NCBI GenBank assembly: GCA_013360215.1
Contig: JABWCP010000029.1
Span: forward strand, 1-41,032
Direction: 5' to 3'
DNA from: a bacterium
Lineage (GTDB): Bacteria > CLD3 > SB21
Length of the DNA stretch: 41,032 bases
Shown one piece after another: positions 1-41,032 of this stretch. The notes beneath the pieces were generated by a model. That model worked only from the letters and a program-made list of their open reading frames with translations, was not told the DNA's origin and made no database searches. The translations under genes and the position numbers were made by a program. How positions within the stretch are numbered: position 1 is the stretch's first letter; the number at the start of each line of letters is the position of its first letter.

Positions 1-678
1 TTTGCGGTCATGGTAGAGATTAACTGCGAAACGGATTTCGTCGCTAAAAATGATGATTTCGTAAAATTTTCCAATAACGTATTGGCGCAAGTGCGTGATT
101 CGAAGCCGGCCAATCTGGACGCATTTTTATCTGCGCCGGCAGCCTTTGCTGCGGGTCAGACCATAGCGGATGCCGTGACCGGATTGACCGCTAAAATCGG
201 TGAAAAAATCGCCGTCAAACGCATTGCCGTGATCGAGAACAATCAAGGCGTTATTGCGGGTTATATTCACCCCGGTAATAAGTTGGGCGTACTTCTGCAG
301 CTCAATGTCGAAGGTTTTGCCGCAACAATGACTGCGGATGCGTATTCCGTTGCTTATGACATTGCTATGCAGGCGGCTGCGATGAATCCGACCTATATCC
401 ATCGCGAAGAAGTTCCGGCGGATGTGGTCGAAAAAGAATCGGCTATTCTCCGCGAACAGCTCAAAAACGATCCGAAAAATGCAAATAAACCGGACAATGT
501 TTTGACTAATATCATCAAAGGCCGCCTTGATAAATTTTATCAGGAAGTCTGTCTTGTTGACCAGGCGTTCGTAAAAGATCCCAATAAAATGATCAAAGAC
601 CTTGTTGCCGATCTCTCCAAAAAATTAGGCAAACCGGTAACGATCCGGAGATTTGAGCGCTTTCGCCTCGGCGAATAA
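1..678 (+). CDS. tsf: Elongation factor Ts, 5'-truncated by the window edge
   Basis: EF-Ts is the nucleotide exchange factor that releases GDP from EF-Tu during translation elongation. The reading frame is open from base 1, so the N-terminal UBA-like part lies outside the window and the Met at base 10 is internal. The family signature ETDFVAKN is visible near the start of the fragment, followed by the two core dimerisation-type subdomains and a C-terminal part with 'NKPDNVLTNIIKGRLDKFYQEV' type sequence, here seen around residues 155-175 of the fragment. It precedes pyrH and frr, the common bacterial tsf-pyrH-frr order, and a strong hairpin terminator follows directly. The identification is secure; only the true start is missing. 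Confidence 0.97.
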   Translation, partial: FAVMVEINCETDFVAKNDDFVKFSNNVLAQVRDSKPANLDAFLSAPAAFAAGQTIADAVTGLTAKIGEKIAVKRIAVIENNQGVIAGYIHPGNKLGVLLQLNVEGFAATMTADAYSVAYDIAMQAAAMNPTYIHREEVPADVVEKESAILREQLKNDPKNANKPDNVLTNIIKGRLDKFYQEVCLVDQAFVKDPNKMIKDLVADLSKKLGKPVTIRRFERFRLGE

Positions 679-684
679 TCTTTT

Positions 685-717
685 AAAAGCCACGGATTTT
701 AATTCGTGGCTTTTTTT
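685..717 (+). terminator. Rho-independent terminator after tsf
   Basis: AAAAGCCACG at 685-694 pairs with CGTGGCTTTT at 705-714, and the inner bases extend the stem with A-T pairs. A run of seven T follows the stem. It begins seven bases after the tsf stop codon, so pyrH is probably transcribed at least partly from its own promoter. Confidence 0.88.
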
Positions 718-795
718 ATGTCCTTTTTATAATTTTACCTGCTTTCAATAGAAGTCCTGAACTGCAGGCGTATCGTAAATACAAGGAATCATACC

Positions 796-1518
796 ATGCC
801 CATGCCCATATTCAAACGAATCCTCCTCAAGCTCAGCGGCGAAGCGCTTATGGGTGAACAGGGATACGGAATCGATACCAAAGTGCTCGAACAGATAGCC
901 AAAGAAATCAAGGATGTCAAAGCCTTGGGCGTCGAAATCGCCATTGTAATCGGCGGTGGTAATATTTTTCGCGGCTTAGCGGCCAGTGCCAAAGGTATGG
1001 ATCGCGTATCGGCGGATCACATGGGTATGCTGGCAACAGTGATGAATTCGCTGGCATTACAGGATGCGTTGGAAAAACAAGGACTTTTTACGCGGATACT
1101 CAGTGCGATCAAAATGGAACAGGTTTGCGAGCCGTTTATTCGCCGTCGCGCGATACGCCATCTTGAAAAAGGTCGTATTGTAATCTTTGCGGCAGGCACC
1201 GGCAATCCGTATTTTACGACGGATACAGCGGCGTCATTGCGTGCGATCGAAGTGGAGGCCGATGTCATACTCAAAGGCACGCGGGTGGACGGCGTTTACG
1301 ATTCCGATCCGGAGAAAAACAAAGAAGCGTTCCGGTTTGAAAAGATCACTTATCTGGATGTGGTCAAAAAAGGACTCAACGTCATGGATATGACAGCGGT
1401 GACCTTGTGTATGGACAATAAACTTCCTATAGTGGTTTTCAATCTAAAAACGCAAGGCAATCTCCGCCGACTTGTACTCGGCGAAAATGTAGGAACACGC
1501 GTTCAGCAAGAACAATAA
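796..1518 (+). CDS. pyrH: Uridylate kinase (UMP kinase)
   Basis: It phosphorylates UMP to UDP in pyrimidine nucleotide synthesis; bacterial PyrH is a cytosolic homohexamer of the amino-acid-kinase fold. Visible motifs are KLSGEAL at the N-terminus (phosphate-binding Lys), [20 protein letters not shown], the nucleotide-binding stretch [15 protein letters not shown] and [14 protein letters not shown]. The length of 240 residues is normal. An AAGGA at 783-787 lies eight bases before the chosen ATG; a second ATG two codons later (802) is possible but worse spaced. It sits between tsf and frr. The tsf terminator implies separate initiation, but no convincing -35/-10 pair was found in the short gap. 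Confidence 0.97.
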
Positions 1519-1556
1519 AAATCTAAAGAACCGAATTAAATAATTGAGGTGCTGTT

Positions 1557-2120
1557 ATGTACGACCTGAATAAGCAATATCACGAAACCGAAGAAAAAAT
1601 GAAAAAGAGCCTCGAGACGGTGCGCAATGAACTTGCTAAAATTCGCAGCGGCCGTGCGACGACGACACTTCTGGATGGTGTCAAAGTGGATTATTACGGC
1701 ACACCGACGCCACTCAATCAGGTTGGTAATGTTTCCGCGCCGGAAGCGCGATTGCTTACGGTACAACCATGGGAAAAAGGTATGGTTCCGGCTATCGAAA
1801 AAGCGATTCGTGAAGCGAATCTGGGTCTCAATCCGCAAAATGATGGCGCGTTGATTCGCATACCCATTCCGCCGCTCAACGAAGAACGTCGTAAAGAATT
1901 AGTCAAGCTCGGTAAAAAATATGCCGAAGAAGGAAAAGTGGCCGTTCGCAATGTACGTCGCGATGCCAATGAGCACTTCAAAAAAGCCGAAAAGGATCAT
2001 AAGATTTCAGAAGATGATTCCAAAGACGCGCAGGACAAAGTGCAAAAAATGACCGACAACTATATCAAAAAAATAGACGAAATGTTGTTAATCAAAGAAA
2101 AAGAAATCATGGAAGTTTAG
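1557..2120 (+). CDS. frr: Ribosome recycling factor
   Basis: RRF, with EF-G, splits post-termination ribosomes into subunits. The 187-residue length fits the family (about 185). The N-terminal helix carries the EEKMKKSLETVRNELAKIRSGRA-type signature around residues 11-34 with the RSGRA core; the central beta domain has YYGTPTPLNQVG, and the C-terminal helices include the RRDANEH stretch. A GAGG at 1546-1549 precedes the ATG by seven bases. The gap from pyrH is 38 bases without a terminator, so the two are probably co-transcribed. No terminator was seen after the TAG stop. Confidence 0.97.
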   Translation: MYDLNKQYHETEEKMKKSLETVRNELAKIRSGRATTTLLDGVKVDYYGTPTPLNQVGNVSAPEARLLTVQPWEKGMVPAIEKAIREANLGLNPQNDGALIRIPIPPLNEERRKELVKLGKKYAEEGKVAVRNVRRDANEHFKKAEKDHKISEDDSKDAQDKVQKMTDNYIKKIDEMLLIKEKEIMEV

Positions 2121-2263
2121 TGGACGTTGTGTTTCGTCAGAAGTGGATGCTCGCTGAAGATTTTGTGCAGATACAATATATTGTTAAGTACCTCAACATA
2201 TAAGCATTAACACGATCAAAGCGGGCATCATGCCGGTTAAACGGATAGGTTGATACGGCGCGT

Positions 2264-3496
2264 ATGTCAAATTTCTTTTTTACATCCAAAACCCGAACGA
2301 TCATACAATGGGAATTTACTCAGCGTGTGATTTCAAAGGGTTTTCTTTTTTCAGTCATTTTTATTCCTGTCATTATTCTTGCTTTTACATTATTACCGGT
2401 GTTTTTCGCCAATTCTAACGGCAATCGTATTTTTTCTGTCGGCGTATTTGATGCCACCCGGCGTTTGGGCGAAGATCTATCATCGAAGCTGCAAGATTTG
2501 ACGTATAGCGAAATTCAGCTCGTACCGTTGGCTTCGTCCAATGTGGAAGAGGCATTAGCAGAGGGTAAACGCCTTGCCAAGGAAGACGGAATTGATGCGG
2601 TGCTAGTTTTAACTGTGGATATGTTCACTCAGCGAAAAATAGAAATATATACCGACAACCGTACCGAGAATGCCGTACAGATAGAATTGTTAAAACAAGC
2701 GGTTGCCAGTCTGCTGATAGAATATCGTATGCGTGGTAAAAATTTTACACACGAAGAAATTCAAAACATCACCGCCCCGTTACAAGTAGACACATATAAA
2801 CTGGGTAGTGATCATGCCGCTTCGTTACAAAAATACATGACCGGCATTATTTTGGTTATGATGTTGTATTTTGCAATAGCCAATTCGGCCGGATCGTTTA
2901 TGCGGGGGCTATCTGAGGAAAAAAACAACCGTGTCATTGAAGTGCTTGTCGCCAGTGCCTCGCCGAGGGAAATCATGGCGGGTAAAGTCATCGGTCTCGG
3001 GTTAGTTGGGTTGTTGCAAATTGCAGTATGGACAACATTTGCCGTTATGTTAGGATCACGTAAAGAAATCGCTGCACTTTCTCCGGAGCTGCTACTTTTT
3101 TTTATTCTCTATTTTGTGATGGGTTATATGTTTTTTGCAGGAATCAATGCTTTGATCGGAGCTGTTTTCGCTTCAGATCAGGATATACAGCCCTTACAAG
3201 CGGTCATTTCGATGTTGGGTGTGGTGCCGGTAGCATTGGCGTTTTGGGTTATTGAAGCGCCATCCGATATCGCGATACGAATACTTTCATACGTTCCATT
3301 TCTTACGCCGACGATGATGATTCTTCGTATTATTGTATCCAATCCGCCGTGGTGGGAAATAGGGTTGACATTCATAACACTTTTTGTCGGTGTAGTCTTG
3401 GTGTTTCGTATGGCCGGTCGTTTATTTGAAATAAGTTTGCGGATGCATGGAAAAAAAATATCACTTCGCGAGATGATGCGATGGGCTCGGGCATAA
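2264..3496 (+). CDS. ABC-2 type transporter permease (NatB-like)
   Basis: A 410-residue integral membrane protein of the ABC-2 permease family. One membrane segment lies near residues 22-48, a long extracytoplasmic domain spans about 50-190, and five or so further segments run from about 195 to 395. The stretch between segments 2 and 3 has 'SEEKNNRVIEVLVASAS', the coupling region typical of NatB/YhaP-type permeases that exports ions, drugs or lipids with a separate ATPase. No ATP-binding gene is present here: upstream is frr, downstream a regulator. The stop overlaps the start of the next gene by 16 bases, suggesting co-transcription. Substrate unknown. The start codon has only a weak Shine-Dalgarno sequence. 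Confidence 0.9.
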   Translation: MSNFFFTSKTRTIIQWEFTQRVISKGFLFSVIFIPVIILAFTLLPVFFANSNGNRIFSVGVFDATRRLGEDLSSKLQDLTYSEIQLVPLASSNVEEALAEGKRLAKEDGIDAVLVLTVDMFTQRKIEIYTDNRTENAVQIELLKQAVASLLIEYRMRGKNFTHEEIQNITAPLQVDTYKLGSDHAASLQKYMTGIILVMMLYFAIANSAGSFMRGLSEEKNNRVIEVLVASASPREIMAGKVIGLGLVGLLQIAVWTTFAVMLGSRKEIAALSPELLLFFILYFVMGYMFFAGINALIGAVFASDQDIQPLQAVISMLGVVPVALAFWVIEAPSDIAIRILSYVPFLTPTMMILRIIVSNPPWWEIGLTFITLFVGVVLVFRMAGRLFEISLRMHGKKISLREMMRWARA

Positions 3497-4092
3497 AAAA
3501 TAAAGTTACTACTTTAGCCATAAAAAACATGGTTTGCGATCGATGCATCCGCGTAGTTCGCGATGAATTGGCTAATATCGGCGTAAATGTGCGTCATGTC
3601 GAATTGGGTAAAGCGATCGTTGAAGGTAATCTAACTTTGCCGATGCAAAATAAACTACGAATGGTATTGACTCAAAATGGTTTTGAACTTCTTGAGGACA
3701 AACGTGCAAAAATCGTAGAGGAAATAAAAAATCAAATCGTGATCTATGTTCAAAAAAACGATGTCGAAAATAAAAATATTAAATTATCCGTACTCTTATC
3801 ACGCACGATCGGTCGTGATTATTCATATCTTTCCGGACTTTTTTCATCGGTAGAAGGGATCACCATAGAACGCTTTTTGATTTTGCAAAAGATTGAAAAA
3901 GTGAAAGAATGGCTAGCGTACGACGATCGGACGCTCAGTGAGATTTCTTATAAACTGGGTTACAGCAGTGTGCCTCATTTGTCCAAACAGTTTAAACAAA
4001 TAACAGGTTTAACGCCGACGGAATTTAAACAGCAAAACGATCATCGCCGAATTCCGTTGGACAAAATAAAAATGATCCATCGTGTCACATAA
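3481..4092 (+). CDS. HMA-like/AraC-type small transcriptional regulator
   Basis: This 203-residue protein has two parts. Residues about 9-75 resemble a heavy-metal-associated ferredoxin-like fold with an 'MVCDRC' loop (Cys19, Cys22), the position of the metal-binding CxxC of HMA domains. Residues about 105-190 form an AraC-type DNA-binding region: 'TLSEISYKLGYSSVPHLSK' and 'FKQITGLTPTEFK' match its two helix-turn-helix units. Related short HMA-AraC proteins are known in Bacteroidota, but their signal is not firmly established. It overlaps the permease gene by 16 bases. An alternative start is ATG at 3529, which would remove sixteen residues and begin exactly at the CxxC loop. Metal, thiol or redox sensing is inference. 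Confidence 0.83.
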   Translation: MGSGIKNKVTTLAIKNMVCDRCIRVVRDELANIGVNVRHVELGKAIVEGNLTLPMQNKLRMVLTQNGFELLEDKRAKIVEEIKNQIVIYVQKNDVENKNIKLSVLLSRTIGRDYSYLSGLFSSVEGITIERFLILQKIEKVKEWLAYDDRTLSEISYKLGYSSVPHLSKQFKQITGLTPTEFKQQNDHRRIPLDKIKMIHRVT

Positions 4093-4104
4093 GGGGAACC
4101 AACG

Positions 4105-4866
4105 ATGCGCCAAAAATATTATCTTGTATCCGGAGCCGGAACGGGTATCGGTCTTTCAATAGCCAAAAAATTAGCCGAACGCGCCGATCACAGCGTAATA
4201 CTCTGTGGTCGCCGACAGGACGTTTTAAGCGAGGCCATGCATCAACTTTCCAATACGCGCAATCATTCGATATTGGTGATGGATATACAAAATCCGGACA
4301 CGATAAAAAAAGCGGCTACCAATCTGGCTATACCGTATCTTGATGGTATTATTTCCAATGCCGGTATCGGAGGAGAAAATCAATATGGCGACGAAGATCG
4401 TTGGGATGCAATCATTGCAACCAATCTGACAGGCACGTATCATTTTGTTATTAATTTTCTACCAATCCTAAGAAAATCACCGAATACATATCGTCATATT
4501 GTTATTGTTTCGTCTATTTTAGCAAGACTCGGCGTGGCAAGGTATTCAGCCTATTGTGCAAGTAAAGCAGGTTTGCTCGGTCTTATGCGGAGCTGGGCGG
4601 TTGAGTTAGCTCCTGAGAAAATTTTGGTCAACGCGGTCTGCCCGGGCTGGGTCAATACAAAAATGGCACAGGATGGTATGGAAGGTATAGCTAAAAATAT
4701 CGGTGTAACGACGGAAGAATTTTATCGGATGGCTATGGAATCGGTGCCTTTGCGGAAAATGAGCGAACCGGAGGAGATAGCTGATCTAACTCATTATCTG
4801 GTAAAGCAACGCAGTATAACCGGCCAGACATTGGATATCAATAACGGTGCGATCATGAATAGCTAA
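4105..4866 (+). CDS. Short-chain dehydrogenase/reductase (SDR)
   Basis: An NAD(P)-dependent oxidoreductase of 253 residues with a Rossmann fold. The cofactor loop is SGAGTGIG (TGxxxGxG variant) at residues about 9-16. NAG occurs in 'IISNAGIGG' and the catalytic triad is Ser in 'IVSSI', Tyr and Lys in 'YSAYCASKAG'; 'CPGWVNTKM' follows, as in FabG-like classical SDRs. Arg in 'CGRRQD' after the second beta strand would suit NADPH. The substrate cannot be read from the sequence. An AAGGGG (4091-4096) overlaps the stop of the preceding regulator gene and is well spaced from the ATG, so the two are likely one transcript. Confidence 0.92.
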   Translation: MRQKYYLVSGAGTGIGLSIAKKLAERADHSVILCGRRQDVLSEAMHQLSNTRNHSILVMDIQNPDTIKKAATNLAIPYLDGIISNAGIGGENQYGDEDRWDAIIATNLTGTYHFVINFLPILRKSPNTYRHIVIVSSILARLGVARYSAYCASKAGLLGLMRSWAVELAPEKILVNAVCPGWVNTKMAQDGMEGIAKNIGVTTEEFYRMAMESVPLRKMSEPEEIADLTHYLVKQRSITGQTLDINNGAIMNS

Positions 4867-4924
4867 GCTTCTATTTTTGTTGTTATTTTAAATAATGTGA
4901 GTTAGATTAAACTGTCTAAGATAA

Positions 4925-5455
4925 GTGAGTACGCTCATGAAATACAAAGTAACCACCGAACAAAAAGAGTACGACATCGAAGTCGTACCGCAAGGCGCAA
5001 GCTTCAAAGTGCGCGTAGGCAAATCTCCTGATATAGAAGAATTGGATGTAGATTTTCACACCGTAGGTCAGGGATCGGTTCATTCGATGCTGGTCAATGA
5101 CAAATCGTATCGTGTGATTATTGATAAAAAAATGCACAAACACGCCGTATATACTCGGCGTCATCGTTTTGAATTTAACGTCGAAGATGAACGCACATTT
5201 TTGATGCGTTCATTAATAGCCGGCTCCGGAGCTAAAGCGGCCGGTGAAGTAAAAGCGCCAATCCCCGGATTGGTCAGTAAGTTACTTTTGCAAGAAGGCG
5301 ACACGGTCAATCAAGGGCAAGGCGTACTGATACTTGAAGCGATGAAAATGGAAAATGAAATCAAAGCACCGATGGCCGGGAAGATTAAGAAGTTTCATGT
5401 GCAGGGCGGAAAAAATGTAGAAAAAGGGCAACCTTTGTTTGTAGTAGAACCATAA
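4925..5455 (+). CDS. Biotin carboxyl carrier protein of an acyl-CoA carboxylase
   Basis: The C-terminal 70 residues form a biotinyl domain with 'LEAMKMENEIKAPMAG'; the biotin-accepting Lys is residue 141 counted from the GTG start. The N-terminal 100 residues resemble the beta-rich extension of the small biotin carriers of acetyl/propionyl-CoA carboxylase or oxaloacetate decarboxylase type enzymes in the FCB group. The carrier swings carboxybiotin between a biotin carboxylase and a carboxyltransferase; neither partner is encoded in the window. The start is uncertain: GTG at 4925 gives 176 residues, ATG at 4937 gives 172 and matches the natural 'MKYKV' beginning; neither has a strong ribosome-binding site. 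Confidence 0.9.
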   Translation: MSTLMKYKVTTEQKEYDIEVVPQGASFKVRVGKSPDIEELDVDFHTVGQGSVHSMLVNDKSYRVIIDKKMHKHAVYTRRHRFEFNVEDERTFLMRSLIAGSGAKAAGEVKAPIPGLVSKLLLQEGDTVNQGQGVLILEAMKMENEIKAPMAGKIKKFHVQGGKNVEKGQPLFVVEP

Positions 5456-5481
5456 CGTACGCGCTTCAAAGGTCTTGATAT

Positions 5482-6192
5482 ATGAATAAAAAATTCGAAC
5501 TCCCGCTATGTGATCAATGCCATTCACGGATTCACTCCGTTTTTGGTGATCTCAAAGACAGCGATGTCAAGTCGCTGAATGAAAATAAATGCGGCAATAT
5601 TTATAAAAAAGGCCAAGTGCTTTTTTATGAAGGCAACAAGCCGACGGGACTATTTTGTGTCAATAAAGGCAAGATAAAAACGTACCGCATCAATGCGGAC
5701 GGTAAAGAACAAATCATTCGGCTGGCCAAAGAAGGTGATGTTTTGGGATACAGCTCGCTCATTAGCGGCGATTTGTATTCGAGTTCGGCGGCTGTTATTG
5801 AGGATGCGATTATTTGTTATATACCGCGTAATGTGTTTTTGAACCTACTGGATTCCAATACGACATTTTCGATGAAGATGATCCGTCTGCTCTCGCATGA
5901 TCTCAAATCATCTGAAGATCGTGTCGTCAACTTGGCGCAGAATACCGTGCGCGAACGCCTCGCCGAAACATTACTTATGCTTGAAGAATTCGGAGGAACG
6001 GAAAACGACGGTAAAACACTTCGGACATCATTATCGCGTGAAGAAATAGCCAACATCGTCGGAACGGCCACGGAGACAACCATTCGGTTGTTATCGGAAT
6101 TTCGCAGCGACGGCTTGATTGAACTGGAAGGAAAACGTATCAAGATTGTGAACCGAGGTTTGCTACTCAAAGCCGCTAATGTTGAAGATTAA
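5482..6192 (+). CDS. Crp/Fnr-family transcriptional regulator
   Basis: The protein has 236 residues, with a cyclic-nucleotide-binding-like beta barrel (about 35-125), a dimer helix (about 130-155) and a winged helix (about 170-225). Compared by eye with E. coli FNR, Cys10 and Cys13 match the N-terminal CxxC of the iron-sulfur site, and Cys112 in 'IICYIP' matches FNR Cys122 ('VCEIP'). The third N-terminal ligand (FNR Cys29) is Ser19 here. In the recognition helix 'TATETTIRLLSEF', the Glu and Arg shared by CRP and FNR are kept, but the CRP Arg180 position is Thr. An FNR-like, redox or NO-responsive role is therefore possible but unproven. The gene is convergent with the next, six bases apart. 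Confidence 0.92.
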   Translation: MNKKFELPLCDQCHSRIHSVFGDLKDSDVKSLNENKCGNIYKKGQVLFYEGNKPTGLFCVNKGKIKTYRINADGKEQIIRLAKEGDVLGYSSLISGDLYSSSAAVIEDAIICYIPRNVFLNLLDSNTTFSMKMIRLLSHDLKSSEDRVVNLAQNTVRERLAETLLMLEEFGGTENDGKTLRTSLSREEIANIVGTATETTIRLLSEFRSDGLIELEGKRIKIVNRGLLLKAANVED

Positions 6193-6198
6193 AAAGTT

Positions 6199-6786
6199 TT
6201 AAAATAGAAAAAATTTTAGAACCAATAAATTATAACAGACAGCCAGCGCTACAAACGTTGGCTGTTCGCTTTTGATCGCGGTGTATATGTCAAATCGGAA
6301 TTTGGGGTGATGGATGTCTTCATATATCGTACGGTATTTTGGAATAAGCCGCGGCGTCAATTGGGAGTATAATTCATAATCTGTGCCGAATTTTTTACGC
6401 AGATATGTTTCTTCATAAATAACGATACAGTAATAAATCATTCCAAAAAAAATAAATACGCAAGGTATTGCGAGTATCAAGAAAGAGTTTGACAAGGCGG
6501 TAAAACCTAAATATATTAAAATATTACCAGTATAGATCGGGTTTCTCATATGCGCGTATGGTCCGGATGTTATCAAAATAGGGGCCGTAACGCCGGAAAC
6601 GCGAGATTCCTTTCCGATATATCCCACAGCCATAATGCGTAACGATTCACCGATAACGATCAGTAACGTACCTGTAATAAATGGTATTGTGTCATAGGTG
6701 CCCGTTATAAAAAGAAAAATGTATAATGGTACGGGAGTAAAACTGCGAAATCTAAAAAAGACTTCCCCAAGTCTTGAAATTACCAT
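6199..6786 (-). CDS. Isoprenylcysteine carboxyl methyltransferase-like membrane methyltransferase
   Basis: A 195-residue integral membrane protein of the ICMT/PEMT superfamily, with about four or five hydrophobic segments. The cofactor motif 'TSGPYAHMRNPIYTGN' (around residue 90-105) and the downstream 'EETYLRKKFGTDYELY' box are diagnostic. These enzymes methylate carboxyl groups, lipids or other small hydrophobic acceptors with S-adenosylmethionine at the membrane; the bacterial substrate is generally unknown. The gene is divergent from the secreted-protein locus and shares with it a gap that contains a perfect CRP-type palindrome. The most likely -10 (TAAAAT, 6805-6800) would place that palindrome over its -35 region, an arrangement more often repressing. 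Confidence 0.88.
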   Translation of the reverse strand: MVISRLGEVFFRFRSFTPVPLYIFLFITGTYDTIPFITGTLLIVIGESLRIMAVGYIGKESRVSGVTAPILITSGPYAHMRNPIYTGNILIYLGFTALSNSFLILAIPCVFIFFGMIYYCIVIYEETYLRKKFGTDYELYSQLTPRLIPKYRTIYEDIHHPKFRFDIYTAIKSEQPTFVALAVCYNLLVLKFFLF

Positions 6787-6787
6787 C

Positions 6788-6817
6788 GGTTAAGTTTATA
6801 TTTTATCTAGGTTAAGT
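6788..6817. repeat. GGTTAAGT direct repeat in divergent promoter gap
   Basis: GGTTAAGT occurs at 6788-6795 and again at 6810-6817, exactly 22 bases (about two helical turns) apart on the same strand. The second copy ends on the first base of the CRP-type palindrome. This spacing would put two regulator subunits on the same DNA face, but the repeat is short and no function is demonstrated. Confidence 0.4.
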
Positions 6818-6832
6818 GTGACACACATCACA
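6817..6832. promoter_or_regulatory. Perfect CRP-type palindrome TGTGA-N6-TCACA
   Basis: The 16-base site reads TGTGACACACATCACA, an exact match to the E. coli CRP core consensus, which is also the type of site reported for HcpR regulators. Its centre is 92 bases before the ATG of the rightward secreted-protein gene and 38 bases before the leftward methyltransferase start. It could therefore control either or both. A weak -10 candidate for the rightward gene (TATCTT, 6881-6886) would put the site near -68, a class I-like position. Confidence 0.75.
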
Positions 6833-6916
6833 GCATTGTAATTTATTCAAACTTAATTTACTCAAAAAATGCCAAAAGAATATCTTTTTCATCACAATAT
6901 TATAAGGAGAGACGGT

Positions 6917-8050
6917 ATGGAACTTAAGGCTGTATTAAGTCGGTTCCGCCAAATGGTCGGGTTGTCACTGATCGTTGCGGTATTTTCGCTCACTACGGTT
7001 GTTGCGCAAGGAACAACGAATGGAGTAACAATTACTCCGGAACCATTGACACCGTTCACCTTTACTTCGTTTCCTTTAAGCCTTTTGGGTATTGGCGGTT
7101 CCGATGCCAACTTATCTTCATTTAATAATTTCGGGTTGAGATTTGAGAATAATAGCGGATCTGTAAAAATAATAAGAATGGGAATAGACTTAAAAACGTC
7201 TCAAGGGTCGATATTTAATAAGAAATATATGGTGACCCTAACTATTCCCTCCGGTGTGCCGATTTTTGTAGGCGTTCCTCAGATATTGAACGGCAGTTTT
7301 GGTTCTATCAAAGCATCAAACAGGCAATCGATCAGCATCAGCGATGACTTCATGAAACAGATCAAAGGCGGATTTCCCAGCGGTCTTTTCACTTTTGACA
7401 TTAAAGCGGGTCTTGCCAATATTAATACTTATGATGGTCTGGATTATATGGGATCACTCCAGATTCAAGTTCTCGGAAATAGTCCCGTTGAAATCATTTC
7501 TCCGTCTTTTGGTTTTGAATCTGTAGACGGACTTCCTCAATTTGCATGGTCTGCGCAAGGTGCTACGAAATTCTTATTGACCATTGCACGTAAAAAGGGT
7601 TCACAATCGGATGAAGGCGCTATCAAATCTGTGGTACAACGCGCCGTGATCGAATTGGATAATGCTTTTTCATATCAATTACCTTCCGGTGGTCCTTCAA
7701 CCTCCAAAGAAAATAATCTTACTTGGGTACCCGGTTTGGAACCCGGTGATTATGTATTCCAAGTGACAGCTGTTATTCAAGATAATTTCACCGGTAAATC
7801 CCGCAATGTAGACAGCCCGATTCGGGCCTTTACGGTAAAAGAAACTATATCATCAACAGCCGGCCTCAATACGGAAGAAATCCTTGGCCTTTTGAATGAT
7901 GCGGCTAAAGGAGCGGTTAATTTCAAAGATCAACTCAAAGGTTTTAAAGCGGTTTCCATTACTATCAAAGGTAATACAGCAACGATCGATGATCTCCGCA
8001 CCGCTGTACAAAACTTACCGGAAGCGGTAAAATTTGAAATTAAACCGTAA
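6917..8050 (+). CDS. Exported protein with an Ig/fibronectin-like domain, function unknown
   Basis: The ATG at 6917 is chosen because AAGGAGA at 6904-6910 precedes it by six bases and a clear signal peptide follows (residues 1-31, cleavage after 'VVAQ'); the frame is open further upstream from 6869 but that ATG has no ribosome-binding site. The mature 377-residue precursor is beta-rich. Residues about 195-310 look like an Ig or fibronectin III fold ('GLPQFAWSAQGATKFLLTI', then 'LEPGDYVFQVTAV'). The last 55 residues are a small alpha/beta region. No catalytic motif and no sorting domain were seen. It is followed within 42 bases by the FecR-domain gene, so the two probably form an operon under the upstream palindrome. 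Confidence 0.8.
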   Translation: MELKAVLSRFRQMVGLSLIVAVFSLTTVVAQGTTNGVTITPEPLTPFTFTSFPLSLLGIGGSDANLSSFNNFGLRFENNSGSVKIIRMGIDLKTSQGSIFNKKYMVTLTIPSGVPIFVGVPQILNGSFGSIKASNRQSISISDDFMKQIKGGFPSGLFTFDIKAGLANINTYDGLDYMGSLQIQVLGNSPVEIISPSFGFESVDGLPQFAWSAQGATKFLLTIARKKGSQSDEGAIKSVVQRAVIELDNAFSYQLPSGGPSTSKENNLTWVPGLEPGDYVFQVTAVIQDNFTGKSRNVDSPIRAFTVKETISSTAGLNTEEILGLLNDAAKGAVNFKDQLKGFKAVSITIKGNTATIDDLRTAVQNLPEAVKFEIKP

Positions 8051-8092
8051 ACTTAAAGCAAATCTATAAAACAGAATTTGGAGTAAAAATAT

Positions 8093-8770
8093 ATGAAATC
8101 ATTCATGATCAAAATGACGGCGCTTTTGGCCTGTGTAGCTACGGTCATCACGGCGACGTTGTATTTGGCTGAAGCCAATGACGGCAAAGCGGTTGCGATC
8201 GTCGTCAAGTCCACCGGTAAAGCGCAAGCCAAACAAGGAAACAAATGGGTTGACGTGACTAAGGGATCAAGGCTTTTTTCGGGCGATAAAGTGGTAACCA
8301 AAGATGATGGTTTTGCCGCTGTGATGTTTCTTGATGATAAGAGCATTATCAAGCTTAAGCCCAATTCCAATCTCGAAGTTAAAGGCCAATATGAAGGTAA
8401 ATCCATTTCGAAAAACATTGTGATGGACGTCGGTGAACTTTTCGTGAAAGTATCCAAACAAAAAGGTTCTTTCCAAGTTGCAACACCAACCTCAGTCGCT
8501 TCGGTAAAAGGTACAGAATTTTGGGTGATTGAAAACACCAATGGTACAAAAGTTATCGGTATCGAAGGTTTGATCGAAGTTTTGAATAAAGCATCGAATA
8601 AAAAGCAAGACGTTTCGGCCGGTAATACTGCAAATTCGGATAAGTCCGGTAATTTGAACGTAGATACAACCAAGGAAAATGAGATTCCTGAAGACAAAGA
8701 TCTTGAAGAAATTATTATCAAATTTAGAGATAATGATGGCAAAGAAAAAGAAGTTAAGATTAAATACTAA
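8093..8770 (+). CDS. FecR-domain exported protein
   Basis: The 225-residue protein starts with a signal peptide or membrane anchor (residues about 5-28, ending 'AEAN'). Residues about 35-160 match the FecR beta domain: 'GSRLFSGDKVVTKDDGFAAV', 'DKSIIKLKPNSNLEV', then 'FQVATPTSVASVKGTEFWV'. The charged C-terminal tail is Lys/Glu-rich. Classical FecR is an anti-sigma regulator of TonB-dependent signalling, but many FCB proteins carry the domain alone as a periplasmic or cell-wall-associated module. No ECF sigma factor or TonB receptor is nearby, so a classical Fec role is unlikely. A TTGGAG at 8078-8083 supports the start, and a strong terminator follows. Confidence 0.87.
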   Translation: MKSFMIKMTALLACVATVITATLYLAEANDGKAVAIVVKSTGKAQAKQGNKWVDVTKGSRLFSGDKVVTKDDGFAAVMFLDDKSIIKLKPNSNLEVKGQYEGKSISKNIVMDVGELFVKVSKQKGSFQVATPTSVASVKGTEFWVIENTNGTKVIGIEGLIEVLNKASNKKQDVSAGNTANSDKSGNLNVDTTKENEIPEDKDLEEIIIKFRDNDGKEKEVKIKY

Positions 8771-8793
8771 GATTGTAATTTAGAAGTTTTGTA

Positions 8794-8832
8794 AAAAACC
8801 GCTTGACTAAAGAGTCAAGCGGTTTTTTTTTT
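8794..8832 (+). terminator. Strong Rho-independent terminator after the FecR-domain gene
   Basis: A 15-base arm (8794-8808) pairs perfectly with 8813-8827 around a four-base loop; the core is CCGCTTGACT/AGTCAAGCGG. The descending arm runs into a T tract ending at 8832. It separates the two-gene exported-protein operon from the giant T9SS substrate gene. Confidence 0.93.
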
Positions 8833-8876
8833 GACCTTTCTTATTGCCTAACGACGTCATTTCTATTAATTTATCG

Positions 8877-8904
8877 TTTACAAACCATTCTCATGCAGTA
8901 TTAA
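8877..8904 (+). promoter_or_regulatory. Candidate promoter for the T9SS substrate gene
   Basis: TTTACA (8877-8882) and TATTAA (8899-8904) are separated by 16 bases, acceptable sigma-70-like boxes just after a strong terminator. The implied leader of about 65 bases contains a small hairpin (AGACT 8921-8925 with AGTCT 8933-8937) followed by T-rich sequence. The boxes are imperfect and FCB promoters can differ, so this is tentative. Confidence 0.33.
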
Positions 8905-8974
8905 CACTTGGCATTTCTTTAGACTAAAAAAGAGTCTTTTCTTTTTTTTATTTCACTTGGCGAGGAGAGAATTT

Positions 8975-11900
8975 ATGGCACGTTGGATACGTTTGCTTTT
9001 GATGTGTTGTATTGTATCAATACATGCACAAAGTGACTGGGTTAATTTAGGACCTTACGGCGGTGAATTTGATGCAATGGCGATTGATCAAAAAAAACCT
9101 AATTACCTATACATTGGAACCCGTAATGGTCAAATATACAGATCTACAAATTCAGGTCAAACGTGGTCGTTTTTGAACGCACTCGATGGGTCAATATCCA
9201 AACTTGTAGTTGATTCGTCCGATGGCCTGCGTATGTTTGTTGGTCTTCGAGATCGAAGTAACTATAGTCGCGTATTTTACTCTACGGATGGCGGGTTGCA
9301 TTGGGAGAACAATAGCTTATTGTCCTATTACAATGAAGAGATAAAAGATTTTATCATCAATCCGGCCAACAATCTTCAAATGCATTTAGTGACGGCCAAC
9401 CGTTCTGTTCCCTCTGTTAATGGCGGAAAAAGTTTTGTTGGAAATGGTCCGTATTATAACGGAAGTTTCAATTCGCTAGCCTATGATCCTCATGATCCCT
9501 CCAATGTCATGTACGCGGCCGGCCATGATGAGGACTTTGATCTGGCGGTTTTTCAAAGCACTCGCAATGCATGGTCCAACGTACATGCCTACCAATATAT
9601 GCAACCCGGCTGGAAGATAGGAAAAATCCATGCTGAAAACACATTTATAGCCGCCGTATACATATTGATGGGTAATACTGACAGCACCAAAATCTTGAGA
9701 AGCACTGATCAGGGACAAACTTGGACGACCGTCTTTGAAGACGATGTTGCCATGTACCAAGGGAATTTTAGAATCGGGCAATACACATGGTTACATCGCG
9801 GAAAAAACAGCAATGAACATGTTGTTGCTTCGCAAAACGGAGTTTTAAAAACTAATGACGGCGGATTGACATGGTTTCGTATGCGTGACGGTCTGAATAA
9901 TAATTTGGTTTCTGTACGCGGAGGGACATTTGTTCGCTCGCCTCAAGACACCTCAGTGTTTTATTGCAACTACGATAAAGCACCGACAAAATTAACTATC
10001 ACGCCCTATGGATATGTCGCTAATGTCAGCCAATCCATAGGATTTACGGCGCAAGAGATAAAGAAGGTTTATCATTCGATAAACACGTATGTCTATGCAG
10101 AAACCCGGACTCGTGACTTGATATATTCAGATAATTTCGGACAGGATTTCTATTCGTATGGACTTTCTTTAGCTCCGGGGGATGAAATCGTAGGAGGACA
10201 CGGATATTTTGTTACCAAACGAGGGAATTATTTGCAGACCCAAGGTTCTTCATTAGGAAATATAACATTTCCTCCTGGCACCGACTCAGTGGTCGCCGTG
10301 ATCGGTGAAGATGTTTATGCATCAGGATTTTATGAAAGTTATGAATTTGGTTTAACCCAAAGTGTGATGAATAGTGTTGCCAGCGGATTTTTTATGGCGA
10401 AGTATGATTTTGGGCTTGGATCGGTTGCTATGTATACGCCTTCGACGCTGCCTGATATTGCTGTGTCTGCCCCGATGACATCCCTATCCATTGCATTCCG
10501 AAGTTATCAAAGAGATACCGTGGATATCTACGTAGCTTCGTCGATGGGCATAGCTACCACCTATTTTGTTGATGGGGCATTTGGGTCATGGCAAACCATA
10601 ACAAATTTTGACGGTTCATTTGTTGTTAACAAAATCGAATTCCGTGAAACGGAAGCGTTTATTTGGGCTAAAGCACCGGGCGGAGATCGCCTATTCGGAG
10701 GTCATCGTGAGAATGTGAATTCAAATTTCACAATAAATGAGTTGTTTATTCAATTTTCAGGTACCGAATTTGGCCAATCAGAAGTCCATACAATTCATAC
10801 CGGAGTTGATGGCTACTACATGATTAGGAACCGGGTGGACTTTGGCGCAAACGGTGCTGAATATAGTCGCCCCCTGTATAAAGCCGGATTTGGTGATAAC
10901 CCTCACTGGACAGAAATTAGCACTAAGGATTTAGGTAAGTTTAATATTGAGAATGTAATTACGGAATATCGATTTGACCAAAATGCCGTCGTTATCTATG
11001 CGGCGGCCAATAATGGTATATGGACTCTGAAGCAAACAGCCAGCATTGAAATTGATACGATTACGACATTTGCCTCGACGTCAGCCTTGCTGGATTCCAG
11101 TTTTGCGAGGGTGACATATCGTAATTCAGGAACGGCATTTTCCTATATTGAGCGGTTTGAAATAACGGATGATGCGGAGCAGTCCTTTTCGATCGCTGAT
11201 AAAAGTATTACCGATGAAAATGGTATATTGTTCTTGGACATTCGCGCCGAGACGGATTTTTCCGTCATGTTTAAACCTACTTCGAAGGGATTAAAGACAG
11301 CCAATCTAAAATCGTATTATACAGTTCGAGCGTCCAATGGATCAGATAGTACGATAGTTGCGACAACACGTCTCGTCGGCATTGGAAAAACCTCTCAAAT
11401 CGGAACCAATCTGAAAAACGACACACTCAATATCAAAGGCGTTTTACTAAACGCATCGAAAGCACAGACCTTTACCCTGACGAACACCGGCGAAGATATA
11501 TTGACTATCAATGATATTTACTTCGTAAAGCAAGAAGCGTTTTCCTTGGTCAGTGTTAATGGATCTGATAGTGTTTCCCTTGATGTAGTTCCCGGGCGAA
11601 CTTTGGCTTTGTCTATCAATTTTACTCCGCAAGCGGCGCAATCCTACACGGATACATTGATCGTCGAAAGCACGGCGTTTGCGGCCAACAATACGCCCAG
11701 TCCTAAGCACCGTATTGTGATCAAAGGAATTGGTTCTTCGATTCAGATTAGTAATCTGGATAATCTGGGTGCAGCATTGAATCAAGCGTTAACCATAGAA
11801 GTCAGTCTCAGTCAGATCGAAGCATCGGACGTTACAGGGATTCTGCGCTATCGAAAAAGCGGTGATGGTTCGTCAGGCTACAAAAGTAAAACGATGGCCC

Positions 11901-13432
11901 CGGCGGCTTTGCAAACCGGCACTTCTAGCCGATTTACGACAACGATACCTCAGGAGGATATTACACAAAACGGGCTTGAGTTTTATGTGGAATTCACATC
12001 GTCCTCCAGTGTGTCACCGATCCAATACCCTGAAAACGGAGAATTTGAACCGCAGGTGGTTTCTGTGACGATTCCTAATCCTGGATTAAGCAGTAGCGGC
12101 TATGTTTCTTTGCCGGGAGGCACCGATAAAAAGGCTTTTCAGCTTATGTCCTTTCCGCTCAATTTAACCAATAAAACCGTGGGCGGCGCATTTACTCCAA
12201 GTAATATGGGTGAAGCCGGTGTCAAAGGTGATTGGCAAGTATATCGCTATGATAACGACCTCTCTAAATTTATCTCATCTTCAGATCCTGATATTACATT
12301 TGGAAATATCGAGTCGGGAAAATCTTATTTATTGGTTTCCCGTAAACCTAAAACCATCAATAGCGGAGCAGGGAAAACAGTAAAAAAAGAGGATGCCCAT
12401 GTAACGATCCAACCCGGATGGAACATGATTGCGAATCCTTATGCGTTTAGTATTAACTGGTCTGACGTTGCTAATTTTAACGACAATGTGGAATTAACCA
12501 ATATTGTGGTTTTACAAAATGGTCGTTTCAAATATGTTGATGAAGTGGATGTGTACAATCTGAAATTAGAGCCGTGGAAAGGGTACATGTATTATTCTCC
12601 CGAAGAAAACGGCACTTTTACAATCAATTATCCCGCGATCAATTCGGATAATGCATCAGCTTTGCAGAAAAAAGAGATTCGGACAACGGTTGATAAAAAC
12701 GGTTATCGTTTGCAACTAACATTACATGATGACGGCGAAGACATGGTGTTTGAAGCAGGTGCTTCGGAAGATGCGCAAGACGGTGCTGACGGTCATGATA
12801 AAAGAGCGCTTCCTATGCTGATGAAGGATGAGGTATCGCTCCACTGGTTGCATGCGGATCGGAAATTGCAAACGGATATACGCGCCGTTTCACCGGAAGG
12901 TCATATATATACGTTTGAGGTAACTACGGGCGCAGATCGTCGCACGGTATCATTATCCTATTCAGCGACAAATTTGCCTGAAGGTTTTTCGGCACGTATT
13001 GTTGAGATGTCCACCGGTATGGTGCAAACAGGTGAAACGCAGAGCGTAATCGTGCAAAGCGGAAAACCAAAGATGTATAAACTACTGATAGGTACGGAAG
13101 CATTTATTGCAAAAGCACAAGCTGAGATTATTCCGTCACAATTTTCGCTGGCACAAAATTATCCTAATCCATTTAATCCAAGCACCACTTTACGATTTGG
13201 TTTGCCTGAGACATCCTCAGTAAAAATTACGATCTACAATATGTTGGGTCAGCAGGTGCGTACATTGGTCAAACAAGTGATGCCTGCGGCATCGCATGCG
13301 TTGTTATGGGATGGGACCAATGATTTCGGTCAACGCGTGGCCAGCGGTGTATATGTGTATCGTTTAGAAGCAACCGGGCTGGGAAGTAACAAGGTGTTTT
13401 CACAGACCCGTAAAATGACTTTGATTAAATAA
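8975..13432 (+). CDS. Giant secreted Asp-box (BNR) protein with type IX secretion sorting domain
   Basis: The ATG at 8975 follows AGGAGAG at 8963-8969 and opens a signal peptide (residues 1-19, cleavage after 'IHAQ'); the 1485-residue precursor follows. The first 330 residues hold sortilin/photosystem-stability-like Asp-box repeats: 'STNSGQTW' at 57-64, 'STDGGLHW', 'STDQGQTW' and 'TNDGGLTW', suggesting a beta-propeller. Two Ig-like blocks (about 695-790 and 805-910) have the FxxTNTGxxxL pattern of abnormal-spindle/choice-of-anchor domains. Residues about 1387-1485 are a T9SS type A sorting domain ('FSLAQNYPNPFNPSTTLRF', then 'WDGTNDFGQRVASGVYVYRLEA'). It is therefore expected to cross the outer membrane and be attached or released. 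Ligand and enzyme activity are unknown. Confidence 0.9.
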   Translation: MARWIRLLLMCCIVSIHAQSDWVNLGPYGGEFDAMAIDQKKPNYLYIGTRNGQIYRSTNSGQTWSFLNALDGSISKLVVDSSDGLRMFVGLRDRSNYSRVFYSTDGGLHWENNSLLSYYNEEIKDFIINPANNLQMHLVTANRSVPSVNGGKSFVGNGPYYNGSFNSLAYDPHDPSNVMYAAGHDEDFDLAVFQSTRNAWSNVHAYQYMQPGWKIGKIHAENTFIAAVYILMGNTDSTKILRSTDQGQTWTTVFEDDVAMYQGNFRIGQYTWLHRGKNSNEHVVASQNGVLKTNDGGLTWFRMRDGLNNNLVSVRGGTFVRSPQDTSVFYCNYDKAPTKLTITPYGYVANVSQSIGFTAQEIKKVYHSINTYVYAETRTRDLIYSDNFGQDFYSYGLSLAPGDEIVGGHGYFVTKRGNYLQTQGSSLGNITFPPGTDSVVAVIGEDVYASGFYESYEFGLTQSVMNSVASGFFMAKYDFGLGSVAMYTPSTLPDIAVSAPMTSLSIAFRSYQRDTVDIYVASSMGIATTYFVDGAFGSWQTITNFDGSFVVNKIEFRETEAFIWAKAPGGDRLFGGHRENVNSNFTINELFIQFSGTEFGQSEVHTIHTGVDGYYMIRNRVDFGANGAEYSRPLYKAGFGDNPHWTEISTKDLGKFNIENVITEYRFDQNAVVIYAAANNGIWTLKQTASIEIDTITTFASTSALLDSSFARVTYRNSGTAFSYIERFEITDDAEQSFSIADKSITDENGILFLDIRAETDFSVMFKPTSKGLKTANLKSYYTVRASNGSDSTIVATTRLVGIGKTSQIGTNLKNDTLNIKGVLLNASKAQTFTLTNTGEDILTINDIYFVKQEAFSLVSVNGSDSVSLDVVPGRTLALSINFTPQAAQSYTDTLIVESTAFAANNTPSPKHRIVIKGIGSSIQISNLDNLGAALNQALTIEVSLSQIEASDVTGILRYRKSGDGSSGYKSKTMAPAALQTGTSSRFTTTIPQEDITQNGLEFYVEFTSSSSVSPIQYPENGEFEPQVVSVTIPNPGLSSSGYVSLPGGTDKKAFQLMSFPLNLTNKTVGGAFTPSNMGEAGVKGDWQVYRYDNDLSKFISSSDPDITFGNIESGKSYLLVSRKPKTINSGAGKTVKKEDAHVTIQPGWNMIANPYAFSINWSDVANFNDNVELTNIVVLQNGRFKYVDEVDVYNLKLEPWKGYMYYSPEENGTFTINYPAINSDNASALQKKEIRTTVDKNGYRLQLTLHDDGEDMVFEAGASEDAQDGADGHDKRALPMLMKDEVSLHWLHADRKLQTDIRAVSPEGHIYTFEVTTGADRRTVSLSYSATNLPEGFSARIVEMSTGMVQTGETQSVIVQSGKPKMYKLLIGTEAFIAKAQAEIIPSQFSLAQNYPNPFNPSTTLRFGLPETSSVKITIYNMLGQQVRTLVKQVMPAASHALLWDGTNDFGQRVASGVYVYRLEATGLGSNKVFSQTRKMTLIK

Positions 13433-13452
13433 AATAAATTAAGGATAGATTT

Positions 13453-14109
13453 ATGAAGAGGTTTAAAAAAATCATAGCTGTCTTGTTATCGGCTGCTTTT
13501 TGGAATATTCAGGCGGCATTGCTGTTTTCGCATTCTATACACGCACAACAGGGCACCAGGCCATTAGTGGCAGTTCTTGATCTACAGGTTACCGGAGGTA
13601 TTCTCAAATCGGAAGCGCAATCGCTTTCCGACCGTTTACGTGGCGAGATGCAAGGACTAAAGAAATTTGATATCATCGAACGTTCTCAGATGGATGCTTT
13701 GCTTAAGGAACAAGATTTTGCGATGTCTGATATGACGGAAGCCAATGCGGCTAAAGCCGGGAAGTTGCTCAGCGTCGAACAAATCGTAGTGGGTTCCATC
13801 GGTCGTGTTGGTCGTTCATATACGGTGGACGTACGACTGATTGATGTTGTATCCGGTCGCGTCATCACGGCTTCGCAGCAGGATTATAATGGTCCTACCG
13901 AAGGCTTGACACAGGTCATTCGCAATGTCGCACGACAGTTTGCCGGGCTTCCGCCTTTGAAAGTAAGCGTTGCGAGTAATACCAAATGGTGGGTGATGGG
14001 CAGTTTACTTGCTGTTGGCGGCGGTGTGGCGGCTTATATGATGTTGAATAAAAAAGAAAGCGGATCCTCCGGCCCTCCGGCTTTCAGCGATCCACCGGCA
14101 TTGCCGTAA
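13453..14109 (+). CDS. CsgG/LpoB-like exported protein with a C-terminal membrane anchor
   Basis: Residues about 38-165 resemble the CsgG/FlgO/LpoB-type fold: 'PLVAVLDLQVTGG', 'LSDRLRGEMQGLKKFDIIER', 'MDALLKEQ', then 'GKLLSVEQIVVGSIGRVG' and 'VDVRLIDVVSGRV'. The N-terminus is a signal sequence ending near 'IHAQ' without a lipobox Cys. Near residues 178-197 is a hydrophobic helix ('WWVMGSLLAVGGGVAAYMM') followed by a Lys-Lys-Glu and a Pro/Ser-rich tail. Such proteins act in curli-like export, flagellar or cell-envelope complexes; which applies here is unclear. It lies 20 bases after the T9SS substrate gene with a good AAGGA, so the two are likely co-transcribed. Confidence 0.85.
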   Translation: MKRFKKIIAVLLSAAFWNIQAALLFSHSIHAQQGTRPLVAVLDLQVTGGILKSEAQSLSDRLRGEMQGLKKFDIIERSQMDALLKEQDFAMSDMTEANAAKAGKLLSVEQIVVGSIGRVGRSYTVDVRLIDVVSGRVITASQQDYNGPTEGLTQVIRNVARQFAGLPPLKVSVASNTKWWVMGSLLAVGGGVAAYMMLNKKESGSSGPPAFSDPPALP

Positions 14110-14125
14110 TGTCTTCTTGTGAAAT

Positions 14126-14158
14126 AAAAAACCTCGACTGAAATCGAGGTTTTTTATT
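14126..14158. terminator. Bidirectional terminator between convergent genes
   Basis: AAAAAACCTCGA (14126-14137) pairs with TCGAGGTTTTTT (14144-14155) around a six-base loop. The A run on one side and T run on the other let it act in both directions, ending the rightward secreted-protein operon and the leftward AraC-family gene. Confidence 0.9.
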
Positions 14159-14184
14159 TACATAAACACAAATTGATCAGAAAG

Positions 14185-15258
14185 CTAATTGGATTGGTAA
14201 ACGAATTCAGATGGTGTTAAACCGGTTTGCTCTTTGAATATGCGATTAAAAGAGCTTTTACCTGAGAACCCTGAATCTAAAGCTATAGCCAGCAGAGTTT
14301 CTTCGCTGTATCGTTCTCTGAGTTGGTTTTGGGCATCTTTTACACGATACGTATTGACAAACACGTTAAACGTCATCCCGATGTCTTCGCTTAGCAGTGC
14401 AGACAAGCATCGTGCGCTGATACCAAGGCGAGCCGCCACTTCGGTATAACGCAGGTCGGGTTCTCGATATATTTTGTCCTGTTCCATCAGTTTGTATAAT
14501 TGATTTAAAACTTCATGCTTTCTCTCTTTAGAAAGGCTGTTATTTTTTCTCGGCCATAAAGTAAAAAATATTGTTTCCGGGGAAACGAATGAAAGGAATG
14601 CAATAGTGTAAATAATCGTTGCAAAAATCGGTATTGACCAATTACCCCAATGGACAAGCGTTTCTCCGGTGAAAAGAAAGTAAATAGCATTTATAAAATT
14701 GAAAACGACATATCCCATCATAATGCTAAATAAGAATCGGATAATGCGATTGAGTTTAGAATACGCTTCATTTTGTGACAGCAAACGAATGGCCATAGTG
14801 AGGTACATGACATTTTGCAAGACCATTACGACATTTAGAATAATACTCTCTACGGCGAAATCATTGAACTGTGACGGGTCAATTATGTATGCGATTTTCT
14901 TTTGTACATCCCACAAATAGTATGGTGACAAGAGAAGAATCACTCCCAAAAAAGGTAATGCATGCCAAGCGTCTTTGATGACGAATCGATTTTGCTTCTC
15001 GACAAGATTTTTGGCATAAAGATAATAAGCCGGAGCCAGTGCATACCAAAAAGGGACCGAAATGAAGAGCATATGGGGCAGGGTGGAAAAAAGACCGGAG
15101 ATGCGAATCAATTGTTCCAATACGGCACTTGAAAAAATAAGCATCAGGAGCGCAAGACTTTTATTTGCCAAAACGCTTCCTTTTTTGTTAAAAAAAAGAA
15201 CAATGGCGAGAAAAATTCCTTGGCCGAATATGAGCGTGTATATGATGGTCCAAATCAT
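14185..15258 (-). CDS. Membrane-anchored AraC-family transcriptional regulator
   Basis: The 357-residue protein has seven hydrophobic segments in residues about 1-240 and an AraC-type DNA-binding domain in about 255-355. The helix-turn-helix elements are 'RYTEVAARLGISARCLSALL' and 'LLAIALDSGFSGKSSFNRIF', closing with the canonical 'FKEQTGLTPSEF'. Membrane-AraC regulators of this layout are frequent in Bacteroidota and Leptospira-type genomes; the membrane part presumably senses an envelope signal, but no ligand can be inferred. It is divergent from the zinc-ribbon methyltransferase gene and convergent with the secreted-protein operon. Confidence 0.9.
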   Translation of the reverse strand: MIWTIIYTLIFGQGIFLAIVLFFNKKGSVLANKSLALLMLIFSSAVLEQLIRISGLFSTLPHMLFISVPFWYALAPAYYLYAKNLVEKQNRFVIKDAWHALPFLGVILLLSPYYLWDVQKKIAYIIDPSQFNDFAVESIILNVVMVLQNVMYLTMAIRLLSQNEAYSKLNRIIRFLFSIMMGYVVFNFINAIYFLFTGETLVHWGNWSIPIFATIIYTIAFLSFVSPETIFFTLWPRKNNSLSKERKHEVLNQLYKLMEQDKIYREPDLRYTEVAARLGISARCLSALLSEDIGMTFNVFVNTYRVKDAQNQLRERYSEETLLAIALDSGFSGKSSFNRIFKEQTGLTPSEFVYQSN

Positions 15259-15410
15259 AGATTAAGAACTGTATGATAATAATTCAGAAAATTAGATTCT
15301 TATACGATTAGACAATGTTTTTAGTTACAACAAGTTTCTCTTTTTATTTCGTTATATAATTTTTATTCTACAGACAACCAAATACAATTATTATCTATCC
15401 GTTTCTAAAA

Positions 15411-16286
15411 ATGAATATTTGCCCGATTTGTAGTCACAGTACACATCAAAAATGGCCGATGTATTACGAATTTGAATCCCAACATTTCGATCTTTTGCAA
15501 TGTTCATCATGTCGCATTGGATTTGTATCGCCTCAACCTGACGAAAAAACGATTGTACGTATGTACAGTAAGGATTATTTCGAATCGGATTTTAGATGCG
15601 GGCATGAAGATGCATCAGCCTTTAATAAAAAGACGGATCCTGTTCTGCCGGATTGGGCTGAGCAGGTTCACCTTCAACCTGAGTCATCCGTTTTAGAAAT
15701 TGGTTGCGCGACAGGTTATACGCTTAAAGCATTTCATGATGCGGGGCATCATGTCAAAGGGATTGAGATATCCGAAGATGCAGCCCGTCATGCGCGGGAT
15801 GTGTATCACTTGGATGTAGATACGATGGCCGTTCATCAAGCGCAGTTTTCGTCGGAGAAATTTGATCTTATCTATTTGTTGGATGTGTTTGAACATTTGA
15901 CGGATCCTGTTTTACTCCTCAAGCAGGCGTATCAATGGCTGAAACCGGGTGGAACACTGGTGATCGTTATTCCTACGCAAACGAATACACTTTTTTCGCG
16001 ATTTGGTATGACCTTATTTTCGTTAGCCGGCAAACGGGCGCGGATATATATGCCGCCGTATCATCTTTTTGAATACCGACCTTCATCGGTTCGACGTTTG
16101 TTACTTAACCACGGTTTTTCTAAAATAGATATGAAACCGGTGATTATGAAGCCCGGTGAAATTGGTTTGCGCAGCAGCGTTGTTCAAAATACAGCCAAAT
16201 ATGTTTTTCAATGTTTGAATTACCCTCTAACGAAGTTGACGGGACGCTTTGGCGATCGGTTGACCATCATTGCAGTCAAATCTTGA
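15411..16286 (+). CDS. Class I SAM-dependent methyltransferase with N-terminal zinc ribbon
   Basis: Cys4, Cys7, Cys31 and Cys34 form a zinc-ribbon-like CxxC...CxxC at the N-terminus of this 291-residue protein. The methyltransferase core follows with the cofactor loop 'VLEIGCATGYTLKAF' (about residues 94-108), 'IEIS' as the acidic strand, 'FDLIYLLDVFEHLTDP' and 'LKPGGTLVIVIPT'. Proteins of this type are common in polysaccharide, O-antigen and natural-product loci, where they methylate sugars or lipid-linked intermediates; the acceptor is unknown. There is no clear Shine-Dalgarno sequence. It stands alone, 152 bases from a divergent regulator, and is not contiguous with the large glycan cluster. 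Confidence 0.9.
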   Translation: MNICPICSHSTHQKWPMYYEFESQHFDLLQCSSCRIGFVSPQPDEKTIVRMYSKDYFESDFRCGHEDASAFNKKTDPVLPDWAEQVHLQPESSVLEIGCATGYTLKAFHDAGHHVKGIEISEDAARHARDVYHLDVDTMAVHQAQFSSEKFDLIYLLDVFEHLTDPVLLLKQAYQWLKPGGTLVIVIPTQTNTLFSRFGMTLFSLAGKRARIYMPPYHLFEYRPSSVRRLLLNHGFSKIDMKPVIMKPGEIGLRSSVVQNTAKYVFQCLNYPLTKLTGRFGDRLTIIAVKS

Positions 16287-16335
16287 TTATCTACCTTCCA
16301 TTCGATAGTTTTGCCTACCTGTCATAATGCTTTCT

Positions 16336-16350
16336 TATAGTATAGTATAG
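16336..16350 (+). repeat. Three tandem TATAG pentamers upstream of the molybdenum enzyme genes
   Basis: TATAG is repeated three times without interruption directly before the ribosome-binding site of the iron-sulfur subunit gene. TATAGT resembles a -10 box; TTGCCT at 16311-16316 lies 19 bases before the first copy. The array could offer several overlapping -10 registers or vary in copy number. Confidence 0.5.
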
Positions 16351-16360
16351 TCGGAGAATC

Positions 16361-16843
16361 ATGAAATCGTTGATCACACTTAAGGTCAATGGCGACCTTT
16401 ACGAAATTGCCGTCAAATCCAATCGCACTTTGCTTGAAGCGCTGCGCTACGATTGCCATCTTACCGGTTCCAAACAAGGTTGTGATATGGGCGACTGCGG
16501 CGCGTGCACGGTGTTAATTGATAACGTCCCTATCCAGGCCTGCATCACACTTGCGGTGGAATGCGTCGGCAAAGAAATCATCACCGTCGAAGGAATCGCT
16601 AAAGGAACAGAAGCGCATCCGCTACAGACGGCATGGAATAATCAAGGTGCATCCCAGTGCGGATATTGTACGCCCGGTTTTATGGTTGTGGCCAAGTGGC
16701 TTTTGGAAAAAAATCCTAATCCAAGCGATGTGGAAATCAAAGAGGCCTTGTCCGGCAATATTTGCCGCTGTACCGGTTATACTAAGATCATAACCGCCAT
16801 GAAAGAGGCCGCGGCGATAATGCAAAAAGAAAAAGCCGTTTAA
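16361..16843 (+). CDS. Molybdenum hydroxylase iron-sulfur subunit (xanthine oxidase family, small subunit)
   Basis: The 160-residue protein carries both [2Fe-2S] clusters of the family. Cys41, Cys46, Cys49 and Cys61 form the plant-ferredoxin-type site ('GCDMGDCGAC'), and Cys100, Cys103, Cys135 and Cys137 ('QCGYCTPG', 'NICRCTGY') form the second in the helical domain. It passes electrons from the molybdenum site in the large subunit, whose gene follows after 59 bases. Relatives include the small subunits of 4-hydroxybenzoyl-CoA reductase, carbon monoxide, aldehyde and purine hydroxylases. GGAGA at 16353-16357 supports the start. Confidence 0.95.
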   Translation: MKSLITLKVNGDLYEIAVKSNRTLLEALRYDCHLTGSKQGCDMGDCGACTVLIDNVPIQACITLAVECVGKEIITVEGIAKGTEAHPLQTAWNNQGASQCGYCTPGFMVVAKWLLEKNPNPSDVEIKEALSGNICRCTGYTKIITAMKEAAAIMQKEKAV

Positions 16844-16902
16844 TCGCGATTTGCGTTATAAAAATTTAAAAATTATTTGATTGATTACCGAAAGACATCA
16901 TA

Positions 16903-19305
16903 ATGATAAAGCCTAATCCGAAAAAAAATCAATTCTCTATTATCGGCAGACCCAATCCGAAAATTGAAGGATTGGAGAAGGCCAACGGATCCGCTCTGTA
17001 TACTGATGATCTGATGCTCCCCAATATGCTCATCGGAAAAATTTTGCGCAGCCCGCATCCGCATGCCCTGATCAAAAAAATTGATACTTCTAAGGCGGAG
17101 GCATTACCCGGCGTGAAAGCGGTAATGATCGGGACGGAGCTTACGGAAAAATACGGCGTTCTTCCTGCTTCGCAGGATGAAACCGTACTGGCTGTTGATA
17201 AAGTCTGCTATATCGGTGACGGTGTGGCGGCCGTAGCAGCGCTGGATGAAGAAACAGCGGAAAAAGCGTGCGAACTTATCGAAGTCGAATATGAAGTTTT
17301 GAAACCGTGCCTTACGATCGAAGATGGTTTTCGTGAAGACCTTCCTAAAATACACCCGCACACCAAACAAGCCAATGTAATGAAGGAAGTGCATCAAGAG
17401 TTCGGTGATGTGGATGAGGGTTTCAAAGAAGCCGATTTGGTTATGGAAAACGAATATTTCTTTGAAGGCAATACGCACTTACCTTTGGAACCGCATTGTG
17501 CTCTGGCTCAATACGGAAGCGACGGTAAACTGACTATATGGTCTTCGACGCAGACACCGCATTATCTGCATGTAGCCTTAGCCAAAGTGCTTCAAATGAA
17601 GCGTTCGCATATTCGTGTCATCAAGCCGCATATCGGTGCAGGTTATGGTGGGAAATCCGAACCGTTTGCATTGGAATTTTGTGCGGCATGGCTTTCCAAA
17701 AAAACCGGTCGTCCCGTGAAATTTTTATATACCCGCGAAGAAGTATTTTACGCGCATCGGGGTCGCCAACCGATGAAGATGATACTTAAAACCGGCGTCA
17801 AAAAGGACGGTTCGATCACCGCGATCCACATGCGTACGTTTCTAGACGGCGGATCGTTCGGAAGTTATGGCCTTGTGACTACGTATTATTCCGGCGTATT
17901 TCTGACGTTGCCTTACAAAGTGCCTCGATACAAATTTGATGCGTATCGTATTTATACCAATAAACCGGCCGGCGGGCCCAAACGCGGGCATGGTGCCGTG
18001 CAGCCTCGTTTTGCGATGGAATGCCAATTAGATAAAATAGCCGAAAAACTCGGTCTTGATCCGGTGGAGATGCGTCTCAAAAATAGTATCGAACCCAATA
18101 CGATGACGATCAATTCGTTTCGTGTCACCTCATGCGGTATCAAAGAATGCCTCACTTCTACGCGTGCGCGTTCGGAGTTTGATAAAAAGTACGCGTCATA
18201 TAAAAAACAAAATGGTAAAGTTATTCGCAAAGGTATCGGTATTGCGGCCAGCACATATATCAGCGGAGCGGGAAAATCCATCATTTGGAATGATATGCCG
18301 CATTCCGGCGTGCAGATCAAAGTGGATCGTGGCGGCGGTGTGACGGTATTTTGCGGAGCGTCGGATATAGGTCAGGGTTCGGATTCGATGTTAGCTTATA
18401 TTGCAGCGGAAGTTCTGGGTGTCGAAATATCGGATGTTCACGTTTGCCAAACCGATACCCATCTGACGCCGGTGGATTTGGGCAGTTATTCGAGCCGTGT
18501 CACTTTTATGGCGGGCAATGCGTGCATACAAGCGGCGGAGCGTATTAAAGAAATGATCTTTGAAATGGCGAGCCGTAAACTCGGTGTACCGGTAACTGAT
18601 CTTGATAACGGTAAACGATTGATTTTTTCAAAATCGGATCCGAATAAATTTATGGATTTCGTCGAAGCCGCAAACATGGCGGAATCAGCCTATGGTACGA
18701 TCGGTGCGACCGGCAGCTACAAGCCGCCCAAAATCGGCGGCTCTTACAAAGGCGCAGGTGCAGGTCCATCACCCTCATACACTTTTTCTACGCATATCGC
18801 TGAAGTGTCCGTGGATGTAGAAACCGGTGCGGTGACGGTAGAAAAAATATGGTCAGCCCATGATTGCGGGCGAGCGCTCAATCCCGTGATCGTTGAAGGT
18901 CAGATCGAAGGCAGTGTTTATATGGGTGTCGGTGAGGCGCTTTTTGAAGAACATATTTTTCATAAAAACGGATTGCATCGCAACCCCAGTATTCTGGAAT
19001 ATAAAGTGCCGACGATATTGGATACGCCCGAAATCGAATCCATTATCGTGGAGTCTATTGATCCCGAAGGCCCGTTTGGCGCCAAAGAAGCTGGTGAAGG
19101 CCCTCTCCACGCGGCGATACCGGCGATTGCCAATGCGATCTACAATGCCATCGGTGTACGTCTGGATACGACGCCATTTACACCGGATAAAATCCTGAAG
19201 GCTTTGGAAGAAAAAGAACTCGCTGAAAAAGGCGGTAACGGTCATTCCAAAAAACTTCGTGATATCGGCGCAAAAAAATTGGTATCCCATATCGCAACGA
19301 CCTGA
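16903..19305 (+). CDS. Molybdenum hydroxylase large subunit (xanthine oxidase family, HcrA-like)
   Basis: An 800-residue molybdopterin-cytosine-dinucleotide-binding subunit. The N-terminal a/b-hammerhead begins 'IGRPNPKIEGLEKANGSALY'. Cofactor-contact motifs are 'IGAGYGGKSEPFALE' (about 243-257), 'GGPKRGHGAVQPRFAME' and 'DIGQGSDSM'. The catalytic Glu is Glu732 in 'GAKEAGEGP'. The GHG and KEAGEGP variants remind me of 4-hydroxybenzoyl-CoA reductase alpha subunit rather than classical xanthine dehydrogenase, but the substrate cannot be fixed by eye. No FAD-binding medium subunit gene or MCD-cofactor maturation gene is adjacent; it ends beside a small transporter gene. Confidence 0.93.
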   Translation: MIKPNPKKNQFSIIGRPNPKIEGLEKANGSALYTDDLMLPNMLIGKILRSPHPHALIKKIDTSKAEALPGVKAVMIGTELTEKYGVLPASQDETVLAVDKVCYIGDGVAAVAALDEETAEKACELIEVEYEVLKPCLTIEDGFREDLPKIHPHTKQANVMKEVHQEFGDVDEGFKEADLVMENEYFFEGNTHLPLEPHCALAQYGSDGKLTIWSSTQTPHYLHVALAKVLQMKRSHIRVIKPHIGAGYGGKSEPFALEFCAAWLSKKTGRPVKFLYTREEVFYAHRGRQPMKMILKTGVKKDGSITAIHMRTFLDGGSFGSYGLVTTYYSGVFLTLPYKVPRYKFDAYRIYTNKPAGGPKRGHGAVQPRFAMECQLDKIAEKLGLDPVEMRLKNSIEPNTMTINSFRVTSCGIKECLTSTRARSEFDKKYASYKKQNGKVIRKGIGIAASTYISGAGKSIIWNDMPHSGVQIKVDRGGGVTVFCGASDIGQGSDSMLAYIAAEVLGVEISDVHVCQTDTHLTPVDLGSYSSRVTFMAGNACIQAAERIKEMIFEMASRKLGVPVTDLDNGKRLIFSKSDPNKFMDFVEAANMAESAYGTIGATGSYKPPKIGGSYKGAGAGPSPSYTFSTHIAEVSVDVETGAVTVEKIWSAHDCGRALNPVIVEGQIEGSVYMGVGEALFEEHIFHKNGLHRNPSILEYKVPTILDTPEIESIIVESIDPEGPFGAKEAGEGPLHAAIPAIANAIYNAIGVRLDTTPFTPDKILKALEEKELAEKGGNGHSKKLRDIGAKKLVSHIATT

Positions 19306-19483
19306 AACAAAGCGTTTTTTTTAGTGCGATAGACCTTATCATTTTGTTGTAATTTTTTTTACTTCCTACCGATTGCTATAGCTGTTGCATATCGAGCTGC
19401 ATGCCTGCTGTCAAAAATCATTTTTTTTCTAACGAAGCGTGTCATATTGGAATACGATTCGTTTAAATTGTTTAAGGAGCTTT

Positions 19484-19942
19484 ATGCGTGACTATGTATT
19501 ATTTGCCGTATTAGCGGGATTAGCATGGGGGCTGGGAGGGTATTTTGAAAAATCAGGATTGCGTGCGATGGGAATACCACCGATTGCAGGGATTACTTTG
19601 CGCACCGGAGTAGCGTTCATTTTATTAGCGTTATTATCCATACCGGCATGGAAACAGATTGCCAATGTAAACGATACGACGGCGTGGGTCATGATCATCA
19701 TCGGTGGCGGCGTAGTAGCCGGAAGTCTTGGCATGTGGAGTTTTTACAAATCCTTATCCACGACGGAAAACCTCGGAGTTACGTTGGCTTTGGCGTTTTC
19801 GATTTCACCGATCGCAGGCACTGTGATGGGATTATTCAAAAGCAATCAACCGATGAACTGGCAAACAGGTATCGGTTTAGTCACGATTATCATAGGCATC
19901 ATCATTCTCCAGACGTCGCATACACCGACAACCAAACCTTGA
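19484..19942 (+). CDS. Half-size EamA/DMT-type membrane transporter
   Basis: The 152-residue protein is almost entirely hydrophobic with about five membrane segments and one EamA repeat: 'AGLAWGLGGYFEKSGLRAMG' near the start and 'ALAFSISPIAGTVMG' in the second half. Ordinary drug/metabolite transporters have two such repeats in about 300 residues; single-repeat forms work as dimers. The ATG at 19484 is preferred because TAAGGAG at 19473-19479 precedes it; an upstream GTG at 19439 is in frame but poorly supported. The substrate is unknown. It stands between the molybdenum enzyme genes and a peptidase gene with a short gap of 45 bases. Confidence 0.85.
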   Translation: MRDYVLFAVLAGLAWGLGGYFEKSGLRAMGIPPIAGITLRTGVAFILLALLSIPAWKQIANVNDTTAWVMIIIGGGVVAGSLGMWSFYKSLSTTENLGVTLALAFSISPIAGTVMGLFKSNQPMNWQTGIGLVTIIIGIIILQTSHTPTTKP

Positions 19943-19987
19943 ATTTAATTGATCATAACAGCCTTCAACTCTACGAAAGGTGACGGC

Positions 19988-22219
19988 ATGAAAACATTCA
20001 TTCTGAGTATATTTTTGTTTCTGCAATGGCCATTGGTTTCGCAGGACAGCACGATGTTATCGTTGGAGCGAATTTTTGATTCCGATGAATTGCAGTCACG
20101 TTTTTTTGGTCCGGCGCGGTGGTTAAAAGACGACAAAGGTTATACGACGCTTGAAGTGTCGGATCGAGCGGAAGGTAAAGATATCATTAAGTATGATGCG
20201 GCTACCGGGACGCGTACCGTATTGATCGGCGCTGAAAAGCTAATACCGCAGGGGCAAACCCGTCCTCTCAAAATATCCGATTATTTCTGGTCTTCCGATG
20301 ATTCACGGTTATTGATTTTTACCAATACACGCAAAGTCTGGCGATATAATACGCGGGGCGATTATTGGGTACTGGATATTGGGACGGGAAAACTACATAA
20401 GCTCGGTGGTGCCGACGCCAAAACATCCACCCTGATGTTTGCTAAATTTTCTCCGGACGGTCAGCAAGTGGCGTATGTTAGGGAAAATAATATCTACACA
20501 GAAAACCTGTTAACCGGGAAAATCACACAATTGACTTTCGACGGTTCCGATGTCATCATCAACGGAACGTTTGATTGGGTATATGAAGAAGAATTTGGCT
20601 GCCGAGACGGATTTCGATGGAGTCCCGATAGTCGTGCTGTTGCATATTGGCAATTGAATGCTGAGGGTATCGGTGTGTTTTATATGATTAACAACACGGA
20701 TTCAGTTTATTCCAAAGTCATTCCGGTGCAGTATCCCAAAGCCGGATATCCGAATTCATTCTGTCGTGTCGGTGTAGTTTCTGCCAGCGGCGGTACTACG
20801 GTATGGATGCAAACACCCGGCGATCCGCGGGATAATTATATTCCTCGAATGGAATGGGCAGGAACATCAGAAGCCATCGTCATGCGACACCTCAATCGCT
20901 TGCAAAATACTTTGCAGATCATGCTCGGTGATGTAAAATCCGGCATTGTACAAACGATAGCCACCGATAAAGATAGTGCATGGATTGATATAGATGATGA
21001 ATTTAAAGTACTGGATGGCGGAAAAGGATTTTTATGGATTAGTGAGCGTGACGGATGGCGGCATGTGTATAAGACCAGTCGCGACGGTAAAAAAACGGAG
21101 CTTCTTACGCCGGTTAATTTTGATGTGATCAAAGTTATACTCGCACAAGAAAAAGAAAACATGCTTTATTATACGGCGTCACCCGAAAATGCTACGCAAC
21201 GTTTTTTATATCGCATGAAAATGGACGGTAAAGGGAAAGCCGAACGCATTACAACGGAGACCGGAGGTTGGCATGATTATCAGATTTCGCCCGATGCAAA
21301 ATACGCGATACATAAATATTCGTCTATGCAACTGCCACAAATAGTTGAAGTTGTAGACCTTCCGAAACATAAAACATTACGTACTCTGGAAGACAATCTG
21401 GCTTTGCGTCAACGACTGGCAGGGTTAAAAATAAATGCACCGGAGTTTTTTAAAATTGAAGCCGGCAATGGGTTGATGTTAGACGGGTGGATGCTTAAAC
21501 CGGCATCCTTTGATGCGACGAAAAAATATCCTCTCTTTGTTTTTGTCTATGGCGAACCTGCCGAACAAACAGTAGCCGATAATTGGGATGGCGCTGATTA
21601 TTTGTGGCATCAGATGCTCGCTCAGCAAGGATATATCGTGATCAGCTTAGATCCGCGTGGTACACCTGCGCCGCGGGGCAGAGCTTGGCGTAAAGCGATA
21701 TATAAACAATTAGGATGGCTTGCTCCGATGGATTTGGCTGAAGGAGTGCGTCGTGTGACGACGTGGCCTTATATTGACAAGTCGCGTGTGGGCATCTGGG
21801 GCTGGAGCGGCGGCGGCGCTTCGACATTGCAGTCGATGTTTAGATTTCCGGACGTATTTCACGTCGGCATGTGTGTTTCACCCGTGACGGATCAGCGAAA
21901 CTATGATAATATATATACCGAGCGTTATATGGGTTTTCCCAAAGATAACCTGGAATGGTTCTTAAAAGCTTCGCCGATCAGCTATGTACAAAATCTGAAA
22001 GGAAAACTCTTACTGGTGCACGGTACAGGTGATGACAATGTACATTATCAGAATACGGAAATGTTGATTAATGCGCTGATCGCGGCAGGAAAACCGTTTG
22101 ATATGATGGCTTACCCCAATCGAACGCACAATATTGATGAAGGAGACGGAACCTCGTTGCATCTGTATTCGCTATTGACACGGTACCTCAAGGAACATCT
22201 TAAACCGGGGCCGCAATAA
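19988..22219 (+). CDS. Dipeptidyl peptidase IV-like S9 prolyl peptidase, exported
   Basis: The 743-residue precursor has a signal peptide (residues 1-20, ending 'LVSQ'). Residues about 45-480 form the DPP4 N-terminal beta-propeller with 'FDWVYEEEFGCRDGFRWSPD', containing the Glu-Glu pair that binds the substrate N-terminus. The catalytic alpha/beta-hydrolase domain has the triad Ser607 ('GWSGGG'), Asp682 ('HGTGDDNVH') and His714 ('NRTHN'). The enzyme removes Xaa-Pro or Xaa-Ala dipeptides from peptide N-termini in the periplasm or at the surface, a common trait of protein-degrading FCB bacteria. ATG 19988 is chosen because AAAGGTGA precedes it and the signal peptide starts there, rather than the in-frame upstream ATG at 19949. 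Confidence 0.95.
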   Translation: MKTFILSIFLFLQWPLVSQDSTMLSLERIFDSDELQSRFFGPARWLKDDKGYTTLEVSDRAEGKDIIKYDAATGTRTVLIGAEKLIPQGQTRPLKISDYFWSSDDSRLLIFTNTRKVWRYNTRGDYWVLDIGTGKLHKLGGADAKTSTLMFAKFSPDGQQVAYVRENNIYTENLLTGKITQLTFDGSDVIINGTFDWVYEEEFGCRDGFRWSPDSRAVAYWQLNAEGIGVFYMINNTDSVYSKVIPVQYPKAGYPNSFCRVGVVSASGGTTVWMQTPGDPRDNYIPRMEWAGTSEAIVMRHLNRLQNTLQIMLGDVKSGIVQTIATDKDSAWIDIDDEFKVLDGGKGFLWISERDGWRHVYKTSRDGKKTELLTPVNFDVIKVILAQEKENMLYYTASPENATQRFLYRMKMDGKGKAERITTETGGWHDYQISPDAKYAIHKYSSMQLPQIVEVVDLPKHKTLRTLEDNLALRQRLAGLKINAPEFFKIEAGNGLMLDGWMLKPASFDATKKYPLFVFVYGEPAEQTVADNWDGADYLWHQMLAQQGYIVISLDPRGTPAPRGRAWRKAIYKQLGWLAPMDLAEGVRRVTTWPYIDKSRVGIWGWSGGGASTLQSMFRFPDVFHVGMCVSPVTDQRNYDNIYTERYMGFPKDNLEWFLKASPISYVQNLKGKLLLVHGTGDDNVHYQNTEMLINALIAAGKPFDMMAYPNRTHNIDEGDGTSLHLYSLLTRYLKEHLKPGPQ

Positions 22220-22255
22220 AATGTATTCGTCGAAATTTGAAAGATCATTGTTTTG

Positions 22256-23443
22256 GTGAAAACACTTCGACATGCCATCGTTTGGTTTGCTGTTATTTGC
22301 TGTGTTATGGCCGTATCCTTGTTGTTTGAGAAACCGCGTGATGCGGCGTTAGCTTTTTTGTTTATTATAGATATGGCTACGCCGGAGGCCTCCGATCTTT
22401 ATCAAGTCGTAACGGATGAAATAGTTGTCACACATGATTCTCTTGATCGTGAGTCAAAAAAAACGCTGTATTATTCTATTTATTCGCCACCCGGAAATCA
22501 TAAAAAATCAGCGATCATCATGGCGCATGGGTTTACTGAAAAAGGAAACAACGATCGAAGGTTACAACGTATGGCGCATCGTATGGCGCGTGCCGGTTTT
22601 ATTGTAATGACGCCTGAGTTTCCTATGATGCGGCGGTTTCGTATAAGTATGGAAGATGCAGACAACACCATGGAAGCTTTTCGTATAGTGAAGCAACGAC
22701 CGGATGTTGACTCGTCGTCTATCGGTTTGATGGGATTCAGTTATGGTGCGGGTCCGGTTATTATGGCGTTATCTGATTCTTCGATCAGAGATCAAGTACG
22801 CTTTGGTGTTATTTTTGGGGGTTATTTTGATATTCGAAAAACACTCAAATATACTTTAACAGGATATTACACGACCGATACCGGTCAAGAAATGCGCTCT
22901 GTATCTAAAAATAATGACCGATGGAAATTTCTATTGGGCAATATACCGGAAAGTGGGAACGAAAAATCGCTGGTTATTTTTAAATCTATAATCGCTCAAA
23001 AAATAACGGATGCCGGATATGACCCCGGGAAAAATTTTCTTTCATTGGATAGCACGCATCAATCACTGTATCGATTTATAGAAAATCAGAATCCCTCGGC
23101 TTTTGATGTATTGTACGCAGCTTTACCCAACGATTTTCGTTCTAAATTAGAATTGGCTGATCTTACGTCGTATGCGCACTTAATTCACTCCTACATGATC
23201 ATCGGCCACAGTGATCAGGATCGTGTCGTCCCGTACACCGAGAGTTTAGCATTAGCAAAAAATCTCACTTCGGCACCGGCTCCTTTTGTAGCTGTTACAA
23301 GTTTATTCACACACGTCAATTTAAAGATCGAATGGGGTTCTTTAACCCAAATTTTTACTGAAACGATTCAGGGATTTTTTCGATTATGGAAAATGACGTA
23401 TCATATTATGCGTATGCGTCATATACCGGTAGCCATTGCATAG
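22256..23443 (+). CDS. Alpha/beta hydrolase with N-terminal membrane segment
   Basis: A 395-residue hydrolase, probably anchored or exported through residues about 5-25. The fold is visible as 'SAIIMAHGFTEKGNNDRR' (oxyanion-strand region), the nucleophile elbow 'GLMGFSYGAGPVIMAL' (Ser), the acid in 'GHSDQDRVVPY' and the base in 'LFTHVNL'. It could be an esterase, lipase or peptidase; no diagnostic substrate motif was seen. Start choice is uncertain: there is no in-frame ATG until 22308, so GTG at 22256 (or the adjacent TTG at 22253) is proposed. It follows the peptidase by 36 bases and is followed by the barrel gene, so an envelope operon is likely. Confidence 0.83.
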   Translation: MKTLRHAIVWFAVICCVMAVSLLFEKPRDAALAFLFIIDMATPEASDLYQVVTDEIVVTHDSLDRESKKTLYYSIYSPPGNHKKSAIIMAHGFTEKGNNDRRLQRMAHRMARAGFIVMTPEFPMMRRFRISMEDADNTMEAFRIVKQRPDVDSSSIGLMGFSYGAGPVIMALSDSSIRDQVRFGVIFGGYFDIRKTLKYTLTGYYTTDTGQEMRSVSKNNDRWKFLLGNIPESGNEKSLVIFKSIIAQKITDAGYDPGKNFLSLDSTHQSLYRFIENQNPSAFDVLYAALPNDFRSKLELADLTSYAHLIHSYMIIGHSDQDRVVPYTESLALAKNLTSAPAPFVAVTSLFTHVNLKIEWGSLTQIFTETIQGFFRLWKMTYHIMRMRHIPVAIA

Positions 23444-23465
23444 CCCATCAGATAATTTAAAACAG

Positions 23466-24647
23466 ATGATGATTGAAACGGCAAATATAATTTCACTCAG
23501 GCGGCTTTTTGTTTTGAGTTGGTTTTTTGTAACCACGATCTGCGGGCAAAATTTGTATGAGAATCTGCAAAGCAGTTCAGGTGACACACCAGTGGATGTA
23601 TCACGTCGCACCAAAGGGCGTCGTTTTACGCCTATACCTTTGGTGAATTATACATCCGATGACGGTACGGGTTATGGTCTTCGTATGTGCGTGTATGACT
23701 ATGATAGTGTCACGGTGCCGTATCGTCGTGCTTTGAAAGCACAGTACTTTGTGACGACAGAGGGAAAATGGGCGCATGTGTTGTCTTTGGATTATCCGAA
23801 TTTTCTTAAAGGTCACCGTTTTGATTTCGAGTTAGCTTACGATAAGCTCGAGTTTGCCAATTATTACGGAGAACTTTCTAATCATATGGTGGATAGTTTG
23901 CGTTTGAGTAAATCACAACGAACTTTTCGTCAAGCTACACCGAGCGCATCCCTAACATGGATTTATGATCTGCATGGGCCATGGCGCCTTCGCGGCGGTG
24001 TGAGTATTCGCCATACTTCGGTCAAGCCCAATGCTGATTCAGGTAATATCCTTAAGGAACTGAAACCGGTGGGTTATAAAGGTGGTGTATTGTGGAAATT
24101 GGACGCTGCCATGCGATATGATACACGTGATAATTATATCAATTCCACGCGCGGGATATTAGAAGAGTTGCTTGTAGAATATAAAATAGGAGGAGAAGGG
24201 GATTATCAGGGGTGGCTCGCGAGTTATGAACATCGGCATTTCATTCCTATCACACCAAGTGTCGTGGCGGGATATCGTTTAGCGGCTGATCAAGTCTTTG
24301 GACAGATACCATTTTATGACGAATTGAAGCTGGGTGGTGAAGGTTCGGTGCGCGGTATGCCGTCGGCAAGGCGACGCGGGCAAGGTCGTTTTTTGGTTAA
24401 TACCGAACTGCGATGGCGTGGAATACATTTGTCGGATCGCCGTAATATGATGCTTGGGGTTATACTATTCACCGATGCGGGGCAAATTTATAAACGGAAA
24501 GACGGGCCATCCCTGATACCAAAAAACTGGCATGCCGGATACGGCGGAGGGCTTCGATTTTATTGGCATAGCACGATTATACGAACCGATTATGGCATTT
24601 CCGAAGGCGGAAGCGGTTTATACATTTTATTTTCACAGGTATTTTGA
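23466..24647 (+). CDS. Omp85/BamA-type outer-membrane barrel without POTRA domains
   Basis: The 393-residue protein opens with a signal peptide ending near 'TTICGQ' and then goes directly into beta-strand-rich sequence. 'GGEGSVRGMPSARRRGQG' contains the VRG of Omp85 loop 6, and the last strand ends in Phe ('LYILFSQVF'), as outer-membrane barrels do. BamA and TamA carry N-terminal POTRA repeats, but no room for them exists here, so this is a barrel-only (surface antigen/D15-like) form, comparable to patatin-linked or lipid-related members. Function unknown. Adjacent ATGs at 23466 and 23469 are the best starts; the frame extends back to a TTG at 23436 overlapping the previous gene. Confidence 0.86.
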   Translation: MMIETANIISLRRLFVLSWFFVTTICGQNLYENLQSSSGDTPVDVSRRTKGRRFTPIPLVNYTSDDGTGYGLRMCVYDYDSVTVPYRRALKAQYFVTTEGKWAHVLSLDYPNFLKGHRFDFELAYDKLEFANYYGELSNHMVDSLRLSKSQRTFRQATPSASLTWIYDLHGPWRLRGGVSIRHTSVKPNADSGNILKELKPVGYKGGVLWKLDAAMRYDTRDNYINSTRGILEELLVEYKIGGEGDYQGWLASYEHRHFIPITPSVVAGYRLAADQVFGQIPFYDELKLGGEGSVRGMPSARRRGQGRFLVNTELRWRGIHLSDRRNMMLGVILFTDAGQIYKRKDGPSLIPKNWHAGYGGGLRFYWHSTIIRTDYGISEGGSGLYILFSQVF

Positions 24648-24680
24648 TCTGATTCACAGATCACTAGAGCCCTTATTAAA

Positions 24681-24710
24681 ACAAAAAACGGCGAGTTTAG
24701 CTCGCCGTTT
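24681..24710 (-). terminator. Terminator downstream of icd (leftward)
   Basis: AAACGGCGAG (24686-24695) pairs perfectly with CTCGCCGTTT (24701-24710) around TTTAG. Read leftward, the stem is followed by TTTTTTGTTTT, so it ends the icd transcript. Read rightward, the T run starts later (after 'CATATTTAC'), so it may weakly terminate the barrel gene too. Confidence 0.85.
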
Positions 24711-24730
24711 CATATTTACTTTTTTTGGTA

Positions 24731-25966
24731 TTACATATTTGCGATGATCGCATCGCCAAATTCGCTACACTTGATTTCTTTTGCACCATCCATCAGGCGG
24801 GCAAAATCATAGGTAACCGTTTTTTTTGCGATCGAGGTTTCAAGTCCTTTGATCAAAAGATCGGCAACTTCATTCCAACCCATATAGCGAAACATCATTT
24901 CGCCGGACAATATCACCGAACCGGGGTTGACTTTATCTAAATCGGCGTATTTAGGTGCTGTGCCGTGTGTAGCCTCAAATACGGCATGACCGGTGATATA
25001 ATTGATATTACCGCCCGGAGCTATACCGATGCCGCCGACTTGTGCAGCTAAGGCATCCGACAGATAATCACCGTTGAGGTTCATCGTGGCAATGACATCA
25101 AAATCTTCCGGCCGCGTCAGTACTTGCTGTAGTGTGATGTCGGCGATAGCGTCTTTGATGATAACACCACTAGGCAATTTGACCCACGGCCCGCCGTCAA
25201 TTTCCACACCTCCGAATTCGCGTTTGGCTAATTCATAACCCCAATCACGAAATGCACCTTCGGTGTATTTCATGATATTGCCTTTGTGCACAAGCGTCAC
25301 GCTCTTACGTTTTTGTGCGATGGCATATTGGATGGCGGAGCGAATCAAGCGTTCGGAACCTTCGCGTGATACCGGTTTGATACCGATGCCGCTCGTTTCG
25401 GGGAATCGTACTTTTTTAACGCCCATCTCATTTTGAAGCCAGGCGATTACTTTTTTAGCTTCCGGAGATCCTTCTTTCCATTCGATACCGGCGTAGATGT
25501 CTTCCGTATTTTCGCGGAAAATCACCATATCCACTTTTTCGGGGCGTTTGACAGGAGAGGGAACGCCGTTAAAATAACGCACAGGGCGTAAACAGACATA
25601 TAGATCGAGTGTTTGACGTAAGGCTACATTGAGACTGCGAATGCCTCCGCCCACCGGTGTCGTGAGGGGACCCTTGATCGAAACGAGATACTCTTTGCAA
25701 GCAGTGATGGTATCATCGGGAAGCCAAGTATTGTATTGATCAAATGATTTTTGTCCGGCATATACTTCAAACCAATGAATTTTTTTCTTACCGCCATAAG
25801 CTTTTTGTACAGCGGCATCAAACACACGTACCGATGCACGCCAAATGTCACGACCGGTACCATCACCTTCGATAAACGGTATGACCGGATTATCGGGTAC
25901 TTGGAGTACACCGTTTTGGATTGAAATTTTTTGACCTTCTTTGGGGGGAGTAATGTCTTTGTACAC
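24731..25966 (-). CDS. icd: NADP-dependent isocitrate dehydrogenase
   Basis: The 411-residue enzyme oxidatively decarboxylates isocitrate to 2-oxoglutarate in the TCA cycle. Matches to E. coli Icd include '[12 protein letters not shown]', '[14 protein letters not shown]' with Ser111 at the position of the AceK-phosphorylated Ser113, '[16 protein letters not shown]', '[18 protein letters not shown]' and '[18 protein letters not shown]', whose Lys-Tyr pair marks NADP specificity. The start is GTG at 25966: AAGGA sits eight bases upstream and the length then equals the family norm, whereas the frame extends open to 26059 without a ribosome-binding site. A good promoter lies upstream and a terminator downstream, so it is monocistronic. 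Confidence 0.96.
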
Positions 25967-26012
25967 GGTTGGCTTCCTTATCGTGGTGAATGATGTGACG
26001 AAATGGTTTGAA

Positions 26013-26041
26013 AATATAGTTCCGATAAACCGCAAACTCAA
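26013..26041 (-). promoter_or_regulatory. icd promoter
   Basis: On the minus strand TTGAGT (26041-26036) and TATATT (26018-26013) are separated by exactly 17 bases, giving an inferred start near 26006 and a 40-base leader with an AAGGA ribosome-binding site before the GTG. Confidence 0.6.
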
Positions 26042-26116
26042 GTCGGTCGCGAATATCATTCAAAAAAGCCAACTTCGATACAAAGAACAATGACAAACGT
26101 CAGGCTCGATAGAGAA

Positions 26117-26221
26117 TTACAATCCGTCTGAATAACGATCCCGGCGATCACCATTGCCGTAGAATATCGCCATCACCATAACAACCATAAAAAAAGCAAG
26201 TGCCATAATCATGTACTGCAT
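26117..26221 (-). CDS. 34-residue Met-rich single-pass membrane protein
   Basis: This small gene encodes a protein beginning MQYMIMALAFFMVVMVM with one strongly hydrophobic helix (about residues 3-21) and a short charged, glycine-containing tail (GNGDRRDRYSDGL). Six of the 34 residues are Met, all at or in the helix. Support for a real gene comes from an AAGGGA ribosome-binding site (26231-26226) four bases before the ATG, a perfect TATAAT -10 box, and an exact CRP-type palindrome at class II distance. The size resembles the small subunits that stabilise respiratory oxidases (CydX/CcoQ-like), but no sequence identity is claimed. It is flanked by icd and the large minus-strand cluster on the same strand. 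Confidence 0.62.
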   Translation of the reverse strand: MQYMIMALAFFMVVMVMAIFYGNGDRRDRYSDGL

Positions 26222-26263
26222 AAAATCCCTTTCAAAAAACGATTACAACCATCGTTCAATAGG

Positions 26264-26307
26264 ATTATACATGAAAACCGTGTATTCGGTTTGTGATAGA
26301 GGTCACA
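26264..26307 (-). promoter_or_regulatory. CRP-type class II promoter for the 34-residue protein
   Basis: The palindrome TGTGATAGAGGTCACA (26292-26307) matches TGTGA-N6-TCACA exactly. On the minus strand a perfect TATAAT lies at 26269-26264; the region where -35 should be (AAACCG) is poor. The inferred start near 26257 puts the palindrome centre at about -42, the class II position where CRP-like activators replace -35 contacts. The leader to the ATG is about 36 bases. Confidence 0.72.
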
Positions 26308-26319
26308 GGTTAATAGAGT

Positions 26320-26337
26320 GCGTCAAATAGTTGACGC
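26320..26337. repeat. Perfect inverted repeat GCGTCAA-N4-TTGACGC
   Basis: Seven-base arms around ATAG lie between the stop of the leftward radical SAM gene and the CRP-type site. Neither direction has a following T run, so it is not a standard intrinsic terminator; it could be an operator, an RNA 3'-end hairpin or part of a Rho-dependent end. Confidence 0.5.
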
Positions 26338-26354
26338 CGATAGAGGTAAGTTAA

Positions 26355-27380
26355 TTAAAAATAGAGTTTATCTACGATAGATCGCGAATATTGCAGGGAA
26401 CAAACGCAACGCTGGCATATCGAATTTTGTGATATATCTAGGTTTTTCCGGAAGTGTATTGCATCGTCCCCATTTAGTATTTCCGGAAGTGGTTGATTGA
26501 AAAAATTTCCTAACGATGCATGAAAAAAACAAGGACGCACAGAGCCATCGGATTCTACCACAGCCGAAACCCACGGGGCGTTACAGGGTGGAGATTTGAA
26601 TGAACCTAAACCATGCACCGCTTCGTAATAATCTGCGATGCGCAGCAGTTTCTGAGGAGATTCTGAAATCCATCGCGTATGAAAAGCGTTATTAAATTCC
26701 TTTACTATATCTGACAAGCTCTGGCGCAGATCAGGAAGTTCATTGGGTGAGGGTATTATGGGATCTGTTTGTTCGGATTGCAAAGGCGAGGTGTGGTTAA
26801 AGGCTTGCGAATGCATATCCGCCGGTAAAAAACTCAACCGGCGTAACCCCATGTCTTGTGCGGCGATAATGAGTTCTTTTAAAAATCGGAAGTTTGATTT
26901 TTGGACTACACATCGCGCGGATATATTAAACTCCGGCTTAACGGTCAGTATGCTTTTAATGCCCACACGGATCTTTTCAAAGCCTCCGGGAATATTACGA
27001 ATGGTATCGTGAATTTGCGCCGGGCCGTCTAGAGATACGATCACCTCATCAATATGATCGGTAATGGATCGGGCAAACCGATCTAACAAAAGTCCGGTGG
27101 ATAATAATGTAAGTTTGATATCTGAAATTGATTTTAATGATGTGCAAAATTCAAACAAAGCGGGGTGAAGTAAGGCCTCACCGCCCGAAAAAACCACTTC
27201 ACGCACTCGCAACGATCGGATATCGTTTTCCAGTTTTTTAAAAATATCAGAATCCCACGATCGTAGATTTGAGTTGGATTTCCAGATATCACACATAAGG
27301 CAACGGCAATTGCAAGCGCTATGCGGCATCAGTACCAGTACAGGCAATGTTTTGATAGATTTTGATCTAAAAAAAGTCAT
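26355..27380 (-). CDS. Radical SAM protein with C-terminal SPASM-like cysteine cluster
   Basis: The 341-residue protein has the [4Fe-4S]/SAM motif CxxxCxxC as Cys23, Cys27 and Cys30 ('ACNCRCLMCDIW'), then 'VVFSGGEALLHP' (the GGE SAM-binding motif). The C-terminus has 'PPCNAPWVSAVVESDGSVRPCFFHA' type sequence and ends with 'CQRCVCSL', like the SPASM/twitch domains that hold auxiliary clusters. Such enzymes modify peptides, tRNA or small molecules by radical chemistry; no precursor peptide was found next to it. The ATG at 27380 is chosen because it overlaps the upstream stop as ATGA and GCGGAG lies eight bases before it. It is the last gene of the large minus-strand cluster. Confidence 0.88.
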   Translation of the reverse strand: MTFFRSKSIKTLPVLVLMPHSACNCRCLMCDIWKSNSNLRSWDSDIFKKLENDIRSLRVREVVFSGGEALLHPALFEFCTSLKSISDIKLTLLSTGLLLDRFARSITDHIDEVIVSLDGPAQIHDTIRNIPGGFEKIRVGIKSILTVKPEFNISARCVVQKSNFRFLKELIIAAQDMGLRRLSFLPADMHSQAFNHTSPLQSEQTDPIIPSPNELPDLRQSLSDIVKEFNNAFHTRWISESPQKLLRIADYYEAVHGLGSFKSPPCNAPWVSAVVESDGSVRPCFFHASLGNFFNQPLPEILNGDDAIHFRKNLDISQNSICQRCVCSLQYSRSIVDKLYF

Positions 27381-28552
27381 ATCCATGTCTCCGCTATTTT
27401 CCATACGGGATTTTGTTGAAGAAAAACGGAAGGAACGCCCGATGTTATGCGTTTCATCAACGAGGGCATATGTATGCACAGATAGTTTTGACGGATAAAT
27501 AACCTTTTTAATCGAAACGGCCAGCTGTGCGGCGGCTCACCGCGCAATAATCTTACACATCCGTTATGCAGCACCAGTCGGATATCATCGGGGTAAGTCG
27601 AAGTCAAATTCGTTTTGTAATCTTCTTGTTTGCGTGTTGCTATGAATAGATCAGCCGGTGCGCCTTTCGTAATGGCCATCGGCTTTTGTAAGCCGAATAT
27701 TCGTGATGGTCCGTTTGTTACCATGTGAAATATTTCATTCTCTGAAACCAGTCCTGTTTTAATGGCGTCACGAATTTCATCCAAAAGCGTCGGTGATCCG
27801 GTCAGAGTGGAATCGGTACCAAGGGCAACGGGAATGCGGTGTTTAAGCATATCTATCGGCGCAGTTCTTCCGAATAAGTATATATTGGAAGAAGGACACC
27901 AAACCAACGAAGCGCCTTTCTCCTGAAGACGATTTATTTGGTTTGCGGATACGGCAACACCATGAACCAGCACGGTTTGTTTCCGGAGATATCCTAAATT
28001 ATCCAATTCATCAATCTCTCTGGCCGCGCGCTCATTGATTCCTTCCGCAGCATGTATAATCAGCTTTTGTGTACCAAACCAACGCCTGCGGATTTTTTCC
28101 CCAAATACCAACGAATGCATCCATTGGTATCGGCTAAATACAGAGATCGGAAAACCAAAACGAAACCGCGCATGGTATGGATTGTGATGTACGACAGTAG
28201 TTACGCCTGAAATAATATTTTTAAATGCACCAAACAATAACCGATCGCGGAGCGGTAATGCCTCTATGTCAGAAACAGGCGCCGCATGGGGTTTATAAAT
28301 ATCATTTGCCCAAGCAACGTAGTCCTCATATGGCGGTTTCCCTAGCCTCGGATAAATATTCATTTCAAGATGATCGTGACTATTGATCAAACCCGGGTAA
28401 ACAAAATCGCCTTTACCGTCAATTACGATTTCACTCTTGTTTGGTTTTATGTCCTTATCAATTTCTACAATGTGACCATTCTTGATACGTAATGCGCCGC
28501 ATTGCAATTGTTCTTCATGTTCCCAGTTGACGTTTTGTATAAGCAGTTCCAT
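27377..28552 (-). CDS. Metal-dependent amidohydrolase (TatD/cytosine-deaminase-like superfamily)
   Basis: The 391-residue protein starts with the small beta domain typical of the family ('GALRIKNGHIVEIDKDI'), then 'VYPGLINSHDHLEMN' with metal ligands His59 and His61. 'LIIHAAEG', 'VLVHGVAVSANQI' and 'VALGTDSTLTGSP' supply the other His and Asp ligands of the ATZ/TRZ-type hydrolases that deaminate or dechlorinate ring compounds. The natural substrate is unknown. The ATG at 28552 sits eight bases after the stop of the upstream methyltransferase gene; an in-frame ATG at 28585 would overlap it by 26 bases. Its stop overlaps the next start as ATGA, indicating coupled translation. Confidence 0.87.
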   Translation of the reverse strand: MELLIQNVNWEHEEQLQCGALRIKNGHIVEIDKDIKPNKSEIVIDGKGDFVYPGLINSHDHLEMNIYPRLGKPPYEDYVAWANDIYKPHAAPVSDIEALPLRDRLLFGAFKNIISGVTTVVHHNPYHARFRFGFPISVFSRYQWMHSLVFGEKIRRRWFGTQKLIIHAAEGINERAAREIDELDNLGYLRKQTVLVHGVAVSANQINRLQEKGASLVWCPSSNIYLFGRTAPIDMLKHRIPVALGTDSTLTGSPTLLDEIRDAIKTGLVSENEIFHMVTNGPSRIFGLQKPMAITKGAPADLFIATRKQEDYKTNLTSTYPDDIRLVLHNGCVRLLRGEPPHSWPFRLKRLFIRQNYLCIHMPSLMKRITSGVPSVFLQQNPVWKIAETWI

Positions 28553-28559
28553 GTACCAA

Positions 28560-29219
28560 TCATTTTTTTTGGCATTGCATTGCAAATACTACCGGTGTAT
28601 TGAGCCACGAAGCTTCGTTATGTTGTAAGCATGTGAAGCCTGTATCTTCAAGCATTCCACGGTATGTTTCAAGAGTATGAGTATGGTGCGTTACAGTGTA
28701 AGTCACACCGTGATGATCAAAAGAGCGTTTCATACCCTGATGCGCTGCATGCGGATGAAAATCCGTAATAATCAATATTCCGTCAGGACGTAAAGCGTCA
28801 TAAATGCTGTGAAGAATAAGGTTCGGATCGTCGGTGTGTGCCAGAACCAGAGCGCATACGGCCACATCGAATGGTTCATCAACAACAAATGACTGTTTTT
28901 CTGAGATCGTACGAAATTCGGCTTTGTCGGATGGAATCAACTTCCGAGCTTTAATGATCATGTTTTCTGAAATATCAAGACCTAACACGCGTGCGGCACC
29001 ATGATCTAATGCAAGCTTACATGCATGACCTGTTCCGCAACCCACATCAAGTAAAGCTTTGTCTTTCATTTCAGGTAAATATTCTGAAACCATATTATCG
29101 GAAAACGATTTTACGGGATTACGTTCGGTGTCGTATGATTCAGACCACAGATTGTATGCTTCTTTAGGATTGAGCTGAACAGGTGCTTTCCCGAAGAATT
29201 TGCGTACGCGCCGGAACAT
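28560..29219 (-). CDS. Class I SAM-dependent methyltransferase
   Basis: The 219-residue protein has a UbiE/BioC-like N-terminus ('AYNLWSESYDTERNP') and the SAM core 'ALLDVGCGTGHACKLAL', 'VLGLDISENMI', 'FDVAVCALVLAHTDDP' and 'LRPDGILIITDFHPHAAHQG'. The His-rich stretch 'FDHHGVTYTVTHHTHT' around residues 165-182 is unusual and could bind metal or substrate. The start ATG overlaps the stop of the upstream radical SAM gene by one base (TGATG), so translation is probably coupled. The acceptor molecule is unknown, but its place between a B12-radical SAM enzyme and an amidohydrolase suggests a small-molecule or lipid-linked substrate. Confidence 0.9.
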   Translation of the reverse strand: MFRRVRKFFGKAPVQLNPKEAYNLWSESYDTERNPVKSFSDNMVSEYLPEMKDKALLDVGCGTGHACKLALDHGAARVLGLDISENMIIKARKLIPSDKAEFRTISEKQSFVVDEPFDVAVCALVLAHTDDPNLILHSIYDALRPDGILIITDFHPHAAHQGMKRSFDHHGVTYTVTHHTHTLETYRGMLEDTGFTCLQHNEASWLNTPVVFAMQCQKK

Positions 29220-30718
29220 CAGAACCCCTCCTTTTCAGGGCGGCGATATCGGAGCCAATATTTCTGAAGAAATTTCAATTCATATGGGTGCGCATACCGG
29301 TGAAACCGGTAACGCCACGAGGAAAACCATCGCATGGCAGTGCGCTGAAAAGCAGTTAGTTTGAGGTCGCTGATCGTCGGGTATTGTGCATTAAGAACAG
29401 TTTCAAAATCGTGAATATGACGGATCATCGCCGGAGTAAGCCACGGTGTCACATATTGACGGTGCAAATCAAAATTGAGCCACTCCGGTTTCATCCACTC
29501 ATCCAAATGTCGCGGGAACTGAAATCCGCGAGCTAAGGCCTGATTATATAAATCTGAACCTTCCGTAGGCACAGGTGTATATATATATATGATAATTTCA
29601 GTCGAAGGATTGATGGATTTTATTTCACGTATAAAGCGTATCTCCTGGTCAATCAGTTTCCAGACTTCATCTTCGGTGGCAGCCGGAAATCCAAGAACAA
29701 ACGAGTACTCCGGTATAATATCGTGTTCTCTTAATCGCGCGGCGAAACTCCGAAGTTTGTTACCGGACTGAGTTCCACCTTTGTCCATTTGGCGCAATAG
29801 CGTATCGTTTCCGCTTTCTGCTCCAAAAAATATCATGCGGCATCCCGACCGGCGCAGCGTCGCCAATGAAGCATCGCTATACTTATCCATCGTGTCAATT
29901 CGACCTTCTCCCCACCAAGCCATGCCGTCGTGCATAATACGTTCCGCAAATTCGACAACTCGTTTTTCAGAGACGAAGAAGTTATTATCGTGAAATGTGA
30001 TAGCGTTTCCGCCGTAGGTTTCTTTCAAAAATCGTATGTCACGGTAAATACGTTCAGCCGATTTGCCTTTCCAGCGTGTTTCGAAGATCGGTACAACGCC
30101 GCAGAATGAGCATGAAAATGGACAGCCTATACTTGAATGATAGGCAATAGTGCGCGTTCCCAAAAACGTTTTTCCCAAGTATCCATCCATCGGATAAAAG
30201 GAATGTAATGTGTCGTAGGGCAAATCCGGTAGCGTATCCTGATCAATAAGATCGGCTTTCGGTGTTTTATATATTGTGTCACCTGTGCGGTAAACGAGAT
30301 TGGAAATGGTTGCAACGGATGTTCGTGCCGTAAGCGCTTGCAGTAATTCGGGGAAAGCATGATCACCCGGTCCATTAATCACGTAATCAACATATCCCGA
30401 GCGAATCACAGTATGGCTTTGATTGGAAGCAAAATAACCACCCCAGATAATGGTCACGTGCGGATATTGTTCGCGGATCATTTTCGAAATAGGAATGGCT
30501 TGAGCAAGTTGCGGGCCGGGCATGACCGTGCAACAAAAGAATCCGAATGAAGGATCCCTGAATAAATCCATAATCTTTTCTAAAGGATCGGATTCCCTAT
30601 TGCCATCAACGATCACATAGTCATGTTGGCCATGTATCGAAGCGGCTATCTGTAAAATCGAGTTGGGTATGATTTTAGCGTGGATCGTAACTTTGGGGTT
30701 AAAAAAAATTATTTTCAT
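29219..30718 (-). CDS. B12-binding-domain radical SAM protein
   Basis: Residues about 1-140 form a cobalamin-binding Rossmann-like domain ('IIWGGYFAS', 'VDYVINGPGDHAF'). The radical SAM core follows with 'SSIGCPFSCSFCGVVP' (CxxxCxxC) and 'ITFHDNNFFVSEKR', then 'FFGAESGNDTLLRQMDKGG' and a C-terminal helical extension of about 130 residues. This layout is that of the BchE/HpnJ-like class, which performs methylations, cyclisations and C-C rearrangements of lipids and small molecules. The second gene of this class in the cluster is about 4.6 kb upstream. The start overlaps the flippase stop as ATGA, and its stop overlaps the next start by one base. Confidence 0.92.
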   Translation of the reverse strand: MKIIFFNPKVTIHAKIIPNSILQIAASIHGQHDYVIVDGNRESDPLEKIMDLFRDPSFGFFCCTVMPGPQLAQAIPISKMIREQYPHVTIIWGGYFASNQSHTVIRSGYVDYVINGPGDHAFPELLQALTARTSVATISNLVYRTGDTIYKTPKADLIDQDTLPDLPYDTLHSFYPMDGYLGKTFLGTRTIAYHSSIGCPFSCSFCGVVPIFETRWKGKSAERIYRDIRFLKETYGGNAITFHDNNFFVSEKRVVEFAERIMHDGMAWWGEGRIDTMDKYSDASLATLRRSGCRMIFFGAESGNDTLLRQMDKGGTQSGNKLRSFAARLREHDIIPEYSFVLGFPAATEDEVWKLIDQEIRFIREIKSINPSTEIIIYIYTPVPTEGSDLYNQALARGFQFPRHLDEWMKPEWLNFDLHRQYVTPWLTPAMIRHIHDFETVLNAQYPTISDLKLTAFQRTAMRWFSSWRYRFHRYAHPYELKFLQKYWLRYRRPEKEGF

Positions 30719-31926
30719 ATGGCTTCATGTTCCGATAAAGGTGTGTTACGATCAACGCTTTGTTCCGGTGCTCCGGATTGGAGTACATAAGCGCCCAATA
30801 ATAACCATTGCGTCAATGCGGCAGATGCGATGGCGCCGGTAAGTCCCAGTGAAGGGATAAACAGAATATTACCTGTCAAGTTGACCAATGCACCGATCAG
30901 ACTCAAACGCAAAACTATAATGGATTTATGTTGTTTGAGTAAAGCGTGTACATATGGTAAATATACGTACATCGGGAGCACAAATAAAAAACCGACGGCC
31001 AATGCCGTGATCGGGACGCGGGTATCCTCGATAAACCATAAAATCCCAATCAAACAAACGACGCCGAGCGCAGTCAAAAGGCTGCCTGCAAAAAGTGATT
31101 GTAAGCCCATGCGCCGAATATGAGAGGCTTGTAACCGATATAGATTTTTTAACTGCGTTGAAATGGCAAACTCCGGCAGCGCTTGTAAAAAGCTAAGCAC
31201 ATTCATGACTATATGATAAACTCCTAATTCGGATGGCGGTAGCAGAACAGCAACACTGTAGGTGTCCATTTTAGAAACTAACAAACCGCTGATATTTTGC
31301 ATGGCAAGAGCCCATGCATGTTTGAGTTGATTCCATTGCGCGATAACTCTAAACCACAATCTGAATGTATTTCTCCATGCTATCAATAGAATGATAAGTC
31401 GGCAAAGAGCAGCCATGCAAGTGGCCCAGATCAAATGGATATGCTGCATCTCCGATGACCATAACGATAACCCTAAAAAAACGGCTGTACCTGCAAGATC
31501 ATTGAGGATGCCGAGTATGTATCGGTGATGAAAAATAATCGCCGGTTCAAATGCATGGATTCCAAATAAACATACGAACCAAAGCAGAAGAGGCGGTAAG
31601 GCGTCATTCGCTTGGACAACAGTACACATCAAAGCGATGGGTAGGATAAGTAAGGGTAAGCGCGTTTTGATATTCGTCAACCAGAGTTCCTGCCAGCGTT
31701 GCGGTTGATCCGAAAAAGCACGCAGTAAATATAAGCGGGAACCCCAATTGGCAAAAGTAACTCCAAAATGGATAACGATCAGATACCGCGCATAATTTCC
31801 CCACACCTCAAGCGAAGCCGTACGAATAATCACCACCGAGGAGATCAACCCCGCTGCGGGCGGAATCGCGTTGCGGAGAGCATTCCATAGCATCGGCATC
31901 CATCGTTGCGGCCATCGGTGTTTCAT
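30715..31926 (-). CDS. Polysaccharide flippase-like membrane protein (Wzx/MATE-type)
   Basis: The 403-residue protein is polytopic, with about 11-12 membrane segments, and resembles the O-antigen flippase/polysaccharide biosynthesis family ('AGLISSVVIIRTASLEVWGNY' near the N-terminus; 'MQNISGLLVSKMDTYSVAVLLPPSELGVYHIVMNVLS' centrally, given only as an approximate span). Such proteins move undecaprenyl-linked glycans across the inner membrane. Its place next to two glycosyltransferases supports that role. The ATG at 31926 is preferred to the in-frame one at 31950 because a GGA lies at a better distance. It is separated from the upstream GT87 gene by 100 bases, where a second promoter is possible but none is clear. 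Confidence 0.86.
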   Translation of the reverse strand: MKHRWPQRWMPMLWNALRNAIPPAAGLISSVVIIRTASLEVWGNYARYLIVIHFGVTFANWGSRLYLLRAFSDQPQRWQELWLTNIKTRLPLLILPIALMCTVVQANDALPPLLLWFVCLFGIHAFEPAIIFHHRYILGILNDLAGTAVFLGLSLWSSEMQHIHLIWATCMAALCRLIILLIAWRNTFRLWFRVIAQWNQLKHAWALAMQNISGLLVSKMDTYSVAVLLPPSELGVYHIVMNVLSFLQALPEFAISTQLKNLYRLQASHIRRMGLQSLFAGSLLTALGVVCLIGILWFIEDTRVPITALAVGFLFVLPMYVYLPYVHALLKQHKSIIVLRLSLIGALVNLTGNILFIPSLGLTGAIASAALTQWLLLGAYVLQSGAPEQSVDRNTPLSEHEAI

Positions 31927-32026
31927 AGGGTATTCCAAAACGAATCGCAAATTAATCGTAAGCTTGTAGTTAGAAACTTTAAATCAAAAATCATGCTATG
32001 GTCGGGCTATTTGTCTATAACGTTAT

Positions 32027-33334
32027 TCATGTTTTATATCTAGGTTCAGAATTTGAATATAACGATTCTACGGAATACCACGCTTGATGTATTGTAAGAG
32101 CGAATAGGGCTGTCGTCGCATATAGACGCGGATAACCCAAAGCGGCCCACAGCCCATCAGGTTTTAAAGTTATGATCTGATGAATGGGGAAGTAGCTTAT
32201 CATAAGATAGAGACATCCCGCCGCGAGTTTAGCCCGCGCCGAAAACCAATTTTGAAAAAAAATAAAAGCTAAAGGAAAAACTAGCAGAACGAAATGGTAT
32301 GTTGCCGACGCAGGCAGTAAAGTAAAGATGGCTAACCAAATTACTACAAGCATTTTATCATCTCGATGTTCGCATCGAGATTTGTACAATTTAAATAACA
32401 CAACTACAGTTGTTACGAAGATGATTCCGTGTAGAAGGTATTTTATAACATGAGCTAATATAGGTAAGTCCAGAAGAGGATTGGCGTTATAATCGGGATG
32501 AAAAACGAAAAGATAATGCAAAACCCCCGTCCATGCCTGATAGGCGATGGCGTATGGAGTTCCGGAAGGGATTTCTGCTGCAAGGTGATTAAGAAATATG
32601 TTCCGAAAAAAAGATGCATTCAATGTATAACCGAAAACTAAAATTTGAATTATCATGCACACAATGATGCTTATGCCCATAGCGCTGACGGCCTTATAGC
32701 GTCGCTGCAGTAATAAGAATGGAATAAATATGGCCGTAAAATATTTTATCATAGCGGCTAGGCCGAGCAATAAACCGGTTAATATATTCCTATTATATTT
32801 GAGCAGCATATAACTACCCATACAAATCAAAAGAAGTATGATGTACAACTGTCCGGCTCGAAAATTATTGATCAGTCCAAAACCTGAAGCAAGTACCAAA
32901 ATTCCTGAGGTAAGAAACGATTGATGGAAAAGTCGCATTAGCCAGAAAACAATCATTCCAAGAGCAACGAGATTAACTATAATCCATATATTTTTAGCTG
33001 TTGCCGCTTCGAAATTAACGAGCGGAGTCATTACAAAAACTGTTAATGGCGGAAATTGAGAAAATCTTCCGGAATTAAAACCATGCTCGGTTAATTTTTT
33101 GTCAAACCACTGATCATCATAAAAATATTCGGCCGGATGCCCTTCGTTGTATAATTTAGCGGCCAAATAATAATTTGGAAAATCTCCATGAACGTCATTC
33201 CATGAAACCCATATGCCGCGCCAAAAAAACAAAGACGCCAGCACAACAAACGTAATCACTTGGCTACGCTTAAGATTCACTGCGCGGTATCTCCAATGAA
33301 GGATTTTTAGAAAAGTAGCTATTGAGTGTTTCAT
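32027..33334 (-). CDS. GT87-family membrane glycosyltransferase
   Basis: The 435-residue protein has roughly ten membrane segments. After the first helix comes 'DVHGDFPNYYLAAKLYNEG', with the acidic residue and YY motif of GT-C glycosyltransferases of family 87, and then 'RFSQFPPLTVFVMTPLVNF'. These enzymes transfer mannose or other sugars from a polyprenyl phosphate donor on the outer side of the membrane, adding to lipid-linked acceptors. Start choice is uncertain: ATG at 33334 overlaps the upstream GT9 gene by 65 bases, while a GTG at 33280 with GGAG ten bases before it would overlap by only 11. Confidence 0.85.
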   Translation of the reverse strand: MKHSIATFLKILHWRYRAVNLKRSQVITFVVLASLFFWRGIWVSWNDVHGDFPNYYLAAKLYNEGHPAEYFYDDQWFDKKLTEHGFNSGRFSQFPPLTVFVMTPLVNFEAATAKNIWIIVNLVALGMIVFWLMRLFHQSFLTSGILVLASGFGLINNFRAGQLYIILLLICMGSYMLLKYNRNILTGLLLGLAAMIKYFTAIFIPFLLLQRRYKAVSAMGISIIVCMIIQILVFGYTLNASFFRNIFLNHLAAEIPSGTPYAIAYQAWTGVLHYLFVFHPDYNANPLLDLPILAHVIKYLLHGIIFVTTVVVLFKLYKSRCEHRDDKMLVVIWLAIFTLLPASATYHFVLLVFPLAFIFFQNWFSARAKLAAGCLYLMISYFPIHQIITLKPDGLWAALGYPRLYATTALFALTIHQAWYSVESLYSNSEPRYKT

Positions 33335-34454
33335 AAACCTGAGATACGGAGATATTTTGCATGCATGCGCATTGACGGTAGCAAACGATTTTTTTATCGT
33401 TATAAATCGAAATACACGGACTGCAATATTCGTTAGAGCTTAAAGCTGATTGATTTACTCCTACCGGTCCGTATAAAGCCGGGGTTTCCGGGCCAAAAAG
33501 ACCGACCGTCGGAGTGTTCGATAAAGTAGCTAAATGCATAGGCCCGGAGTCATTCGTAACCAGTGCAATGGCCTTGCTCAGCATATACGATGTACCGGCA
33601 ATAGTAAAGTGGCCGCACGCGCTAATCATTCGGGCCGAAGATACCATCGCACAAAGCGTTTCAACGCGTTGAATATCTTCTGTTCCGCCTATGACAATAA
33701 TGACACACTCTGGTTCGACAGCAAACCATCGTTTCGCTAATTCTGCAAAACGCTCCAGTGGCCATTGTCGTTCAGGTGCCATACTGCTGGTATTAGGGTT
33801 AAAAACGATAAACCGGTTAATACCTCGTGTTTTTAGGAAAGCATCCACTTTGGATTTCTCGCCATCCTCAGCAACACACGGAATAAGTTCGTCGGTATGT
33901 ATCGTAAATTTTACCGCTTTTAGCGAATCCATGAAAATTTTCGAAATATGGCGTGTTTCGGAATAAGGTATAGTTATATCAAAAATATTTTTGGCACTGC
34001 CGGACGGATTGAAACCTACGAGAAAACTACGGTATGACCAAAAACTTAGCATTGCGGTAAACCGCGATGCAAACTCGAAATCAAACACAATATCCGGCGG
34101 TTGTGCGCGCAAGAACGACATAATTTGGTACAAAGAACGGATCGCCTTGGGCAACGAATTTAAATCGAAATACATAAGTTGATTGATCCATGGACCGGGA
34201 GCGTACAAGCTTTGGTTTTGTTTAAGTGTGATTAACGTGATGTGTGCTTCGGGGCAATTCAGTCGCATATTACGGATAGCGCTACTACCAAGAATCACCG
34301 AACCCATACCCCACATTTTAATAATGACAATACGCCGTATCTCATTTGGCAATGGGCATGTTTTTTTTCGGAAGCGACTAATAACCGACAATATTCGACA
34401 CAACGGTTTCCCGAACTTACGATCAATCCATCGAGCGGTACGTATCGTGATCAT
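33270..34454 (-). CDS. GT9-family glycosyltransferase (heptosyltransferase-like)
   Basis: The 394-residue GT-B enzyme shows 'RRIVIIKMWGMGSVILGSSA' near the N-terminus, where GT9 enzymes bind the acceptor, and in the C-terminal half 'FNPNTSSMAPERQWPLERF', 'VIVIGGTEDIQR' and 'TNDSGPMHLATLSNTPTVGL' followed by 'GPETPALYGP'. These match the ADP-heptose-binding site of ADP-heptose:LPS heptosyltransferases. The C-terminus has a Cys-rich stretch ('YCSPCISIY', 'CYRQCACMQ'). It may add heptose or a related sugar to a lipid-linked glycan in the cytosol, then hand over to the GT87 enzyme and flippase. The gap to the upstream methyltransferase is 37 bases. Confidence 0.92.
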   Translation of the reverse strand: MITIRTARWIDRKFGKPLCRILSVISRFRKKTCPLPNEIRRIVIIKMWGMGSVILGSSAIRNMRLNCPEAHITLITLKQNQSLYAPGPWINQLMYFDLNSLPKAIRSLYQIMSFLRAQPPDIVFDFEFASRFTAMLSFWSYRSFLVGFNPSGSAKNIFDITIPYSETRHISKIFMDSLKAVKFTIHTDELIPCVAEDGEKSKVDAFLKTRGINRFIVFNPNTSSMAPERQWPLERFAELAKRWFAVEPECVIIVIGGTEDIQRVETLCAMVSSARMISACGHFTIAGTSYMLSKAIALVTNDSGPMHLATLSNTPTVGLFGPETPALYGPVGVNQSALSSNEYCSPCISIYNDKKIVCYRQCACMQNISVSQVYETLNSYFSKNPSLEIPRSES

Positions 34455-34491
34455 TCTTTTACAATACTTCGAATTAAGAAATCAGAGCCTG

Positions 34492-35313
34492 TCATGATAC
34501 GTTTCTCGTCTTTTTTTGAAATGTCCATATCACGTGATCGGCCCAATGATTAAGTGGCCACGATGTTGAATACCCTTCCTCAGCTCTTTTCAGATAAGCG
34601 TATATGTCCGGATGAGAAACTGCAAAATCCATACGATGGGGAGGCGGCACTAGGGCGCCTAAACCTTCGGACTGACAAAGTTGATATCCGTCACCCAAAG
34701 CTTTTTGCACGTCGGAAACATTGAAATAGTAACATTGGAAATAAATACCCTCGACATGTGCACGTGCGCCACCGCGATGCAGGCGTCGAAAGGCATACCT
34801 CAGATGGCCTTTGAGTGCAGCGGCTATTTCCCATGGTGAGATTTTGGGCATGATCACCCATGTCAGGCGGCCGCCGGGTTTGAGCAAATCGTCTATATGT
34901 TGAGTTACAAGTCTGAGATTGGGTGCGCAATTGAGTCCTCCGAAATTGGAAAAAATATAATCGAAGGGGCCGTTGGAGATACGGTTTAATTCCGTATAAG
35001 ATAATTGTTCTATCGTTATACTGTTTTCCAAATTTGCAGCGGTAATTTTTTTTCTCATCTGACGGATCATACCTTCGGAAAGATCCGTAGCATGCACGGT
35101 ACATCCGTATTGTGCAAAGCGCATCGCATCAATACCGGTTCCCGCGTTGATTTCCAGTACCCGTTCTCCCGGTTTTAAAAATTCAAAAACGTGATTGTAT
35201 ACACGTTGTCGCATCCACAATAATATCGGGTTCGATTGGTCATACGCGTCGTACCCCTCAGACTGCCGCGAGAACGCTGTGTTGATATCGTCTAATGAAT
35301 CGGTTGGTATCAT
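34492..35313 (-). CDS. Class I SAM-dependent methyltransferase
   Basis: The 273-residue protein begins with 'INTAFSRQSEGYDAYDQSNP' and has 'VLEINAGTGIDAMRFAQYGC' as the cofactor loop (the usual IG replaced by IN), 'VHATDLSEGMI', 'FDYIFSNFGGLNCAPN' and 'LLKPGGRLTWVIMPK'. An insertion of about 30 residues with 'RYAFRRLHRGGARAHVEG' is basic and may contact a charged acceptor. It starts four bases after the upstream B12-radical SAM gene, so the two are surely co-transcribed. The acceptor is unknown. Confidence 0.9.
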   Translation of the reverse strand: MIPTDSLDDINTAFSRQSEGYDAYDQSNPILLWMRQRVYNHVFEFLKPGERVLEINAGTGIDAMRFAQYGCTVHATDLSEGMIRQMRKKITAANLENSITIEQLSYTELNRISNGPFDYIFSNFGGLNCAPNLRLVTQHIDDLLKPGGRLTWVIMPKISPWEIAAALKGHLRYAFRRLHRGGARAHVEGIYFQCYYFNVSDVQKALGDGYQLCQSEGLGALVPPPHRMDFAVSHPDIYAYLKRAEEGYSTSWPLNHWADHVIWTFQKKTRNVS

Positions 35314-35317
35314 ATAA

Positions 35318-36757
35318 TCATTTCGGATCGGTCGGGTTCAATGGCCTCATTCTTGTCAGTTGAACGTACGGGCCGTATATCAAATACTTGATTAAATAAT
35401 ACACGGCATGGATACATCGGTGCCATGGACCACGTTTTAAAAAAAGTCTAAGCCGATATTCTGCATGCACAAAACGATGCAGTGCTTTGTAAAAAGATTT
35501 GGAATACGTTCCCTCAAACATCATATCCAAATCATCGGAATCAGACCAATTATGCTTTTCTTTCAATTCATTGCGTACGCGTTCATAAAAAGGAGTACCC
35601 GGCAGAGGATACGATACAGATATGCCGAGTTCATCGGGAAGATTTTGGCGTATCATCGCACGTGTCGCATTGATATCATTCCACGATTCACCGGAATAAC
35701 CGAACTGGATAAAGTATGCCGTTTCGATGCCCGAGCGACGAAGATTTTGTGTGGCCTCGTCAATCTGTGTACGTTGTACGCCCTTATCCATGGCGTTCAA
35801 TATTTTTTGCGAACCGGATTCGGCTCCCAACCAGACGGTACGACAACCCGATTCACGCAGTGCGCTGATCGTATTGCCGCGCAACAGTAAGTCAGCGCGA
35901 CTGAGGCATTTGTACGGCAGATGGAGGCGGCGTTGTTGTAAAGCGACAGCAAAGCTATCGAGCCATCCCGGCTTCAATCCGAAAATGTCATCCGTAATCC
36001 ATATATGATCGGCACCATACCGGTGATGCAGGCGATAAAATTCGTCGGCAGTTGACTCGGCTGATCGTGCGTGATACACTTGCCCATATATCGGTTTGGC
36101 GCACCAGTTGCAGTGATACGGACATCCGCGGGACGTCGTGACGTTCATGGAAAAATATCCGTGATGCCGCTTCCATTCGTTTTGATACGAAGCGATATCT
36201 ACTAAGGTAAAATCCGGTGCAGGCAATTGGTCAATATTCAAAGTTGCATTACGTCGGCCCGGATGATCGGATGGTGCTATATCGCGCCGGAGGAGACCGG
36301 ATACTCGGCGATCACCGCGCCGGACATCATCGTGATGTACGATATCGGATATCACGGATTCACCTTCACCGATGATGACCCCGTCGGATCCGTTATTCAA
36401 ATATAGCGGGGCATGGTCGGTCGCGTCCGAACTATACACGAATACGGGGATTTGGTGTTCGGTCGAACGGCGGATCATATAGAAAGCCGCTTGACGCATA
36501 TTGGTAAGGCACATCTTGGTGAGATAATTGAACTCATCATCATAGATAAAATGCAAATCAGGCCGCCATGATGCTATGGTTTGATCAAACGATTTCATGT
36601 CGCGTGAGAACATGCCGTCAATGATACGCACATCATGCCCTTCATTACGTAACATCGCAGCGGCTATGAGTGTTCCCAGCGGTGCATACGGCATGTGACG
36701 TTTCTCTTCTTTAGGGTCGAGATAACGTTGGTAGGATTGAGTAAAGAGTATTTTCAT
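35318..36757 (-). CDS. B12-binding-domain radical SAM protein
   Basis: The 479-residue protein carries an N-terminal cobalamin-binding-like domain (about 1-150, with 'MPYAPLGTLIAAAMLRNEGH' and 'GSDGVIIGEGES'). The radical SAM core has 'TTSRGCPYHCNWCAKPIYG' (CxxxCxxC), 'IWITDDIFGLKPGWLDSF' and 'TVWLGAESGSQKILNAMDKG'. The C-terminal extension is basic and partly hydrophobic, which may bind a membrane-linked substrate. It is distinct in sequence from the second B12-radical SAM protein in the cluster, so the two probably act at different steps. The start overlaps the upstream stop as ATGA. Confidence 0.92.
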   Translation of the reverse strand: MKILFTQSYQRYLDPKEEKRHMPYAPLGTLIAAAMLRNEGHDVRIIDGMFSRDMKSFDQTIASWRPDLHFIYDDEFNYLTKMCLTNMRQAAFYMIRRSTEHQIPVFVYSSDATDHAPLYLNNGSDGVIIGEGESVISDIVHHDDVRRGDRRVSGLLRRDIAPSDHPGRRNATLNIDQLPAPDFTLVDIASYQNEWKRHHGYFSMNVTTSRGCPYHCNWCAKPIYGQVYHARSAESTADEFYRLHHRYGADHIWITDDIFGLKPGWLDSFAVALQQRRLHLPYKCLSRADLLLRGNTISALRESGCRTVWLGAESGSQKILNAMDKGVQRTQIDEATQNLRRSGIETAYFIQFGYSGESWNDINATRAMIRQNLPDELGISVSYPLPGTPFYERVRNELKEKHNWSDSDDLDMMFEGTYSKSFYKALHRFVHAEYRLRLFLKRGPWHRCIHAVYYLIKYLIYGPYVQLTRMRPLNPTDPK

Positions 36758-37665
36758 CCGGCTAAATTTTGTTTACGCTGAAGGCGCTGCTCAATATGAG
36801 CCTCAATAAGTGCGCCGTAATCAATATTCCATCGGGACGATGCCTGATCGGTCGTTGAAAAAAGCTTGTCACGCTGGGATTGTTGAAGCTCGGGATGCCG
36901 CCATTTCCATATCTTATCCCAGATACGCCGTAGGAATGTATCCATACCGGGAATCACCAGAGGAAAACAAACCCACTCCAAAAAACGTTGTACGTAAGAA
37001 GGGTTGGCCTCCGATTTTGACGGATGCGAAGGAAATTTCCAATTGGGTAAAAAGTCATGTATCCATCGGTTGTTTTCCTGAAAGCGATCCAATGCTTTAG
37101 CATTCCATAGCATTTTGACGGTGGCGGTTTCGTATGCCGTATAATAGCTTTTAAATGGTATCTCCAAACCGTCTTCTGCCAGTATGTAATTCACGCAAAA
37201 GTTATCATTATCGTTAAGCAGGAAAATCTTTTTTATTACGGTAAATAGCGTGCGTACAAGCCATACACGTCCGTGAGGAACAATAATCAGATAATCGATA
37301 TCATCGCTGGCATCCGCTACGTTTTTTGATAAACTGCCGGTTAATAACACTCCGCGTACAAACGGAATGAATGCCATCCAACGTGCAATACGTTCTGCTT
37401 TAGCCTTGAGCGGCGCGGCGCGTTTCTCGTCTTCCAAACGTTTGTTGACGATATCTGTTGTGTGATCAGTAAAACAATAGTATCCGTCGCGGCAAATGAT
37501 TTCTCCCTCCGCACACCACTGATTAAGTGCTGCTTCCAGTTGTTTGGTGTCACGGCAGGGGACGGCAAGCATACAGCGAATTTCTTCGGAAGTCAGTGGA
37601 TACTTGAAATAGTCGCAGTAGGCGATAACGCGTACTATGGCGTCAGAAACAGATTGGCTCATCAT
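36754..37665 (-). CDS. Winged-helix plus nucleotidyltransferase-domain protein
   Basis: The 303-residue protein opens with a winged-helix-like segment (about 5-65: 'VIAYCDYFKYPLTSEEIRCM', then 'GEIICRDGYYCF') followed by a pol-beta-type nucleotidyltransferase core. 'RGVLLTGSLSKNVADASDDI' and the next residues D-Y-L-I-I give the GS...DxD pattern of a metal-binding active site. The C-terminal 120 residues are helical. Its substrate is unknown; nucleotide transfer to a sugar, an antibiotic-like molecule or a protein are all possible. It is the first gene of the cluster, and the downstream start overlaps its stop as ATGA. An adjacent ATG at 37662 is an alternative start. Confidence 0.85.
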   Translation of the reverse strand: MMSQSVSDAIVRVIAYCDYFKYPLTSEEIRCMLAVPCRDTKQLEAALNQWCAEGEIICRDGYYCFTDHTTDIVNKRLEDEKRAAPLKAKAERIARWMAFIPFVRGVLLTGSLSKNVADASDDIDYLIIVPHGRVWLVRTLFTVIKKIFLLNDNDNFCVNYILAEDGLEIPFKSYYTAYETATVKMLWNAKALDRFQENNRWIHDFLPNWKFPSHPSKSEANPSYVQRFLEWVCFPLVIPGMDTFLRRIWDKIWKWRHPELQQSQRDKLFSTTDQASSRWNIDYGALIEAHIEQRLQRKQNLAG

Positions 37666-37678
37666 GTACCTGTGTTGT

Positions 37679-37707
37679 ATAAAACAGAAAGAGGGCGATT
37701 AAGTCAA
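37679..37707 (-). promoter_or_regulatory. Candidate promoter of the ten-gene minus-strand cluster
   Basis: On the minus strand TTGACT (37707-37702) and TTTTAT (37684-37679) are separated by 17 bases. The implied start lies only about seven bases before the ATG, so the message would be nearly leaderless with a minimal AGG; the -10 is imperfect and this is tentative. Confidence 0.35.
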
Positions 37708-37806
37708 GAACGGTGTCGCAACAATATTTCTAATTTTGAATGGTAATGCAAATAAAATTTACACGTACACAAAACAGTGTATTTCGCGGTTTATTTTATT
37801 ATTCGA

Positions 37807-37835
37807 TTGAGTAATTGATTTTCGGTTTATATTAT
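37807..37835 (+). promoter_or_regulatory. leuS promoter
   Basis: TTGAGT (37807-37812) and TATTAT (37830-37835) are 17 bases apart, giving an inferred start near 37842 and a short leader with AGGAAAAG before the leuS ATG. The same TTGAGT-17-TATxxT pattern is seen in front of icd. Confidence 0.55.
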
Positions 37836-37864
37836 TACGCCATTCATTTATTGCAGGAAAAGAA

Positions 37865-40330
37865 ATGTCCACATCTTCTTCAAACGATCAGATCGCGGCG
37901 AAATACGACTTCACTAAAATCGAAGCCAAATGGCAAGCTTATTGGAATCAGCATAAAACTTTCCGTGTGACGGAAGACCCCAAGTTTCCCAAAGAAAAAC
38001 GATTCTACGTTTTAGATATGTTTCCTTATCCGTCAGGTGCGGGATTGCATGTAGGTCATCCGGAGGGTTATACAGCGACCGATATCCTTGCGCGATACAA
38101 ACGCATGAAAGGGTTCAATGTACTCCATCCGATGGGTTGGGATGCATTTGGATTGCCGGCCGAGCAGTATGCGGTAAAAACCGGTGTGCACCCGGCCATC
38201 ACAACCAAACAAAATATAGACACCTTTCGCCGTCAGCTCAAAATATTCGGTTTCTCATACGATTGGGATCGTGAAGTCAATACGACCGATCCGCATTATG
38301 TCAAGTGGACGCAGTGGATATTTCTTCAATTGTTTAAGAAGAACCTCGCTTATATCGCTGAAGTACCGGTCAACTGGTGTCCGGAACTCGGTACCGTACT
38401 GGCCAATGAAGAAGTACCGGAACAAATCGAAAAAGGTTTTACTGTCGTACGAAAACCCATGCGCCAATGGATGCTCCGAATTACGGCGTATGCGGATCGT
38501 TTGCTGGAGGATCTCAATTTAGTGGATTGGCCTGAAAGCATCAAAGAAATGCAACGCAATTGGATCGGTCGCAGCGAAGGTGCCGAGATTCATTTCCGCA
38601 TCAAAGATCACGACGGGGATATCAAAGTGTTTACGACACGACCGGATACGATTTTTGGTGCGACCTATATGGTGCTCGCACCGGAACATCCGCTGGTTGA
38701 AAAAATAACAAGTGCAGAACAGCGTAATGCGGTGGAAGCTTATCGCAAACAAGCCGCTTTGAAAAGCGATATGGAGCGTACGGAGTTAGCCAAAGATAAA
38801 ACCGGGGTGTGGACCGGTGCGTATGCGATCAATCCTGCCAACGGTAATCCGATACCGGTATGGATTGCAGACTACGTCCTGATCAACTATGGTACCGGTG
38901 CGATTATGGCTGTACCGGCGCATGACACACGCGACTGGGAATTTGCAAAAAAATTTGATCTTCCCATCGTCGAAGTCGTTAAAGCGGCGAAAAACGTACA
39001 AGAAGAAGTGTACGATAATAATACGGATAGCGTCTGTGTGAATTCTTCCAATGCGGAAGTATCGATCAACGGAATGAATTATAAAACCGCATTTGATACG
39101 ATCGTAGCTTGGATCGAAAATAAAGGTATCGGTAAGCGCACCATTAACTATAAGCTCCGCGACTGGCTTTTCTCGCGTCAGAGATATTGGGGTGAACCTT
39201 TTCCCATAGTTCACCTTGAGGATGGCCGTATCATGCCGTTGGATGAATCCGTTTTACCGTTGAATCTTCCGGAAGTACAGTCATATAAGCCGGCCGGTAC
39301 CGGCGAGTCACCGCTTGCGACGATGACCGATTGGGTGAACATAACCATGGATGGAAAATCCGCGCGTCGCGAAACGAACACCATGCCGCAGTGGGCCGGT
39401 TCTTGCTGGTATTATCTTCGTTATTGTGATCCCCATAACGATCAAGCATTTGTGGATGCGGAAAAAGAAAAATATTGGTTGCCTGTTGATTTGTATGTTG
39501 GTGGCGGTGAACACGCCGTGCTGCATCTTTTATATGCGCGCTTTTGGCATAAAGTGCTTTTCGATTTGAAATTGGTTTCTACGCCGGAACCTTTTATGAA
39601 ACTTGTCAATCAAGGTATCATTTTAGGTGAAGATTCACAAAAAATGTCCAAATCCCGAGGCAATGTCGTCAATCCCGATGATGTTATCGCGCAATACGGC
39701 GCCGACGCCATGCGGCTTTACGAAATGTTTATGGGGCCGTTGACACAGACCAAACCCTGGAGTACACGCGGTGTCGAGGGTGTGTACCGTTTTCTTCAGC
39801 GTACATGGCGTCTTTTTGTGGATGAGCGCGACCAACTGTCGTCTAAAGTGCAGGATGTCGAACCGACGCCGGATCAGTTACGCGTTTTGCATAAAACGAT
39901 CAAAAAAGTACAAGATGATATCGAGGCGCTTAGTTTTAATACGGCAATTGCTCAAATGATGATATTTGTAAATGAACTTACGCCGTCGGACGTGCGGCCG
40001 CGAAAAGTTATAGAACCGTTTTTGCTTTTGTTGGCGCCTTTTGCTCCGCATATTGCGGAGGAATTATGGTCGCGTCTTGGGCATACAATGTCACTCACCT
40101 ACGAGCCATTTCCCGTTTTTGATCCCGCATGGACGGTGGAAGATACGGCTACGGTTGTTCTTCAGGTCAATGGAAAATTAAGGGATAAACTTGAAGTGAA
40201 AAAAGGTTTGGATAAACAAACCTTAGAGACCATGGCTAAAGAAAAACTTGGACATTGGGTTGCCGGAAAAGAAATTGTTAAAATAGTTGTGGTACCGGAT
40301 AAATTAGTCAATGTGGTGGTGAAGGGATGA
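37865..40330 (+). CDS. leuS: Leucyl-tRNA synthetase
   Basis: The 821-residue class I synthetase charges tRNA-Leu. The HIGH-equivalent HVGH lies at residues 62-65 after '[10 protein letters not shown]', the editing (CP1) domain occupies roughly 220-410 with '[20 protein letters not shown]' in it, and KMSKS is at 593-597 ('[10 protein letters not shown]'). The anticodon-binding and C-terminal domains complete the protein; the length is within the bacterial range. AGGAAAAG precedes the ATG by a few bases. The stop overlaps the start of a lipoprotein gene by four bases. It is divergent from the ten-gene cluster, with both promoters in a 199-base gap. Confidence 0.98.
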
Positions 40331-40905
40331 GTTTGAGATTTCCACTATTTGTTTTTTTAGTTCTTCTGATCGCGAGCTGCGGGAAGAAAAAAACGGATGA
40401 ATCACAGCTTGGTCAAGATAGTGCATCCACAGCGGTACAACCGATCAACTACGATATTCCTATTGAAGCCGGTCGTCCTGTTACTTCGGTAAAAGAGTTA
40501 CCTTTTAGAGATCAACTCCTCGCTTTCAGTATTGAATTAGGCAATCGGAGTAAAGATTTCAATCAACGGCTTGGGCTCATACTTTTTGCCAAACGTTCCG
40601 GCGAGCCGTGGCGCGAGGCGGTGCGAAACAATATTGCACGGGAAAATTATAGAAATGCCGAAATGTACCATACAGCTTATCTGGATAGTCTTCGCGGGGT
40701 TATTCGCCCGACCGATGCCGCATTAAAATCGTCATACAACGAATTGCTCATCGCTCATAAACGCTGGCTCAACAATTACCAGATACTTCGCGACCATGAG
40801 AAATTTGAATCCATGATCGCTGTGCTGGACACGGTCTTATCCAATGAAATGGCAATCAACAAAGCGCTAAAGGATTTCAAAAATACGATTGATACAAAGC
40901 CGTGA
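40327..40905 (+). CDS. Predicted lipoprotein of unknown function
   Basis: The 192-residue protein begins with a lipoprotein signal: hydrophobic core followed by the lipobox 'LIASC', Cys at residue 19. The mature protein is mostly helical ('[18 protein letters not shown]', later '[20 protein letters not shown]'), suggesting a helical bundle. No domain is recognised. Its ATG overlaps the leuS stop as ATGA, so it is translated from the leuS message, and the pair shares the terminator downstream. A cell-envelope role is inferred from the lipobox only. Confidence 0.85.
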
Positions 40906-40985
40906 TGGATGCGTGAAATAGAGATATTGATAGTGTGTCGTCCTAGAAAAAGTACACAGTTTTTTAGTTAGTGATTTATTCCGTT

Positions 40986-41018
40986 AAATCGGTGTAGGCA
41001 TGCCTACACCGATTTTTT
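40986..41018 (+). terminator. Perfectly palindromic terminator after leuS operon
   Basis: Bases 40986-41015 are a 30-base perfect palindrome with central GCATGC and arms AAATCGGTGTAGGCA/TGCCTACACCGATTT, followed by T residues to 41018. It should act as an intrinsic terminator in the rightward direction, and its symmetry with A/T flanks would allow leftward activity as well. Confidence 0.85.
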
Positions 41019-41032
41019 GTCCATAAAATTCT

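What the first reader, a model, noticed from the sequence alone, without database searches (positions are those of the whole stretch)
26355..37665. Ten-gene minus-strand cluster joining two B12-radical SAM enzymes, GT9, GT87, flippase and an amidohydrolase
Seen: ten consecutive co-directional genes, with ATGA overlaps at 36754-36757, 30715-30718 and 27377-27380, a TGATG overlap at 29217-29221, and a four-base gap between the second and third genes. Known: GT9 adds heptose-like sugars, GT87 uses polyprenyl-phosphate sugars, Wzx-like proteins flip lipid-linked glycans and BchE/HpnJ-class enzymes remodel lipids or small molecules. Inference: a pathway for an unusual methylated or radically modified glycan or glycolipid. 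I do not recognise this gene set from any described pathway.
Basis: partly seen in the sequence, partly recalled or inferred. Interest (0 to 1): 0.78.

Follow-up and report, generated by a model that had tools for sequence, protein, structure and literature searches.

The report
Conserved radical-enzyme cassette for surface glycans
The ten genes are one flavour of an apparently undescribed enzyme cassette, found beside sugar-assembly genes in several bacterial phyla, that probably builds an unusual, radical-modified part of an exported surface glycan or glycolipid.

Summary
The ten-gene minus-strand run is real, with the overlaps stated. The genes are not a chance collection. A scan of about 85,000 species genomes, using only the first B12-radical SAM gene (B12A), returned 79 independent loci, mostly Bacteroidota, Ignavibacteriota and Anaerolineae. 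Within 10 kb these carry the same nucleotidyltransferase (70), methyltransferase MT1 (61), second B12-radical SAM enzyme (B12B, 41), SPASM radical SAM protein (23), amidohydrolase (16) and MT2 (16); 12 carry all seven. Among 386 unselected genomes, close B12B and SPASM homologues occur in only three and four.

The sugar genes are the variable part. GT9 and GT87 are minority options; other loci use GT4, GT2, ABC exporters, Wzy or initiating transferases. The glycan setting holds, but GT9 and GT87 do not define the system.

New rule: of 44 loci holding B12A and B12B, 23 carry an NPPY methyltransferase (MTc7), 17 carry MT2 plus amidohydrolase, none both. Two of the other four are clipped by an end of the stretch; the remaining two are Ignavibacterial tandem-B12B loci. 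The alternatives switched six to seven times on the B12A tree.

Chemistry and product are unknown. HpnJ, BchE and heptosyltransferase assignments fail curated cut-offs. No paper found describes the set.

The parts
36754..37665 (-). g1 NT: winged-helix plus MNT/AadA-like nucleotidyltransferase, first gene of the unit
   Evidence: No Pfam hit for the window protein; orthologue in L033 hits PF01909. AlphaFold mean pLDDT 92.8; Foldseek best PDB matches AadA and MNT antitoxins, weak, E about 0.01, TMt about 0.5 for MNT domains. G110, D122 and D124 invariant in 44 sequences.
35318..36757 (-). g2 B12A: B12-binding-type radical SAM enzyme
   Evidence: PF04055 over cut-off, PF02310 just below; Cys motif 212/216/219 and strand-3 loop DxFNYLTKMCL (nearly all positions) invariant in 60 sequences; nearest solved structures by sequence AprD4, 9ccb, CysS, OxsB
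34492..35313 (-). g3 MT1: SAM-dependent methyltransferase
   Evidence: PF13649; MT1 in 61 of 79 B12A loci, the immediate next gene in 53
33270..34454 (-). g4 GT9-family glycosyltransferase (variable part)
   Evidence: PF01075 88 bits, over cut-off; GT9 in only 7 of 79 loci
32027..33334 (-). g5 GT87-family polytopic glycosyltransferase (variable part)
   Evidence: PF09594 84 bits, over cut-off; at least 8 hydrophobic segments; two GT87 profiles hit in 5 and 9 of 79 loci
30715..31950 (-). g6 polytopic flippase-like protein (variable part)
   Evidence: PF13440 below cut-off; profile family recurs in cassette loci L055, L076, L120, L045, L094, L110, L117, L145, L147; profile match to a PF01943 flippase set, probability 88%
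29219..30718 (-). g7 B12B: second B12-binding-type radical SAM enzyme
   Evidence: PF04055 and PF02310 over cut-off; 41-64% identical across phyla; model pLDDT 88.8; PDB matches MgmA, TsrM, AprD4, CysS, TokK, OxsB at E 1e-16 to 1e-21; strand-3 loop TxMPGPQ invariant in 41
28560..29219 (-). g8 MT2: SAM-dependent methyltransferase, pairs with the amidohydrolase
   Evidence: PF13489 72 bits; MT2 in 16 and AH in 16 of 79 loci, together in 15
27377..28585 (-). g9 AH: TRZ/ATZ-type amidohydrolase (aminohydrolase)
   Evidence: PF01979 70 bits; H70, H72, H178, E181, H208, D258 invariant in 17 cassette orthologues; nearest PDB guanine deaminases
26355..27380 (-). g10 SPASM-domain radical SAM protein
   Evidence: PF04055 and PF13186 over cut-off; cluster cysteines invariant in 16 orthologues, 32-49% identity

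Best explanation
The cluster is one flavour of a modular biosynthetic cassette. Conserved tailoring core: NT + B12A + MT1, plus B12B with either MT2+amidohydrolase (as here) or the NPPY methyltransferase MTc7, often with a SPASM radical SAM enzyme. It builds or decorates an unusual moiety of a lipid-linked oligosaccharide or glycolipid. A locus-specific set of glycosyltransferases (here GT9 and GT87) and an exporter (here a Wzx/MATE-like flippase, elsewhere an ABC exporter) assembles and exports it. Proposed order (inference): NT transfers a nucleotidyl group to a precursor; B12A and B12B carry out radical C-methylation or rearrangement on unactivated carbons; MT1 methylates; B12B's product carries a nitrogen that is either N-methylated (MTc7 route) or hydrolysed off by AH, with MT2 methylating (the route here); GTs extend and the flippase exports. 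Shown here: conservation of the gene set, its glycan-locus context, intact catalytic residues, and the either/or rule. Inferred: substrates, reactions and order.
For: B12A-only selection brought the other core genes back in 79 named loci. Close homologues are rare in a background of 386 genomes: B12B in 3 genomes above 500 bits, SPASM in 4, NT in 11. The far lineages G154 and G240 carry much of the set on one contig. G002, in the window's own family, keeps NT-B12A-MT1 and MT2-AH-SPASM while the middle is exchanged for SGNH, ABC, GT9, GT4 and GT2 genes. 58 of 79 loci hold a GT-type gene; ABC 17, initiating sugar transferase 17, Wzy 16; the g6 flippase family recurs. Ignavibacterial L081, L153/L154 and L156 carry the core with GT9 and GT87 as here. 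AH/MTc7 exclusion: 17 against 23, none with both, among 44 B12A+B12B loci; six supported independent switches, sign test p 0.03. MTc7 carries NPPY.
Against: No biochemical data. 21 of 79 relatives have no recognised GT within 10 kb. GTs are common in Bacteroidota genomes and no matched background count of GT density was made. The order of steps and the shared-nitrogen idea rest on family chemistry only. G002 has MT2+AH without B12B, so that pair does not strictly need B12B. Two Ignavibacterial loci have neither alternative. The 79 loci are the best 80 of at least 469 relatives of B12A, so frequencies apply to close relatives only. Many are draft contigs cut short, and families were called with bit thresholds I chose.
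Confidence: 0.55

Rival explanations
1. The core makes a small-molecule natural product (aminoglycoside-like or nucleoside-like, secreted) and the GTs and exporter glycosylate and pump it; the NT would be a self-resistance or activating enzyme of the AadA kind.
For: AprD4 (apramycin) and BlsE (blasticidin) rank among the nearest solved relatives of B12A/B12B and the SPASM protein; NT core resembles AadA and LinB weakly.
Against: All resemblances are distant. Most loci sit with polysaccharide GTs, Wzy, initiating transferases or flippases. No NRPS, PKS or carrier-protein gene appeared among the neighbour clusters examined.
Confidence: 0.2
2. The product is a radical-modified membrane lipid (hopanoid- or ladderane-like), glycosylated and flipped.
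For: B12A and B12B give sub-threshold scores to HpnJ and to the ladderane B12 radical SAM family TIGR04072.
Against: Scores are far below cut-off (97.8 against 360; 99.7 against 577.6). No isoprenoid or fatty-acid synthesis gene appeared among the recurrent neighbour clusters examined.
Confidence: 0.12
3. AH is a by-product scavenger (5'-deoxyadenosine or SAH deaminase) for the three radical SAM enzymes and two methyltransferases, not a pathway step.
For: Second-best NCBIfam score is 5'-deoxyadenosine deaminase, 69.7 bits; catalytic residues intact.
Against: 69.7 is far below the cut-off of 522. AH pairs tightly with MT2 and is absent wherever MTc7 is present, although those loci also carry B12A, B12B and often SPASM.
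Confidence: 0.1
4. RiPP maturation: the radical SAM enzymes modify a short peptide.
For: B12-radical SAM plus SPASM enzymes are common in RiPP clusters (general knowledge).
Against: No small ORF is conserved across the loci; glycan genes dominate the surroundings.
Confidence: 0.02
5. Chance operon of unrelated enzymes in this one lineage.
For: None beyond the rarity of the exact ten-gene order.
Against: Recurrence across phyla with conserved adjacency, for example MT1 directly after B12A in 53 of 79 loci.
Confidence: 0.01

Closest known systems
Wzx/Wzy- and ABC-type surface polysaccharide (O-antigen, exopolysaccharide) gene clusters
   Same: Glycosyltransferases plus Wzx-like or ABC exporter, sometimes Wzy and initiating transferase, with a variable middle and conserved flanks
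   Different: A dedicated core of three radical SAM enzymes, a nucleotidyltransferase, methyltransferases and an aminohydrolase, which I know from no described polysaccharide locus; the window copy has no initiating transferase or polymerase of its own (initiating transferases lie elsewhere in the genome)
AprD4 (apramycin pathway radical SAM 1,2-diol dehydratase)
   Same: B12-type N-terminal domain plus radical SAM barrel; best sequence-matched solved structure for both B12A and B12B
   Different: Distant (17% identity in the structural alignment with B12B); NCBIfam AprD4 cut-off 500, scores 56-58; partner genes differ
Cobalamin-dependent radical SAM methylases MgmA, TsrM, TokK, CysS; ring-contractase OxsB
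   Same: Same architecture; B12B model matches them at E 1e-16 to 1e-21; the loop after strand 3, which lies under cobalt in TsrM, TokK and OxsB (PMC13331322), is invariant in both families here
   Different: 12-16% identity; different invariant loop residues (TxMPGPQ, DxFNYLTKMCL); substrates unknown
TRZ/ATZ aminohydrolases (guanine, 8-oxoguanine, 5'-deoxyadenosine deaminases)
   Same: Metal and catalytic residues HxH, HxxE, H, D all present
   Different: At most about 71 bits against cut-offs of several hundred; constant partner is a methyltransferase in a glycan locus

Membership tests
HpnJ hopanoid radical SAM (TIGR03471) | Score over the curated cut-off of 577.6 | tested here: not met
   90.9 (g2) and 99.7 (g7)
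BchE (TIGR02026) | Score over the curated cut-off of 481.35 | tested here: not met
   74.2 and 112.6
TIGR04295 B12_rSAM_oligo | Score over the curated cut-off of 400 | tested here: not met
   77.7 (g2) and 35.1 (g7)
Radical SAM superfamily with B12-binding-type domain | CX3CX2C cluster motif and PF04055 over cut-off | tested here: met
   cysteines invariant
Radical SAM superfamily with B12-binding-type domain | Cobalamin actually bound and used | not testable with these tools
   PF02310 over cut-off for g7 (37.6 against 32.1), just below for g2 (28.2); strand-3 loops invariant; needs purified protein
SPASM radical SAM | PF13186 and PF04055 over cut-off | tested here: met
   g10
LPS heptosyltransferase (TIGR02195/02193/02201) | Score over the curated cut-off (134.6/185.3/170.2) | tested here: not met
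   77.4, 67.2, 63.5; GT9 family membership itself is met (PF01075)
GT87 | PF09594 over cut-off, polytopic membrane protein | tested here: met
   84 bits, 8 hydrophobic segments
Wzx/MATE flippase | Pfam family score over cut-off | tested here: inconclusive
   17.4 against 23; own family matches a PF01943-type profile at 88%
Amidohydrolase superfamily, aminohydrolase type | HxH, H, H, D metal set and HxxE | tested here: met
   invariant in 17 orthologues
Described polysaccharide or natural-product pathway | Same gene set reported in a paper | tested here: inconclusive
   Seven full-text searches of open-access PMC gave no match; subscription papers are not held

The most novel reading that the evidence does not exclude
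A previously undescribed class of exported glycoconjugate, made by a cross-phylum cassette with three radical SAM enzymes. Its key nitrogen-bearing intermediate has two interchangeable fates (N-methylation by MTc7, or hydrolysis plus methylation by AH+MT2), so lineages switch between two versions of the same surface molecule.
Probability: 0.3. Interest if true: 0.82.

Novelty: new variant of a known kind. Interest (0 to 1): 0.62.

Why it matters
Radical SAM enzymes with a B12-type domain do chemistry that ordinary enzymes cannot, such as methylating or rearranging unactivated carbons, and most have no known substrate. Here two of them travel together with a third radical SAM enzyme, a nucleotidyltransferase and defined partners, in cultured Bacteroidota as well as in Chloroflexota and Ignavibacteriota. 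The either/or rule between MTc7 and MT2+AH gives a direct handle on function: comparing the surface glycans of two close relatives of opposite type should reveal the modification. If right, it points to an unseen layer of bacterial surface chemistry.

Tried and rejected
First genome-contig scan with the amidohydrolase alone found nothing. RiPP idea: no conserved small ORF across loci. Defence idea: PADLOC hits are only generic methyltransferase, radical SAM and viperin-fold matches. HpnJ, BchE, ladderane and heptosyltransferase identities rejected on curated cut-offs. Promoter and terminator scans no better than shuffles. Literature searches returned nothing on this gene set; the eustigmatophyte/Bacteroidetes six-gene paper PMC5133447 surfaced by keyword but was not read, so no relation is claimed. 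G000 lacks CobS, so if B12 is used it is probably scavenged; uptake genes were not checked.

Full report
Observation. The unit starts at 37665, facing away from leuS (+ strand), and ends at 26355, followed by 295 bases before an isocitrate-dehydrogenase-like gene. The third radical SAM gene most likely starts at the ATG at 27380, which makes the ATGA overlap there real. The window is a whole 41-kb contig of a 3.7-Mb genome whose class has few species in the collection searched.

Anatomy. g1 is a winged-helix nucleotidyltransferase: no Pfam hit for the window protein, an NTP_transf_2 hit for its orthologue, a confident model and weak AadA/MNT resemblance, with the G...DxD residues invariant in 44 relatives. 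g2 and g7 are B12-binding-type radical SAM enzymes. g3 and g8 are class I methyltransferases. g4 is GT9 and g5 is GT87. g6 is a polytopic, flippase-like protein below Pfam cut-off whose family recurs in other cassette loci. g9 is an aminohydrolase-type amidohydrolase with all metal and catalytic residues invariant. g10 is a SPASM radical SAM protein.

Are the genes linked elsewhere? In G002, same family as the window, NT-B12A-MT1 and MT2-AH-...-SPASM are kept while the middle is replaced by SGNH, ABC transporter, GT9 and GT4 genes, with a GT2 between AH and SPASM. A genome-contig scan with B12A alone gave 80 named loci, one of which (L043) repeats G004. In the other 79, profile counts within 10 kb were NT 70, MT1 61, B12B 41, SPASM 23, AH 16, MT2 16 and a B12A paralogue 21; MT1 is the next gene after B12A in 53 and NT or SPASM the gene before in 57; 12 loci hold all seven core genes. 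The background is low: among 386 genomes spread over the domain, B12B homologues above 500 bits occur in three genomes, SPASM orthologues in four and NT in eleven. G240 and G154, from other families, were recovered by these searches and carry much of the set on single contigs.

What is variable. GT9 appears in 7 of the 79 loci and the two GT87 profiles in 5 and 9; GT4 types, GT2, ABC exporters, initiating sugar transferase and Wzy are commoner, and 58 of 79 loci have at least one GT-type gene (families). Ignavibacterial loci L081, L153/L154 and L156 combine the core with GT9 and GT87, close to the window's make-up. Anaerolineae, regarded as lacking LPS (general knowledge), also carry the cassette, which speaks against an LPS-core role.

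The either/or rule. AH and MT2 go together (Fisher p 5e-14). A different methyltransferase, MTc7, with the NPPY motif usual in N-methyltransferases (motif meaning from general knowledge), never occurs with them. Of 44 loci with both B12A and B12B, 23 have MTc7 only, 17 have AH+MT2 only and none has both. The four others are L056 (has MT2, contig ends there), L076 (stretch ends just after B12B) and the Ignavibacterial L081 and L156, which have a tandem B12B paralogue instead. Among the 37 rows with enough flank (36 hold B12B; G002 was added although it lacks B12B), all have exactly one alternative, with seven changes on the B12A tree and six supported independent switches. The sign test is at its minimum of p 0.03, so this is strong in pattern but modest in formal power. 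MT2 or MTc7 is nearly always directly beside B12B.

Mechanism. Shown: conservation, linkage, glycan context, intact active sites, alternative modules. Inferred: B12A and B12B methylate or rearrange unactivated carbons; NT adds a nucleotidyl group; AH hydrolyses a C-N bond and MT2 methylates, whereas MTc7 methylates the nitrogen. A cobalamin role is plausible because the loop after strand 3, which lies under cobalt in TsrM, TokK and OxsB (PMC13331322), is invariant in both families. It is unproven, and g2's B12 domain is just below Pfam's cut-off. The genome lacks CobS.

Comparison and novelty. Curated models for HpnJ, BchE, ladderane B12, B12_rSAM_oligo, AprD4, the heptosyltransferases and named deaminases all score far below cut-off. 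By structure B12B is nearest MgmA, TsrM, AprD4, CysS, TokK and OxsB. Seven literature searches found no description; subscription papers are not covered. I file it as a new variant of surface-glycan biosynthesis loci, with an undescribed radical SAM core.

Limits. The loci are the best 80 of at least 469 relatives of one gene. Contigs are often short. GT enrichment was not compared with matched random loci. Bit thresholds for families were my choice. Titles such as Bifidobacterium breve for L105 and L120 are not credible as hosts.

Noticed in passing
window 26117-26221 (-): A 34-aa hydrophobic ORF (MQYMIMALAFFMVVMVMAIFYGNGDRRDRYSDGL) preceded by a ribosome-site-like GAAAGGG lies between the cluster and the isocitrate-dehydrogenase-like gene.
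   Followed up: no
L081 18441-21305, L156 11717-14784: Ignavibacterial loci carry B12B followed in tandem by a B12B paralogue (about 260 bits) and neither MTc7 nor AH: a possible third flavour of the cassette.
   Followed up: partly
L152, L155, L157, L158: B12B homologues that sit away from B12A, with neither MTc7 nor AH+MT2 beside them; L155 has it next to SPASM.
   Followed up: partly
L105, L120: Records titled Bifidobacterium breve whose B12A groups with Chloroflexota and with Flavobacterium: mis-titled or mis-binned MAGs.
   Followed up: no
window 24685-24711: A strong bidirectional terminator-like hairpin (11 pairs) between the convergent genes at 23436-24647 and 24731-26059.
   Followed up: no
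L055 12427-13875 and 20 other loci: A B12A paralogue (B12C, about 33% identical) often sits just after MT1, giving some loci a third B12-type radical SAM enzyme.
   Followed up: partly
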